NCBI GenBank assembly: GCA_014874475.1
Contig: JADBJJ010000021.1
Span: forward strand, 1-47,788
Length of the DNA stretch: 47,788 bases
Direction of reading: 5' to 3'
From: Chloroflexota bacterium
Lineage (GTDB): Bacteria; Chloroflexota; Anaerolineae; B4-G1; DUEL01
The translations under genes were made by a program, and so were the position numbers. Position 1 is the first letter of the stretch, and every line of letters starts with the position of its first letter. The notes below the pieces were generated by a model. The model was not told the origin of the DNA and did not search any database. It saw nothing but the letters and a program-made list of their open reading frames with translations. Of this stretch, positions 1 to 47,788 are shown piece after piece.

Positions 1-122
1 TCCGACTTGAGCAGGATTTGTGCCCGTCGGATCTTGCGGGCTGGCGCTGTACCGGATGAGACAATCTGTTGGAGTTGGAAACGTTCCTCTTCAGTCAATT
101 GCACAACGTATTTGCGATTCAT
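1..122 (-). CDS. IS630 family transposase, N-terminal part (partial at window edge)
   Basis: The first 40 codons read MNRKYVVQLTEEER, then an LQQIVSSG-like stretch and APARKIRRAQILLKS. This is the typical start of IS630-family transposases, just before the helix-turn-helix domain. ATG at 120-122 is preceded by GGAGGTGA with good spacing. The DDE catalytic region is outside the window, so activity cannot be judged. The gene sits inside a disrupted rhs fragment and points the same way as it. A hairpin at 128-159 covers the ribosome binding site. Confidence 0.8.
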   Translation of the reverse strand, partial: MNRKYVVQLTEEERFQLQQIVSSGTAPARKIRRAQILLKS

Positions 123-127
123 CTCTT

Positions 128-159
128 CACCTCCAACTATGGAAACACCATTGGAGGTG
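128..159 (-). promoter_or_regulatory. Hairpin overlapping the transposase ribosome binding site
   Basis: CACCTCCAA at 128-136 is perfectly complementary to TTGGAGGTG at 151-159, and the inner TGG/CCA (140-142/148-150) extends the stem. On the transposase strand the 3' arm contains the GGAGGTG Shine-Dalgarno sequence, so a transcript reading in from outside the element would fold it away. This is like the protection known for IS10 and IS200, but here it is inference from sequence only. Confidence 0.55.
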
Positions 160-197
160 AAAAGCTGCGAAGTCCAGTTATCACACTTGACAGAGTA

Positions 198-734
198 GTC
201 CCTCTGTGTAAACCTCCCCACCCCCGGCGCATACCAGCGCGCCCGCAGGTAGAGAAGCCCCACTTGGCCATCCCACCACTCGCCGGTGTAGCCCGGCCCC
301 GCCAGCGCATTGCCCACCTCCACGCCGTACGGCTCCCACTCCCGCACCCGCACCACCGCGCCCGCTGCATTTGCCACCTGCCGGATAGAGCCCAGCGCAT
401 CCGGCAGGTAGTAGGCCCACGCCGCACCATCCCACTCCCCCAGCGTCTCGTGGCCGAGGAGGTAGCGGGTGGATTGGGAATTGGTGGATTGGGGATTAGT
501 GGATTGGGAGAGGAGTTCCGGCACTGCAGAAGCCCAATCCCAGGCGTAGGTTGCCAATGTGCCATTGACGTGCTGCGCCACCCGCAGCCCGTCGGCGGTG
601 TAGGGGTAGACCACCGACGACGGACCACTGACCACCCGCACAAGACGGCCCGCCATATCGTGGGTGTAGGTGACCACTTCGCCCGTCGGGTAGACCAGGT
701 GGGTGCGCCGCCTGTCGCAGAGGATAGCACAGCC
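198..734 (-). pseudogene. Rhs-family 3' fragment (orphan tip cassette) truncated by IS630
   Basis: An open frame without a start codon encodes an Rhs core end: GEVVTYTHDMAGRLVRV, YAWDWASAVPELL, YYLPDALGSIRQ and LLYLRARWYAPGVGRFTQRD. It then runs straight into the IS630 end at 195-197. It closely matches the end of the neighbouring rhs gene (1403-3836) in DNA and protein, for example 211-470 against 2350-2605, so it is a direct duplicate. The variable C-terminal toxin tip is absent, displaced by the insertion. A run QSTNPQSTNSQST comes from a short tandem repeat at about 472-510. Upstream, the frame is closed by TGA at 735-737. The layout fits the displaced 3' cassettes found behind full rhs genes. 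Confidence 0.8.
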
Positions 735-755
735 TCAACACTGGCGGTAGAGAGG

Positions 756-1391
756 TTAGTATTCACCGTAACCCTTCCATTCTTCAAAAAGGGGCTCGCT
801 TCTGGGATCAAAAGGGGGCACGTAAGCTATATCTACAATCGGCGTTGAGGCCTCAAGAAGATACCCTGGCCACTTCTGCCTGGGCAGGGTTAAATAGGTC
901 TGGATCCCAGAGTAAGTAATCTGTAGGACAAGATATGGCTCTTCAGGGATTCCATCTAAGAATACAAGGATACCATCTGGCTTCCCATACTTTGCAACCG
1001 CATCTTGTACTGTAATTTTAAAGGAAGGTGTGAAAGAAATACCCTCGACAAAGTCGCCGTTGCAATTCAAATGAACGTCAAACAAAGAGCGAGGGCGAGG
1101 TGGGCATCTGATCCCTCTGACGCATCCCTCGGTCTCTCTGACATAGACCTCACAGTGGGTGAAGACTCCTCTGGCTTGCAGAATCGCTATCGCTTCGGCC
1201 TCGGTGGTTTGACCGGGAACGATCCCCCAAAAGCAGGGCGGGCCGCAGGGCTCCCCCGAAAGAAACCCCCCATCCCCAATGTCTATCACCGGCCTCTGGA
1301 GAGACAACTGCCAAAACAGTAACACCAATAAGCCCACAGCAATGCCACCCGGCACAACATAGGGCGCTATACGTTGCCATTTTGCAAACAT
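756..1391 (-). CDS. Membrane-anchored hypothetical protein downstream of rhs
   Basis: The product is 211 aa. I chose ATG 1391 (MFAKWQRIAPYV) because GGAGG lies just upstream, 12 bases after the rhs stop; an in-frame ATG four codons earlier overlaps that stop. One transmembrane segment (VVPGGIAVGLLVLLFWQL) is followed by an extracytoplasmic domain with PCGPPCFWGIVPGQTTEAEA and paired cysteines. I recall this CW-GI-PG-TT type of domain as common in Chloroflexota proteins but know of no function. Because it directly follows the rhs tip, an immunity role is possible but unproved; it could equally be an unrelated secreted protein. The stop is followed closely by the rhs fragment. Confidence 0.6.
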   Translation of the reverse strand: MFAKWQRIAPYVVPGGIAVGLLVLLFWQLSLQRPVIDIGDGGFLSGEPCGPPCFWGIVPGQTTEAEAIAILQARGVFTHCEVYVRETEGCVRGIRCPPRPRSLFDVHLNCNGDFVEGISFTPSFKITVQDAVAKYGKPDGILVFLDGIPEEPYLVLQITYSGIQTYLTLPRQKWPGYLLEASTPIVDIAYVPPFDPRSEPLFEEWKGYGEY

Positions 1392-1402
1392 TGTGTCCTC
1401 CA

Positions 1403-3836
1403 TTACGGAGCAATGTCTCCCGTAATCAAGCCATTGATATACGCCCAACGAGCAGTCTCCCGATAATCTTCATAATACAACAGCCTTCTGTATTCTTTAC
1501 GAATTCTCTCTTGCCCATATTGAGCCACCTGCTGTTGCGCCTCATCCGGAAAGACGTAGGCGGCCCAGGACTCGGCAAAGTCCTCTACCCGATTGAAGTT
1601 GATGTCTGAACCCTTGGGGGGAATGCCACCATAGAAGTAACCGGCCCTATTGCAACCGGGCAGGCGATATAGAGGCGGATCGCATTGGCCGCTAGGAAGC
1701 AGATCAACCCCTCCCCAAAGGTCAGTCCTCCCGCCCGTGAATCTTTCCAGCCCTCTGGACAGCCGCCAGCCCCAACGGGCATCCCAGGCATACCCTGTCT
1801 CGTGTGCAATCGTCCAGGCGTCAAAGTTCACCCAATCTTTGATGATCAAATCCCTCATTGGCGTCCCCGGGGCCGGAGGCCTCCCCTGGTCCAGCAATTC
1901 GATCCGACCCAGGGATGTACACCCCCGACCACACGTGAAGGGCGTCTTCTTGATCCGCACGAAGCCAACCAGGTCCCGAAATCGCTCTGCCCCACCCATT
2001 GCTGCGCCCATCCGCTCAGCAGTGGCCCACATCAACAGCAGTTCGGTCAACGTCCAGTAGCCGGGCTGCCATTCGGCACAAGCGGTCTTGGAGAGTTCCG
2101 GATCCACACCCGGAAGGGGCGGCATCGGAGCAGGTACGGGAAGAATCTTCCATCCCCAGTCCCGCTCTATCTGCAACAGGTAGCGGGCATAGAGGTCCTG
2201 AGCGATCCGGTCGGCTACGCTCGCTTCTTCCTCGGCAATGAGTCCGGAGGGGTCGGTATAGTTGATCGGATTGCCGGTGACATATCCATAAGGGTGAAGG
2301 GAGAGGGGATGCCAGAGGGTTCCCTCCCAAAAGTCCCTTTGCGTAAACCTCCCCACCCCCGGCGCGTACCAGCGCGCCCGCAGGTAGAGAAGCCCCACCG
2401 CCCCATCCCACCACTCGCCGGTGTAGCCCGGCCCCGCCAGCGCACTGCCCACCTCCACGCCGTACGGGTCCCACTCCCGCACCCGCACCACTGCACCGGC
2501 TGCATTTGCCGCCTGCCGGATAGACCCCAGCGCATCCGGCAGGTAGTAAGCCCACTCACCGCCGTCTTGCTGCCCCAGCGTCTCGTGGCCCACCAGGTAC
2601 AGCGCGTTCCCATCGCTCAGGAGTTCAGGCACCGCAGCGGCCCAATCCCAGGCGTAGGTTGTCAAGGTGCCACCCGCGCTCTGCGCCACGCGCAGCCCAT
2701 CGCCGTTGTACGTGTACACCAGCGTCAGCGTCACGCCCTGCGCGCGCACCAGCCGCCCCGCGGGGTTGTAGGTGTTAGATGAAGGTGCCGTCGCCGATGA
2801 GGTTGCCGCGGGCATCCCAGGTGTAGGTGATGGGGCGACCCGCAGCGACGGAGACCAGGAGCCGGTTCGCCGCATCGTAAGTATACGTGGTGACGGCGGT
2901 CCCGGCAAGTGGGGTGGTGGCGGTGTACACCGTCCGGTTGCCCACGGCGTCATACGCATACTCGTACCGCTCGCCGGTGGAGTACGCCGCACCCGTCAGC
3001 CGGTGCAGCGGGTCATACGTATAGGTGATGACGCGGGTGAGGTACTCCGCCGGCTCCTGCAACGGCTGTGCAGGTTCTGCCGCCGCCTCCGCCTGGACCA
3101 CCGCCGCCCCCGCACCCCTGCTTCCTGTCAATCCCGCCACGATGCACACACCGGCTGCCATCAGCAACACCACCCCCACCGGCCCCGCCCACCGTAGCCG
3201 CCGCCTCCGCCCTAGCACCAAAAGCACCAGCGGCGCCGGCAACAATCGCAGCGGGTCCGGCCCCAACAGCGGCAGCCCAGGCCCCCGCCCCCCCAACGCC
3301 CCAAAGGGCCACGGCCAGAGGCTTTTCGCACACGCCGTGTTGGAAGGGCCGCTCTCGCCGGCAGCGTTCTGCGCCGTCACCACGTAGCACAGCCCCGCCC
3401 GGCCACTCCGATCCAGGTAAATCCCCACCCGCAGGCCGGAGGCAATGCGATGGGCCGCATCGGTGGGCACCGGCGCCGTCGAGCTCCGGTAGACGTTGTA
3501 GGTGACCCCGGCGTCCGGCAGGAGCGGCGACCAGGTGAGCAGCACGCCGACGATGGGGAGCGCCTGCGCCCGCAGGCCGTACGGCGCCGCCGGTGGGGTC
3601 GGCGTGGGCGGCGGTGTGGGGGTCGGCGTGAGAGTCGGTGCGTTGGTGGGCGTGGGGGTCGGCGTCGGCGTCGGAATGGCTGCAAAGCTGCCTGCCCCGA
3701 CTTCCTACTTATCCTCCTCCCTGCACAGCGCAGCCGTGGGGGTAGGGGTAGGGCTGATATGTTGGATAGTGCGCCCGCCCTTATCCAGGAAACGGAACTC
3801 GGCATTCTTGCGCGGCGGTGAACACTCAGCAGCCCT
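1403..3836 (-). pseudogene. Rhs/YD-repeat gene with metallopeptidase-like tip; 5'-truncated, one stop, one frameshift
   Basis: In order, the frame encodes a start-less segment, an in-frame TAG at 3705-3707, a PTPTPT linker, a fibronectin-III-like stretch (TWSPLLPDAGVTYNVYRSS), about two hydrophobic segments, YD repeats (TYTYDPLHRLTG, YEYAYDAVGNRT, YTYDAANRLL, YTWDARGNLIGDG), then PDALGSIRQ and LRARWYAPGVGRFTQRD. It ends in a roughly 270-aa C-terminal domain after YTDPSG. The 5' part stops with TAA at 2775-2777; one extra T at 2775-2776 (plus strand) explains it, and removing it restores the frame. The tip carries AHETGYAWD and, later, VEDFAESWAAYV, like a zinc peptidase whose second His is Tyr. 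No start codon exists between TAG 3837-3839 and the PT linker. A sequencing error could explain the frameshift but not the missing start. Confidence 0.75.
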
Positions 3837-3852
3837 CTATGGGGAAACTACC
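3826..3852 (+). repeat. 27-base dispersed repeat at the broken rhs 5' end
   Basis: This segment matches 47687-47713 on the opposite strand at 24 of 27 positions. It covers the point where the rhs open frame is lost. The partner copy lies directly beside an IS630-end-like sequence, so both may be relics of related element ends. Confidence 0.45.
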
Positions 3853-3903
3853 TGTTTCCGTCTAAGTCCGAAGGCCGCTCCAGCGAAATGGGGCCCCATC
3901 TAC

Positions 3904-3931
3904 TTGCTTTTTGGCCGAAATTTGCTATCAT
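3904..3931 (+). promoter_or_regulatory. Promoter for the LysM gene, near-leaderless
   Basis: TTGCTT (3904-3909) and TATCAT (3926-3931) have a 16-base spacer. The expected start point, about 3938, is only a few bases before ATG 3941, and no Shine-Dalgarno sequence lies between. Translation is therefore probably leaderless or nearly so. Confidence 0.45.
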
Positions 3932-3940
3932 CTTTACTTG

Positions 3941-5824
3941 ATGAATCTCTGGCCGGGCTGGCTTCCTCCCTGGTTACAGGATTGGGTTCGCCGGTATCTG
4001 CTACCCATTCTGCAGATAGAGGTCCGCCACCTGATCTGGATTTTTATCCAGGGAGTGGCGGAGACCATTCTTCTGTTTGCTCTCCCTACCGCTGCGGTGA
4101 TCGGAAGCCAGAAGGTCTGGGAGTCTCGCTACCGGCTGACTCCGGCCCAGCAGAACCAGGTCGCTCGCTGGGCTGCCGTTGCCGATGTCATTGCCCGGAT
4201 GGAGGACGTTCCTCCGGTAACGCCGCTGGTCCTTTGGTACAAAGAGGGCGGTTTGCAGGCGGTCAACCCCGAGAACTGCGAGGGGATTATGGGGCTGTAT
4301 TCCGCGGTCCGGTCTGGCCGTCTTCCCTGTTTTCCCCCCGGCCCGATTGACGACGCGGAGGTAGCCCGGCAACTGCGGCTCGGCGCGGCCATTTTCAAGG
4401 AACATTGTCCGGAGGTCCGCTACACCACCACCGATCCGGAGACGCTGAAGCGGTGTTATCTATATTACAACGCAGGACGCCTTACCCGCCTGAACCCGGA
4501 CCAGTCGGGCTATGTGATGAACGGATACGATGCGGCCCATCAGAACATGCTCCATCGGACTGCTTCGGGGCAGGTCGTGCGACTGCAAGTGCTGGGGGCC
4601 TGGCCCGTCCATCTGGCGATTCAGGCTCAACTGGCCCACCAGCCCACCGCGGCTCTTCCATCCTTGCTTCTGCCGCTGGCCCTGACTCTGCAAGAAGTGC
4701 GAGACCGTCTCTGGGTATGGGCAACTATCCGGCAGGCACCGTCCTCCCTCCCCGCTTTGCTGCCGACATGCGCTTCGCCCGTCGTGAGGGATTGTTTTAT
4801 CCTACCCCATCAGGGAGACCCGCGTCTGTACCCGGTCCTGGCCGCCGGGATGACGGTCTCCCGGGTCGGGGAGGCGACCTGCGGTTCATTCCCCGGCGCG
4901 GCGATGGAGGTGGCCCGTCCGTCTCTGTTTCCTGCGCCGATGCCTGGCCGTCTGGCCCGCTATACCGACCAGTGGGGCCATCTCATCGTCCAGATAGAGA
5001 ATGACGAATGGACACTCTGGGTCGCCGGGCTCCGCTCCGTGGTGGCTGGCATCGGAGAGGTGAGCCGGGGGCAGCCGCTGGGGTCGGTCGGCGGGGGAAG
5101 AGGTGAATTTTTCTTTGTTACGGTTTATGATAAAATTAGGGGGGGATACGTAGACCCCCGAGCCTTTCTGGTGCAGAATGTCTGCCCGCCGGTAGACCCG
5201 GAATGGCAGCCCAGTCTATCATCGCAGGAGGATGCTATGAATCTAGCCCCATTGCTGACTCTCCTCCCCCTTATCCTGGGCCTGGTCTGGGCCATCTGGC
5301 TGTTTTTCAAGAAGGACCTTCTGGCAAAGGGTCCGGTCCAGGTCATCACCTATTTCATCGGCGTCATTCTGACCCTCTGGATCATCGGCTGGATCGTGGA
5401 TATACTCCTACCGCAATGGGTGGCGCAGCGGTTGCTGAACGCCCGTCAGTCCCAGGACATCCGGGTGATTCAGCAGGTCAGTCGGGAGATTATCAACGAG
5501 GCGGCAGGAAGTGAACCGGCGCCCACCATCGTGGTCTACACCCCGCTGCCACCCACTCCGGTTCCGCCCGCCCCCACCCCTATCGCGCCGACGCCGGTGT
5601 CTCCGCAACCCACCCCGCCCCAGGGCGCCGGTGCCCCGACGGTTCCCGTCTTCCAGGCCCAGGCTGCACCTGGCGAGCAGGTCTACACCGTCCGCTCCGG
5701 GGATACGCTGTATAGCATTGCGCGTCGCTTCGGGGTGACCGTCCAGACCATCCAACAACGGAACAACCTGGCGAACCCCAACGACATCAAAGTCGGACAG
5801 CAGTTGATCATCCCATCGCCGTGA
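3941..5824 (+). CDS. LysM-domain multi-pass membrane protein, possible peptidoglycan hydrolase
   Basis: The product is 627 aa from ATG 3941. An N-terminal hydrophobic segment (IWIFIQGVAETILLFALP) is followed by an extracytoplasmic region. Part of that region (GRLTRLNPDQSGYVMNGYD) recalls lysozyme-like transglycosylases, and another part (WGHLIVQIENDEWTLWVAG) recalls M23 peptidase folds, but no complete catalytic set is visible. Two central transmembrane segments lie at about residues 435-495, then a Pro-rich linker and one LysM domain (about 580-627, YTVRSGDTLYSIARRFGV), which binds peptidoglycan. AGGAGG at 5226-5231 precedes an in-frame ATG at 5237, so a shorter product (two TM segments plus LysM, 195 aa) may also be made. 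The stop overlaps the start of the next gene. Confidence 0.7.
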   Translation: MNLWPGWLPPWLQDWVRRYLLPILQIEVRHLIWIFIQGVAETILLFALPTAAVIGSQKVWESRYRLTPAQQNQVARWAAVADVIARMEDVPPVTPLVLWYKEGGLQAVNPENCEGIMGLYSAVRSGRLPCFPPGPIDDAEVARQLRLGAAIFKEHCPEVRYTTTDPETLKRCYLYYNAGRLTRLNPDQSGYVMNGYDAAHQNMLHRTASGQVVRLQVLGAWPVHLAIQAQLAHQPTAALPSLLLPLALTLQEVRDRLWVWATIRQAPSSLPALLPTCASPVVRDCFILPHQGDPRLYPVLAAGMTVSRVGEATCGSFPGAAMEVARPSLFPAPMPGRLARYTDQWGHLIVQIENDEWTLWVAGLRSVVAGIGEVSRGQPLGSVGGGRGEFFFVTVYDKIRGGYVDPRAFLVQNVCPPVDPEWQPSLSSQEDAMNLAPLLTLLPLILGLVWAIWLFFKKDLLAKGPVQVITYFIGVILTLWIIGWIVDILLPQWVAQRLLNARQSQDIRVIQQVSREIINEAAGSEPAPTIVVYTPLPPTPVPPAPTPIAPTPVSPQPTPPQGAGAPTVPVFQAQAAPGEQVYTVRSGDTLYSIARRFGVTVQTIQQRNNLANPNDIKVGQQLIIPSP

Positions 5825-6561
5825 GCATTCGGGAGTCCCTGCAAGCCATTTTAGCCCGATGGAGGCTCCGGCGAGGCGCGCGCGGCCCGGAAAAGCCGAA
5901 GGGCAGGCCTTCCGGCGCGCCATGGAGTCCGCCATTCACGCCGCCTCCTTCGCCCATACAGCGGCTCTTCGCCCGCCTCGGCCGCTTTCGCCTTCTACGC
6001 CCCCTTCTGGAAGGCGTGCTACCACCCATTCGCCTCCTGAAGGACGAAAAGGTGGAAGTAGAGATTCGCATGGCCCCCTACAGAGTTTGGGCAGCCCGAC
6101 ATCTGATGGTCCTGGCCCTGATTGGGCTGTTCCTGGGGCTTCTCCTGGTCGGGGTGGTCTCGGTCCTACAAAGACCCTTTCTGGTTCAACTGCTGGCCTG
6201 GCTGATGGTGGCTCTCTCTCTGACAGCCACCTCCTGGTCTTTCCGGAACATGGTGCTGTATGAGCAGTGGCGCTTTATTGTGACCGACAAACGCATCATC
6301 ATCACCGCGCCAGACCCCCGCCAAGCCTGGGTGGCCGATGTGGTCTATCTAAAGGGAGGGAAAATTCAGGTGGTGGATACCGGTTGGTCCCCCCATCCCA
6401 TTTGGGGGTTCTTTCAGGCGATGACGGGCGCGCGCGATGTCATCCTGAGCCTGGCCGGCTACGAGTTCAAGCCGGAGGGCGCAGAGGTCAAGGGAGGGCT
6501 CCGTTTCCCGGACGTTATGCCCGAGGACATTGCCCGGCTGGAGGAGATCGTCTTTGGATAA
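5821..6561 (+). CDS. Membrane protein with bacterial PH-like domain
   Basis: The product is 246 aa from GTG 5821, overlapping the LysM stop by 4 bases, so translational coupling is likely. A basic, Pro-rich N-terminus is followed by two transmembrane segments (about 95-140, [19 protein letters not shown] and [16 protein letters not shown]). A C-terminal part then shows the pattern of bacterial PH domains: [33 protein letters not shown]. YdbS/YdbT-type proteins with this layout act at the cytoplasmic membrane, but their precise role is poorly known. Pairing with a LysM protein suggests an envelope function. Confidence 0.65.
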
Positions 6562-6581
6562 AGCCGGAAGTGTGATATACT
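6554..6581 (+). promoter_or_regulatory. argF promoter
   Basis: TTGGAT (6554-6559) and TATACT (6576-6581) have a 16-base spacer and lie 18 bases before the argF start. The -35 overlaps the stop codon region of the PH-domain gene. No ARG-box palindrome was recognised. Confidence 0.55.
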
Positions 6582-6598
6582 TACCTGAGGAGGTTCCT

Positions 6599-7519
6599 AT
6601 GAAACACTTTCTCACCCTTGCCGACCTCTCTTCTCAGGAGATATGGCATCTCCTGGACCTGGCGATAGAGTTGAAAGACGAATGGCAACGGGGGGGTAAC
6701 CGTCCGTTGTTGAAAGGGAAGACGCTGGGGATGATTTTCCAGAAACCATCCCTGCGGACCCGTGTCTCGTTTGATATGGCGATGCTCCACTTGGGAGGGC
6801 AGGCGCTCTACCTTTCTCCCAACGAAATCCAGTTGGGTGTTCGGGAGAGCATTCCCGATGTCGCCCGGGTCCTCTCCCGCTATGTGGATGTTATCATGGC
6901 TCGCGTCTTTGCCCACTCCGATGTGGTCACCCTGGCCGAGTACTCCCGCGTCCCCGTCATCAATGGACTCTCGGATTACTGCCATCCCTGCCAGGGACTG
7001 GCGGACTTCCTGACGATCATTGAAAAGAAGGGCCGCGACCTGAAGGGGAGGAAACTGGCCTTTGTGGGGGACGGGAACAACGTGGCGACGTCCCTCCTTT
7101 TCGGGGCGACCAAACTGGGGATGGATTTTGCCATCGCCACCCCGCCCGGCTATGAACTGCCTGCATCGGTTTGGGAACTGGGGCAGAAATTCGCCGCCGA
7201 GAGCGGAAGCGGTATCCTGGCCACCCACGACCCGGTGGAGGCCGTCCGGGATGCGAATGTCATCTACACCGATGTCTGGGCCTCTATGGGGCAGGAGGCG
7301 GAGGCAGCGGAGCGCGCGAAGGTCTTCCCGCCGTATCAGGTCAACGCCGCATTGGTGGCGAAGGCCAGGCCCGGCGTCATTGTGATGCACTGTCTGCCAG
7401 CCCATCGCGGCCAGGAAATCACCGACGACGTCGCTGATGGTCCCCACTCCGTCCTCTGGGACCAGGCGGAGAACCGAATGCATGCGCAGAAGGCGATTCT
7501 GGTGGAGTTGATCGGATGA
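6599..7519 (+). CDS. argF: Ornithine carbamoyltransferase
   Basis: The product is 306 aa, the normal family length. It makes citrulline from ornithine and carbamoyl phosphate in arginine biosynthesis, in the cytoplasm. Carbamoyl-phosphate binding motif SLRTRVSF is preceded by FQKP; the [12 protein letters not shown] segment and the ornithine-site Cys motif [11 protein letters not shown] are present. ATG 6599 is preceded by GAGGAGG. Earlier in-frame starts lie inside the preceding gene and have no support. No other arg genes are nearby, so it is a solitary transcription unit. A catabolic role cannot be excluded, but no arcA or arcC accompanies it. Confidence 0.95.
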
Positions 7520-7605
7520 GATAGGGACTTGCGGCGGCGGCCGGAGGTCGTCGCCGCAAAACCCCACTGGTAGAACAGGACCTTTCGCGCTTCTGGGAGT
7601 AAAAG

Positions 7606-8556
7606 ATGGAACATCCGCGTATCTCTGTTGTCGCTCCTGTCTTCAACGAAGAGGAGACCCTCCCCGAATTCTACCGTCGGGTGCGGACGGTTATGGACGG
7701 GCTGGGGGAACCCTGGGAACTGGTGCTGGTTGACGACGGCAGCAGTGACGACAGTTTCCGGATTTGCCGGGAACTGCACGAGCAGGACCCGCGCGTGCGG
7801 GTGGTGCGCTTCGCCCGCAACTTCGGGCATCAGATCGCCATCACCGCCGGAATGGACTACGCCCGGGGCGATGCCGTCGTCACCATTGACTCCGACCTGC
7901 AGGACCCGCCGGAGGTCATCCCGGACCTGGTGGCCCGCTGGCGGGAGGGGTATCACGTTGTCTACGGTGTCCGCGCCGAGCGGGAGGGGGAGACCTGGTT
8001 TAAACTCTTCACCGCTCGCCTGTTCTACCGCCTCATCGCCGCCCTCACCGATGTTCGCATCCCGATGGAGGCAGGGGACTTCCGCCTGCTGGACCGGAAG
8101 GTCGTGGAGGACATGCGCCGTCTGCGGGAGCACCGGCGCTTCATCCGGGGGATGACTTCCTGGGTGGGGTACCGGCAGGTGGGCGTCCCTTACCACCGCC
8201 ATGCCCGCTTCGCCGGACAGACCAAATACCCCTTCCGCAAGATGTTCCGGCTGGCGCTGGATGCCATCACGGGCTTCTCCGACGTGCCCCTGCGGCTGGC
8301 CTGGACCTTGGGGGCAGTTCTGCTGGTGGTGGGGGTCTTGCTGGGGCTGGTCCTTTTGGGGCTTCGGCTGGCCGGAGAGGCCCCGCTGGCCGGCCAGGGG
8401 CTGATGCTGACGGTGGCTCTTCTTCTCAGCGGCGCCCAACTCCTCTTTCTGGGCATTGTCGGCGAATACTTAGCCCGCATCTACGACGAAGTCCGCAACC
8501 GACCGCTGTATACGGTGATGGAGGTCTTAGAGGATGGTCGTGGGGAGACCCGATGA
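7606..8556 (+). CDS. GT2 glycosyltransferase, dolichol-/polyprenyl-phosphate sugar synthase type
   Basis: The product is 316 aa. Its N-terminal GT-A domain shows ISVVAPVFNEEETL, LVDDGSSDDS and the metal-binding IDSDLQDPPE motif. GDFRLLDRKVV and AGQTKYPFRKM are typical of the GtrB/DPM1/ArnC-like group. Two C-terminal transmembrane segments (about 230-290) are followed by a GEYLARIYDEVRNRPLY tail. These enzymes transfer a sugar from a nucleotide donor to a polyprenyl phosphate at the membrane for later export. The sugar cannot be told from sequence. It lies alone between argF and the DUF2207 operon. Confidence 0.85.
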   Translation: MEHPRISVVAPVFNEEETLPEFYRRVRTVMDGLGEPWELVLVDDGSSDDSFRICRELHEQDPRVRVVRFARNFGHQIAITAGMDYARGDAVVTIDSDLQDPPEVIPDLVARWREGYHVVYGVRAEREGETWFKLFTARLFYRLIAALTDVRIPMEAGDFRLLDRKVVEDMRRLREHRRFIRGMTSWVGYRQVGVPYHRHARFAGQTKYPFRKMFRLALDAITGFSDVPLRLAWTLGAVLLVVGVLLGLVLLGLRLAGEAPLAGQGLMLTVALLLSGAQLLFLGIVGEYLARIYDEVRNRPLYTVMEVLEDGRGETR

Positions 8557-8818
8557 AGTTCACCAACGGCGGTGGGGCCGGTTTCACGACCCGACGATGC
8601 CGGGGAGCGAGGAGCGGGATGATGAGGATGGGTGTAGCAGCAGCGCAGGCTTCCCGCGACTTTTGGGCAGGCAGATGCGTATACAGTATGGACAAAAGCC
8701 AGATATTTCTGGAAGAGTCTGGCCATTTTGGCCGTGGGTGATTGCTGATGATAAGCCCGGTGAGCCGTGATCCCCCAGGGAATGCCGAACGGTCATCCTG
8801 GAAACCTGTGGAGGAAAT

Positions 8819-10675
8819 ATGATCCGCAAATCTCTCTCTTTGGTCCCTTGTATCCTGCTTCTTGTCTCTTTCCTTTTCCTCTTTTTGATCCCCACCCCTG
8901 CCTCGGCCCAGTCCAAGACCTTCGTTTGGGAGCGGCTGGATGTGGAGATAACTGTCCTGGAGAGCGGGGATTTTCTGGTCCAGGAGACCCAAATCATCCG
9001 GTTCACTTCCGGGACTTTCACCTACGGCTACCGGGCCATCCCGGCCAGTCGCCTGAATTCCATCCGTGATATCCAGGTCTGGGAGGACCAGCAACCCTGT
9101 CCGGTCTCCGTTACCCAAGAGGAGGGGGAGTATCGGATTCGCTGGGAGATGCCCGCCCCTCGCCGCGATTCCCGCCACACGTATATTCTGCGGTACGTGG
9201 TCAGCGGCGGTCTGCGCTACTACGAGGGAGGCGACCAGTTGTGGTGGAAGGCCGTCTTCCCCGACCGGAGTTTTCCGGTGCAGGCCTCTCGGGTGACGGT
9301 GCGGCTGCCGAAGGGGGCGGTGGTGGAGAAGGCGGCGGCCTACTCTGCCGAAGCGACCGTCTCCGGCATCGGGACGAACACGGTGGTCTTTGAGGCGCAG
9401 GAGGTGCTGGACCCGGGGCAGGAGATGGAGGTGCGAGTCCAGTTTCCCCACGGGGTGGTGGCCGGGAGCGCGCCGGCCTGGCAGATCGCAGAGGACGCAA
9501 AGCCGATTATGAACCTGGGGCTGGGGCTCCTGGGCGGCCTCTTCACCATTGGGGGGCCGTTGCTGGTGCTCCTGCTCTGGTACCTGCGGGGGCGGGACCC
9601 GGTGGTGAGATTGCCCACAGACTATTTAACAGAGCCGCCGTCGGATGCACCGCCGGGGGTCGCTGGCGCGCTGGTGGACGAGAAGGCGGATATGCAGGAC
9701 GTCCTGGCGACGCTGGTGGACTTGGCCCGGCGCGGCTACCTGCAGATTGAGGAGCAGACTACGCGCGGGTGGCTGATGGCCTCGTCCGATTTCATCTTCC
9801 GCCGGACAGATAAGCCGGACGACGACCTGCTGCCATACGAGAGATTGCTTCTGGACCGCCTAGTGGGTCGGAGGGGGGAGCGTCGCCTGGCTGAATTGAA
9901 GAACCGGTTCTATACGGCCATTCCCGCCATCCAGAAGGGCATCTACCGGCAACTGGTCCAGCGGGGCTACTTCCGGACCTCACCGGAAACCATCCGCAGC
10001 CATTACACGGGCCTGGGTGTAATTGCGCTGTTCCTGACGTTCATTGCAGGGGCGTGCATCGGCGGCCCGCTGATAGGGACGACGGGCGCGGCGATCTGCC
10101 CGTTCATAGGCCTGGGGGTGACCGCGGTGGCCCTGATGATTGTCGGGCGGTATATGCCGGTCAAAACCCGCAAAGGGGCCGAGGAGACTGCCCGCTGGCG
10201 GGCCTTCAAGCGCTACCTGGAGGAGATGGAAAAGTACACCGACGTCCGGGAGGCTACCGACCAGTTTGAGAAGTACCTGCCCTACGCTATTGCCTTTGGT
10301 GTTGACCGGACCTGGGTCCGACGGTTCACCCAGGTGGAAGGGACGCCCATGCCGCTCTGGTACATCCCATCTCCGGCCTATTATGGAGGTCGGCCTTATA
10401 CCCCTGCAATGGGCGGGCACGGGCGGGGCCTGGCGGCTCCTGCGCCCGTGGGCGCACCGGGTGGGATGCCCTCGCTGGATAGCATGAGCCGCGGGCTGGG
10501 TGCCTCTCTGGATGCCTTCTCCAAAGGTCTGGGTTCCATGCTGGATACCGCTGGCAGTGTCTTCGTCAGCGCGCCCTCCTCCCGCAGTGGAGGCTGGAGC
10601 GGCGGCTTCGGCGGTGGCGGCGGCGGAGGCGGCGGTGGCGGCGGTGGAGGAGGCGGTGGCGGCGGGTTCGGATAG
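8819..10675 (+). CDS. DUF2207 membrane protein with Gly-rich tail
   Basis: The product is 618 aa. A signal peptide (about 1-30, ending TPASA) is followed by a beta-rich DUF2207 domain (WERLDVEITVLESGDFLVQET) and a transmembrane segment near residue 235-260. Next come a cytoplasmic stretch (MQDVLATLVDLARRGYLQIEE, winged-helix-like) and two further transmembrane segments (about 400-445). The protein ends in an almost pure glycine tail, coded by a GGC/GGT/GGA run at about 10605-10670. GGAGGAAAT precedes ATG 8819. DUF2207 proteins sit with SPFH and zinc-ribbon genes in other bacteria. It is first gene of a four-gene set and is probably a membrane anchor. Confidence 0.85.
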   Translation: MIRKSLSLVPCILLLVSFLFLFLIPTPASAQSKTFVWERLDVEITVLESGDFLVQETQIIRFTSGTFTYGYRAIPASRLNSIRDIQVWEDQQPCPVSVTQEEGEYRIRWEMPAPRRDSRHTYILRYVVSGGLRYYEGGDQLWWKAVFPDRSFPVQASRVTVRLPKGAVVEKAAAYSAEATVSGIGTNTVVFEAQEVLDPGQEMEVRVQFPHGVVAGSAPAWQIAEDAKPIMNLGLGLLGGLFTIGGPLLVLLLWYLRGRDPVVRLPTDYLTEPPSDAPPGVAGALVDEKADMQDVLATLVDLARRGYLQIEEQTTRGWLMASSDFIFRRTDKPDDDLLPYERLLLDRLVGRRGERRLAELKNRFYTAIPAIQKGIYRQLVQRGYFRTSPETIRSHYTGLGVIALFLTFIAGACIGGPLIGTTGAAICPFIGLGVTAVALMIVGRYMPVKTRKGAEETARWRAFKRYLEEMEKYTDVREATDQFEKYLPYAIAFGVDRTWVRRFTQVEGTPMPLWYIPSPAYYGGRPYTPAMGGHGRGLAAPAPVGAPGGMPSLDSMSRGLGASLDAFSKGLGSMLDTAGSVFVSAPSSRSGGWSGGFGGGGGGGGGGGGGGGGGGGFG

Positions 10676-10764
10676 GCCGCAATGGGGGGATAGTCGTTCA
10701 CAAATGATCGGCGGGACCAAAGAATCCCGGAGTGTGCTCTGGGTTCCTTTGTAAGGAGGAAATT

Positions 10765-11265
10765 ATGACCACTGGCCGTACCCTGGGCCTGATTCTCATC
10801 ATTGGAGGTGTCATCCTCTGCGTGCTGATCGCGGCGGTCAGCCTCACTTCCGCCGAGACAATCGGTGGGCGCGTGCTGGGCGCGGTCCTGGGGGCGCTGC
10901 TGGGCGCGCCGATGGCGGCCATCGGCGCTTTCATACTCATCCGAAGCCAGCACGAGGCGCGGGAACTGGCCGTCGTGGAGCAGCAGAAGAAACTCCTGGG
11001 CATGGTGCGCGCTCAGGGCCGCGTCAACATCGCCGAGGCTGCTCTGGAATTGCGGGTCAGCCGGAATACCGTCCAGGAGTGGGTCTACGACCTGGTCAAC
11101 AAAGGGCTCTTTACCGGCTACATCAACTGGGACCAGGGCGACCTCATCTCGGTGGATGCCGCGCAGATGCGCACCAACAAATGTCCCCACTGCGGCGGCG
11201 AACTGGAACTGGCGGGCAAGGGCGTGGTCCGGTGCCCGTACTGCGGAACGGAGATATTCCTGTAG
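10765..11265 (+). CDS. Membrane protein with winged-helix segment and C-terminal zinc ribbon
   Basis: The product is 166 aa from ATG 10765, preceded by AAGGAGGAAATT. Two transmembrane segments (about 8-30 and 36-58) are followed by a short helix and a winged-helix-like region (GRVNIAEAALELRVSRNTVQEWVYDLV, two motifs). A zinc ribbon follows, with CPHCGGE and CPYCGTE. This resembles the zinc-ribbon partner YdjG found with SPFH proteins. The helical part may bind protein rather than DNA, since it is tethered to the membrane. It is second gene of the envelope operon. Confidence 0.7.
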   Translation: MTTGRTLGLILIIGGVILCVLIAAVSLTSAETIGGRVLGAVLGALLGAPMAAIGAFILIRSQHEARELAVVEQQKKLLGMVRAQGRVNIAEAALELRVSRNTVQEWVYDLVNKGLFTGYINWDQGDLISVDAAQMRTNKCPHCGGELELAGKGVVRCPYCGTEIFL

Positions 11266-11361
11266 CCGGCGTATGTCGCAAGGAGCATTGTGTGACGCTG
11301 GATATCAAGCGGCTTGCTCCGTGAGCCTGCAACCTGATGCGACCTGAAAGGAGGAATCAGC

Positions 11362-11895
11362 ATGAGCGACCTGTATAAAAAGGTCAGCGAGGCCCGAACC
11401 GGGTTGGAAAAACTGCTGGGGCAAATTCCCGGATACAAGGGCTACAAGGAAAAGGAGATGCGCCGGGAGTCCGATAAACTCCTGCGCCAGGCGGTGGTCA
11501 CGCGCATGAGCGCTCAGCGCCGCCGAATGAAGGAACTCCAGCGACGGCTCATCAGTGCCGGCCGCATAGAGTATCTGGATGACCTGGGCGTGGCTATTAC
11601 CCAACTCCAGACCTTCATTGACCGGGTCCGACGGGCCACCTACGGCTACAGCGGTCTTTTTGATGCCGTTCGCGTCCGGGAGGAGGAACTGGACCGCCTG
11701 TATGACTTTGACCACCGACTTCTGGAGTACGGGGACCGGCTCTCGGCTGCGCTGGACACCCTGGAGGTCGCCATTCCCAGCGGCGAGGGGCTGGCCGACG
11801 CGCTGCGCGCTGTCCAGAGCATCTGCGGAGAGGCCAATGACACCTTCAGTATGCGGGAGGAGGTCATCCTGGGCGTCTCCCAGACCACCGAATAA
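11362..11895 (+). CDS. Coiled-coil protein of the SPFH operon
   Basis: The product is 177 aa, highly charged and predicted almost entirely helical. It has no signal peptide or membrane segment. AAAGGAGGAATCAGC precedes ATG 11362. Regions such as RRRMKELQRRLI and VREEELDRLYDFDHRLLEY look like coiled coil. I do not recognise a named family. Its place between the zinc-ribbon gene and the SPFH gene is where some relatives carry a PspA-like protein, so a peripheral membrane-scaffold role is a fair guess, not a demonstrated one. Confidence 0.65.
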   Translation: MSDLYKKVSEARTGLEKLLGQIPGYKGYKEKEMRRESDKLLRQAVVTRMSAQRRRMKELQRRLISAGRIEYLDDLGVAITQLQTFIDRVRRATYGYSGLFDAVRVREEELDRLYDFDHRLLEYGDRLSAALDTLEVAIPSGEGLADALRAVQSICGEANDTFSMREEVILGVSQTTE

Positions 11896-11919
11896 AGCGA
11901 TCTGCGAAAAGGAGGCACA

Positions 11920-12960
11920 ATGGCACGGGTTTTTGACATTATTGAACTATCCGATGAGATGGCCGGCGACATTGTCCGGCGTTTTCCGGAGCAGGGTTCC
12001 GGGGACTTCCGCATCGGCTCCCAGGTCATCGTCCGGGAGAGCCAGGCCGTCGTCTTCTTCCGGGATGGGAAGGCTCTGGACGTCTTTGGGCCAGGGCGAC
12101 ACACCATCACCACGGCGAACATTCCCCTGCTGGTGAATCTCATCGGCAAGGCGTTCTCCGGCCAGACCCCCTTCAAAGCGGAAGTCTACTTCGTCTCCAC
12201 GCGGGAATTTCTGGACTTGAAGTGGGGGACGCCGGAGCCTATCACCATCCGGGACGCTGTCCTGCGGATGGCCCGCCTGCGGGCGTTCGGCACGTTTGCC
12301 ATGCAGGTTGCCGAGCCGCAACTCTTCGTCAATCAGATTGTCGGCGTGCAGCGGCTCTATCGTACTGCGGATATTGAGCGGTTTCTGCGCAGCATCATCA
12401 TCACCAAACTGACCGACCTGCTGGGCGAGTTGGGCCGCTCCATCCTGGACATCCCGGCGATGATAGAGGAACTGGCCGCGGGCGTGACGGCCAAAGCGGA
12501 GCCGGACTTCGCCGCGCGGGGGCTGCTCCTCAAGTCCGTCTACATTGAATCCATCAGTCCGACAGAGGAGACGGCCAAAGCCATCGACCAGGCGGCGGCG
12601 ATGGGCGCCATCGGCGATATGGATGCCTACCTGAAGTACCAGGCGGCGCTGGGGATGAGGGAGGCTGCCCAGCAGGGCGGGGCCGGCGGCCTGACGGGCG
12701 CCGGGGTCGGCCTGGGAGCCGGCGCGGCAATGGGCATCACTATGGCCCAGATGATGGGGCAGGCTATGCAGAAGCCCGCGCAACCCGCTGAGCCCGCAGC
12801 CGCGCCAGCGGCCCCCAAGACCCCGCAGACAGCCGAGGAGGTTCAGGCGCTGCTGGATAACCTGGACGCCCAACTGGCCAGCGGGGCCATCTCGGAGGCG
12901 ACCTACCAGAAACTCTACGCTAAATGGGAGGCACGGCTGAAGGAACTGCAGGGAAAGTAG
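11920..12960 (+). CDS. SPFH-domain protein (YdjI-like) with C-terminal SHOCT-like segment
   Basis: The product is 346 aa. It starts 25 bases after the coiled-coil gene with AAAGGAGG in front. The SPFH core covers about 25-225 (IGSQVIVRESQAVVFFRDGKALD, FGPGRHTITTANIP, FGTFAMQV). A Gly/Ala-rich flexible stretch follows at about 250-305. The C-terminal helical piece (LDNLDAQLASGAISEATYQKLYAKW, two halves) resembles a SHOCT motif. It has no N-terminal membrane helix, so it probably needs partners for membrane attachment. Bacillus YdjI works with YdjG and YdjH in the PspA anchor complex; the same job is inferred here. Confidence 0.85.
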   Translation: MARVFDIIELSDEMAGDIVRRFPEQGSGDFRIGSQVIVRESQAVVFFRDGKALDVFGPGRHTITTANIPLLVNLIGKAFSGQTPFKAEVYFVSTREFLDLKWGTPEPITIRDAVLRMARLRAFGTFAMQVAEPQLFVNQIVGVQRLYRTADIERFLRSIIITKLTDLLGELGRSILDIPAMIEELAAGVTAKAEPDFAARGLLLKSVYIESISPTEETAKAIDQAAAMGAIGDMDAYLKYQAALGMREAAQQGGAGGLTGAGVGLGAGAAMGITMAQMMGQAMQKPAQPAEPAAAPAAPKTPQTAEEVQALLDNLDAQLASGAISEATYQKLYAKWEARLKELQGK

Positions 12961-13041
12961 GTAGGGGTATCCCGGCTCTTGCTTCCTGCTTCTTGCTTCT
13001 CCCCTCCTGCTTTCTCTGACCTGCATCCTGGGAGGGTCTCT

Positions 13042-13695
13042 TTGGACTCCATCCCTGCATGGGCGCTGGCCAACGCGGTTTCTGCCTACGCGATTGTCCT
13101 TTGTGGCCTGTTCCTGCTGGCCCTGACGGCGTTGATGGCTCCACAGCCCTGGCGCTGGTGGGCCGTCTACGCCGGAGTGCTCATCACCGGCATCCCCACC
13201 GTCTGGTATCACGGTTTCGGGGAGACGTTGACGGCCGGATTCTTTGATATCGGCACCAATCTGCTCCTGGTGTGGCTGATCCAGGTGGCGGTTCTGGGGG
13301 ATTATTACAGTCGCCGGACTCGCCGGTGGGTCGCCGGGACAACCGGAGCCCTCATCCTGCTGTTCCTGGCCTGGAAACTGGCCGTCGGGCCGCTATCCCG
13401 GGTCAATGCGCTCTCCTTTGGGGATTTCGGCGGCTTCCACGTCGGGGAGGTCCTGCTGATTCTCAACGCGTTTCTGGGAGTGGGGTTGCTCTACGCGCGG
13501 TTGAAACGCATCCCGCCTCATGCTCGTCCCCTTCTCTACCTGATGACGGGCATCTTTCTGCTGGGGCTGGGGCTGGCGACAGCCTCTAATCAGCAGGTGG
13601 ATTTCCGCATCCTGGCCTATCATGCCACCTGGCACATCGTGAGCGCGTTCGGTTTCCTGGCCCTCTGGGCCTTCAATCAAGCGCGGTTCGGGTAA
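13042..13695 (+). CDS. Ceramidase-like (CREST superfamily) membrane protein
   Basis: The product is 217 aa with about seven hydrophobic segments. I chose TTG 13042 because GGGAGG lies 6 bases upstream; no ATG is near. Conserved polar residues within membrane segments, TVWYHGFGETLTAGFFD near the start and LAYHATWHIVSAFGF near the end (His-x3-His), match the metal-binding pattern of alkaline ceramidase and related CREST proteins. An amide hydrolase acting on a lipid is likely, but the substrate is unknown. It lies 81 bases after the SPFH gene and may be cotranscribed. The gap holds a pyrimidine-rich CTTCTTGCTTC tract. Confidence 0.55.
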   Translation: MDSIPAWALANAVSAYAIVLCGLFLLALTALMAPQPWRWWAVYAGVLITGIPTVWYHGFGETLTAGFFDIGTNLLLVWLIQVAVLGDYYSRRTRRWVAGTTGALILLFLAWKLAVGPLSRVNALSFGDFGGFHVGEVLLILNAFLGVGLLYARLKRIPPHARPLLYLMTGIFLLGLGLATASNQQVDFRILAYHATWHIVSAFGFLALWAFNQARFG

Positions 13696-13758
13696 GTGGA
13701 TGCAGAGAGGGGCGCAAAGGCTTCGCTTTCGCTCCCCTCTCCCGTTGATAGTAAAAAC

Positions 13759-13784
13759 GCCAGGCACTTCCGGAAATGCCTGGC
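13759..13784. terminator. Palindrome of the CCAGG family acting as bidirectional terminator
   Basis: GCCAGGCA and TGCCTGGC flank a 10-base loop. TTTT follows on the plus strand and TTTTT on the minus strand. It lies between the end of the ceramidase-like gene and the 3' end of tRNA-Pro, which face each other, so it can serve both. Confidence 0.75.
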
Positions 13785-13797
13785 ATTTTGTTGTTAG

Positions 13798-13872
13798 TCG
13801 GGGCGCGGGGATTTGGACCCCGGACCTCAGCGTCCCGAACGCTGCGCGCTAACCGGACTGCGCTACGCCCCG
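13798..13872 (-). tRNA. tRNA-Pro (anticodon CGG)
   Basis: The 75-base gene folds as a full cloverleaf. The acceptor stem is CGGGGCG/CGCCCCG, the D arm is GCGC..GCGC, and the anticodon stem CAGCG/CGCTG holds loop TTCGGGA, placing CGG at 34-36. The T arm is CGGGG TCCAAAT CCCCG. Discriminator is A. CCA is not encoded. C1-G72 is allowed for proline tRNAs. Confidence 0.95.
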
Positions 13873-13883
13873 AATGCGCCGGT

Positions 13884-13912
13884 ATTATAACGGGGTTTGG
13901 CGATTTTGGCAA
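13884..13912 (-). promoter_or_regulatory. tRNA-Pro promoter
   Basis: On the minus strand, TTGCCA (13907-13912) and TATAAT (13884-13889) have a 17-base spacer. The expected start, about 13877, is a few bases before the tRNA 5' end at 13872. Confidence 0.8.
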
Positions 13913-13917
13913 GCGGC

Positions 13918-16464
13918 TCAGATCAGCCGCGCTCGCGCCCGCGCGCTCACATAGTCCATCCCCCAGACCATCGCCACAATGGCCCAGGTGGCTGTCCCCG
14001 CTGCTGCATACTGGTTCAGCCCCACCCAGACCCGGAACTGCTGGCCGATGCCGCCTCCGCCGACAAAGCCGATGACGGTGGACATGCGGATGTTGATGTC
14101 CCACTGGTAGAGAATGTAGGCCAGAAACCGGGGCACCAGTTGCGGGAGAATCGCGTACACCAGCACCTGCAACGAGTTGGCCCCGGTCGCAGTGACCGCT
14201 TCCACCGGTCCCGGATCAATCTCCTCAATCGCCTCGGAGAAGAGTTTGGCCAGGTTCGGGATGTTGTTCAGCGCCAGAGCCAGTACTCCGGCGAAGGGGC
14301 CCAGTCCCACCCAACTGGCGCAGATGACGGCCAGAATCATCGGTTCTACGGAGCGCCAGAGGTTGAAGACGGTGCGCGCGGCGAAGTAGACGGCCCGTCC
14401 CACCGGCCCGCGCCCCATCACGTTGCTGGCCCCCAGGAAACTGAGGGGGATGGCAATGATAGACCCCAGGGTAGTCGCCAGCAGAGCCATCAGGAGGGTG
14501 ACCAGGGAGAGGTTGACGGTGGTGACCAGGGCCTCGCTGGGCTGGTATCCGCCGATGACCTGTTTCCAGGAAATCTCCACTTCGCCAGCCGTGCCCTCTT
14601 TGGCTTCCATCAGCGGGTGGACCTGTGTCTCCAGGCGAAGGTTGCCGGCCCCATCTGTCCGGCAGCAGTTCTTCTTGATTCGCAGGAAACTGCCATCGGG
14701 CAGCCGCCAGCGGACGGAGACATCGGTATTGGCGGGCAATCCTTCGCCGGTGATGACCAGCGGGTCGCCGGGAGCGCCGCAGGAAAGGGAAAGGGCGACG
14801 CGCGGCCCCTCGGCAGGAGGAGCGGTGAGCGCCGGCGCGGCTCCACAGGGAACCACCAGCGGGGCTGTCACGCGGCTCTCCACTGTCGGGCGGGTCAACA
14901 GGTCGGGGAACAGGAACGCCCGGGTGATGCGCAGACCAGCGGGGGCGCCCTCCACCAGCGCCGGGAGGTCAACCTCGGCCACGCCCCAGGACCAGATGAA
15001 AAGGGTCAGGAACAGAACGGTCGCCACAGCGGGCACCCCGTACCGCCGGAGGATACCCCGCTTCGGCCCGCCGGGACTGCCCGCGATAATCCGCTCCCGC
15101 AGCGCCGCGCTGACGTAATCTAGCAGGGCCACCACCAGGACGATGGCGATGATGGCCGTTGCCATAGCATTGTAGCGGCTCAGGCGAATCCACTGGATAA
15201 TCAGGAAACCCAGCCCGGTGTTGCTCACCAGCCCGATGACGGTGGACATACGCAGGTTGATGTCCCACCGGTAGAGGGTGAAGGCCAGGAAAGAGGGCAT
15301 GAACTGCGGCAGGACGGCGTAGACGACCGTCTGGGTCCAGTTGGCCCCGGTGGCTCGCACCGCCTCTACAGGGCCGGGGTCAATCCCCTCTATGGCCTCG
15401 GAGTAGAGTTTCCCCAGCGCAGCGATAGAGTGCAGCAGCAGCGCCAGCATCCCGTCAAAAGGACCCAGCCCCACCCAGACGGCGAAGATGATGGCCCACA
15501 TCAGCGTCTCTATGGAGCGGACGATGTTCAGAATCGTCCGCACGATGTAGTAGACGGCCCGGCCAACGGGGTGGCCGCCCATTAGGTTGCGCGCGGCCAG
15601 AAAACTGACCGGAAGGGCGAAAATGGTCGCCAGGACGGTGGCAATGAAGGCCAGCGCAATCGTCTCGCCGATTTTCTCTATGACCAGCCGGAGGGTCTCC
15701 GTGGGCTGGAGGGAGCCGTAGGGCCGGTACTGGCGGGCCTCAATGCGGTGGGTCTGGGTCTCGCCGGGGCCGGGCCGCCGGTCCAGCGGGACAGAAGTGG
15801 GGGGAACCCGGATGGTGATGCGGAAGCGGCCCTCGTCGTCCGCCGGCACCACTAGCGGCACCCCCTCCTCCAACACTCGCTGATAGTCCCCAATAGGGTT
15901 TTGCCACCAGATTTCCACGTCCAGCCCAGGGAGGAAGCCCTCGCCTTCCAGAGTGACGGTCTCCCCCAGCGCGGCACAGGGGACGTCGGTGGTCAGGCGG
16001 GGCTGCTCGCTGGCCTGGCCTTGGGGTGGGGGGAGAGGGGTTATGCAGGGGACCTGGAAGGGGAGGTGCCCGATGTGGCTCTCTTTCGGGTACTCCATCA
16101 GTTCTGGGCGCACCAGGGCCTGAACGATCGGACGGATGGACGGCCAGCCACTGACCAACCGTTCAGGGTGAATCTCCGTCGCCCGAATCCCCAGCGCATA
16201 GACGATGAACGCGGCCAGCAGGAAGGGAGCGACGGTGCCGGAGGAGCGATTCCGAGCCGATTGGATTGCGTCCCATACTCCCCAGAGCCAGAGTGCCGCC
16301 AGCGGCACGAAGAGAAGGGGCGCCTTTTGCCAAAGGACCAGTCCCCCCAGGACCGCGACCGTCGCCAGCAGCCCCAACCCCCGGCTCTGCTGACCCTGGA
16401 CAATCTGGCCGAGGCCGGGAAGAAGCAGGGACAGGAGGGGAGCCAGACGTTTCTCTGCCCTCAT
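13918..16464 (-). CDS. phnE: Double phosphonate-type ABC permease (two fused PhnE units with beta domains)
   Basis: The product is 848 aa, about three times a normal PhnE. Residues 1-95 hold several transmembrane segments, starting with a PGLGQIVQGQQSRG motif. An extracytoplasmic beta domain (about 120-255, LGETVTLEGEGFLPGLDVEIWW) is followed by permease 1 (about 260-460, EAA loop SEAIEGIDPGPVEAVRATGA near 355-374). Then comes a transmembrane segment and a second beta domain (about 545-640, GDPLVITGEGLPANTDVSVRW), then permease 2 (about 645-848, EAA loop near 744-762). Fusion lets one chain supply both halves of the channel. The ATG overlaps the phnC stop by 4 bases. Substrate (phosphonate, phosphite or other oxyanion) is unknown, as no C-P lyase genes are seen. 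Confidence 0.85.
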   Translation of the reverse strand: MRAEKRLAPLLSLLLPGLGQIVQGQQSRGLGLLATVAVLGGLVLWQKAPLLFVPLAALWLWGVWDAIQSARNRSSGTVAPFLLAAFIVYALGIRATEIHPERLVSGWPSIRPIVQALVRPELMEYPKESHIGHLPFQVPCITPLPPPQGQASEQPRLTTDVPCAALGETVTLEGEGFLPGLDVEIWWQNPIGDYQRVLEEGVPLVVPADDEGRFRITIRVPPTSVPLDRRPGPGETQTHRIEARQYRPYGSLQPTETLRLVIEKIGETIALAFIATVLATIFALPVSFLAARNLMGGHPVGRAVYYIVRTILNIVRSIETLMWAIIFAVWVGLGPFDGMLALLLHSIAALGKLYSEAIEGIDPGPVEAVRATGANWTQTVVYAVLPQFMPSFLAFTLYRWDINLRMSTVIGLVSNTGLGFLIIQWIRLSRYNAMATAIIAIVLVVALLDYVSAALRERIIAGSPGGPKRGILRRYGVPAVATVLFLTLFIWSWGVAEVDLPALVEGAPAGLRITRAFLFPDLLTRPTVESRVTAPLVVPCGAAPALTAPPAEGPRVALSLSCGAPGDPLVITGEGLPANTDVSVRWRLPDGSFLRIKKNCCRTDGAGNLRLETQVHPLMEAKEGTAGEVEISWKQVIGGYQPSEALVTTVNLSLVTLLMALLATTLGSIIAIPLSFLGASNVMGRGPVGRAVYFAARTVFNLWRSVEPMILAVICASWVGLGPFAGVLALALNNIPNLAKLFSEAIEEIDPGPVEAVTATGANSLQVLVYAILPQLVPRFLAYILYQWDINIRMSTVIGFVGGGGIGQQFRVWVGLNQYAAAGTATWAIVAMVWGMDYVSARARARLI

Positions 16465-17237
16465 CCGCGTTCCATTCCTCCGCCGACGGTGACCATTTCC
16501 GCCTCTTCGCCGTAGACTTCCTTGAAGCGCTCGCGGGTGAGTTCCTTCGGTTGGCCCTCAAAGACCAGCATCCCGTCCTTGAGGCCGATGACCCGGGTGG
16601 CGTAGCGGTGGACCAGGTCAAGAAAGTGGAGGCTGCAGATGACGGTGATGCCCGCCTCCCGGTTCAGTTGCTCCAGGTACTGGAGAATAGAGTGGGCCAG
16701 GACGGGGTCCAGGCTGGCGACAGGTTCGTCGGCGAGGATCAGTTGGGGCTCCTGCATCAGGGCGCGGGCGATCCCTACCCGCTGCTGCTGGCCACCGGAG
16801 AGTTGGTCGGCCCGGCTGTGGATTTTATCGGCGATGCCCACCCGTTCCAGCGCGGCCACGGCCCGCTGATGGTCCTCCGATGGAAAGTAGTGGAGCAGGC
16901 TCATCCAGGGGTTGACGTAGCCCAGCCGCCCGGAGAGGACGTTGGTTAGGACGGAGGAGCGCCGCACCAGGTTGAACTGCTGGAAAATCATCCCGATATG
17001 ACGGCGGATGCGGCGCAGTTCCCGGGGGCTGGCGGCGGTGATATCCACCCCGTTCCAGATCACGCGCCCGGAGGTAGGCTCAATGAGCCGGTTGATGCAG
17101 CGCAGGAGGGTGGATTTCCCGGAGCCGGAGAGACCGATGACGGCCAGAAACTCTCCCTCGGCGACGGTGAAACTGACATCCCGGAGCGCTACCGTCCCGT
17201 TGGGGAAGATTTTGGTCAGGTGTTGGACTTCCAGCAT
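16461..17237 (-). CDS. phnC: Phosphonate-type ABC transporter ATP-binding protein
   Basis: The product is 258 aa from ATG 17237 ([15 protein letters not shown]). It energises the importer formed with the double permease and PhnD. Walker A is [10 protein letters not shown]-loop FQQFNLV, signature [13 protein letters not shown], Walker B LILADEP, and the switch His lies in SLHF. The length is normal for PhnC. Upstream in-frame codons encode nothing family-like, so the later start is preferred although its ribosome binding site is weak. Its stop overlaps the permease start. Confidence 0.9.
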
Positions 17238-17347
17238 AGCGGCTTTATGGTAACCGTTTAGCCCGGTGGAAAACGCTTTTTCCGGGCACTCTATGTCACA
17301 TGAATGAGTGGGTTTTCTGTTGAACATGATTGGGGCGGGGCGACCGC

Positions 17348-17374
17348 CAGGGGCAACCCTTACGGTTGCCCCTG
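17348..17374. terminator. Strong hairpin between phnD and phnC
   Basis: CAGGGGCAACC and GGTTGCCCCTG form a perfect 11-bp stem with a 5-base loop. There is no T-run on either strand, so it may be a processing or stabilising hairpin rather than a terminator. The 290-base gap 17238-17527 holds this and the hairpin at 17477-17517; nothing else was recognised. Confidence 0.45.
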
Positions 17375-17476
17375 CAGACACCTCTCACGGGCATAGCATT
17401 GGGCGAAGCGTGAAAGCCGACCACTGGCCGCAGGCCCAGGAAGGGTAACTTTCAACCCGCGCGGGTCATTCATTCA

Positions 17477-17517
17477 GGACCGTGCCAGGCATTTTTCAAA
17501 AGAGCCTGGCACGGTCC
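17477..17517. repeat. CCAGG-family palindrome after phnD
   Basis: GGACCGTGCCAGGC and GCCTGGCACGGTCC pair over 14 bases around a 13-base loop. It sits 10 bases beyond the phnD stop. It may weaken transcription into phnC or protect the phnD mRNA 3' end, as REP elements do between binding-protein and transporter genes. Confidence 0.65.
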
Positions 17518-17527
17518 GTTTCTGGTC

Positions 17528-18430
17528 TTATTTCACCAGGTCCTCAATGTTGATCCCGGCCTTGCTCAGATCAGCGCGGAAGGCGTCGTAGAAGGAGTCA
17601 TCTGCGGGCTGGAGACCCTCAATGCTGTAGATGGTCTTCAGGGCTGCCTGCCCTTCTTCCGTCTGGGCGATCTCCAGCAGCGCCTGGACGATCTTCTGCC
17701 GCATATCGGCCGGGAAGTCTTTGATAAAGGAGACGTTGTCGTTGGGGATGTCGGTGGTCGTCGCCAACACGACTACCTTCTCCTTCACATCCGGGTAGTC
17801 CTTCTCCACCGAACTGCGGGCGTCGGAGTAGGTAGCGCCGGCGTCGCAGTCGCCCTTGTAGACGGCGACGACAACGTTGTTGTGGGAGCCGGCCTCCACT
17901 GTCTTGGCGAAGTCGGCATCCGGGTCAATCCCATTGGCTAACAGGTGGATACGGGGGATGATGTAGCCGGAGGTGGAGTTCGGGTCCACCCAACACATCA
18001 CCTTCCCCTTCAGGTCCTGGAGGGACAGGATGCCACTATCGGCCCGGACGATAATCTGGCCTTTGTACGAAGTGGAGCCGAAGCGGACGGTCACCAGGGC
18101 GGCGTCCACACCATACTTCTCGTGGGCCAAGATGTAGTTGAAGGTGTTCAGCCAGCCGATGTGGGCCTTCCCGACACCCATCGCTTCCCGGACGGCGGCA
18201 AAGTCCGTCCCCACGTTGGCCTTCACCACCAGGCCGACCTTCTCGGAAATCATCTGGGCCAGTTGATCACCACCGACGATGATTTCCTGCGTATCCCCAG
18301 AGGGGACGAAGGACATAATGATGGGGTTCTGCTCCGTCCCCAGGGCGGGTGTCCTCTGGCAGCTGGCCGTCCCGCCCAGCACTGCGACGATAGTCAGCAA
18401 CGCAAGAGTCAGAAGATTTCTTCGCGACAT
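17528..18430 (-). CDS. phnD: Phosphonate-type ABC transporter substrate-binding lipoprotein
   Basis: The product is 300 aa. A signal peptide ends at Cys24 (GGTASC), a slightly unusual lipobox, so it is probably lipid-anchored outside the membrane. Family features include SFVPSGDTQEI, HIGWLNTFNYILA, GKVMCWVDPNSTSGYIIP and DAGATYSDARSS. AAGGAGGAGGAAA precedes ATG 18430. It delivers the ligand to the phnC/phnE importer. PhnD-family proteins bind phosphonates, phosphite or similar; the ligand cannot be read here. Order phnD-phnC-phnE on one strand, with a 290-base gap after phnD. Confidence 0.9.
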   Translation of the reverse strand: MSRRNLLTLALLTIVAVLGGTASCQRTPALGTEQNPIIMSFVPSGDTQEIIVGGDQLAQMISEKVGLVVKANVGTDFAAVREAMGVGKAHIGWLNTFNYILAHEKYGVDAALVTVRFGSTSYKGQIIVRADSGILSLQDLKGKVMCWVDPNSTSGYIIPRIHLLANGIDPDADFAKTVEAGSHNNVVVAVYKGDCDAGATYSDARSSVEKDYPDVKEKVVVLATTTDIPNDNVSFIKDFPADMRQKIVQALLEIAQTEEGQAALKTIYSIEGLQPADDSFYDAFRADLSKAGINIEDLVK

Positions 18431-18569
18431 TTTCCTCCTCCTTAAAGTGAGGTTGGGTGAGGTTTTTTAGGAATTGGCGGATAAGCGTTCGGAAAGATAA
18501 AGAAGTTATGTTCTGGCATCCCTCCTTTTCTATATGGCGCTGCCTTTGGCCGATGGCTGATGCAAAAGG

Positions 18570-19238
18570 TTATGGCGCTGTGACCACCAGGTTATCAAAG
18601 CGGACTTCGGTAGGAGTATCCTCATAGGAAGTTGCAGTGAGGGCGATATCGCCGCTGGTAAATTCCGAATCCTCCACCTCTGCCAGCAGGACGCCGTTGA
18701 CCGTCAGGCTCAGTTTGGAGCCGTTGCAGACGGCCCGGATGTGGTTGGACGCGCTCCCCTGCCGGATCGCATTGGACTCGGTGAAGTCCACCAGCCACTC
18801 ATATCCCTCATCTGTCCCTTTGACAACGGCGTAATAGCCGTCACCGGAGATGAGCAGATAGTAGCCCATTCCGCTCTCCGGGTCCGCCGTCCGACAGATG
18901 ACACCGTAGTCAGTGTTGTTGTTGGCGGGGCCGGAAACCTGGGTGGCATCCACCTCTATCACCACGTCGGTGAAAGACCGGTTGGCGACGCCCCACATCG
19001 TGCCAGCGCTCCCGTAAGAGATGACGTAGTAGTAACCATCGCCGTAGCCCACTTCGCCGGCGTCGTAATCTCCCACCTCCCAGCCGGATTGGGGATTGCT
19101 GAAGTCGTCCTGGAAAAGGAGTTTCGCCCCTTCTTCGGACCCGCCGATGGGCGGCGGCGTCCTCAGGCCGGGGAGAGAGCAGGCCATTGCGACCAACACC
19201 AGCAGCGCTCCACCGAGGAGAAGCCGATTTCGTATCAT
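18570..19238 (-). CDS. Secreted lipoprotein with jelly-roll (LamG/DUF1080-like) domain
   Basis: The product is 222 aa. Its signal peptide ends in VAMAC-S, so it is probably a lipoprotein. The mature part is beta-rich with aromatic and Asp/Gly turns: FQDDFSNPQSGWEVG at the start, YGVICRTADPESGMGYYLLISG (two strands), LTVNGVLLAEVEDSEF, and VRFDNLVV at the end. This is the pattern of concanavalin-like domains that bind glycans or surfaces. No catalytic motif is seen. It stands alone between metG and phnD on the minus strand, after a long hairpin at 19266-19298. Confidence 0.7.
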   Translation of the reverse strand: MIRNRLLLGGALLVLVAMACSLPGLRTPPPIGGSEEGAKLLFQDDFSNPQSGWEVGDYDAGEVGYGDGYYYVISYGSAGTMWGVANRSFTDVVIEVDATQVSGPANNNTDYGVICRTADPESGMGYYLLISGDGYYAVVKGTDEGYEWLVDFTESNAIRQGSASNHIRAVCNGSKLSLTVNGVLLAEVEDSEFTSGDIALTATSYEDTPTEVRFDNLVVTAP

Positions 19239-19265
19239 TTTGCTCCTTTTTCAAATTTACAGTGG

Positions 19266-19298
19266 AACCTCCTGCAGGTTTCTAACCTGCGGGAGGTT
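19266..19298. terminator. Long hairpin directly after metG
   Basis: AACCTCCTGCAGGTT pairs with AACCTGCGGGAGGTT over 15 bases (one G-T pair) with loop TCT. It starts 5 bases beyond the metG stop. No T-run follows on the minus strand, so it may act as a 3'-end stabiliser. Confidence 0.55.
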
Positions 19299-19302
19299 GG
19301 GT

Positions 19303-21063
19303 CTAAAGGCCAAAGACGGCCCGCACTTCTTCCACTTCCAGTTTCCGGAAGAGGGGCTGCGGGGGACGTAGGGGCTGACCGGCGGGCAGTTGGCTGGGCG
19401 CCCATTGCCCCACTGCACCGGTGGGATCGTAACACAAGGCGTCGTGAACCCGGTTGGGCTCCCGGAACGTGGCAACGTACTGCCGACCGAACAGAGTCCC
19501 CTCGTAGCCCAGGTACTGGTGGAGCGCTTCGGAAGAGAACGGAATGAAGGGAGCCAGCAGAATCTTCAGCGAGTCAATGGCCCGCAGGGCGACGTAGATG
19601 GTCGTCCCGGCGGCTGTCCGGTCTTCTTTAATCTGAAACCAGGGGCCTTTCTCTTCCAGATACCTGTTGACTTCTCGGGCCAGGGCCATCGCCTCGCCCA
19701 GAGCGGCGCGGAACTGGCACCCCGCCAGCATTCGCCCGATGGGGCCGAAGGCCCCGTTGATCTGGGCCAGCAGCCCCGCGTCGGCCCGATCCATCAGCCC
19801 TGGCACCGGCACCCGGCCCTCAAAGTGGCGGTGGGCAAAGGTGAGCACCCGATGGCAGAGGTTGCCCCAGGTGGCCAGAAGTTCGTCGTTGTTGCGGCGA
19901 ACGAAGTCCTCCCAGAGGAAATCCGTATCGCGGGTTTCGGGCATCACGGAAGCGACGTAGTACCGCAGCGGGTCAGGCGCGAAGTGGTCCAGATAGGTCG
20001 GGAGTTCAATGACGATCCCCCGGCTCTTGGAGAATTTGTCCCGTTCCAGATTCATGAACTCGTTGGCGGGGACGTCGTAGGGGAGATTGAGACGGCGGTG
20101 GGGGTCGTCCTCGTACAGCCGTTCTATCCCGATCAACTGGGCGGGCCAGATGATGGTGTGGAAGGGGATGTTGTCTTTGCCGATAAAGTAGTATGAACGG
20201 GCGGCGGGGTCGTACCACCACTCTTTCCAGGCATCCGGTCGGCCCTGGTTACGGGCCCACTCAATACTGGCGGAGAGATAACCGATGACCGCCTCAAACC
20301 AGACGTAGAGCCGCTTGCCCTCGTAGCCGGGAAGGGGGACGGGGATGCCCCACTCAATGTCGCGGGTGATGGGCCGGCCCTGGAGTCCGGCGGCGACGTA
20401 GTTGCGAGAAAAGGCCAGGACGTTGGGCCGCCAGTGCTCTTTGTCCTCGTTCAGGTAGGCTGCAATTTTCTCCTGCAGGGCTGGCAGATTCAGGAAAAAG
20501 TGCTCCGTCTCCCGGGGGACAGGGATACTGCCATCCATCTTGCTACGGGGGTTGATGAGGTCCAGTGGGTCCAGCAGCCGCCCGCAGTTATCGCACTGGT
20601 CGCCGCGCGCCTCCGGATAGCCGCAGTGGGGGCAGGTCCCCTCCACGTACCGGTCGGGCAGGAAGACGCTGCTGGTTTCCGAGTAGAGTTGGACCTGGGT
20701 CTGGCGGTAGAGGTGTCCCCGCTCCAGAAGCCGGAGGAAGATGTCCTGGGCAACCCGGTGGTGGTTCTCCGTGTCGGTGTGGGTGAAGAGGTCATAACTG
20801 ATGCCGATGCGCTGCTGGGTATCCAGGAAGCGATCGTGGTAGCGCTCAAACAGTTCGCGCGGGGAGACGCCCTCCTTCTCGGCCCGGACGGTGATAGGGG
20901 TGCCGTGGGAGTCGGAACCGGAGACCATGAGGACGTCGTTGCCGGCCAGGCGGTGGTAGCGGGCGAAGATGTCGGCGGGCAGATAGGCGCCGGCCAGGTG
21001 GCCCACATGCAGGTCTCCGTTGGCGTAGGGCCAGGCAACGCAAACAAGAATCTTTTGGGGCAC
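19303..21063 (-). CDS. metG: Methionyl-tRNA synthetase
   Basis: The product is 586 aa from GTG 21063, chosen for TCAGGAGGAAAAA in front and because VPQKILVCVAWPYANGDL is the usual start. It charges tRNA-Met. The ATP-binding HIGH motif appears as HVGH (19-22), and the KMSKS motif as KFSKS (343-347). One zinc knuckle is CPHC..CDNC (Cys 144, 147, 157, 160). Anticodon-recognition helices make up the C-terminal third. There is no C-terminal EMAP-like tRNA-binding domain. A promoter at 21156-21183 lies at the end of the M24 peptidase gene upstream. Confidence 0.95.
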   Translation of the reverse strand: MPQKILVCVAWPYANGDLHVGHLAGAYLPADIFARYHRLAGNDVLMVSGSDSHGTPITVRAEKEGVSPRELFERYHDRFLDTQQRIGISYDLFTHTDTENHHRVAQDIFLRLLERGHLYRQTQVQLYSETSSVFLPDRYVEGTCPHCGYPEARGDQCDNCGRLLDPLDLINPRSKMDGSIPVPRETEHFFLNLPALQEKIAAYLNEDKEHWRPNVLAFSRNYVAAGLQGRPITRDIEWGIPVPLPGYEGKRLYVWFEAVIGYLSASIEWARNQGRPDAWKEWWYDPAARSYYFIGKDNIPFHTIIWPAQLIGIERLYEDDPHRRLNLPYDVPANEFMNLERDKFSKSRGIVIELPTYLDHFAPDPLRYYVASVMPETRDTDFLWEDFVRRNNDELLATWGNLCHRVLTFAHRHFEGRVPVPGLMDRADAGLLAQINGAFGPIGRMLAGCQFRAALGEAMALAREVNRYLEEKGPWFQIKEDRTAAGTTIYVALRAIDSLKILLAPFIPFSSEALHQYLGYEGTLFGRQYVATFREPNRVHDALCYDPTGAVGQWAPSQLPAGQPLRPPQPLFRKLEVEEVRAVFGL

Positions 21064-21155
21064 TTTTTCCTCCTGATGACGCCTAACGGTATGCGCTTGG
21101 CTGGTGTTGCAGACGCGCCCGCAAGACCCCACGGCGATATCTGGAACGCCGATCG

Positions 21156-21183
21156 GTTATAATTGTACTACGCTTCGGTCAAA
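21156..21183 (-). promoter_or_regulatory. metG promoter
   Basis: TTTGAC (21178-21183) and TATAAC (21156-21161) on the minus strand have a 16-base spacer. It overlaps the last codons of the M24 peptidase gene, giving a leader of about 85 bases. No T-box or SAM riboswitch signature was found in that leader. Confidence 0.5.
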
Positions 21184-22340
21184 TGGCAAGCCAGCAACCG
21201 GCGCGGGGCTTGGGTCAGCAAGCGGGGGCCGTCGGCCTCTATGACGACAGTATCCTCCACTTTGGCCATCATACCGTCGGCGGGGGCGTTCACTTCCACC
21301 TCCACCGCCAGAGCCATCCCCACGGCTATGGAGGTCTCCTCGCGCGGCCAGAGCACAGGGGGTTCGTCTATCTCCAGGCCCAGGCCGTGGCCGACGAAGC
21401 CCGGGAGGGTCAGCCGCCCTGGGGGGAAGTGCGGGGGCGCGCCCCGGGCCAGGGCCGCCTCTGCCGCTGCGTAGACTTCGGCGACGGGGATGCCGGGGCG
21501 GAGGGCCGAGAGAACGGCCTCCTCCACTGCCAGCGCGGCCTCAAAGAGGGCCTCCTGGGCCGCCGTTGCCTGCCCCACGGTGTAGGTCCGGGACTCGTCG
21601 GCGGTGTAGCCGTCGTATGTCGCGCCGATATCCAGCACAACCAAGTCGCCTGGGCGGACTTCCCGGCGGGAGGGGCCGTAGGGAGTGCCCGGACTCAGGC
21701 CGGAACCGGTGACCACCAGACCGTGACCGCCGCGAACGGTCAGGTTCTCCCCACTCATCAGCAGGACGCCACCCCCGCGCGCGCCGGGATAGCGAAGGGG
21801 CTGGTAGCCCTCGTGCCCGGCCCGCCGCAGCGCGGCCTCCACCTCCGCCGCCAGAGCCAGTTCGCTCAGACCGGGGCGGAGGATAGAGGGCAGGGCCGCG
21901 TGACCCGTATCGGCGACCGCCGCCGCCCGCTCTATGGCCTGGATTTCCTGCGGGTCTTTGACTATGCGCTGGGACAGGACCAGAGGGCTGATGTCCTCTA
22001 TGTCCCAGCCAGGCAGCGCGTCCCGCATGCGCCGGTACAGTTGGGCCGGCATCACGTCCAGGTTGGCGCCCAGGGTCCCTCCGGTCAGCCCCTGGGATGC
22101 CAACACAGCGGCAACGGTATCCCAGCCGCCCCCCGACTCCACTGGCGCCAGGGTGACCTCCCGGCGGGCCAGGTCCAGCCCCCGACGCACCAAGAGGACA
22201 GCCCCCCGGGGCCCTACCACCAGCGTCGCCGGGCGGGCCGTCCCGGCGTAGTAGAGAACGTCCCGGGGATGGACCAGTACAGCGGCATCCAGGCCATTTT
22301 CGGCCAGATGTTTCTGCAACTCATTCAGCCGGTCGTTCAA
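21168..22340 (-). CDS. M24 family metallopeptidase (Xaa-Pro peptidase type)
   Basis: The product is 390 aa. The N-terminal creatinase-like domain (about 1-130) is followed by the pita-bread catalytic domain. Metal ligands are visible: two Asp in LDIGATYDGYTADESRTYTV, His in FVGHGLGLEID, and Glu in VEVEVNAP and KVEDTVV. It removes residues before proline or acts as a dipeptidase in the cytoplasm. The start is TTG 22340, close behind GGAGGAGA; no better ATG exists. A strong promoter lies at 22401-22429. Confidence 0.85.
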   Translation of the reverse strand: MNDRLNELQKHLAENGLDAAVLVHPRDVLYYAGTARPATLVVGPRGAVLLVRRGLDLARREVTLAPVESGGGWDTVAAVLASQGLTGGTLGANLDVMPAQLYRRMRDALPGWDIEDISPLVLSQRIVKDPQEIQAIERAAAVADTGHAALPSILRPGLSELALAAEVEAALRRAGHEGYQPLRYPGARGGGVLLMSGENLTVRGGHGLVVTGSGLSPGTPYGPSRREVRPGDLVVLDIGATYDGYTADESRTYTVGQATAAQEALFEAALAVEEAVLSALRPGIPVAEVYAAAEAALARGAPPHFPPGRLTLPGFVGHGLGLEIDEPPVLWPREETSIAVGMALAVEVEVNAPADGMMAKVEDTVVIEADGPRLLTQAPRRLLACHLTEA

Positions 22341-22400
22341 ATCTCCTCCAGAAGTCGCAATGTCAGATTGGGCCTCTTCTTACTCTGCCAGGCTGCGTTA

Positions 22401-22429
22401 GATATACATCTGGAGAGGGAGTTTGTCAA
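22401..22429 (-). promoter_or_regulatory. Promoter of the M24 peptidase gene
   Basis: TTGACA (22424-22429) and TATATC (22401-22406) on the minus strand have a 17-base spacer. It is back-to-back with a plus-strand promoter at 22449-22477. Confidence 0.75.
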
Positions 22430-22448
22430 CCTTCGGGAAACGGGGTAT

Positions 22449-22477
22449 TTCACCTTTCCGAGAAGTTGTGAGATAAT
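22449..22477 (+). promoter_or_regulatory. Promoter of the Mut7-C gene
   Basis: TTCACC (22449-22454) and GATAAT (22472-22477) have a 17-base spacer and precede ATG 22517 by about 40 bases. The match is moderate. Confidence 0.45.
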
Positions 22478-22516
22478 AAGGTGAGTAGAGAGGTCCGCCC
22501 GTTCAGGCTTTGACCG

Positions 22517-23014
22517 ATGACCGATACCAATGAACCCCTTTATTTTCTTGCAGACGGGATGCTGGGGCGGCTGGCGCGCTGGCTGCGGCTCCTGGGGTAC
22601 GATACAGCCTACGAGAACGATGCCGACGACCTGGAACTGGCTCGCCGCGCTCGTGCGGAAGGCCGTATTCTCCTGACCCGCGACCGCTCGCTGGCGGCCC
22701 GGCGGGGTCTACGGACGCTGCTGATAGAATCGGAGCAGGTACGGGAACAGGTCCGACAGGTGGTGGAGACGTTAGGGCCGCCCCCCAGTCCGGCCCTCTC
22801 CCGCTGTAGCCTCTGCAACGTGCCGCTGAGTCCGGCTACGCCTCAGCAAGTCGCCGACCGGGTGCCCCCCTATGTCCTGCAAACACAGAAACGATTTGGC
22901 ATCTGTCCGACCTGTGGACGGATTTACTGGGCTGGCACCCACCTGCAGCACATGAAACGATACCTGGGCGAATCCCTCCCACTCCAATCGTCGGAAAACC
23001 CAGAGGACGGATAA
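22517..23014 (+). CDS. Mut7-C RNase-like domain protein with zinc ribbon
   Basis: The product is 165 aa. The N-terminal part (FLADGMLGRLARWLRLLGYDT, two pieces; Asp in ENDADD and LLTRDRSLA) matches the PIN-like Mut7-C domain. The C-terminal part is a zinc ribbon with CSLCN and CPTCGRIYW. Such proteins are thought to be RNases, but targets are unknown. It has its own promoter and is divergent from the M24 peptidase gene. Confidence 0.8.
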   Translation: MTDTNEPLYFLADGMLGRLARWLRLLGYDTAYENDADDLELARRARAEGRILLTRDRSLAARRGLRTLLIESEQVREQVRQVVETLGPPPSPALSRCSLCNVPLSPATPQQVADRVPPYVLQTQKRFGICPTCGRIYWAGTHLQHMKRYLGESLPLQSSENPEDG

Positions 23015-23076
23015 CCATCTGGCCCTCACCTTACGAGGAAGTCCAACGGTGAGACCTCCCGCCCATACCCGGGAGT

Positions 23077-23105
23077 TTGACATCTCCTGTTTTCCGTGAT
23101 ATAGT
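23077..23105 (+). promoter_or_regulatory. Promoter of the Roadblock-pyrG unit
   Basis: TTGACA (23077-23082) and TATAGT (23100-23105) have a 17-base spacer, 48 bases before the Roadblock ATG. Confidence 0.8.
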
Positions 23106-23153
23106 TTGGGCTGTGATTCCGAAGCAGACTCTATGTTCAGGGGGTAGGGAGTT

Positions 23154-23525
23154 ATGCTAAGAGCACGCTCGGAGAAACTGGTGGAGCGGTTGCAAGAATT
23201 ACAACGGAGCACGCCGGACGTGGAGGCGTCGGCGCTGGTCAGCGTGGATGGCCTGACCATTGCTTCGGCCCTACCCTCCGGCGTGGAGGAAGACCGGGTA
23301 TCAGCCATGTCTGCCGCTATGCTCTCCCTGGGCGAGCGCATCGCCGGGGAACTGGGGCGGGGTGGGTTGGATCAGGTCTATGTCAAAGGCGCGGGCGGAT
23401 ATGTCCTCTTGGCTGCCGTCGGCGCCGATGCCGTCTTGACGGTTATGGCCCGCTCCACCGCCAAACTGGGTCTGGTTTTCCTGGAGATGCGCCGCGCCGC
23501 CGAGGACCTGGAACGGATGCTGTGA
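23154..23525 (+). CDS. Roadblock/LC7 domain protein (MglB-like)
   Basis: The product is 123 aa and is a single Roadblock/LC7 domain: DVEASALVSVDGLTIAS, then GERIAGELGRGGLDQVYVKG, then an LLAAVGADAVLTVMA strand and a C-terminal helix. These small dimers regulate Ras-like GTPases; MglB is a GTPase-activating partner of MglA. No GTPase gene is next to it here, so its partner must be elsewhere or it has another role. It precedes pyrG by 46 bases and is probably cotranscribed. Confidence 0.8.
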   Translation: MLRARSEKLVERLQELQRSTPDVEASALVSVDGLTIASALPSGVEEDRVSAMSAAMLSLGERIAGELGRGGLDQVYVKGAGGYVLLAAVGADAVLTVMARSTAKLGLVFLEMRRAAEDLERML

Positions 23526-23571
23526 TTGGACCACAGGCGACAGACCCCGGAAGATAGCAAACATACCGATT

Positions 23572-25203
23572 ATGCCCAAATATATTTTCTGTACGGGTGG
23601 TGTGCTCTCCAGCGTGGGTAAAGGTGTGACGGCGGCCGCTATCGGTCGTGTCCTCAAATCCCGGGGACTGCGCGTCACCATTCAGAAACTGGACCCTTAC
23701 CTCAATGTGGACCCAGGTACGATGTCCCCCTACCAGCACGGGGAGGTCTTCGTCACGGACGACGGAGCAGAGACCGACCTGGACCTGGGCCACTACGAGC
23801 GTTTCATTGATGAGAACCTCACCCGCGCCAGCAACGTCACCGCCGGACAGGTCTACGCTGAGGTCATCGCCCGGGAGCGGCGCGGCGACTATTTGGGCGG
23901 CACTATCCAGGTCATCCCCCATATCACCGATGAGATTAAACGGCGCATCCTGCTGGCAGGCCGGGCCTCCGAGGCCGATGTCGTCATTGTGGAGGTCGGG
24001 GGGACGGTGGGGGACATTGAGGGGCAGCCGTTCCTGGAAGCCCTGCGCCAGATGCGTCGGGACTTGGGGCGGGAGAATACCCTCTTTGTTCATATCACTT
24101 TCCTGCCATACATCGGCGCGACCGGGGAGTTAAAGACCAAGCCCACCCAGCACAGTGTGCGGGAACTCCGCTCTATGGGCATCCACCCGGATATGATCGT
24201 TGCCCGGGCCGACTATCCCGTGAACCCGGGATTGGTGGAGAAAATAGCTCTGTTCTGCGACGTGGAGCCCCAGGCCGTGGTTCCCCTGGTCACCACGCCC
24301 GTCCTCTACGAGGTCCCCCTGCTCCTGGAGGAGGCCGGGGTGGGAGAATTGATTGCCCGACGGTTGGACCTGGGAGTCCAATCTCCGGACCTTTCCGACT
24401 GGCATCGTCTGGTGGAGGAGGTCCGCCGGCCGAAACCTGCCCTTCCTATCGCTATTGTCGGCAAATATGTCCAGTTGCACGATGCCTACATCAGCGTCCG
24501 GGAGGCCTTGCGTCACGCCGGCCTGGCCCTGGGCTACGATGTGGATATCCACTGGATCAACTCTGAAGAACTGGAAAAAGGGCGGGGTTGGGAGTTGCTG
24601 GAAGGGGTTGCGGGCATCGTCGTCCCCGGCGGATTCGGTTATCGGGGAATTGAGGGGAAAATCCTGGCGGCGCGCTGGGCGCGGGACCGGCAGGTCCCCT
24701 ACCTGGGCCTCTGTCTGGGGATGCAGGTGATGGTCATTGAGGCTGCCCGGCGCGTGGTGGGAAATGATACCCCCAACAGCACGGAATTTGACCCCCATAC
24801 CCCTTACCCGGTGATTGACCTGCTGCCGGAACAGCGGGGAGTGGTGGACCTGGGTGGGACGATGCGGTTGGGGCTGTACCCCTGCCGGCTGGTCCCCGGC
24901 ACCCGGGCCGCAGCCGCCTACGGCGTGGGCGAGGTCCGGGAGCGGCACCGCCATCGCTTTGAGGTCAGCAACCGTTTCCGCGACCTGCTGGAGCGCGGAG
25001 GGCTGGTATTCAGCGGCCTCTCGCCGGACGGCCAACTGGTGGAGATTGCGGAAGTGGCGGGCCACCCGTTTATGGTGGGGTGTCAGTTCCATCCGGAATT
25101 CCGCTCCCGCCCGACCCGCCCTCATCCCCTTTTCCGCGCGTTTATCGCGGCGGCCAGCCGCTGTTACTCCGAAAGCGCCGATGTCGCCCGGTCCAAAAGA
25201 TAG
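23572..25203 (+). CDS. pyrG: CTP synthase
   Basis: The product is 543 aa, a normal length. It converts UTP to CTP using glutamine and ATP. The synthase domain starts KYIFCTGGVLSSVGKGVTAA with the P-loop; the metal/UTP segment is DPYLNVDPGTMSPYQHGEVF. The glutamine amidotransferase domain has GGFGYRG, catalytic Cys in LGLCLGMQ, and His/Glu in QFHPEF. The ATG has no strong ribosome binding site. It follows the Roadblock gene. Confidence 0.97.
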   Translation: MPKYIFCTGGVLSSVGKGVTAAAIGRVLKSRGLRVTIQKLDPYLNVDPGTMSPYQHGEVFVTDDGAETDLDLGHYERFIDENLTRASNVTAGQVYAEVIARERRGDYLGGTIQVIPHITDEIKRRILLAGRASEADVVIVEVGGTVGDIEGQPFLEALRQMRRDLGRENTLFVHITFLPYIGATGELKTKPTQHSVRELRSMGIHPDMIVARADYPVNPGLVEKIALFCDVEPQAVVPLVTTPVLYEVPLLLEEAGVGELIARRLDLGVQSPDLSDWHRLVEEVRRPKPALPIAIVGKYVQLHDAYISVREALRHAGLALGYDVDIHWINSEELEKGRGWELLEGVAGIVVPGGFGYRGIEGKILAARWARDRQVPYLGLCLGMQVMVIEAARRVVGNDTPNSTEFDPHTPYPVIDLLPEQRGVVDLGGTMRLGLYPCRLVPGTRAAAAYGVGEVRERHRHRFEVSNRFRDLLERGGLVFSGLSPDGQLVEIAEVAGHPFMVGCQFHPEFRSRPTRPHPLFRAFIAAASRCYSESADVARSKR

Positions 25204-25249
25204 CGGAGTGGGCCTGATATGCAGGTCCGATGAAAACCGAAGAAACACG

Positions 25250-25275
25250 CTTCACCGGGCTTAGTGCCGGTGAAG
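25250..25275 (+). terminator. Hairpin after pyrG
   Basis: CTTCACCGG and CCGGTGAAG form a 9-bp stem with an 8-base loop, flanked by ACAC/GTGT. There is no T-run. It lies in the 101-base gap before the next gene and may be a weak terminator or mRNA-stabilising hairpin. Confidence 0.45.
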
Positions 25276-25304
25276 TGTATCCAATTTACCAGAGGAAGGG
25301 ACTT

Positions 25305-26117
25305 ATGTCAGAAATCACCGTCGCGACCGTCCAGATGTTGCCGGTTCTCGGCCAGATGGAAGAGAACCTGGCCAAAATGGGCGAATTCATCCGCCGCATC
25401 GCCACCGAACAGCCGGTGGACCTCATTGTCTTCCCGGAACTGGTGACGACGGGCTACGAGGTGGGGCCACGCTTCCCGCAGATGGCCCAGCGGATACCCG
25501 GCCCGGCGGTCAACCTGATCGGTCAGCGTGCCGCCGACTACGGCGTCCATGTCGCCTTCGGTATGGTGACCAAAGAGCGGGTGGAAAGCATTCTCTACAA
25601 CTCCGCCGTGCTCATCGGGCCGGATGGCGAGGTCATCGGTCAGTACAATAAAATCCACCTGCGGGGCGAGGAGCGGATGGCCTTCCGCCCTGGCTACCGC
25701 CTGATGCCCTTTGAGACCGATTTCGGCGTCATTGGGCTGATGATCGGGTGGGACCTGGCCTTCCCGGAAGTGGCCCGCAGTCTGGTGCTGGACGGGGCTG
25801 AACTGCTGGTCGTGCTGGCGAACTGGGAGGCGCCCCGCCAGGAGGAGTGGCATACGTATCTGAAGGCGCGCGCCTATGAAAATGCGGTCTTTATGGCGGC
25901 AGCGAACCGGGTCGGAGAAGAGCCATCCTACACCTTCTTCGGCCAGAGCACTATCATCGGTCCGACCGGCGGTATCTACGGGATAGTAGACGAGCCGGTG
26001 GAGGGATACGCAGTGGCCCGTCTGGACCTGAGCGAGGTCCGGCGGCAACGGGAGGAGACGCAAATTCTCCAGTGTCGCCAGCCGATGTCGTACCGGGCTA
26101 TTGTGCGCAAGTACTGA
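25305..26117 (+). CDS. Carbon-nitrogen hydrolase (nitrilase) fold protein lacking the catalytic Cys
   Basis: The product is 270 aa from ATG 25305 (AGGAAGGGACTT in front). Family landmarks are clear: Glu45 in VFPELVTTGYE and Lys116 in YNKIHLRGEE. The elbow that normally reads ICYD or ICWD before FPE is here MIGWDLAFPE, so position 148 is Gly (GGG at 25746-25748) instead of the nucleophilic Cys. The rest is well conserved, so it looks like a maintained non-catalytic relative rather than a decaying gene. Normal members cleave amides or nitriles; this one may bind a ligand or partner. It precedes a PstS-like gene by 53 bases. Confidence 0.85.
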   Translation: MSEITVATVQMLPVLGQMEENLAKMGEFIRRIATEQPVDLIVFPELVTTGYEVGPRFPQMAQRIPGPAVNLIGQRAADYGVHVAFGMVTKERVESILYNSAVLIGPDGEVIGQYNKIHLRGEERMAFRPGYRLMPFETDFGVIGLMIGWDLAFPEVARSLVLDGAELLVVLANWEAPRQEEWHTYLKARAYENAVFMAAANRVGEEPSYTFFGQSTIIGPTGGIYGIVDEPVEGYAVARLDLSEVRRQREETQILQCRQPMSYRAIVRKY

Positions 26118-26170
26118 TTCGGGATTGGCAGGGCGGCGCAGCCGCTGCTCCGCCCCAACTCGTTCCAGAA

Positions 26171-27058
26171 ATGATGCGTTTCCCAAAAGGTCACCACTGG
26201 ATCATCATCTTGGCCCTCACAGGCCTATTGGCTGGATGTTATTCTTCCGCTCCCACCTCGGCAGGAACGGCGGTCCCTGTCCAGACTATCGTCAACATCG
26301 GCTCCGACACGCTGGTCAATCTGGCGCTGGCCTGGGCGGAGGCCTATATGCAGGAGCATCCGGAGGTGCGTATTTCCGTCACCGGCGGAGGGTCGGGGAC
26401 GGGCATCGCCGCGCTCATCAACGGCACTGCCCACATCGCCAACGCATCTCGGGCGATGAAGCCCGAGGAGATGGAGGCCGCGCGTGCCAACGGCATCAAC
26501 CCGGTGGAGTTCACCGTCGCGCAAGATGCCATCGCGGTCGTCGTCCACCCCTCCAATCCGGTGGACTGCCTGACCCTCCAACAGATTTCGGATATCTACA
26601 CTGGGAAAATCACCAACTGGAAGGAGGTCGGTGGCGAAGACCGGCCGATTGTTCTTCTCTCCCGAGAATCCAACTCCGGGACGTACGTCTATTTTTTGGA
26701 GCAGGTCGTCCGGCTGGGGAATCCGGAGAGTGACCTGCTCTTCTCCCCGGATACATTGCTCATGCCCTCGTCGGAGGGCATCAGTACCGAGGTGCGCCAG
26801 AACCCCAACGCGATTGGCTACGACGGCCTGGGGTACGTGACGCCGGATCAGAAAGTGATCGCTGTCGGGCAGGACCCGGATGGTCCGTTTGTCCTGCCGT
26901 CTGTAGATACGGTCAATGACGGCACCTATCTCATCTCCCGTCCGCTGTATATGTACACGGCGGGCGAACCGACCGGGGTGGTCAAGGCGTATCTGGATTG
27001 GATTCTGACGACAGGCCAGGCCATTGTCCCCACTGTGGGGTTTGTCCCGCTGAGATAA
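26171..27058 (+). CDS. PstS-like phosphate-binding lipoprotein
   Basis: The product is 295 aa. The signal peptide ends in LTGLLAGC, a good lipobox. The mature part shows the PstS pattern: NIGSDTLVNL, TGGGSGTGIAALINGTA, IANASRAMKPEE, AVVVHPSNPVDCLT, IYTGKITNWKEVGG and RESNSGTYVYF. It binds phosphate or a similar oxyanion outside the cell. No pstC, pstA or pstB is nearby, so the transporter must be elsewhere or the protein acts as a sensor. ATG 26171 (or 26174) is placed to give a proper signal peptide; no clear ribosome binding site. Confidence 0.85.
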   Translation: MMRFPKGHHWIIILALTGLLAGCYSSAPTSAGTAVPVQTIVNIGSDTLVNLALAWAEAYMQEHPEVRISVTGGGSGTGIAALINGTAHIANASRAMKPEEMEAARANGINPVEFTVAQDAIAVVVHPSNPVDCLTLQQISDIYTGKITNWKEVGGEDRPIVLLSRESNSGTYVYFLEQVVRLGNPESDLLFSPDTLLMPSSEGISTEVRQNPNAIGYDGLGYVTPDQKVIAVGQDPDGPFVLPSVDTVNDGTYLISRPLYMYTAGEPTGVVKAYLDWILTTGQAIVPTVGFVPLR

Positions 27059-27090
27059 GTATTGACCGGCCGACTCTGCAAGGAGGAGCG

Positions 27091-29344
<2,254 letters not shown>

Positions 29345-29362
29345 CCGTTCGGGGACAAACGG

Positions 29363-29387
29363 GCCAGGCACTGCCGAAGTGCCTGGC
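29363..29387. terminator. CCAGG-family palindrome between convergent genes
   Basis: GCCAGGCACT and AGTGCCTGGC flank a 5-base loop between the beta-glucosidase stop and the end of the O-antigen-ligase-like gene. No long T-run follows. It probably helps end both transcripts. Confidence 0.65.
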
Positions 29388-29390
29388 TCG

Positions 29391-30857
29391 TTACTTTGTA
29401 TCGGCGGCCCTCACCACCGCCAGCAGGCCCAGCATTAGCCCCACCAGCAGGTGGACGTTGTTGACGTAAAGATTGTCAAAGAGGTGATGGACGGTCAGGT
29501 GGGTCCAGGCCCCCAGGAGTCCCACCGCCACGCCCCGGGCCAGGCCGCTGGCGCGCCGGGTCACCCGCCATGTCTGCCAGAAAACCCATCCCCAGAGAAG
29601 CAGATATGCTATCAGGCCCACCAGCCCCATCTCCGCCAGTACGTTCAGGTAAATATTGTGGGCGTGTCCCAGGGCAAGCGGCCAGTTGATCAGCGCGAAC
29701 TCCGGATAGGCTGGCTCATATCCCCCCAGCCCCACCCCGGTCCAGAAGTGCGCGCGCCACATCTCCACCGCGCTTTGCCAGTGGGCCAGCCGCTCTATCA
29801 CTGCGTAGTTGGCGCTGTTGATGCCCACGCCCCGCACGTCCTGCAGCCGCAGGTCGGTCGCAAATTCGGTCAGGCGGGCGACGATGCGCGCAGGAAGCAA
29901 TCCGGCGGCGTAGAGGAACAGAGATAGTACCACCAGCCCGACTGCCAGGATGACCCCCCAGCGGGTCCTGCGGGGAAGAGCCAGGGCCATTGCCGCCAGA
30001 GCGGCGGCAAAGCCGATCCATGCCCCCCGGCTCCATGACGCCACCAGTGCGCCGCCCATCAACGCGCTCCCGACCAGCAGGATAACCAGGCCTGCCCATT
30101 TCCGGTGTGCCAGGCAACCGGAGAAGTGCCTGGCACATTCCAGGGCCAGAACGCCCCCAATCCCGACCGTCAGTGCCAGCATCATCCCCATTGTCCCGGC
30201 GTAGGGGTTGGGTTGCTCAAAGGTGCCGTAAGCGCGATAGAAATCGGTGCCGGGGATGAGGAAGGGTTCCGGCCCCTCGCCCCGGAGAGCAGACTGGTAG
30301 AGCCCGACCCCGGCCTGGAAGACCCCCACCACCAGAATGCCCGCCAGCAAAGCGGGAATTGAGCGGGGAGTTGCCCGCTCGGCGACCAACCAGAGGACCA
30401 GCCCAATTTCCCCCCACTTGACCAGTTCCGGAATGCCAGTATCCAGGAAAGGACCTGGAGCGTCCCACAGGGAGAGGGTCGCCACCCCCAGGAAAGCCAG
30501 CACGGGCAAAAACAGATAGGAAGCCGGATGTTCCCATCCGATCGGTATGGGGAAGCGGCGAGAGAGCAGGCCGCGCGCCCAGTGGGTCGCCAACGCTAGG
30601 GCGATAAAGAGGTGGCCCACTTGGGCCAGCACCTGTGGCATCTCGGTCTGGAGATAGGCGCGCAGGAGACCGAGGAAGACACCCGCCACTGCTCCCACCA
30701 GTGGCTCGGCCATCGTCCCCGCCACCAGCGCGGCCAGGCCGACCAGGGCGACCGTCGTTGGAAGAGGTAGTCGCGCCAGAAGACCGCCGGCCGCGAGAGC
30801 CAGCAACAACCCGGTCGTTTCCAGAAGTGACGTCGGCCAGGCTGGGGAGGGCCTCAT
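29391..30857 (-). CDS. O-antigen ligase-like (Wzy_C) polytopic membrane protein
   Basis: The product is 488 aa with about 11-12 transmembrane segments. The family signature is in the large periplasmic loop: SWSRGAWIGF, HFWTGVGLGGYEPAYPE and ALGHAHNIYLNVLAEMGLVG. Members join or polymerise glycans at the outer face of the membrane, or glycosylate proteins. No glycan cluster surrounds it, so the substrate is open. A palindromic repeat (30107-30136) lies in frame and codes for CARHFSGCLAH. The start at 30857 has only a weak ribosome binding site. Confidence 0.8.
   Translation of the reverse strand: MRPSPAWPTSLLETTGLLLALAAGGLLARLPLPTTVALVGLAALVAGTMAEPLVGAVAGVFLGLLRAYLQTEMPQVLAQVGHLFIALALATHWARGLLSRRFPIPIGWEHPASYLFLPVLAFLGVATLSLWDAPGPFLDTGIPELVKWGEIGLVLWLVAERATPRSIPALLAGILVVGVFQAGVGLYQSALRGEGPEPFLIPGTDFYRAYGTFEQPNPYAGTMGMMLALTVGIGGVLALECARHFSGCLAHRKWAGLVILLVGSALMGGALVASWSRGAWIGFAAALAAMALALPRRTRWGVILAVGLVVLSLFLYAAGLLPARIVARLTEFATDLRLQDVRGVGINSANYAVIERLAHWQSAVEMWRAHFWTGVGLGGYEPAYPEFALINWPLALGHAHNIYLNVLAEMGLVGLIAYLLLWGWVFWQTWRVTRRASGLARGVAVGLLGAWTHLTVHHLFDNLYVNNVHLLVGLMLGLLAVVRAADTK
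30107..30136. repeat. CCAGG-family palindrome inside the ligase reading frame
   Basis: GTGCCAGGCA and TGCCTGGCAC flank a 10-base loop. This copy is like those found between genes, but here it keeps the frame open and adds about 10-13 residues in a loop between two membrane segments. Confidence 0.75.
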
Positions 30858-30896
30858 ATCACCGGTAGCCGTTGGTCATTGCTATACCCGCTGCCC

Positions 30897-30925
30897 ATTA
30901 TACCATTGACCTGCAGATTTTTGAA
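30897..30925 (-). promoter_or_regulatory. Promoter of the O-antigen-ligase-like gene
   Basis: TTCAAA (30920-30925) and TATAAT (30897-30902) on the minus strand have a 17-base spacer. Divergent from the plus-strand promoter at 30969-30997. Confidence 0.6.
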
Positions 30926-30968
30926 CAGCGTCATTACTTTGTCAAGTCTGAATCTTCAGAGATTCAGG

Positions 30969-30997
30969 TTGAATATTTTGCCTTTCTGGGATATAAT
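30969..30997 (+). promoter_or_regulatory. Promoter of the 31112 gene
   Basis: TTGAAT (30969-30974) and TATAAT (30992-30997) have a 17-base spacer. The leader to ATG 31112 is about 105 bases. No riboswitch was recognised in it. Confidence 0.75.
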
Positions 30998-31111
30998 GGG
31001 CGCGGCCCACCACATCCCGGCCGAACGAGAGAGAAGAGACCTTAGCGGGTGGGGGCTCCGATCCCCTGCCGGCCATAATGCGATGCTATCTGAATACGGG
31101 GATTCGGTGAA

Positions 31112-31696
31112 ATGAACGAATTCACAAAATCGGTTCCGCCCATCGGGAAAATCTTTCTGCTGATAGGGATCGGTGGAATACTATTCGGATGCGGTCTCTT
31201 CCTGGGAGCGGCAGTTACGACCATTCTGACGCGCTCGGCCCCTCGTCTTTTCTCTTCCGGCCCCACCGGCTCAGCCCTGAACCATCCGGCCCCATTGGGC
31301 ACGGCGGTTCTGGCCGGCGACCTGCAAATTCAGGTCATAGACACCGTCCGTCCGGCGGATGATGTGGTGGCAGAGGGCAATCTCTTCAACCCTCGCCCCA
31401 GTCCGGGCAATGAGATGATGCTGGTCACCATCTCCATCACCTGTCGCCCGGCCGAAGGTGATGATGTCTGCATTTTTGCTCCGGCGCTGGACTTTTTTCT
31501 GATCAGCCCCATTGGCGTGCACCGACCAGAGTGGCTGGTGAGTGGCCTGCCCGACCTGTTGATGGGCGGTGAGATGCAGAATGGGGAAACGGTTTCCGGG
31601 GATATGGTATTTGAGGTGGGGGAAAAGGAGTTCGGATTGATCCTGGTCTACGCTGAGTCGTTGGGCAGCGAAGTAGCGTATCTGGAGATTCCTTAA
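31112..31696 (+). CDS. Membrane-anchored hypothetical protein with beta domain
   Basis: The product is 194 aa. One N-terminal transmembrane segment (IFLLIGIGGILFGCGLFLGA) is followed by an extracytoplasmic beta domain. That domain has GDLQIQVIDTVRPADDV, then GNEMMLVTISITCR and SGDMVFEVGEKEFGLILVY. This is like the DUF4352 (telokin-like) fold of bacterial surface lipoproteins; function unknown. A DUF1232 gene follows closely. Confidence 0.55.
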   Translation: MNEFTKSVPPIGKIFLLIGIGGILFGCGLFLGAAVTTILTRSAPRLFSSGPTGSALNHPAPLGTAVLAGDLQIQVIDTVRPADDVVAEGNLFNPRPSPGNEMMLVTISITCRPAEGDDVCIFAPALDFFLISPIGVHRPEWLVSGLPDLLMGGEMQNGETVSGDMVFEVGEKEFGLILVYAESLGSEVAYLEIP

Positions 31697-31731
31697 GCAC
31701 TGCCAGCGGTTCGACCCTGGGAGGTATGATA

Positions 31732-32130
31732 ATGAAGACAACCCGTTTACCCGCTTCTCCCGAGCGTCATCCCTTAGCATCTCCGGAGGAGGCCAACGTG
31801 TTCGTATCCTGGGCAAAAGAACTGGTCCGGCAACTCCGTCTGGCTTGGCGGTTGTTCAAGGATAGACGGGTGCCCTGGGGTCTGAAACTGATTCCTCCGG
31901 CCGCGCTCATTTACATCCTCTCCCCAGTAGACATCCTGCCCGACCTGGGCCTGGGCCTGGGACAACTGGACGATGTTGCCATCATCCTGCTGAGTATCAA
32001 ACTCTTCATTGAACTGGCGCCAGTAGAGGTGGTCCGGGAGCATCTGCAGGCCCTGGGGGCGAAGATCAGCGAGTTGGCCGCAGAGGAGCCACCCGTCATT
32101 GAGGGCGAATTTGAGGTGAAGGAGAACTAA
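31732..32130 (+). CDS. DUF1232 (YkvA-like) small membrane protein
   Basis: The product is 132 aa from ATG 31732, which is better spaced from GGGAGG than the in-frame ATG at 31726. The core motif is LIPPAALIYILSPVDILPDL with a following GLGQLDDVAIILLSIKLF, the hallmark of DUF1232/YkvA. This domain forms a membrane hairpin; its role is unknown. The ends are charged and cytoplasmic-looking. It ends before a long terminator. Confidence 0.8.
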   Translation: MKTTRLPASPERHPLASPEEANVFVSWAKELVRQLRLAWRLFKDRRVPWGLKLIPPAALIYILSPVDILPDLGLGLGQLDDVAIILLSIKLFIELAPVEVVREHLQALGAKISELAAEEPPVIEGEFEVKEN

Positions 32131-32167
32131 AGACGTGGTCGGCACATCGGAAGTGCCGGCCACGTCT
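32131..32167. terminator. Terminator (CGG variant of the palindrome family) between convergent genes
   Basis: AGACGTGGTCGGCAC pairs with GTGCCGGCCACGTCT over 15 bases (one G-T pair), followed by TTTT on the plus strand. It separates the DUF1232 gene from the convergent hsp20 gene. Confidence 0.8.
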
Positions 32168-32182
32168 TTTGCGTCTTTCATG

Positions 32183-32623
32183 CTATTTCGTTTTGACCTT
32201 AATCGTCTTGGGCCTGATCTCTTCCGCCTTGGGCAACGTGAGGGTGAGCACGCCGTTTTCAAAAGTCGCCTCCGCCTTCTCCACGTCCACCGGTACATTC
32301 AGCACCAGGGAGCGGGCAAAGGGACCGTAGGGCCGCTCCTGGAAGAGATACTCCACGTTGTCCAGTGGCGGTCGCAGTTCACCCCGGATCGTCAGCATGT
32401 CCCCCTGGATGGAGATGTCCACCTCTTCCGGCAGCAGGCCCGGTACCGAAGCGACCACCACAATCTCCTCCGGCGTAGTGTAGACATCCACAGGCAGCCG
32501 CAGCGGCTCATCCGGCGTGCCCCTCCGCCACGTGCTCCACGGACGGACAAACGATTCCTCAAACAGACGGTCCATCGCTTCCCGCAGGCTCATTATTTCC
32601 CGAAACGGAGTGAAGAATGCCAT
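32183..32623 (-). CDS. Hsp20/alpha-crystallin small heat-shock protein (downstream copy)
   Basis: The product is 146 aa. It is an ATP-independent chaperone that holds unfolding proteins. The alpha-crystallin domain covers about 45-138 (PVDVYTTPEEIVVVASVPGL, FENGVLTLTLPKAEE), and the C-terminal IKVK replaces a strict I-x-I motif. CAGGAGGTGCACG precedes ATG 32623. It is similar to the next copy upstream, but diverged (start MAFFTPFREIMSLREAMDRL), so an old tandem duplication. A palindrome lies between the copies. Confidence 0.92.
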   Translation of the reverse strand: MAFFTPFREIMSLREAMDRLFEESFVRPWSTWRRGTPDEPLRLPVDVYTTPEEIVVVASVPGLLPEEVDISIQGDMLTIRGELRPPLDNVEYLFQERPYGPFARSLVLNVPVDVEKAEATFENGVLTLTLPKAEEIRPKTIKVKTK

Positions 32624-32651
32624 CGTGCACCTCCTGCTGAAAGGATTTGAA

Positions 32652-32682
32652 ATGGACCGGCACTTCCGGGATGCCGGTCCAT
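32652..32682. repeat. CGG-variant palindrome between the two hsp20 genes
   Basis: ATGGACCGGCA and TGCCGGTCCAT form a perfect 11-bp stem around a 9-base loop. There is no T-run. It may reduce readthrough or protect the upstream message. Confidence 0.65.
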
Positions 32683-32690
32683 CTCGTGAT

Positions 32691-33131
32691 TTACTTTTTG
32701 GCCTTGACCTTGATGGTCTTCGGTTTGACCTCTTCGGCCTTCGGCAGCGTCAGGGTAAGTACCCCGTTCTCAAAGACCGCCTCGGCGTCATCGGCGACGA
32801 CCCGGGTGGGCAGGATCAGGGAGCGGCAGAAGGAGCCGTAGAAGCGCTCGCGCCGGACGTAGTTCTCTTCCCGGACCTCTTCCTCCCGCTTTATCTCACC
32901 CCGCAGGGTGGCCGTGTCGCCGGTGACGCTGATCTCCACATCCTCCGGCTTCACCCCCGGAAGGGTGGCTTTCACCACTACTGAGTCATCCGTCTCATAC
33001 ATATCCACCGCCGGACCCTCGGTCCAACGCGGGAAGACCCCCCAAGGGCGAGCCAGAGGCTCCTCAAAGAGCCGATTCATCGCCTCGCGCAGGCTGACCA
33101 ATTCCCGGAACGGTTCCCATCTCACCAACAT
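32691..33131 (-). CDS. Hsp20/alpha-crystallin small heat-shock protein (upstream copy)
   Basis: The product is 146 aa. It starts MLVRWEPFRELVSLREAMNR and carries an alpha-crystallin domain (VDMYETDDSVVVKATLPGVK, FENGVLTLTLPKAEE). AAAGGAGGTAAAGAGCT precedes ATG 33131. It is the first gene of a two-copy set. No CIRCE element (inverted TTAGCACTC) is visible upstream, so HrcA control is unlikely. Confidence 0.93.
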   Translation of the reverse strand: MLVRWEPFRELVSLREAMNRLFEEPLARPWGVFPRWTEGPAVDMYETDDSVVVKATLPGVKPEDVEISVTGDTATLRGEIKREEEVREENYVRRERFYGSFCRSLILPTRVVADDAEAVFENGVLTLTLPKAEEVKPKTIKVKAKK

Positions 33132-33352
33132 AGCTCTTTACCTCCTTTACCTTCAGAGATTGGGGAGCCACTATCGGGCTTCCGAAAATTGTGCCCCTAT
33201 CATGCCATAGGTGCGTTAAAATTGCGCAAGAGGGGAGTTAGAAATGCGATAGAACGAGAGGAAGCAAGAAGCAGGAGGGGGAGTCGCGTCTGTGCGATGG
33301 GATTTTCTTTGCGCCGACGGCCTGCTGCGGATGGAGGAGGAGAGCCCGCTGA

Positions 33353-33395
33353 AACCGAAGCGGTGCGGCAGCAAGGCCGCCGCACCGCTTCGGTT
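33353..33395. terminator. Strong terminator after hpt
   Basis: A perfect 17-bp stem (33353-33369 with 33379-33395, starting AACCGAAGCGG) surrounds a 9-base loop, with TTTC beyond it on the minus strand. It lies 21 bases after the hpt stop. The rest of 33132-33416 holds the hsp20 upstream region and an AAGCAAGAAGCAGG tract. Confidence 0.8.
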
Positions 33396-33416
33396 GTTCT
33401 CTCCCTCAAACCATCC

Positions 33417-33989
33417 TCACCGTTCGTATACTTCCCGCTTCAGCGCAGCGATGTGGGGAAGGGTGCGGAAAAGGTCGGCGTAGTCCAGGCCGTAGCCCAC
33501 CACCCAGACGTCGGGAATTTCAAAGCCCAAATAGTCTATAGGGACATCCACCCGGCGCCGCTCCGGTTTGCTCAAAAGGACACAGGTCCGCAGAGAGGCG
33601 GTCCCCCGGGCCCGGAAGTTACGAATCAGATACTCCAGGGTGTAGCCGGTATCCACGATGTCCTCCACGATGAGGACGTGCTTCCCGGTTACCGGGGCGC
33701 GGGTATCCATAATGAGTCGGACTGCCCCCGTGCTCACTGCTCCCCGGTTGTAACTGGATAGAGCGATGAAATCCACGTGATGGGGGATGGTCAGGCGACG
33801 GGCCAGGTCGGCCAGGAAGATGAACGCTCCCTTCAGTACCCCTACCAGAATCAGTCCGTTTTCGTTGGTCCCGGCATAGTCGGCACTGATCTGGGCAGCC
33901 AGTTCCGCCACCCGTCGCTGGATCGTCTCCTCGTCCAGCAACACCCGGTCTATCGCAGAAAAGTCCTGCCGCATCGTTCGGTTGCCCAT
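33417..33989 (-). CDS. hpt: Hypoxanthine (hypoxanthine-guanine) phosphoribosyltransferase
   Basis: The product is 190 aa. It salvages hypoxanthine or guanine with PRPP to make IMP or GMP. The PRPP loop is VLIVEDIVDTGYTL; substrate loops include LVGVLKGAFIFLADL and SSYNRG. AGGAGAAAA precedes ATG 33989. It lies 25 bases downstream of tdk, so both are likely in one salvage unit. Confidence 0.93.
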   Translation of the reverse strand: MGNRTMRQDFSAIDRVLLDEETIQRRVAELAAQISADYAGTNENGLILVGVLKGAFIFLADLARRLTIPHHVDFIALSSYNRGAVSTGAVRLIMDTRAPVTGKHVLIVEDIVDTGYTLEYLIRNFRARGTASLRTCVLLSKPERRRVDVPIDYLGFEIPDVWVVGYGLDYADLFRTLPHIAALKREVYER

Positions 33990-34014
33990 TTTTCTCCTCT
34001 CTGTGGTCTGCTGT

Positions 34015-34590
34015 CTATCGTATGACCTGATGGCATCCCCGACATCGGGCCTGGTAGACCTCCTCGGCGCCGACCATAATGATGGGGTCGTCGTAGGCGG
34101 CGGGCTGGCCGTTGATGAGCCGCTGGGTGCGGCTGGCTGGCCCCCCGCAGACGACGCAGATCGCCTGCAGTTTGTCCACCCGCTCCGCGCGGGCCATCAA
34201 TTGGGGCATCGGGCCGAAGGGCTCCCCCCGAAAGTCCATATCCAGGCCGGCAACGATGACCCGCAGGCCACGGTCGGCCAGTTCGTCACAGAGGGCTACC
34301 AGTCCCTCATCAAAAAATTGCCCCTCATCTATGGCGACGACGGTTGTCTCTGGAGCGATAAGGGCCTGCAACCGGGCGGAGTTCTCCACAGGGCTGGCCT
34401 CCAACTGCAGGCCGTTGTGAGAAGCCACCTCCCGTTCCGCGTAGCGGGCGTCCAGGCTGTGTTTGAAGACCTGGACCTGCTGGCGGGCAATCTGGGCGCG
34501 GCGCACTCGCCGGATCAATTCCTCCGTCTTGCCGGAGAACATGCTCCCGCAGATCACCTCAATCCATCCGCCAGTCGGTTTACCGTACAT
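34015..34590 (-). CDS. tdk: Thymidine kinase
   Basis: The product is 191 aa from ATG 34590 ([15 protein letters not shown]), with GAGGAG about 9 bases upstream. A GTG eight codons earlier overlaps the ribosome binding site and is less likely. It phosphorylates thymidine. Type II features are present: P-loop [11 protein letters not shown], catalytic [12 protein letters not shown], and zinc cysteines CVVCGG and CRGCH. It follows the ribosomal protein operon after a terminator and precedes hpt. Confidence 0.94.
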
Positions 34591-34617
34591 TGGGCATCGC
34601 TCCTCGGGAAGCACAAA

Positions 34618-34651
34618 GCGAGGGCAGGGGATAGGATCCGCCTGCCCTCGC
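34618..34651 (-). terminator. Terminator after rpmE
   Basis: On the minus strand GCGAGGGCAGG pairs with CCTGCCCTCGC; TTTG follows. It lies 15 bases beyond the rpmE stop and just upstream of tdk, separating the ribosomal operon from the salvage genes. Confidence 0.75.
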
Positions 34652-34665
34652 CGATTCGATACGGA

Positions 34666-35148
34666 TTATTGACCGCCTGCCCCAGTAGAGGGCTGGTCGC
34701 CGGGGAGGGTGAAACCTCGGGCCCGCAGGCGCTTCTTCAACGTCGCCAGCACAGCCAGGTCTATCCCCCGGATGTTGGTCAGCGCGTCGTCTCCCTCCGC
34801 CAATTTAGCCATGACGTCTCCGATGGTTTGGATGCCAGCATCCTGGAAGATCCGCTCCACTGCGCCGCTCAACCCCAGAACGGTGACGGGTTGCTCCAGA
34901 GACGCGGCGGCTTTCCGTCGGGCTTCGGCTTCCGCCTGTATCTGGTCTCGCCGCAGCAGGCGAGTGCGGAAGCGGTCTACCTGCCCCTCCGCGTCCACGA
35001 TGCGCTGCTCACCGGTGAAGAACGGGTGACAGCGGGAACAGACATCGGTGCGGATGACGGGAACGGTCGCCCCAACGGTCCAGGTATTGCCGCAAGCGCA
35101 GATGACCTGGGCCTGGGGGTAGTATTTGGGATGGATGTCCTTCTTCAC
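34666..35148 (-). CDS. rpmE: Ribosomal protein bL31 with C-terminal helix-hairpin-helix-like extension
   Basis: The product is 160 aa; ordinary L31 is about 70. Residues 1-70 are a zinc-type L31 ([19 protein letters not shown]; Cys17, 19, 37 and 40). An acidic/basic linker is followed by about 60 residues ([20 protein letters not shown], then [19 protein letters not shown]) that look like a helix-hairpin-helix unit of the RNA-polymerase-alpha-C-terminal type. GTG 35148 overlaps the rpmA stop by 4 bases (GTGA). It is third gene of rplU-rpmA-rpmE. The zinc ligands imply it is the zinc-replete form. Confidence 0.9.
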
Positions 35149-35411
35149 GCTACCCTCCCTTCAGGGTAGACGCTGACTCGTTTGCGCCCGCCCGGGATGG
35201 GCTCAAAGCGGACCACTCCGTCGGTCAGAGCAAAGAGGGTATAATCCTTCCCCATTCCCACGTTGAGACCTGGTTTAATCCGCATCCCGCGCTGGCGGAC
35301 GATGATGTTCCCAGCCAGAACCGTTTCACCAGCAAATTTCTTCACTCCCAGCCGCTTGCTGTGGCTATCCCGGCCATTGCGGCTGCTGCCTGCACCCTTT
35401 TTATGCGCCAT
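35145..35411 (-). CDS. rpmA: Ribosomal protein bL27
   Basis: The product is 88 aa from ATG 35411 ([19 protein letters not shown]), with GGAGGAGGTCAGA in front. An in-frame start ten codons earlier is not needed. It sits near the peptidyl-transferase centre of the large subunit. The N-terminus has no cleavable extension of the Firmicutes kind. It is second in the operon. Confidence 0.97.
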
Positions 35412-35441
35412 TCTGACCTCCTCCAGGTTCCCCTTACTCAC

Positions 35442-35753
35442 TCAAATGATGATTTCTTCAACCCGCAGGCGGGTATAGGTCTGCCGGTGGCCCTGGCGGC
35501 GGCGATAGCGCTCCTTCGGGATGTACTTGAAGATGCGGATTTTGGGGCCTTTCTCCTGGCCCAGTACCGTCGCCCGCACACGGGCTCCTTCCACGATCGG
35601 CACGCCAACCCGCACTCCCTCCTCACCAGCAACCAGCAGAACCTCATCCAGCACAATCTGCTCTCCGGCCTGGGCGGGCAGTTTTTCCACCAGCAGTTGA
35701 TCTCCCACAGAAACCCGGTATTGTTTTCCACCGGACCGAACAATTGCGTACAC
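35442..35753 (-). CDS. rplU: Ribosomal protein bL21
   Basis: The product is 103 aa from GTG 35753 ([18 protein letters not shown]). GGAGGAGG lies 9 bases upstream, and the length matches the family exactly; the ATG eight codons upstream would cover the ribosome binding site. It is a 23S rRNA-binding protein. The C-terminal [16 protein letters not shown] motif is typical. First in rplU-rpmA-rpmE, from a strong promoter with a 5' hairpin leader. Confidence 0.95.
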
Positions 35754-35781
35754 CGATGACCTCCTCCTAACAGGCACAATA

Positions 35782-35808
35782 GTGGCCGTGCTTTGCGGTC
35801 ACGGCCAC
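35782..35808 (-). promoter_or_regulatory. 5' leader hairpin of the rplU operon
   Basis: GTGGCCGTG pairs with CACGGCCAC over 9 bases around a 9-base loop. The predicted transcript start (about 35809) is at its base, so the hairpin forms the very 5' end of the mRNA, 28 bases before GTG. It may stabilise the mRNA or bind a ribosomal protein for feedback. Confidence 0.55.
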
Positions 35809-35815
35809 AGGGAGT

Positions 35816-35843
35816 ATTATAGCGGGAATTGAGGATTTGTCAA
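35816..35843 (-). promoter_or_regulatory. rplU operon promoter
   Basis: TTGACA (35838-35843) and TATAAT (35816-35821) on the minus strand have a 16-base spacer. A near-consensus site, back-to-back with the plus-strand promoter at 35855-35883. Confidence 0.85.
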
Positions 35844-35854
35844 CCTGTCCATCT

Positions 35855-35883
35855 TTGTGGGCCGCTCGGTTTTGTGGTATACT
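35855..35883 (+). promoter_or_regulatory. Promoter of the NarL-type regulator gene
   Basis: TTGTGG (35855-35860) and TATACT (35878-35883) have a 17-base spacer, about 100 bases before GTG 35986. Confidence 0.55.
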
Positions 35884-35985
35884 ATTTTCCAAAGATGCTT
35901 CGGGGGGAGATGGCTGTTTATGCCTGGGACACTTTAACCCGCTATGAGGAGACTACCCACTTTGTGGAGACAGAAAGGAGGGGCG

Positions 35986-36687
35986 GTGGATAAAATTCGG
36001 GTGCTGATCGTGGACGATCATCCCTTCTTCCGGGAAGGTTTGCGCCGGGTGATTGCGGCGGAAGGGGACCTGGAGGTCATCGGGGAGGCCTCGGATGGAG
36101 AGGAAGCGATAGAGCAAGTGGGGCGTCTTTCGCCAGACGTGGTCGTGATGGATGTTAACCTGCCACGCATGAACGGCCTGGAGGCCACCCGCCGGATCAA
36201 GGATGCTTATCCGGAGGTCAGCGTGGTAATTCTCACCGCCTACGACGACGAAGAGCAGGTCTACCACGCCGTGCGAGCCGGGGCATCTGCGTACCATTCT
36301 AAAGATGTCAGCCCCCAGGAACTGGTGAGGACGATCCGCCATGTTCGCGCCGGCCGGTACGTGTTGCGTCAGATGATATTGACCACCGAACGGGAATTGG
36401 GGCTGTGGCTGCGGGAGCGGTACCGGCAGTTTGGCGGGGATGTGCTGGCTGATGAGCGATATATGACTCCTCTCTCCAGTCGGGAAATGGAGGTGTTGCG
36501 CCTGATGGTGGCTGGGATGAGCAATAAAGAAATCGCTTACCGCCTGGGTATCAGCCACCAGACAGTGAAGAACCATGTGACGGCGATTCTCAACAAACTG
36601 GGTGTCGCCGACCGCACCCAGGCCACCGTCTATGCTCTGCGGCATGGATGGATTCCCCTGAGGTCATCGGATCAGTGTCAGAATTAA
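35986..36687 (+). CDS. NarL/FixJ-type response regulator
   Basis: The product is 233 aa from GTG 35986, placed by AAAGGAGGGGCG; an ATG 14 codons upstream is in frame but lacks a ribosome binding site. The receiver domain (about 1-120) has VLIVDDHPFFREGL, phosphorylated Asp in VVVMDVNLP, Thr in ILTAYDD and Lys in YHSKDV. The LuxR-type helix-turn-helix is LSSREMEVLRLMVAGMSNKE, then IAYRLGISHQTVKNHV. It has no kinase partner beside it; the DegS-type kinase at 45045-46097 is a candidate. Its end overlaps the next gene by 40 bases. Confidence 0.92.
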   Translation: MDKIRVLIVDDHPFFREGLRRVIAAEGDLEVIGEASDGEEAIEQVGRLSPDVVVMDVNLPRMNGLEATRRIKDAYPEVSVVILTAYDDEEQVYHAVRAGASAYHSKDVSPQELVRTIRHVRAGRYVLRQMILTTERELGLWLRERYRQFGGDVLADERYMTPLSSREMEVLRLMVAGMSNKEIAYRLGISHQTVKNHVTAILNKLGVADRTQATVYALRHGWIPLRSSDQCQN

Positions 36688-38504
36688 CTTCCTCTCCAAT
36701 CACCATCCTGTTTCAACCTCTGGGTAGAAGAGGGCAGGTTCCGACGGGCCTTTCAGTGCTGGAGGCGGCCCGACGGTTGGGCGTGGGCCTCAGCGGAGTC
36801 TGTGGAGGCGCGGGGGTCTGCGGGACTTGCCGGGTGGTGGTTCCCCCTGAGCATCGGGAGGCACTGTCTCCAGTCTCCCAGACAGAGCGGGAGCGGCTGG
36901 GTGAGGAGGAGATCGCTTGCGGCGTCCGGCTGGCCTGCCGGGCCATCATCCATCGTCCCCTGCAGGTCTTTGTCCCGCTGGAATCCCTGACGGCCAGCCA
37001 GCGCACCCAGGTAGAAGGCCGCCAGACGCCGGTGCGGGTAGACCCTGTTGTCGTCCCTGCCGACCTGCGTCTTTCCCCTCCCGCGCTCTCCGACCCGCGC
37101 AGCGACGCGGAGCGTATCCGGGACGGCCTGGGCCGCCCGGTCCGCCTGGACCTGGAGGTCCTGCGCCACTCTCCCCATTCCCTGCGGGAATGGGGATGGG
37201 CTACCCGGGTAGTTCTGCGGGGGGACGAAGTGGTGGCTCTTCTACCCCTCGGCACCCCGCTGATGGGTGTGGCGATGGACCTGGGGACGACCAAACTGGC
37301 CGGGTATCTCCTGAATCTGGAGACGGGCGAGACGTTGACCAGCGCCGGAGCCATGAATCCCCAACTGGCCTACGGGGAAGACGTGATGGCCCGTATCACG
37401 TACGCGCTGCAGGAGCCGGAAGGGGCGGAGCGCCTCCGGCGGGCAGCAGCCGACGGGTTGGCCCAACTGGTGGTAGCCCTTTGTAACCAGGCTGGCATTC
37501 AGCCTGAGCACATTGTGGAAGCGGTGGTCGTGGGGAATACGGCCATGCATCACCTCTTCCTGGGGCTCCCGGTCCGCCCCCTGGGGTTGGCCCCCTATGT
37601 CCCGGTGGAGAGCGCTCCTCTCAATGTCCGGGCCCGGGAGTTGGGGCTTCCTCTGGCCCCCGGTGCGATGATTCACGTTCTGCCCAACGTTGCCGGATTT
37701 GTCGGCGCGGACCACGTGGCGGCCCTGCTGGCGACCCGGATGGATGAGGCGGACCACCCGACGCTCCTGCTGGACATCGGTACAAATACAGAGATTGGCT
37801 TGTCCGTCGGGGGGAGATTGTTTTGCTGTTCTGCTGCATCCGGCCCGGCCTTTGAGGGCGCGCACATCCGATTCGGGATGCGCGCGGCGCCCGGAGCCGT
37901 GGAGCGGGTGCGGATTATTGAGGGGCGAGTATACTGCGAGACGGTGGAAGAGGCTCCCCCAGTGGGCATCTGCGGTTCGGGCATTCTGGATGCGGTGGCC
38001 GAACTGCGGCAGGCGGGTTTGCTGAACGGACGCGGCGGCTGGATAGAAGAGAACAAGTCTGGATTTTCTACGGTGGTTTCCACAGATAACGGTCCAGAAT
38101 TTATCCTGGTACCCGCGGAAACCTCCGGGCTGGGGCGCGCGATCACCATCAACCGGAAAGACGTCGGGGAGATTCAACTGGCCAAGGCGGCCATCGCGGC
38201 GGGCTGGCAGATTCTGCTGGAGGAGGCCGGTGTCCGGGAGTCCGACCTGGCGCGGGTGCTGGTCGCCGGCGCCTTCGGGACGTACATTGACATCGGGCAT
38301 GCGGTTGCCATTGGGTTGCTTCCATCCCTGCCCCTGGACCGGTTTGAGCAGGTGGGCAACGTGGCGGGAACAGGGGCGCGGATGGCGCTTCTTTCTCGGG
38401 CCGAACGGGAGCGAGCAGCCTGCCTGGCTCGCCGGATTCGCTACGTAGAGTTGACCGTCCATCCTTCTTTCCGCGAGCGATTTGCTCAGGCGCTGTGGTT
38501 GTAG
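36648..38504 (+). CDS. RACo-like ferredoxin/ASKHA protein (DUF4445)
   Basis: The product is 618 aa from ATG 36648; a GTG at 36675 is an alternative. Residues 20-110 are a [2Fe-2S] ferredoxin domain (Cys52, 58, 61, 97; VCGGAGVCGTCRV). The rest is a RACo middle/ASKHA ATPase domain: MGVAMDLGTTKLAGYLLNLE, VVGNTAMHHLFLGLP, LLLDIGTNTEIGL, and VLVAGAFGTYIDIGHA. RACo proteins re-reduce oxidised corrinoid cofactors of methyltransferases using ATP. No corrinoid protein or methyltransferase gene is in the window. The 40-base overlap with the regulator gene suggests coupled expression. Confidence 0.88.
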   Translation: MDSPEVIGSVSELTSSPITILFQPLGRRGQVPTGLSVLEAARRLGVGLSGVCGGAGVCGTCRVVVPPEHREALSPVSQTERERLGEEEIACGVRLACRAIIHRPLQVFVPLESLTASQRTQVEGRQTPVRVDPVVVPADLRLSPPALSDPRSDAERIRDGLGRPVRLDLEVLRHSPHSLREWGWATRVVLRGDEVVALLPLGTPLMGVAMDLGTTKLAGYLLNLETGETLTSAGAMNPQLAYGEDVMARITYALQEPEGAERLRRAAADGLAQLVVALCNQAGIQPEHIVEAVVVGNTAMHHLFLGLPVRPLGLAPYVPVESAPLNVRARELGLPLAPGAMIHVLPNVAGFVGADHVAALLATRMDEADHPTLLLDIGTNTEIGLSVGGRLFCCSAASGPAFEGAHIRFGMRAAPGAVERVRIIEGRVYCETVEEAPPVGICGSGILDAVAELRQAGLLNGRGGWIEENKSGFSTVVSTDNGPEFILVPAETSGLGRAITINRKDVGEIQLAKAAIAAGWQILLEEAGVRESDLARVLVAGAFGTYIDIGHAVAIGLLPSLPLDRFEQVGNVAGTGARMALLSRAERERAACLARRIRYVELTVHPSFRERFAQALWL

Positions 38505-38568
38505 GATAACTCCACAGGAGTTGTCCTGCCAGGGAATGGGTATGAAACATCTCTGAGGGGACAGGAAA

Positions 38569-39876
38569 ATGAGACGACTCATAAGAGGGATACTGATACT
38601 GGGATGGATATTGGCCTTTGCTGGCCCTGTTGTGGCTCAGGAGGGGGAAATCGTCTACGTGCTCACGGTGGATGGTGCCATCACAGCGACCATCAACGAC
38701 TACATCGCCCGCGGCATCCGTCTGGCGGAGCAGAATGAGGCCGAGGCAGTCATCATCCGGCTGAATACCCCCGGGGGAGATTTGACCTCCACCACCCGGA
38801 TTATGGAGCACCTGGAGAATGCCCGGGTACCGGTGATCGTCTACGTCTGGCCGCGCGGGGGGATGGCAGCCTCCGCCGGAACGCTCGTCCTTCTGGCCGC
38901 CCACGGGGCGGCTATGGCCCCCCGGACGACCATCGGCGCGGCCCATCCTGTGGCTTCGCCGGGAGCGGAAGAGGTTGTCAGCCCGGAGATGATGGAAAAG
39001 GTTGTCAATGTGATGGCCGAACACGCTGCCCTTTTTGCCCAACGGCGCGGTCAGGCGGCGGTGGACTGGGCCCAGCGGGCCATCCGGGAAAGCGCCACCG
39101 CCGGGCCCGAAGAGGCGCTGGAACTGGGGGTGATTGACCTCATCGCCGCCGATGTGGACGAGGTGCTCCAGGGCTTTGACGGTCGCACCGTCACCTTGGG
39201 GGATGGCACCTCCGTGACGTTCCGTACCGCCGGCGCGCTCACTCAGGATGTCCCGCTTTCGCCGATAGAACAGTTGCTTCAGGTATTGATTAACCCCAAC
39301 GTGGCGTTCGTTCTGCTGACCATCGGCATTCAGGCCATTCTGATAGAACTCTCTTCCCCCGGCGGGTGGGTGGCAGGCTTTGTCGGTGTCCTTTGTCTGG
39401 CCCTAGCGGCCTACGCGCTGGGCGTTCTTCCATTCAATTGGCTCGGACTGGTTCTGATAGGAGCGGCGATCGTGCTTTTCATCCTGGACATCAAGGCTCC
39501 GACGCACGGGGCTCTCACCGCCGCCGGAGCGGCGACCTTCATCGCTGGCGCGCTCATCCTGTTCAACACGCCGCTTTCCCCCTACGGTCAGATTTCCCTG
39601 CCCCTGGTCATTGGTCTCGGAATTTTTACGGCGCTCTTCTTCGCTTTCGTTGTTGCCAAGGCACTGCAGGCCCAGAGACCCCGCTCCACCACCGGACAAG
39701 AGGGGTTGATGGGACGGATAGGGATCGCCAAAAGCCGCCTGGACCCGGAGGGCTGGGTGCTGGTGGCAGGGGAACGCTGGCAGGCCGTTGCAGAGGAAGG
39801 ACCGATAGAAGAGGGGGCGGAGGTGGAAGTCATTCGGGTGGAAGGTTTCCGGCTGTATGTGCGTCAGCGAGGGTAG
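38569..39876 (+). CDS. Long-form NfeD membrane serine protease
   Basis: The product is 435 aa. A signal peptide (ends VVAQ) is followed by a ClpP-like protease domain: VDGAITATINDYI, IIRLNTPGG, and catalytic Ser in GMAASAGTLVLLAAHG; a Lys near MEKVVNVM may complete the Ser-Lys dyad. Four or five transmembrane segments (about 240-365) lead to a C-terminal OB-fold NfeD domain (GRIGIAKSRLDPEGWVLVAG). Such proteases usually sit next to an SPFH stomatin that they cleave. Here no SPFH gene is adjacent; the only one in the window is at 11920-12960. Confidence 0.9.
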   Translation: MRRLIRGILILGWILAFAGPVVAQEGEIVYVLTVDGAITATINDYIARGIRLAEQNEAEAVIIRLNTPGGDLTSTTRIMEHLENARVPVIVYVWPRGGMAASAGTLVLLAAHGAAMAPRTTIGAAHPVASPGAEEVVSPEMMEKVVNVMAEHAALFAQRRGQAAVDWAQRAIRESATAGPEEALELGVIDLIAADVDEVLQGFDGRTVTLGDGTSVTFRTAGALTQDVPLSPIEQLLQVLINPNVAFVLLTIGIQAILIELSSPGGWVAGFVGVLCLALAAYALGVLPFNWLGLVLIGAAIVLFILDIKAPTHGALTAAGAATFIAGALILFNTPLSPYGQISLPLVIGLGIFTALFFAFVVAKALQAQRPRSTTGQEGLMGRIGIAKSRLDPEGWVLVAGERWQAVAEEGPIEEGAEVEVIRVEGFRLYVRQRG

Positions 39877-39889
39877 AAATCCAGCAGGT

Positions 39890-40564
39890 ATGGAACTGGA
39901 CCCATCGGCGATTGAAGCCCTCTTGTTTGACCTGGACGGCACCCTTCTGGACTCGGATGACGAGGGGGTGGAGGCGCTGGCCCGCTGGCTGAGCCGGTTG
40001 GGCGTTCGGGACGCCCGTCACCGGGCGCGCCGCATCGTGATGCGGATGGAGACACCGGTCAACGCCCTGGCGACCGCCCTGGATACAATGGGGTTGGACG
40101 CTCTCGTACTGGGCTTCTCAGAATGGCTGCGCCATCAGCGGCGCCGCACAACTCCCCGCTTCTGCATAGTCCCCGGTGTAGAGGATGCCCTTCGCTTGCT
40201 CGCCCGTTCTTACCGGCTGGCCGTTGTCACGACGCGGGGCCGCAGAGATGCTCAGGCCTTTCTGGAAAGTTTCGGCCTCTCCGACCTCTTTGAGGCGGTG
40301 ATCACCCGGGAGTCTACCTGGCGACTCAAGCCCCACGCTGCTCCCATTCGCTACGCGGCCGGACGGTTAGACCTTCCGCCCAACCGCTGCGCGATGGTAG
40401 GCGATACCCCTGTAGATATGCGCTCCGCCCGTCAGGCCGGCGCCTGGGCCATCGGCGTTCTCTGCGGCTTCGGCGAAAAGGACGAACTGGAGCGGGCGGG
40501 TGCCCATCTGATCGTTCCCTCTCCGGCCGATCTGCCCACGATTTTTCTGGGGGATGAGACGTAG
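39890..40564 (+). CDS. HAD-superfamily hydrolase (phosphatase-like)
   Basis: The product is 224 aa from ATG 39890. Motif I is LLFDLDGTLLDSDDEG (nucleophile Asp), motif II VVTTRGRRDAQ, motif III Lys in RLKPHAA, and motif IV MVGDTPVDMRSARQAG. This fits phosphoglycolate-phosphatase-like enzymes. The substrate is not evident. It begins 13 bases after the NfeD gene stop and is probably cotranscribed. Convergent with glnA. Confidence 0.88.
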   Translation: MELDPSAIEALLFDLDGTLLDSDDEGVEALARWLSRLGVRDARHRARRIVMRMETPVNALATALDTMGLDALVLGFSEWLRHQRRRTTPRFCIVPGVEDALRLLARSYRLAVVTTRGRRDAQAFLESFGLSDLFEAVITRESTWRLKPHAAPIRYAAGRLDLPPNRCAMVGDTPVDMRSARQAGAWAIGVLCGFGEKDELERAGAHLIVPSPADLPTIFLGDET

Positions 40565-40566
40565 CC

Positions 40567-40620
40567 CAGGCCATCAGGCCTGTTTGAAAAGGTGATGAGG
40601 GGGTGGCTTCGCCACCCCCT
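40567..40620. terminator. Two hairpins between convergent HAD and glnA genes
   Basis: CAGGCC/GGCCTG (40567-40582) is followed by TTTG on the plus strand. AGGGGGTGGC/GCCACCCCCT (40598-40620) has a TTC loop, with weaker T-runs on both sides. Together they can end both transcripts. Confidence 0.7.
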
Positions 40621-40628
40621 GCATTCTT

Positions 40629-41963
40629 TCAGGCCGTCTCCAGGTACCGCTCCAACTCCCACGGGGTGACCTGTATGCGATACTGCTCCCATTCCTTTCG
40701 CCGGGCCCGCAACATCGTCTCCACGATCGCGGGGCCCAGTGCCTCCTGGATGACCTCATCCCGTTCCAGTTCGTCCAGCGCTTCCGCCAGGGTGCTGGGC
40801 AGGGTGCCGATGGAGCGCTCCCGCAGAGCCTGCTCGTCAAAATGGTAGACGTCTTCGTTGACCGGCGAGGGCGGAGTCAGGCCCTTCTCTATCCCGTCCA
40901 GTCCGGCGGCCAGCATAGCAGCGAACGCCAGGTACGGGTTGGCACTGGGGTCGGGGCAGCGCAATTCAATCCGCGCCGCCTTCTCCCGCCCGGCCCGCAC
41001 CGCCGGTACCCGGATGAGTGCAGAGCGGTTCAGGTGCGCCCAGCAGATGTAGACGGGTGCCTCGTAGCCGGGAGTCAGGCGTTTGTAACTGTTCACAGTG
41101 GGGGCGACCACAGCGGCCAGTGCCCGCGCATGGACCATCTGCCCGGCGATGAAATGGTACGCCAGCCGGGAGAGATGGTATGGGTCGTCCGGATCAAAAA
41201 AGAGGTTGCGACCGGTCGGATCGGAGAGACTCTGGTGGGTGTGCATGCCGGAGCCGTTGATGCCGAAGATGGGTTTGGGCATGAAACTGGCGTAGATGCC
41301 GTGGCTGGCGGCGATGGCCCGCACCGTATATTTGAAGGTGACAGCGTTGTCGGCGCTGGTGAGGGCATCGGCGTATTGGAAATCTATCTCGTGCTGACCG
41401 GTGGCGACCTCGTGGTGGCTCATCTCCACCTCAATGCCCAGGGCCAGGAGCATCAGGACAATCTCGCTGCGGACCTGCTGGGCCTCGTCCCGGGGGGAGA
41501 AGTCAAAATACCCGCCAACATCGTGGGGGACGGGACGAAGGCTGGCGTCGCTGTTGCGCCGGAAGAGGAAAAATTCTATCTCTGGGCCGACGTTGTAGAT
41601 ATACCCCTTCTCCGCGGCTCGCTGGAGCATCCGCTTGAGGGTGGAACGGGGGTCGCTGGGGGAGGGTTTGCCGTCCGGGTCGTAGACATCGCAGAAGATG
41701 CGAGCCCGCCGCCGCTCCGGCTCGCTCCAGGGGAGCACGCGGTAGGTGTCCGGATCGGGCATCAGGAGACGATCGCTCTCGTAGATGCGGGCGAAGCCCT
41801 CTATGGAGGAGCCGTCAAACCAGACGCCGTTCTCCAATGCCTCTTCCAACTGGGTGACTGGGATGGTGACGCTCTTGATGGTGCCCAGGATGTCCGTGAA
41901 TTGCAGACTGATGAAGCGGACACCGTCTTCCCGAGTGCGGGTGATCAGTTCTTCGTGCTTCAT
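40629..41963 (-). CDS. glnA: Glutamine synthetase, type I
   Basis: The product is 444 aa, the size of the GSI-alpha form. It makes glutamine from glutamate, ammonia and ATP. Landmarks include VWFDGSSIEGFARIYESD, metal ligands in GPEIEFFLF and EVATGQHEIDF, the HTHQSL motif in GSGMHTHQSLSD, and RIELRCPDPSANPYLAFAA. No adenylylation Tyr motif of the GSI-beta kind is seen. GGAGGAAAA precedes ATG 41963. It follows aspS by 79 bases and is likely cotranscribed. Confidence 0.96.
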   Translation of the reverse strand: MKHEELITRTREDGVRFISLQFTDILGTIKSVTIPVTQLEEALENGVWFDGSSIEGFARIYESDRLLMPDPDTYRVLPWSEPERRRARIFCDVYDPDGKPSPSDPRSTLKRMLQRAAEKGYIYNVGPEIEFFLFRRNSDASLRPVPHDVGGYFDFSPRDEAQQVRSEIVLMLLALGIEVEMSHHEVATGQHEIDFQYADALTSADNAVTFKYTVRAIAASHGIYASFMPKPIFGINGSGMHTHQSLSDPTGRNLFFDPDDPYHLSRLAYHFIAGQMVHARALAAVVAPTVNSYKRLTPGYEAPVYICWAHLNRSALIRVPAVRAGREKAARIELRCPDPSANPYLAFAAMLAAGLDGIEKGLTPPSPVNEDVYHFDEQALRERSIGTLPSTLAEALDELERDEVIQEALGPAIVETMLRARRKEWEQYRIQVTPWELERYLETA

Positions 41964-42042
41964 TTTTCCTCCTTTAGCAAGAGTGAATGGTGCGTATTCC
42001 GCACGCCGTAACCCTATGCGACTTGCGACCTGCGACGGGTTT

Positions 42043-43806
42043 CTACTCCACCACCCGGATGTGCAACTCCGCCAGTTGCTCCGGGTCCACGGGGGAGGGG
42101 GCGTTAGCCATCAGGTCCATCGCCTGGCCGGTCTTGGGGAAGGCCATCACCTCCCGGATGCTCTCCTCGCCAGCCAGAAGCATCACCACCCGGTCAATTC
42201 CCGATGCGATGCCGCCGTGAGGGGGGGTGCCGTACTCAAACGCCTCCAGCATATGACCGAATCGCTCTCGGGCCTGTTCCACGTTCAGCCCGATGAGTCC
42301 AAAGATTTTCTCCTGGACTTCCCGCCGGTGAATCCGGATGGACCCGCCCGCGATCTCCTCCCCGTTGCAGACCAGGTCGTACTGCTGCCCGCGCGCGGCG
42401 CCGGGGTCGGTATCCAGAAGCGGCAGGTCTTCCGGCATCGGCGCGGTGAAGAGGTGGTGGCTGGGGTCCCAGCGGTGCTCGTCCTCGTTCCACTCAAAGA
42501 GCGGGAAGTCTATGATCCAGCAGAAGGCCATCGTTTTGGGGTCTCGCAGGCGCAACTGCTGGCCCAGTTCCAGCCGCAGTTCGGAGAGGGCCGCTGCTAC
42601 CACTGAGGGCCGATCCGCTACGAAGAGCAACAGGTCACCGGGCCGGGCTTCCATCCGGGTGATGATGGCCCGTACCTGTTCCTCCGTCAGGAAGCGGGCA
42701 AAGGAGGAGCGGACCTCGTCCTCGGCGCCCAGGGCCAGCCAGGCCAATCCGGCTGCGCCCTCTTTCTGGGCCAGCGCGGTCAGTTCGTCTATTTGACGGC
42801 GGCTATATCCGGCGCAGCCGGGGGCGCGGATGCCCTTGACCTGCCCACCGCCTGCGACGGCCTGGGCGAAGATCCCGTAATCGCTTCCCGCTACCAGGTC
42901 GGAGATATCCACCAGTTCCATCCCAAAGCGGAGGTCGGGTTTGTCGGTGCCGTAGCGGGCCATAGCCTCGGCGTAGGTGAGACGAGGAAACGGTTTGGTG
43001 AGCAGGCGGCAGTCGGAGCATTCCTCCACGATGCCGATCATCAATTCCTCTATGAGCGCCATGATGTCTTCCCGGCTGACGAAACTCATCTCCAGGTCCA
43101 GTTGGGTGAACTCCGGCTGCCGGTCGCCGCGCAGGTCCTCGTCCCGGAAACAGCGGGCGATCTGGAAGTATCGCTCAAACCCGGCCACCATCAGGAGTTG
43201 CTTCAACTGCTGGGGAGACTGAGGGAGCGCGTAGAACTTGCCGGGGTGGAGACGGCTGGGAACCAGGTAGTCCCGGGCGCCCTCCGGGGTGCTCTTGAAG
43301 AGGATGGGGGTTTCAATTTCCAGGAAGCCGCGCGCGTCCAGGAAATCCCGGATGTATTTGACGACGCGGTGGCGGAGGATAAGGTTGCGCTGCATCCGCC
43401 GCCGCCGAAGGTCCAGGTAACGGTATTTCAGCCGCAGGGTTTCGTCTACCGGGGTGTCCTCAAAAATGGGGAAAGGGGGCGTTTTCGCCGGGTTGAGGAC
43501 GATGATTTCGTGGGCCAGGACCTCAATCTCGCCGGTCTCCATACGAGGGTTGACCCGTTCGGCAGGACGGGGGCGGACGGTACCGTGCACCTGGAGGACG
43601 TACTCCTGGCGGATCCGGGTAGCCAGTTCGTGGGCCTGAGGAGCGTGGGCGATGTCGGCGACGACCTGGACGATGCCCGAGCGGTCGCGCAGGTCCACGA
43701 AGATCAGGCCGCCGTGGTCTCGCTGGCGGTTGACCCACCCGGCCAGGGTGACAGTCTGGCCGATATGGTGGGCACGCAGTTCGCCGCAGTGATGGGTCTT
43801 CAGCAT
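42043..43806 (-). CDS. aspS: Aspartyl-tRNA synthetase (bacterial type)
   Basis: The product is 587 aa from ATG 43806, with GGAGGTACT in front; longer in-frame extension upstream is not family-like. An N-terminal OB fold ([20 protein letters not shown]) binds the anticodon. Class II motifs include [29 protein letters not shown] and [16 protein letters not shown]. The GAD insertion marks the bacterial type. Whether it also charges tRNA-Asn cannot be decided; no asnS or gatCAB is in the window. It is preceded by a long leader containing a 26-codon ORF and hairpins. Confidence 0.95.
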
Positions 43807-44071
43807 AGTACCTCCTGGAAGTGGATTGGGCTGCCGATGGCGTCGGTAGCGTAAGACGTTGCGGCTTGGCACAGGATTCCGGCAATGGCCTGCGAGGGGA
43901 TTTGACTCTCTCATCCCCCAACCCCCGGCGGTTTCCCCTTCCTCGCGCTGCGAAGCGGCTGCGGGAGGCAGGGAGATGAGCGAGACCCTGGAATCTCGGC
44001 GGTGGATTGCCGGAGTCACTTTTCAAATTGTAAAATCTTGCGCCACACGGGCTTCGGGCTGTATATAAAGC

Positions 44072-44104
44072 GACAGGCCGCCCTCTTTTTGGGGGCGGCC
44101 TGTC
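44072..44104 (-). terminator. Terminator-like hairpin in the aspS leader
   Basis: GACAGGCCGCCC pairs perfectly with GGGCGGCCTGTC over 12 bases; TTTATATA follows after GC. It lies 17 bases after the 26-codon ORF and about 265 bases before aspS. Its 5' arm can instead pair with GGGGCGGC at 44145-44152, inside the ORF. Confidence 0.7.
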
Positions 44105-44121
44105 CGTTAACAACCGGTTGG

Positions 44122-44202
44122 TTAACCGCGCGGCAGCGACGGCTGCCGCCCCTTGGGCGGGCCGGGCCGGCGGTTATTATCCACAACAATTGGACGGTAC
44201 AT
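44122..44202 (-). CDS. 26-aa small ORF, possible leader peptide of aspS
   Basis: ATG 44200-44202 has GGAGG 6 bases upstream and lies about 11 bases after the expected transcript start. The peptide starts MYRPIVVDNNRRPGPPK and is basic and Pro-rich. Codons 8-10 are Asp-Asn-Asn. A terminator-like hairpin follows the stop. I recognise no family. It is either a leader peptide for attenuation of aspS or an independent small protein. No longer frame explains the ribosome binding site. Confidence 0.5.
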   Translation of the reverse strand: MYRPIVVDNNRRPGPPKGRQPSLPRG

Positions 44203-44219
44203 CGGATCCTCCGTTGCTA

Positions 44220-44247
44220 ATTATAACACCTTTTGTAAAAATGGCAA
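44220..44247 (-). promoter_or_regulatory. Promoter of the small ORF / aspS leader
   Basis: TTGCCA (44242-44247) and TATAAT (44220-44225) on the minus strand have a 16-base spacer. It lies just after the response regulator stop (44275). The region 43807-44071 between terminator and aspS has no clear gene. Confidence 0.75.
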
Positions 44248-44274
44248 GCGGGAGGTATGAACTGAACGAGGGGC

Positions 44275-44973
44275 TTACTTCCCTGGCTCAAAATAGTACC
44301 CCTCGCCACGCACCGTCCGGATATACTGAGGTTCGCCCGGGTCTGGCTCTATCTTCTGGCGCAGGCGGTAGATGTATTGCTTGACCAGGTCGGGTTCGCC
44401 GATATATTCGGGCTCCCACACCTGGGAAAGAATTGCATCCGTGCTCATCACCCGTCGGGCGTGCCGCATCAGCAGGCGGAGAACCTTGAACTCATTGGGA
44501 GTCAGATAAACCTTCCGGCCACCAACTTCCAGTTCATGGCGGTCGCAGTCCAGTGTCATGGAAGATGATGGAAAAATCACCTGCTCCTTTTCTTCGTTGC
44601 GCTCTACCGAGCGCCGCAGAGCGGCCGTCAGGCGAGTGACCAGTTCAGCCTGGTGGAATGGTTTCACTAAATAGTCATCTGCCCCCGCTGCAAAACCCGC
44701 CACGATGTCTTCAATGTTCGCTTTAGCCGTGACGAAGATGATGGGCACCTCGGTGAGGTCTCTCATTCGGCGACAGACCTCAAACCCGTCCATACCGGGC
44801 ATCATAATATCCAGCAGGATGGCATCCGGATGATGGTGGTATGCGGAACGGAGCCCCGAGGGCCCATCAAGGGCTGATATGACCTCAAACCCAGCCGCTG
44901 TCAGGATGATTTTCAGCATATCCAGCATTTCTATCTGGTCATCTACCACCAGCACGCGGATATTACGAGCCAT
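44275..44973 (-). CDS. OmpR/PhoB-type response regulator
   Basis: The product is 232 aa from ATG 44973 (MARNIRVLVVDDQIEML). The receiver has Asp in ILLDIMMPGMDGFE, Thr in FVTAKAN and Lys in LVKPFHQAE. The C-terminal winged helix contains VYLTPNEFKVLRLLMRHARR and a RTVRGEGYYF end. It follows a DegS-type kinase gene by 71 bases. That kinase class usually pairs with NarL-type regulators, so the pairing is unusual. Confidence 0.92.
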   Translation of the reverse strand: MARNIRVLVVDDQIEMLDMLKIILTAAGFEVISALDGPSGLRSAYHHHPDAILLDIMMPGMDGFEVCRRMRDLTEVPIIFVTAKANIEDIVAGFAAGADDYLVKPFHQAELVTRLTAALRRSVERNEEKEQVIFPSSSMTLDCDRHELEVGGRKVYLTPNEFKVLRLLMRHARRVMSTDAILSQVWEPEYIGEPDLVKQYIYRLRQKIEPDPGEPQYIRTVRGEGYYFEPGK

Positions 44974-45044
44974 GGCTTCTCTCACTTGTAAGAGGATTGA
45001 GCAACGATGGGCTGTAGCTGTAGAGAGAACCCCTGTTGAGACGG

Positions 45045-46097
45045 TCACGGCAGGGGGAGTTCAAAAAGAGCGCGGGTACCCCGGCCAGGAGTACTTTCTA
45101 TTTGAAACCGTCCTCCCAGTGTTTCCACTCGCTCCCGCAGGGTATCCAGCCCCATCCTTTCGGCCACCGCCCCTCCCCGGCCCAATTCGCTCATCTCAAA
45201 GCCACTGCCATCGTCCTCTACGGAAACCAGAATCCGGTCCTCTCCGATGTCCACATTGACCTGGGCGCGAGGGGCGGAGGAGACCTCCCGGGCATTGGTC
45301 AGCAGTTCCTGGATGACCCGGAAGACAGTCACTTCCTTATAAGGGGCGAACCGGCGCTCCCGTCCGGTAATCGTCAAGTTCACCCGGAACCCATCGCCTC
45401 CGCCGGCGTCTTCCACGTATCGCCGTAAGGTCGGAACCAGTCCCAGGTCGTCCAGCATCATTGGACGGAGGTTGGAGATGAAAGTCCTCACCCGCTGGAA
45501 AGTCCCCACCACCGTCGCCTTCAGGTTGGCCAGTTCCGCGCGGGCCTGGTCTGGATTGGTTTCAAATAACCGTTCGCAGATTTCTGCCTGGAGGACCAGG
45601 TTGGTCAGTGCCTGGGCAGGGCCGTCGTGCATCTGGCGGGCCAGAATCTGGCGTTCTCGTTCTTGAGCCTCAATTGCCCGCACCACGGCAGGGGTTGCCT
45701 CTGCGAGGGGTTGTGCCTGTTCCTGGGGGATCATCCCTTCCTGGCAGGATTCCAGGATGCGTTGCAGCAAACGAGCGTACCGCTGAAGGTGACGCTGGTC
45801 AGATTGGAGTTTTTCCAACTGCCCGCGCATGGTGAACAGGCGCTGTTGGGTCTCCACCAGTGCCTGGTACGCTTCGCGGATGTCCTGGCGGGGAATGGTG
45901 TCAAAGTGGGCCTCTACCTGCTGGAGATGATTGGCGGCCTGCGTGCTGCGCTGAGCCAGACGGTCTACTTCGCTGGCTATCTGCTGAATCAGCATATCCA
46001 CTTCTTTCAGTTCAGCCTGAATCTGGATGTGCTCTTTCCGGCACTCTTCCAGAAAGGCGAGCATGGGATTGGCGGTTGGAGCAGGCGCTGGTGGCAT
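45045..46097 (-). CDS. DegS/NarX-type histidine kinase, cytoplasmic
   Basis: The product is 350 aa from ATG 46097 (GAGGAG in front); a GTG four codons earlier overlaps the previous stop. The N-terminal 145 residues are a long coiled coil without transmembrane segments, as in DegS. The HisKA_3 motif holds His157 in LARQMHDGPAQALTNLVLQA. The ATPase domain has ELLTNAREVSS, VEDDGSGF and a short G2 region. It probably senses a cytoplasmic signal. It lies between the pyrimidine phosphorylase and OmpR-type genes. Confidence 0.9.
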   Translation of the reverse strand: MPPAPAPTANPMLAFLEECRKEHIQIQAELKEVDMLIQQIASEVDRLAQRSTQAANHLQQVEAHFDTIPRQDIREAYQALVETQQRLFTMRGQLEKLQSDQRHLQRYARLLQRILESCQEGMIPQEQAQPLAEATPAVVRAIEAQERERQILARQMHDGPAQALTNLVLQAEICERLFETNPDQARAELANLKATVVGTFQRVRTFISNLRPMMLDDLGLVPTLRRYVEDAGGGDGFRVNLTITGRERRFAPYKEVTVFRVIQELLTNAREVSSAPRAQVNVDIGEDRILVSVEDDGSGFEMSELGRGGAVAERMGLDTLRERVETLGGRFQIESTPGRGTRALFELPLP

Positions 46098-46105
46098 CTC
46101 ACTCC

Positions 46106-47416
46106 TCACTGCTGCGGGATTTTCTTATAGAACAGCGGCAACGATGGCACAGATTCCGGTCCTATGGTGTGGGCTTTCAGGAGACGGGTTCTGGCCTGTT
46201 CCAGCCGGGCCCGGTCGGTGGCATAGACCGTATATAGGGGAGTCCCCTTCTGGACCCAGTCGCCGACTTTGTAATGGACGATGATCCCGACGGAGTGGTC
46301 TATCGGGTCTTCTTTCTTCTCCCGCCCTCCACCCAGGTCCACCACGGCCAACCCGATCTGCGCGGCATCCACTTTCTGGAGGTAGCCACTGGTCGGGGCA
46401 GGAATGGGTTCAATGATAGGGGCACGGGGCAACCGGTCCGGTTCATCCACAAAGCGGACATCTCCACCCTGGGCGGCAACCAGGGCACGGAATTTGCGCC
46501 ACGCACTGCCGTCAGCGATGGTCTGGGCGGCCAATTCCACTCCTTCGCTGGAGTCAGCAACCCGACCAGCCAGCGCCAGCATCTCCGCCGCGACGACCAG
46601 GCAGTGCTCCCGCAGGTCTGGTGGTCCATTCTCGTGGAGCACGTTGATGGCTTCCTGAACCTCTAAGGCGTTTCCTACGGCCCAACCCAGGGGCTGGTTC
46701 ATATCGGAGACGAGCGCGCCGACCCGACGGCCCAGTTCCCGTCCCAGGCGGACCATTGCCTCAGCCAGATGGCCGGCTTCGTCCACGGTCTTCATAAACG
46801 CGCCGCTGCCGACTTTCACATCCAGCAGAATAGCCGTTGCGCCGCCGGCCAGTTTCTTGCTCATGATAGAACTGACAATCAGTGGGAGCGAGGAGACGGT
46901 GCCGGTGGCGTCTCGCAGCGCGTAGAGTTTCCGGTCGGCAGGGGCCAGACTTTCCGATTGTCCGGTGATGACAATGCCAATGCGGGCCAGTTGGGCTTTG
47001 AATTGCTGGGGGGAGAGGTCGGTGCGGAAACCAGGGATGGACTCCAGTTTGTCCACTGTGCCGCCGGTGAAGCCTAAGCCGCGCCCGGTCATCTTGCCCA
47101 CGGGAACCCCGCAGGCGGCGACAATCGGAGCCACCACCAGGGTGACTTTATCCCCGATGCCACCACTGGAGTGCTTATCGGCGACCACAGGGGCAACGTC
47201 GCTTAAATCCAGGATGTCCCCGGACCGGGCCATCGCCAGAGTCAGGTCGCGGGTCTCCCGTTCGCTCATCCCGCGCAGATAGACCGCCATCAGCCAGGCA
47301 GCCGCTTGGTAGTCGGGGATGTCCCCCCGGGTGTAGCCCTGGATGAAGAAATCTATCTCCTCAGCGGTCAGTTCATACCCATCCCGCTTCTTTTCAATGA
47401 TGTCTATGACTCGCAT
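46106..47416 (-). CDS. Pyrimidine-nucleoside (thymidine) phosphorylase
   Basis: The product is 436 aa. It splits thymidine, uridine or deoxyuridine with phosphate. KHSSGGIGDKVTL binds phosphate, and GRGLGFTGGTVDKLESIPG is the family signature with Phe in place of the usual His. The KVGSGAFMK loop and a C-terminal barrel-sandwich domain are present. The length fits both DeoA and Pdp, so no symbol is chosen. GGGGAGGGTAA precedes ATG 47416. First gene of a unit with the kinase and the regulator. Complements tdk in pyrimidine salvage. Confidence 0.92.
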   Translation of the reverse strand: MRVIDIIEKKRDGYELTAEEIDFFIQGYTRGDIPDYQAAAWLMAVYLRGMSERETRDLTLAMARSGDILDLSDVAPVVADKHSSGGIGDKVTLVVAPIVAACGVPVGKMTGRGLGFTGGTVDKLESIPGFRTDLSPQQFKAQLARIGIVITGQSESLAPADRKLYALRDATGTVSSLPLIVSSIMSKKLAGGATAILLDVKVGSGAFMKTVDEAGHLAEAMVRLGRELGRRVGALVSDMNQPLGWAVGNALEVQEAINVLHENGPPDLREHCLVVAAEMLALAGRVADSSEGVELAAQTIADGSAWRKFRALVAAQGGDVRFVDEPDRLPRAPIIEPIPAPTSGYLQKVDAAQIGLAVVDLGGGREKKEDPIDHSVGIIVHYKVGDWVQKGTPLYTVYATDRARLEQARTRLLKAHTIGPESVPSLPLFYKKIPQQ

Positions 47417-47584
47417 TTACCCTCCCCGCTGCCCCCTGTCCATATTGTTCCTGTCGGCGGTTGTTTTGCATGGCGCCCTATAAGTAATATCGTTGGCGAG
47501 GGCCTAAATCCCGCGCCGGAAACAAGGCGACTCATGGGGGCAGATCGTTTCCTGAGCGCCGGCAAGGTGTAGATTCTGTAAAGA

Positions 47585-47612
47585 ATTTTAATACCAGGCG
47601 GGAAAATGTCAA
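47585..47612 (-). promoter_or_regulatory. Promoter of the phosphorylase-kinase-regulator unit
   Basis: TTGACA (47607-47612) and TAAAAT (47585-47590) on the minus strand have a 16-base spacer, about 170 bases before ATG 47416. The leader shows no recognised riboswitch. Confidence 0.65.
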
Positions 47613-47651
47613 CTGAATGATTTCCAGGCGTTGGACACGAGTGGGGTAGTG

Positions 47652-47682
47652 CTCCATCAAGGGTGATCATTGGACTTCGCAG
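47652..47682 (+). repeat. IS630-end-like sequence
   Basis: This 31-base segment matches the IS630 end at 165-195 (opposite strand) at 26 of 31 positions. A TA at 47647-47648 lies just outside. No transposase start follows within the remaining 100 bases, so it is a solo end, a MITE or a partial copy. The segment 47687-47713 beside it matches 3826-3852. The rest of 47613-47788 holds no gene. Confidence 0.55.
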
Positions 47683-47745
47683 TTTGGGTCGTCTCCCCAT
47701 AGAGGGTTGCTGAATTCTCCGGACGCACTGCCCCGGAAAAAGAAG

Positions 47746-47774
47746 GTGCCAGGCACGGGAAGCATGCCTGGCAC
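47746..47774. repeat. CCAGG-family palindrome at window end
   Basis: GTGCCAGGCA and TGCCTGGCAC flank a 9-base loop. There is no T-run within view. It is the seventh copy of the family in the window. Confidence 0.65.
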
Positions 47775-47788
47775 ACTATGTTGCATCC

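Follow-up and report, generated by a model that had tools for sequence, protein, structure and literature searches.

Members of the nitrilase superfamily are routinely labelled as hydrolases from a domain match alone. The solved relatives that lie closest in sequence to the protein considered here are nitrilases and amidases from hyperthermophiles. In the group of PaNit (pdb 3ivz) and PH0642 (1j31), the catalytic Cys is present, and in several other structures it has been removed by engineering. Thus, 6ypa is a C146A amidase from P. horikoshii, solved with bound glutaramide; another amidase carries C145A in 4izs and 5ny7, the entry titles of which name butyramide and nicotinamide as the respective ligands. 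For the plant N-carbamoylputrescine amidase MtCPA (5h8i–5h8l), PMC4812014 describes a Cys flanked by two glutamates and an oxyanion hole formed by Lys and the backbone nitrogen of the Trp that follows the Cys; its C158S mutant retained binding, with strongly lowered reactivity. A natural Ser at the catalytic Cys position occurs in a symplectin/vanin-type carbon–nitrogen hydrolase of the squid D. gigas, according to a figure in PMC5541922; these are eukaryotic two-domain proteins, and the figure contains one such sequence rather than a Cys-less clade.

The stretch of DNA analysed here (the window) comprises 47,788 nucleotides of a Chloroflexota bacterium from the class Anaerolineae (assembly GCA_014874475.1, contig JADBJJ010000021.1). 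It encodes a nitrilase-fold protein with a natural Gly in place of the catalytic Cys (Table 1). The engineered Cys-to-Ala or Cys-to-Ser mutants 6ypa, 4izs, 5ny7 and 5h8l share with this protein the missing nucleophile, and they hold a bound ligand; their loss was made in the laboratory, whereas that in the clade of the window protein is natural, old and selected. An earlier description of a Cys-less nitrilase clade was not found in the open-access PMC literature, subscription papers being outside the scope of the search.

Table 1. Features of the Cys-less nitrilase-fold gene and its immediate neighbours (window positions).
Feature	Position	Strand	Basis and remarks
CTP synthase (pyrG), upstream neighbour	23572..25203	+	Pfam CTP_synth_N; upstream in 7 loci only; local context
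Cys-less nitrilase-fold protein, 270 aa plus stop	25305..26117	+	Open frame, Pfam, AlphaFold, closest fold
Glu45, kept catalytic Glu	25437..25439	+	GAA; Glu in 150/150 orthologues with a letter
Lys116, kept catalytic Lys	25650..25652	+	AAA; Lys 148, Ala 3, Glu 1 of 152 orthologues
Glu123, place of second active-site Glu	25671..25673	+	GAG; Glu 148, Gln 4 of 152 orthologues
Gly148, replacing the catalytic Cys	25746..25748	+	GGG; Gly 149, Ser 2, Asp 1, Cys 0 of 152 distinct orthologues
Tyr270, invariant last residue	26112..26114	+	Tyr in 149/149 orthologues with a letter
PstS-like lipoprotein, downstream neighbour	26174..27058	+	Pfam PBP_like_2; local context

The reading frame is uninterrupted from its ATG to the stop codon at 26115–26117. 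A longer frame, beginning at 25230, is also present; since Met1 is common to 137 of the 138 orthologues with a letter at that column, the start is placed at 25305. The full-length protein matches CN_hydrolase (Pfam PF00795) with 184.8 bits, and this domain was found in all 102 members of the orthologue alignment (A1). Matches to 11 NCBIfam families all fall far under their cut-offs; none of the equivalogs listed, which include nitrile_Arch, aguB and de_GSH_amidase, was reached (best 149.3 versus 500 bits). The profile for N-carbamoylputrescine amidase (TIGR03381) spans the whole protein with 117.2 bits, far under its 410-bit cut-off. In the AlphaFold model of the monomer, predicted with 102 orthologues in the alignment, the mean pLDDT is 94.8 and the pTM 0.92. 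Foldseek and VIA-align give 6ypa, 1j31 and 3ivz as the nearest folds (Z 38.9–39.7, rmsd 1.3), with 34–37% identity over 254–257 residues; the closest is that of the P. horikoshii amidase/PH0642 (Z 39.7 to 6ypa). N-carbamoylputrescine amidase is also alike in fold (Z ~36), but possesses the Cys that is lacking here. A preliminary description of the locus had called the fold well kept, and the domain match and the model agree with this.

The nucleophile elbow reads GLMIGWDLAFPE, and in the solved nitrilase 3ivz the residue aligned with Gly148 is the Cys; the same alignment provides the assignment of Glu123. The replacement of Cys by Gly and the intact Glu45 and Lys116 landmarks, all noted in the preliminary description, are thereby borne out. 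That description had also proposed that close homologues be aligned at position 148, where Cys would have spoken against it. Gly is shared; a nucleophilic Cys at the elbow is absent from all 152 distinct orthologues examined, and is present in 22 of 22 more distant homologues of the same alignment. The sole non-Gly residues were seen in L057 and L058 (Ser148) and in L169 (Asp148). Conservation among the 152 orthologues amounts to 100% for Glu45, 98% for Gly148 and 97% each for Lys116 and Glu123; Trp149 occurs in 134 of them, and also in the window protein. Compared with the MtCPA pocket described in PMC4812014, the window protein retains the Lys, both Glu and the Trp, which supports, but does not prove, ligand binding without hydrolysis.

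At the codon level, position 148 is GGN in 175, AGT in four, GAC in one and TGY in none of 180 orthologue loci, a number that includes duplicate loci from the same genome. The commonest codon is GGC; as this is a single step from TGC, the missing reversal to Cys is notable. A sequencing error had been considered unlikely at the outset on the grounds that GGG is at least two changes away from a Cys codon. This is true but a weak argument, given that the orthologues mostly have GGC; it is conservation that upholds the conclusion.

A substitute nucleophile was not found. The only Cys, Ser or Thr column with at least 97% conservation is Ser215, which is also found in Cys-type homologues and is therefore not a substitute specific to the Cys-less proteins. 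Cys53 is common (81 of 152 orthologues), but is replaced by Val in the window protein; Cys147 is confined to a few orthologues (L039, L042–L044).

Homologues were sought in the window's own genome and in genomes of its genus (7), family (13), order (48), class (396) and phylum (400); a further phylum search with the family profile covered 301 genomes. Orthologues and other homologues are separated by an empty stretch of scores that extends from 139 to 222 bits. At E ≤ 1e-46 the protein has a match in 217 of the 396 class genomes, whereas loci were read from 143 genomes. The phylum sample yielded matches at E ≤ 1e-50 in 16 of 400 genomes, 15 of them in the class. The one orthologue from outside the class (L082, contig 98 of G415) belongs to a genome with a listed contamination of 8%, and transfer or a mis-binned contig is possible. 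Relatives that carry names come from Thermoflexales, Thermoflexus, Ardenticatenia and other Anaerolineae or Chloroflexi metagenome-assembled genomes. A light check of other phyla by exact short patterns gave five matches, short or partial and with at most 37% identity. The protein is absent from the listed genomes of four families of the class (f29, f35, f37 and f54), most of which have an L-threonine-aldolase-like gene (see below).

In a tree of 81 rows, the Cys-less proteins (40 orthologues plus the window protein; the partial homologues L013, L017 and L031 were excluded) form one clade, with an ultrafast bootstrap of 100 and an SH-aLRT of 100. Column 148 is included in the underlying alignment of 271 columns; a single column is unlikely to create a branch with such support. 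The tree has two changes each at Lys116, Glu123 and position 148. The top non-members by the family profile (L207 and L208; 250.6 and 211.2 bits) are Cys-type proteins from other Chloroflexota. They show 36–37% identity, carry ICYD with its Cys, have no aldolase-like gene nearby, and in a quick tree are placed elsewhere than as immediate sister to the Cys-less clade.

The Cys-less protein is under purifying selection: over 16 orthologue pairs, dN/dS ranges from 0 to 0.21 and is mostly 0.03–0.1. Lys116 is absent from two lineages, neither of them the window's, and the protein persists there (L061, L062, L065 and L141); a single family supplies three of these proteins, all with Ala, and the fourth has Glu. 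In the Ala lineage, dN/dS is 0.034 and 0.043. As these ratios are low even where Lys116 is lost, the protein is kept by selection without its nucleophile. Gly148 is hence neither an error nor a private mutation, and an artefact of sequencing or assembly, or decay of the gene, has a negligible chance of explaining the locus: nothing was found in its favour, and conservation, codon counts and low dN/dS all speak against it.

Several further columns, conserved to at least 97%, are unlike those of the Cys-type homologues; together with Gly148 they comprise Phe43, Glu52, Gly54, Glu122, Arg128, Glu250, Gln253, Val267 and Tyr270. The last of these ends the chain, with a stop codon immediately after it in 173 of the 173 loci whose match extends to residue 270. 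That the chain ends in the same residue throughout suggests that this end may serve in docking. The family is otherwise rigid, apart from a loop of variable length after residues 225–233 (e.g. in L102, L129, L128 and L041), which has approximately 4 to 40 extra residues and is often acidic or rich in Pro and Ala.

Outside the window's genus, the upstream genes are rluD (in 50 loci) and lspA (in 39), or else a mobA-like or an MGMT-like gene. The names lspA, mobA, MGMT-like and threonine aldolase were assigned by recognition of the sequences, and Pfam confirms the rluD (PseudoU_synth_2) and aldolase (Beta_elim_lyase) neighbours. Linkage to the aldolase-like gene is recurrent: this gene follows next in 37 of 134 genomes, and in 21 of the 44 families, counting one locus per genome, at most 700 bases, the same strand and genomes with enough sequence. 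The gap is often 2–60 bases, and in several cases 2–20 bases. Next to Cys-type homologues, an aldolase-like gene was found in 0 of 38 loci. The two genes are not together in 97 of the 134 genomes, including the window's, where the aldolase-like gene is on another contig. The aldolase-like gene occurs in 341 of the 396 class genomes (E ≤ 1e-60), far more than the 217 with the Cys-less protein, so the aldolase does not depend on the latter; for the same reason co-occurrence is uninformative, and the evidence for a tie is the linkage. A tie between the Cys-less protein and threonine aldolase is possible.

The reading preferred here, to which a probability of roughly 0.7 may be given, is that of a nitrilase-superfamily member dedicated to a role other than hydrolysis, which lost its Cys once and is kept as a ligand-pocket protein whose state is read out by a partner. 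It is most likely a conserved pseudo-enzyme whose old active site would bind a small ligand. The nucleophile was lost in an ancestor of the Cys-less clade, and what has been retained since is a folded protein with a pocket, probably a dimer. Glu45 and, in most cases, Lys116 and Glu123 are still present in this pocket, and the elbow keeps its backbone, so that a small ligand resembling an amide, a carbamoyl compound or an amino acid could still be held; the thioester intermediate required for hydrolysis presumably could not form without Cys. Since relatives across the class keep the nucleophile-less form, binding rather than cutting is probable. Binding may be signalled to a partner by way of the dimer and the invariant C-terminus. 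The absence of Cys from every orthologue examined, its single origin, the constraint, the intact predicted fold and the recurrent linkage are direct results, and from them we infer the lack of hydrolase activity, the ligand binding, the dimer and the aldolase as partner; this partner, or pathway, may be the adjacent threonine aldolase found in about half of the families, and hence glycine/threonine metabolism. The fullest form of this idea, in which the class-wide clade senses a small molecule, or serves as an allosteric subunit, in glycine/threonine metabolism and signals via Tyr270 to L-threonine aldolase, is speculative and, as a whole, improbable.

The invariant Glu45, with Lys116 and Glu123 in 97% of the 152 orthologues, would also fit an unrecognised chemistry, in which Glu45, assisted by Lys116 and Glu123, activates water or directly abstracts a proton, making the protein a hydrolase, lyase or hydratase that forms no covalent intermediate. 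The conserved charged residues Glu122 and Arg128, specific to this family, agree with such a role. However, the protein is retained in lineages where Lys116 has become Ala or Glu, where Glu123 has become Gln (two lineages) and where Gly148 has become Ser or Asp (two lineages), and it has no conserved Ser, Thr or Cys of its own, which makes an enzyme of this kind unlikely. The conservation of these same pocket positions, among the best in the protein, tells against a purely structural subunit, partnered with a paralogue that has the Cys or with some other protein, its own pocket being ligand-free. The predicted fold is intact and one Cys-type homologue (L002) is encoded in the window's own genome, which would fit such pairing; yet a mere scaffold would not need such pocket conservation, and this explanation is somewhat less likely again than the enzymatic one. 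The preliminary description had offered a ligand-binding or scaffold protein without choosing between the two. As a class of explanation this remains the best, the nucleophile being gone throughout the clade while fold and pocket are strongly constrained.

The same description linked the protein to the adjacent PstS-like lipoprotein, and a part in phosphate or solute uptake could be read from this neighbour, whose start in the window lies no more than about 60 bases downstream. The two genes adjoin in 8 loci only (duplicates from the same genome included), all from the window's genus; even there the neighbour is missing in L005 and L007, and it is missing in loci elsewhere. The missing linkage mostly refutes the proposed tie, and an uptake role is very improbable.

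For the entire clade, which is present in over half of the sampled class genomes, the hydrolase label is very probably wrong. The clade offers a natural test case for the use of the nitrilase fold once its nucleophile has been removed, and Gly148, Glu45, Lys116, Arg128 and Tyr270 are the residues worth experiment.

Except in L102, where a pyrG lies far off and on the opposite strand, pyrG flanks the orthologue in the window's genus only. Upstream of pyrG, at 22517–23525, the window encodes a Mut7-C RNase-domain protein and a Roadblock/LC7 protein, an order kept in L085. Beyond the lipoprotein gene, 27097–27912 encodes a protein that has no match in Pfam; it is predicted to be anchored in the membrane and contains a long linker rich in Pro and Thr.
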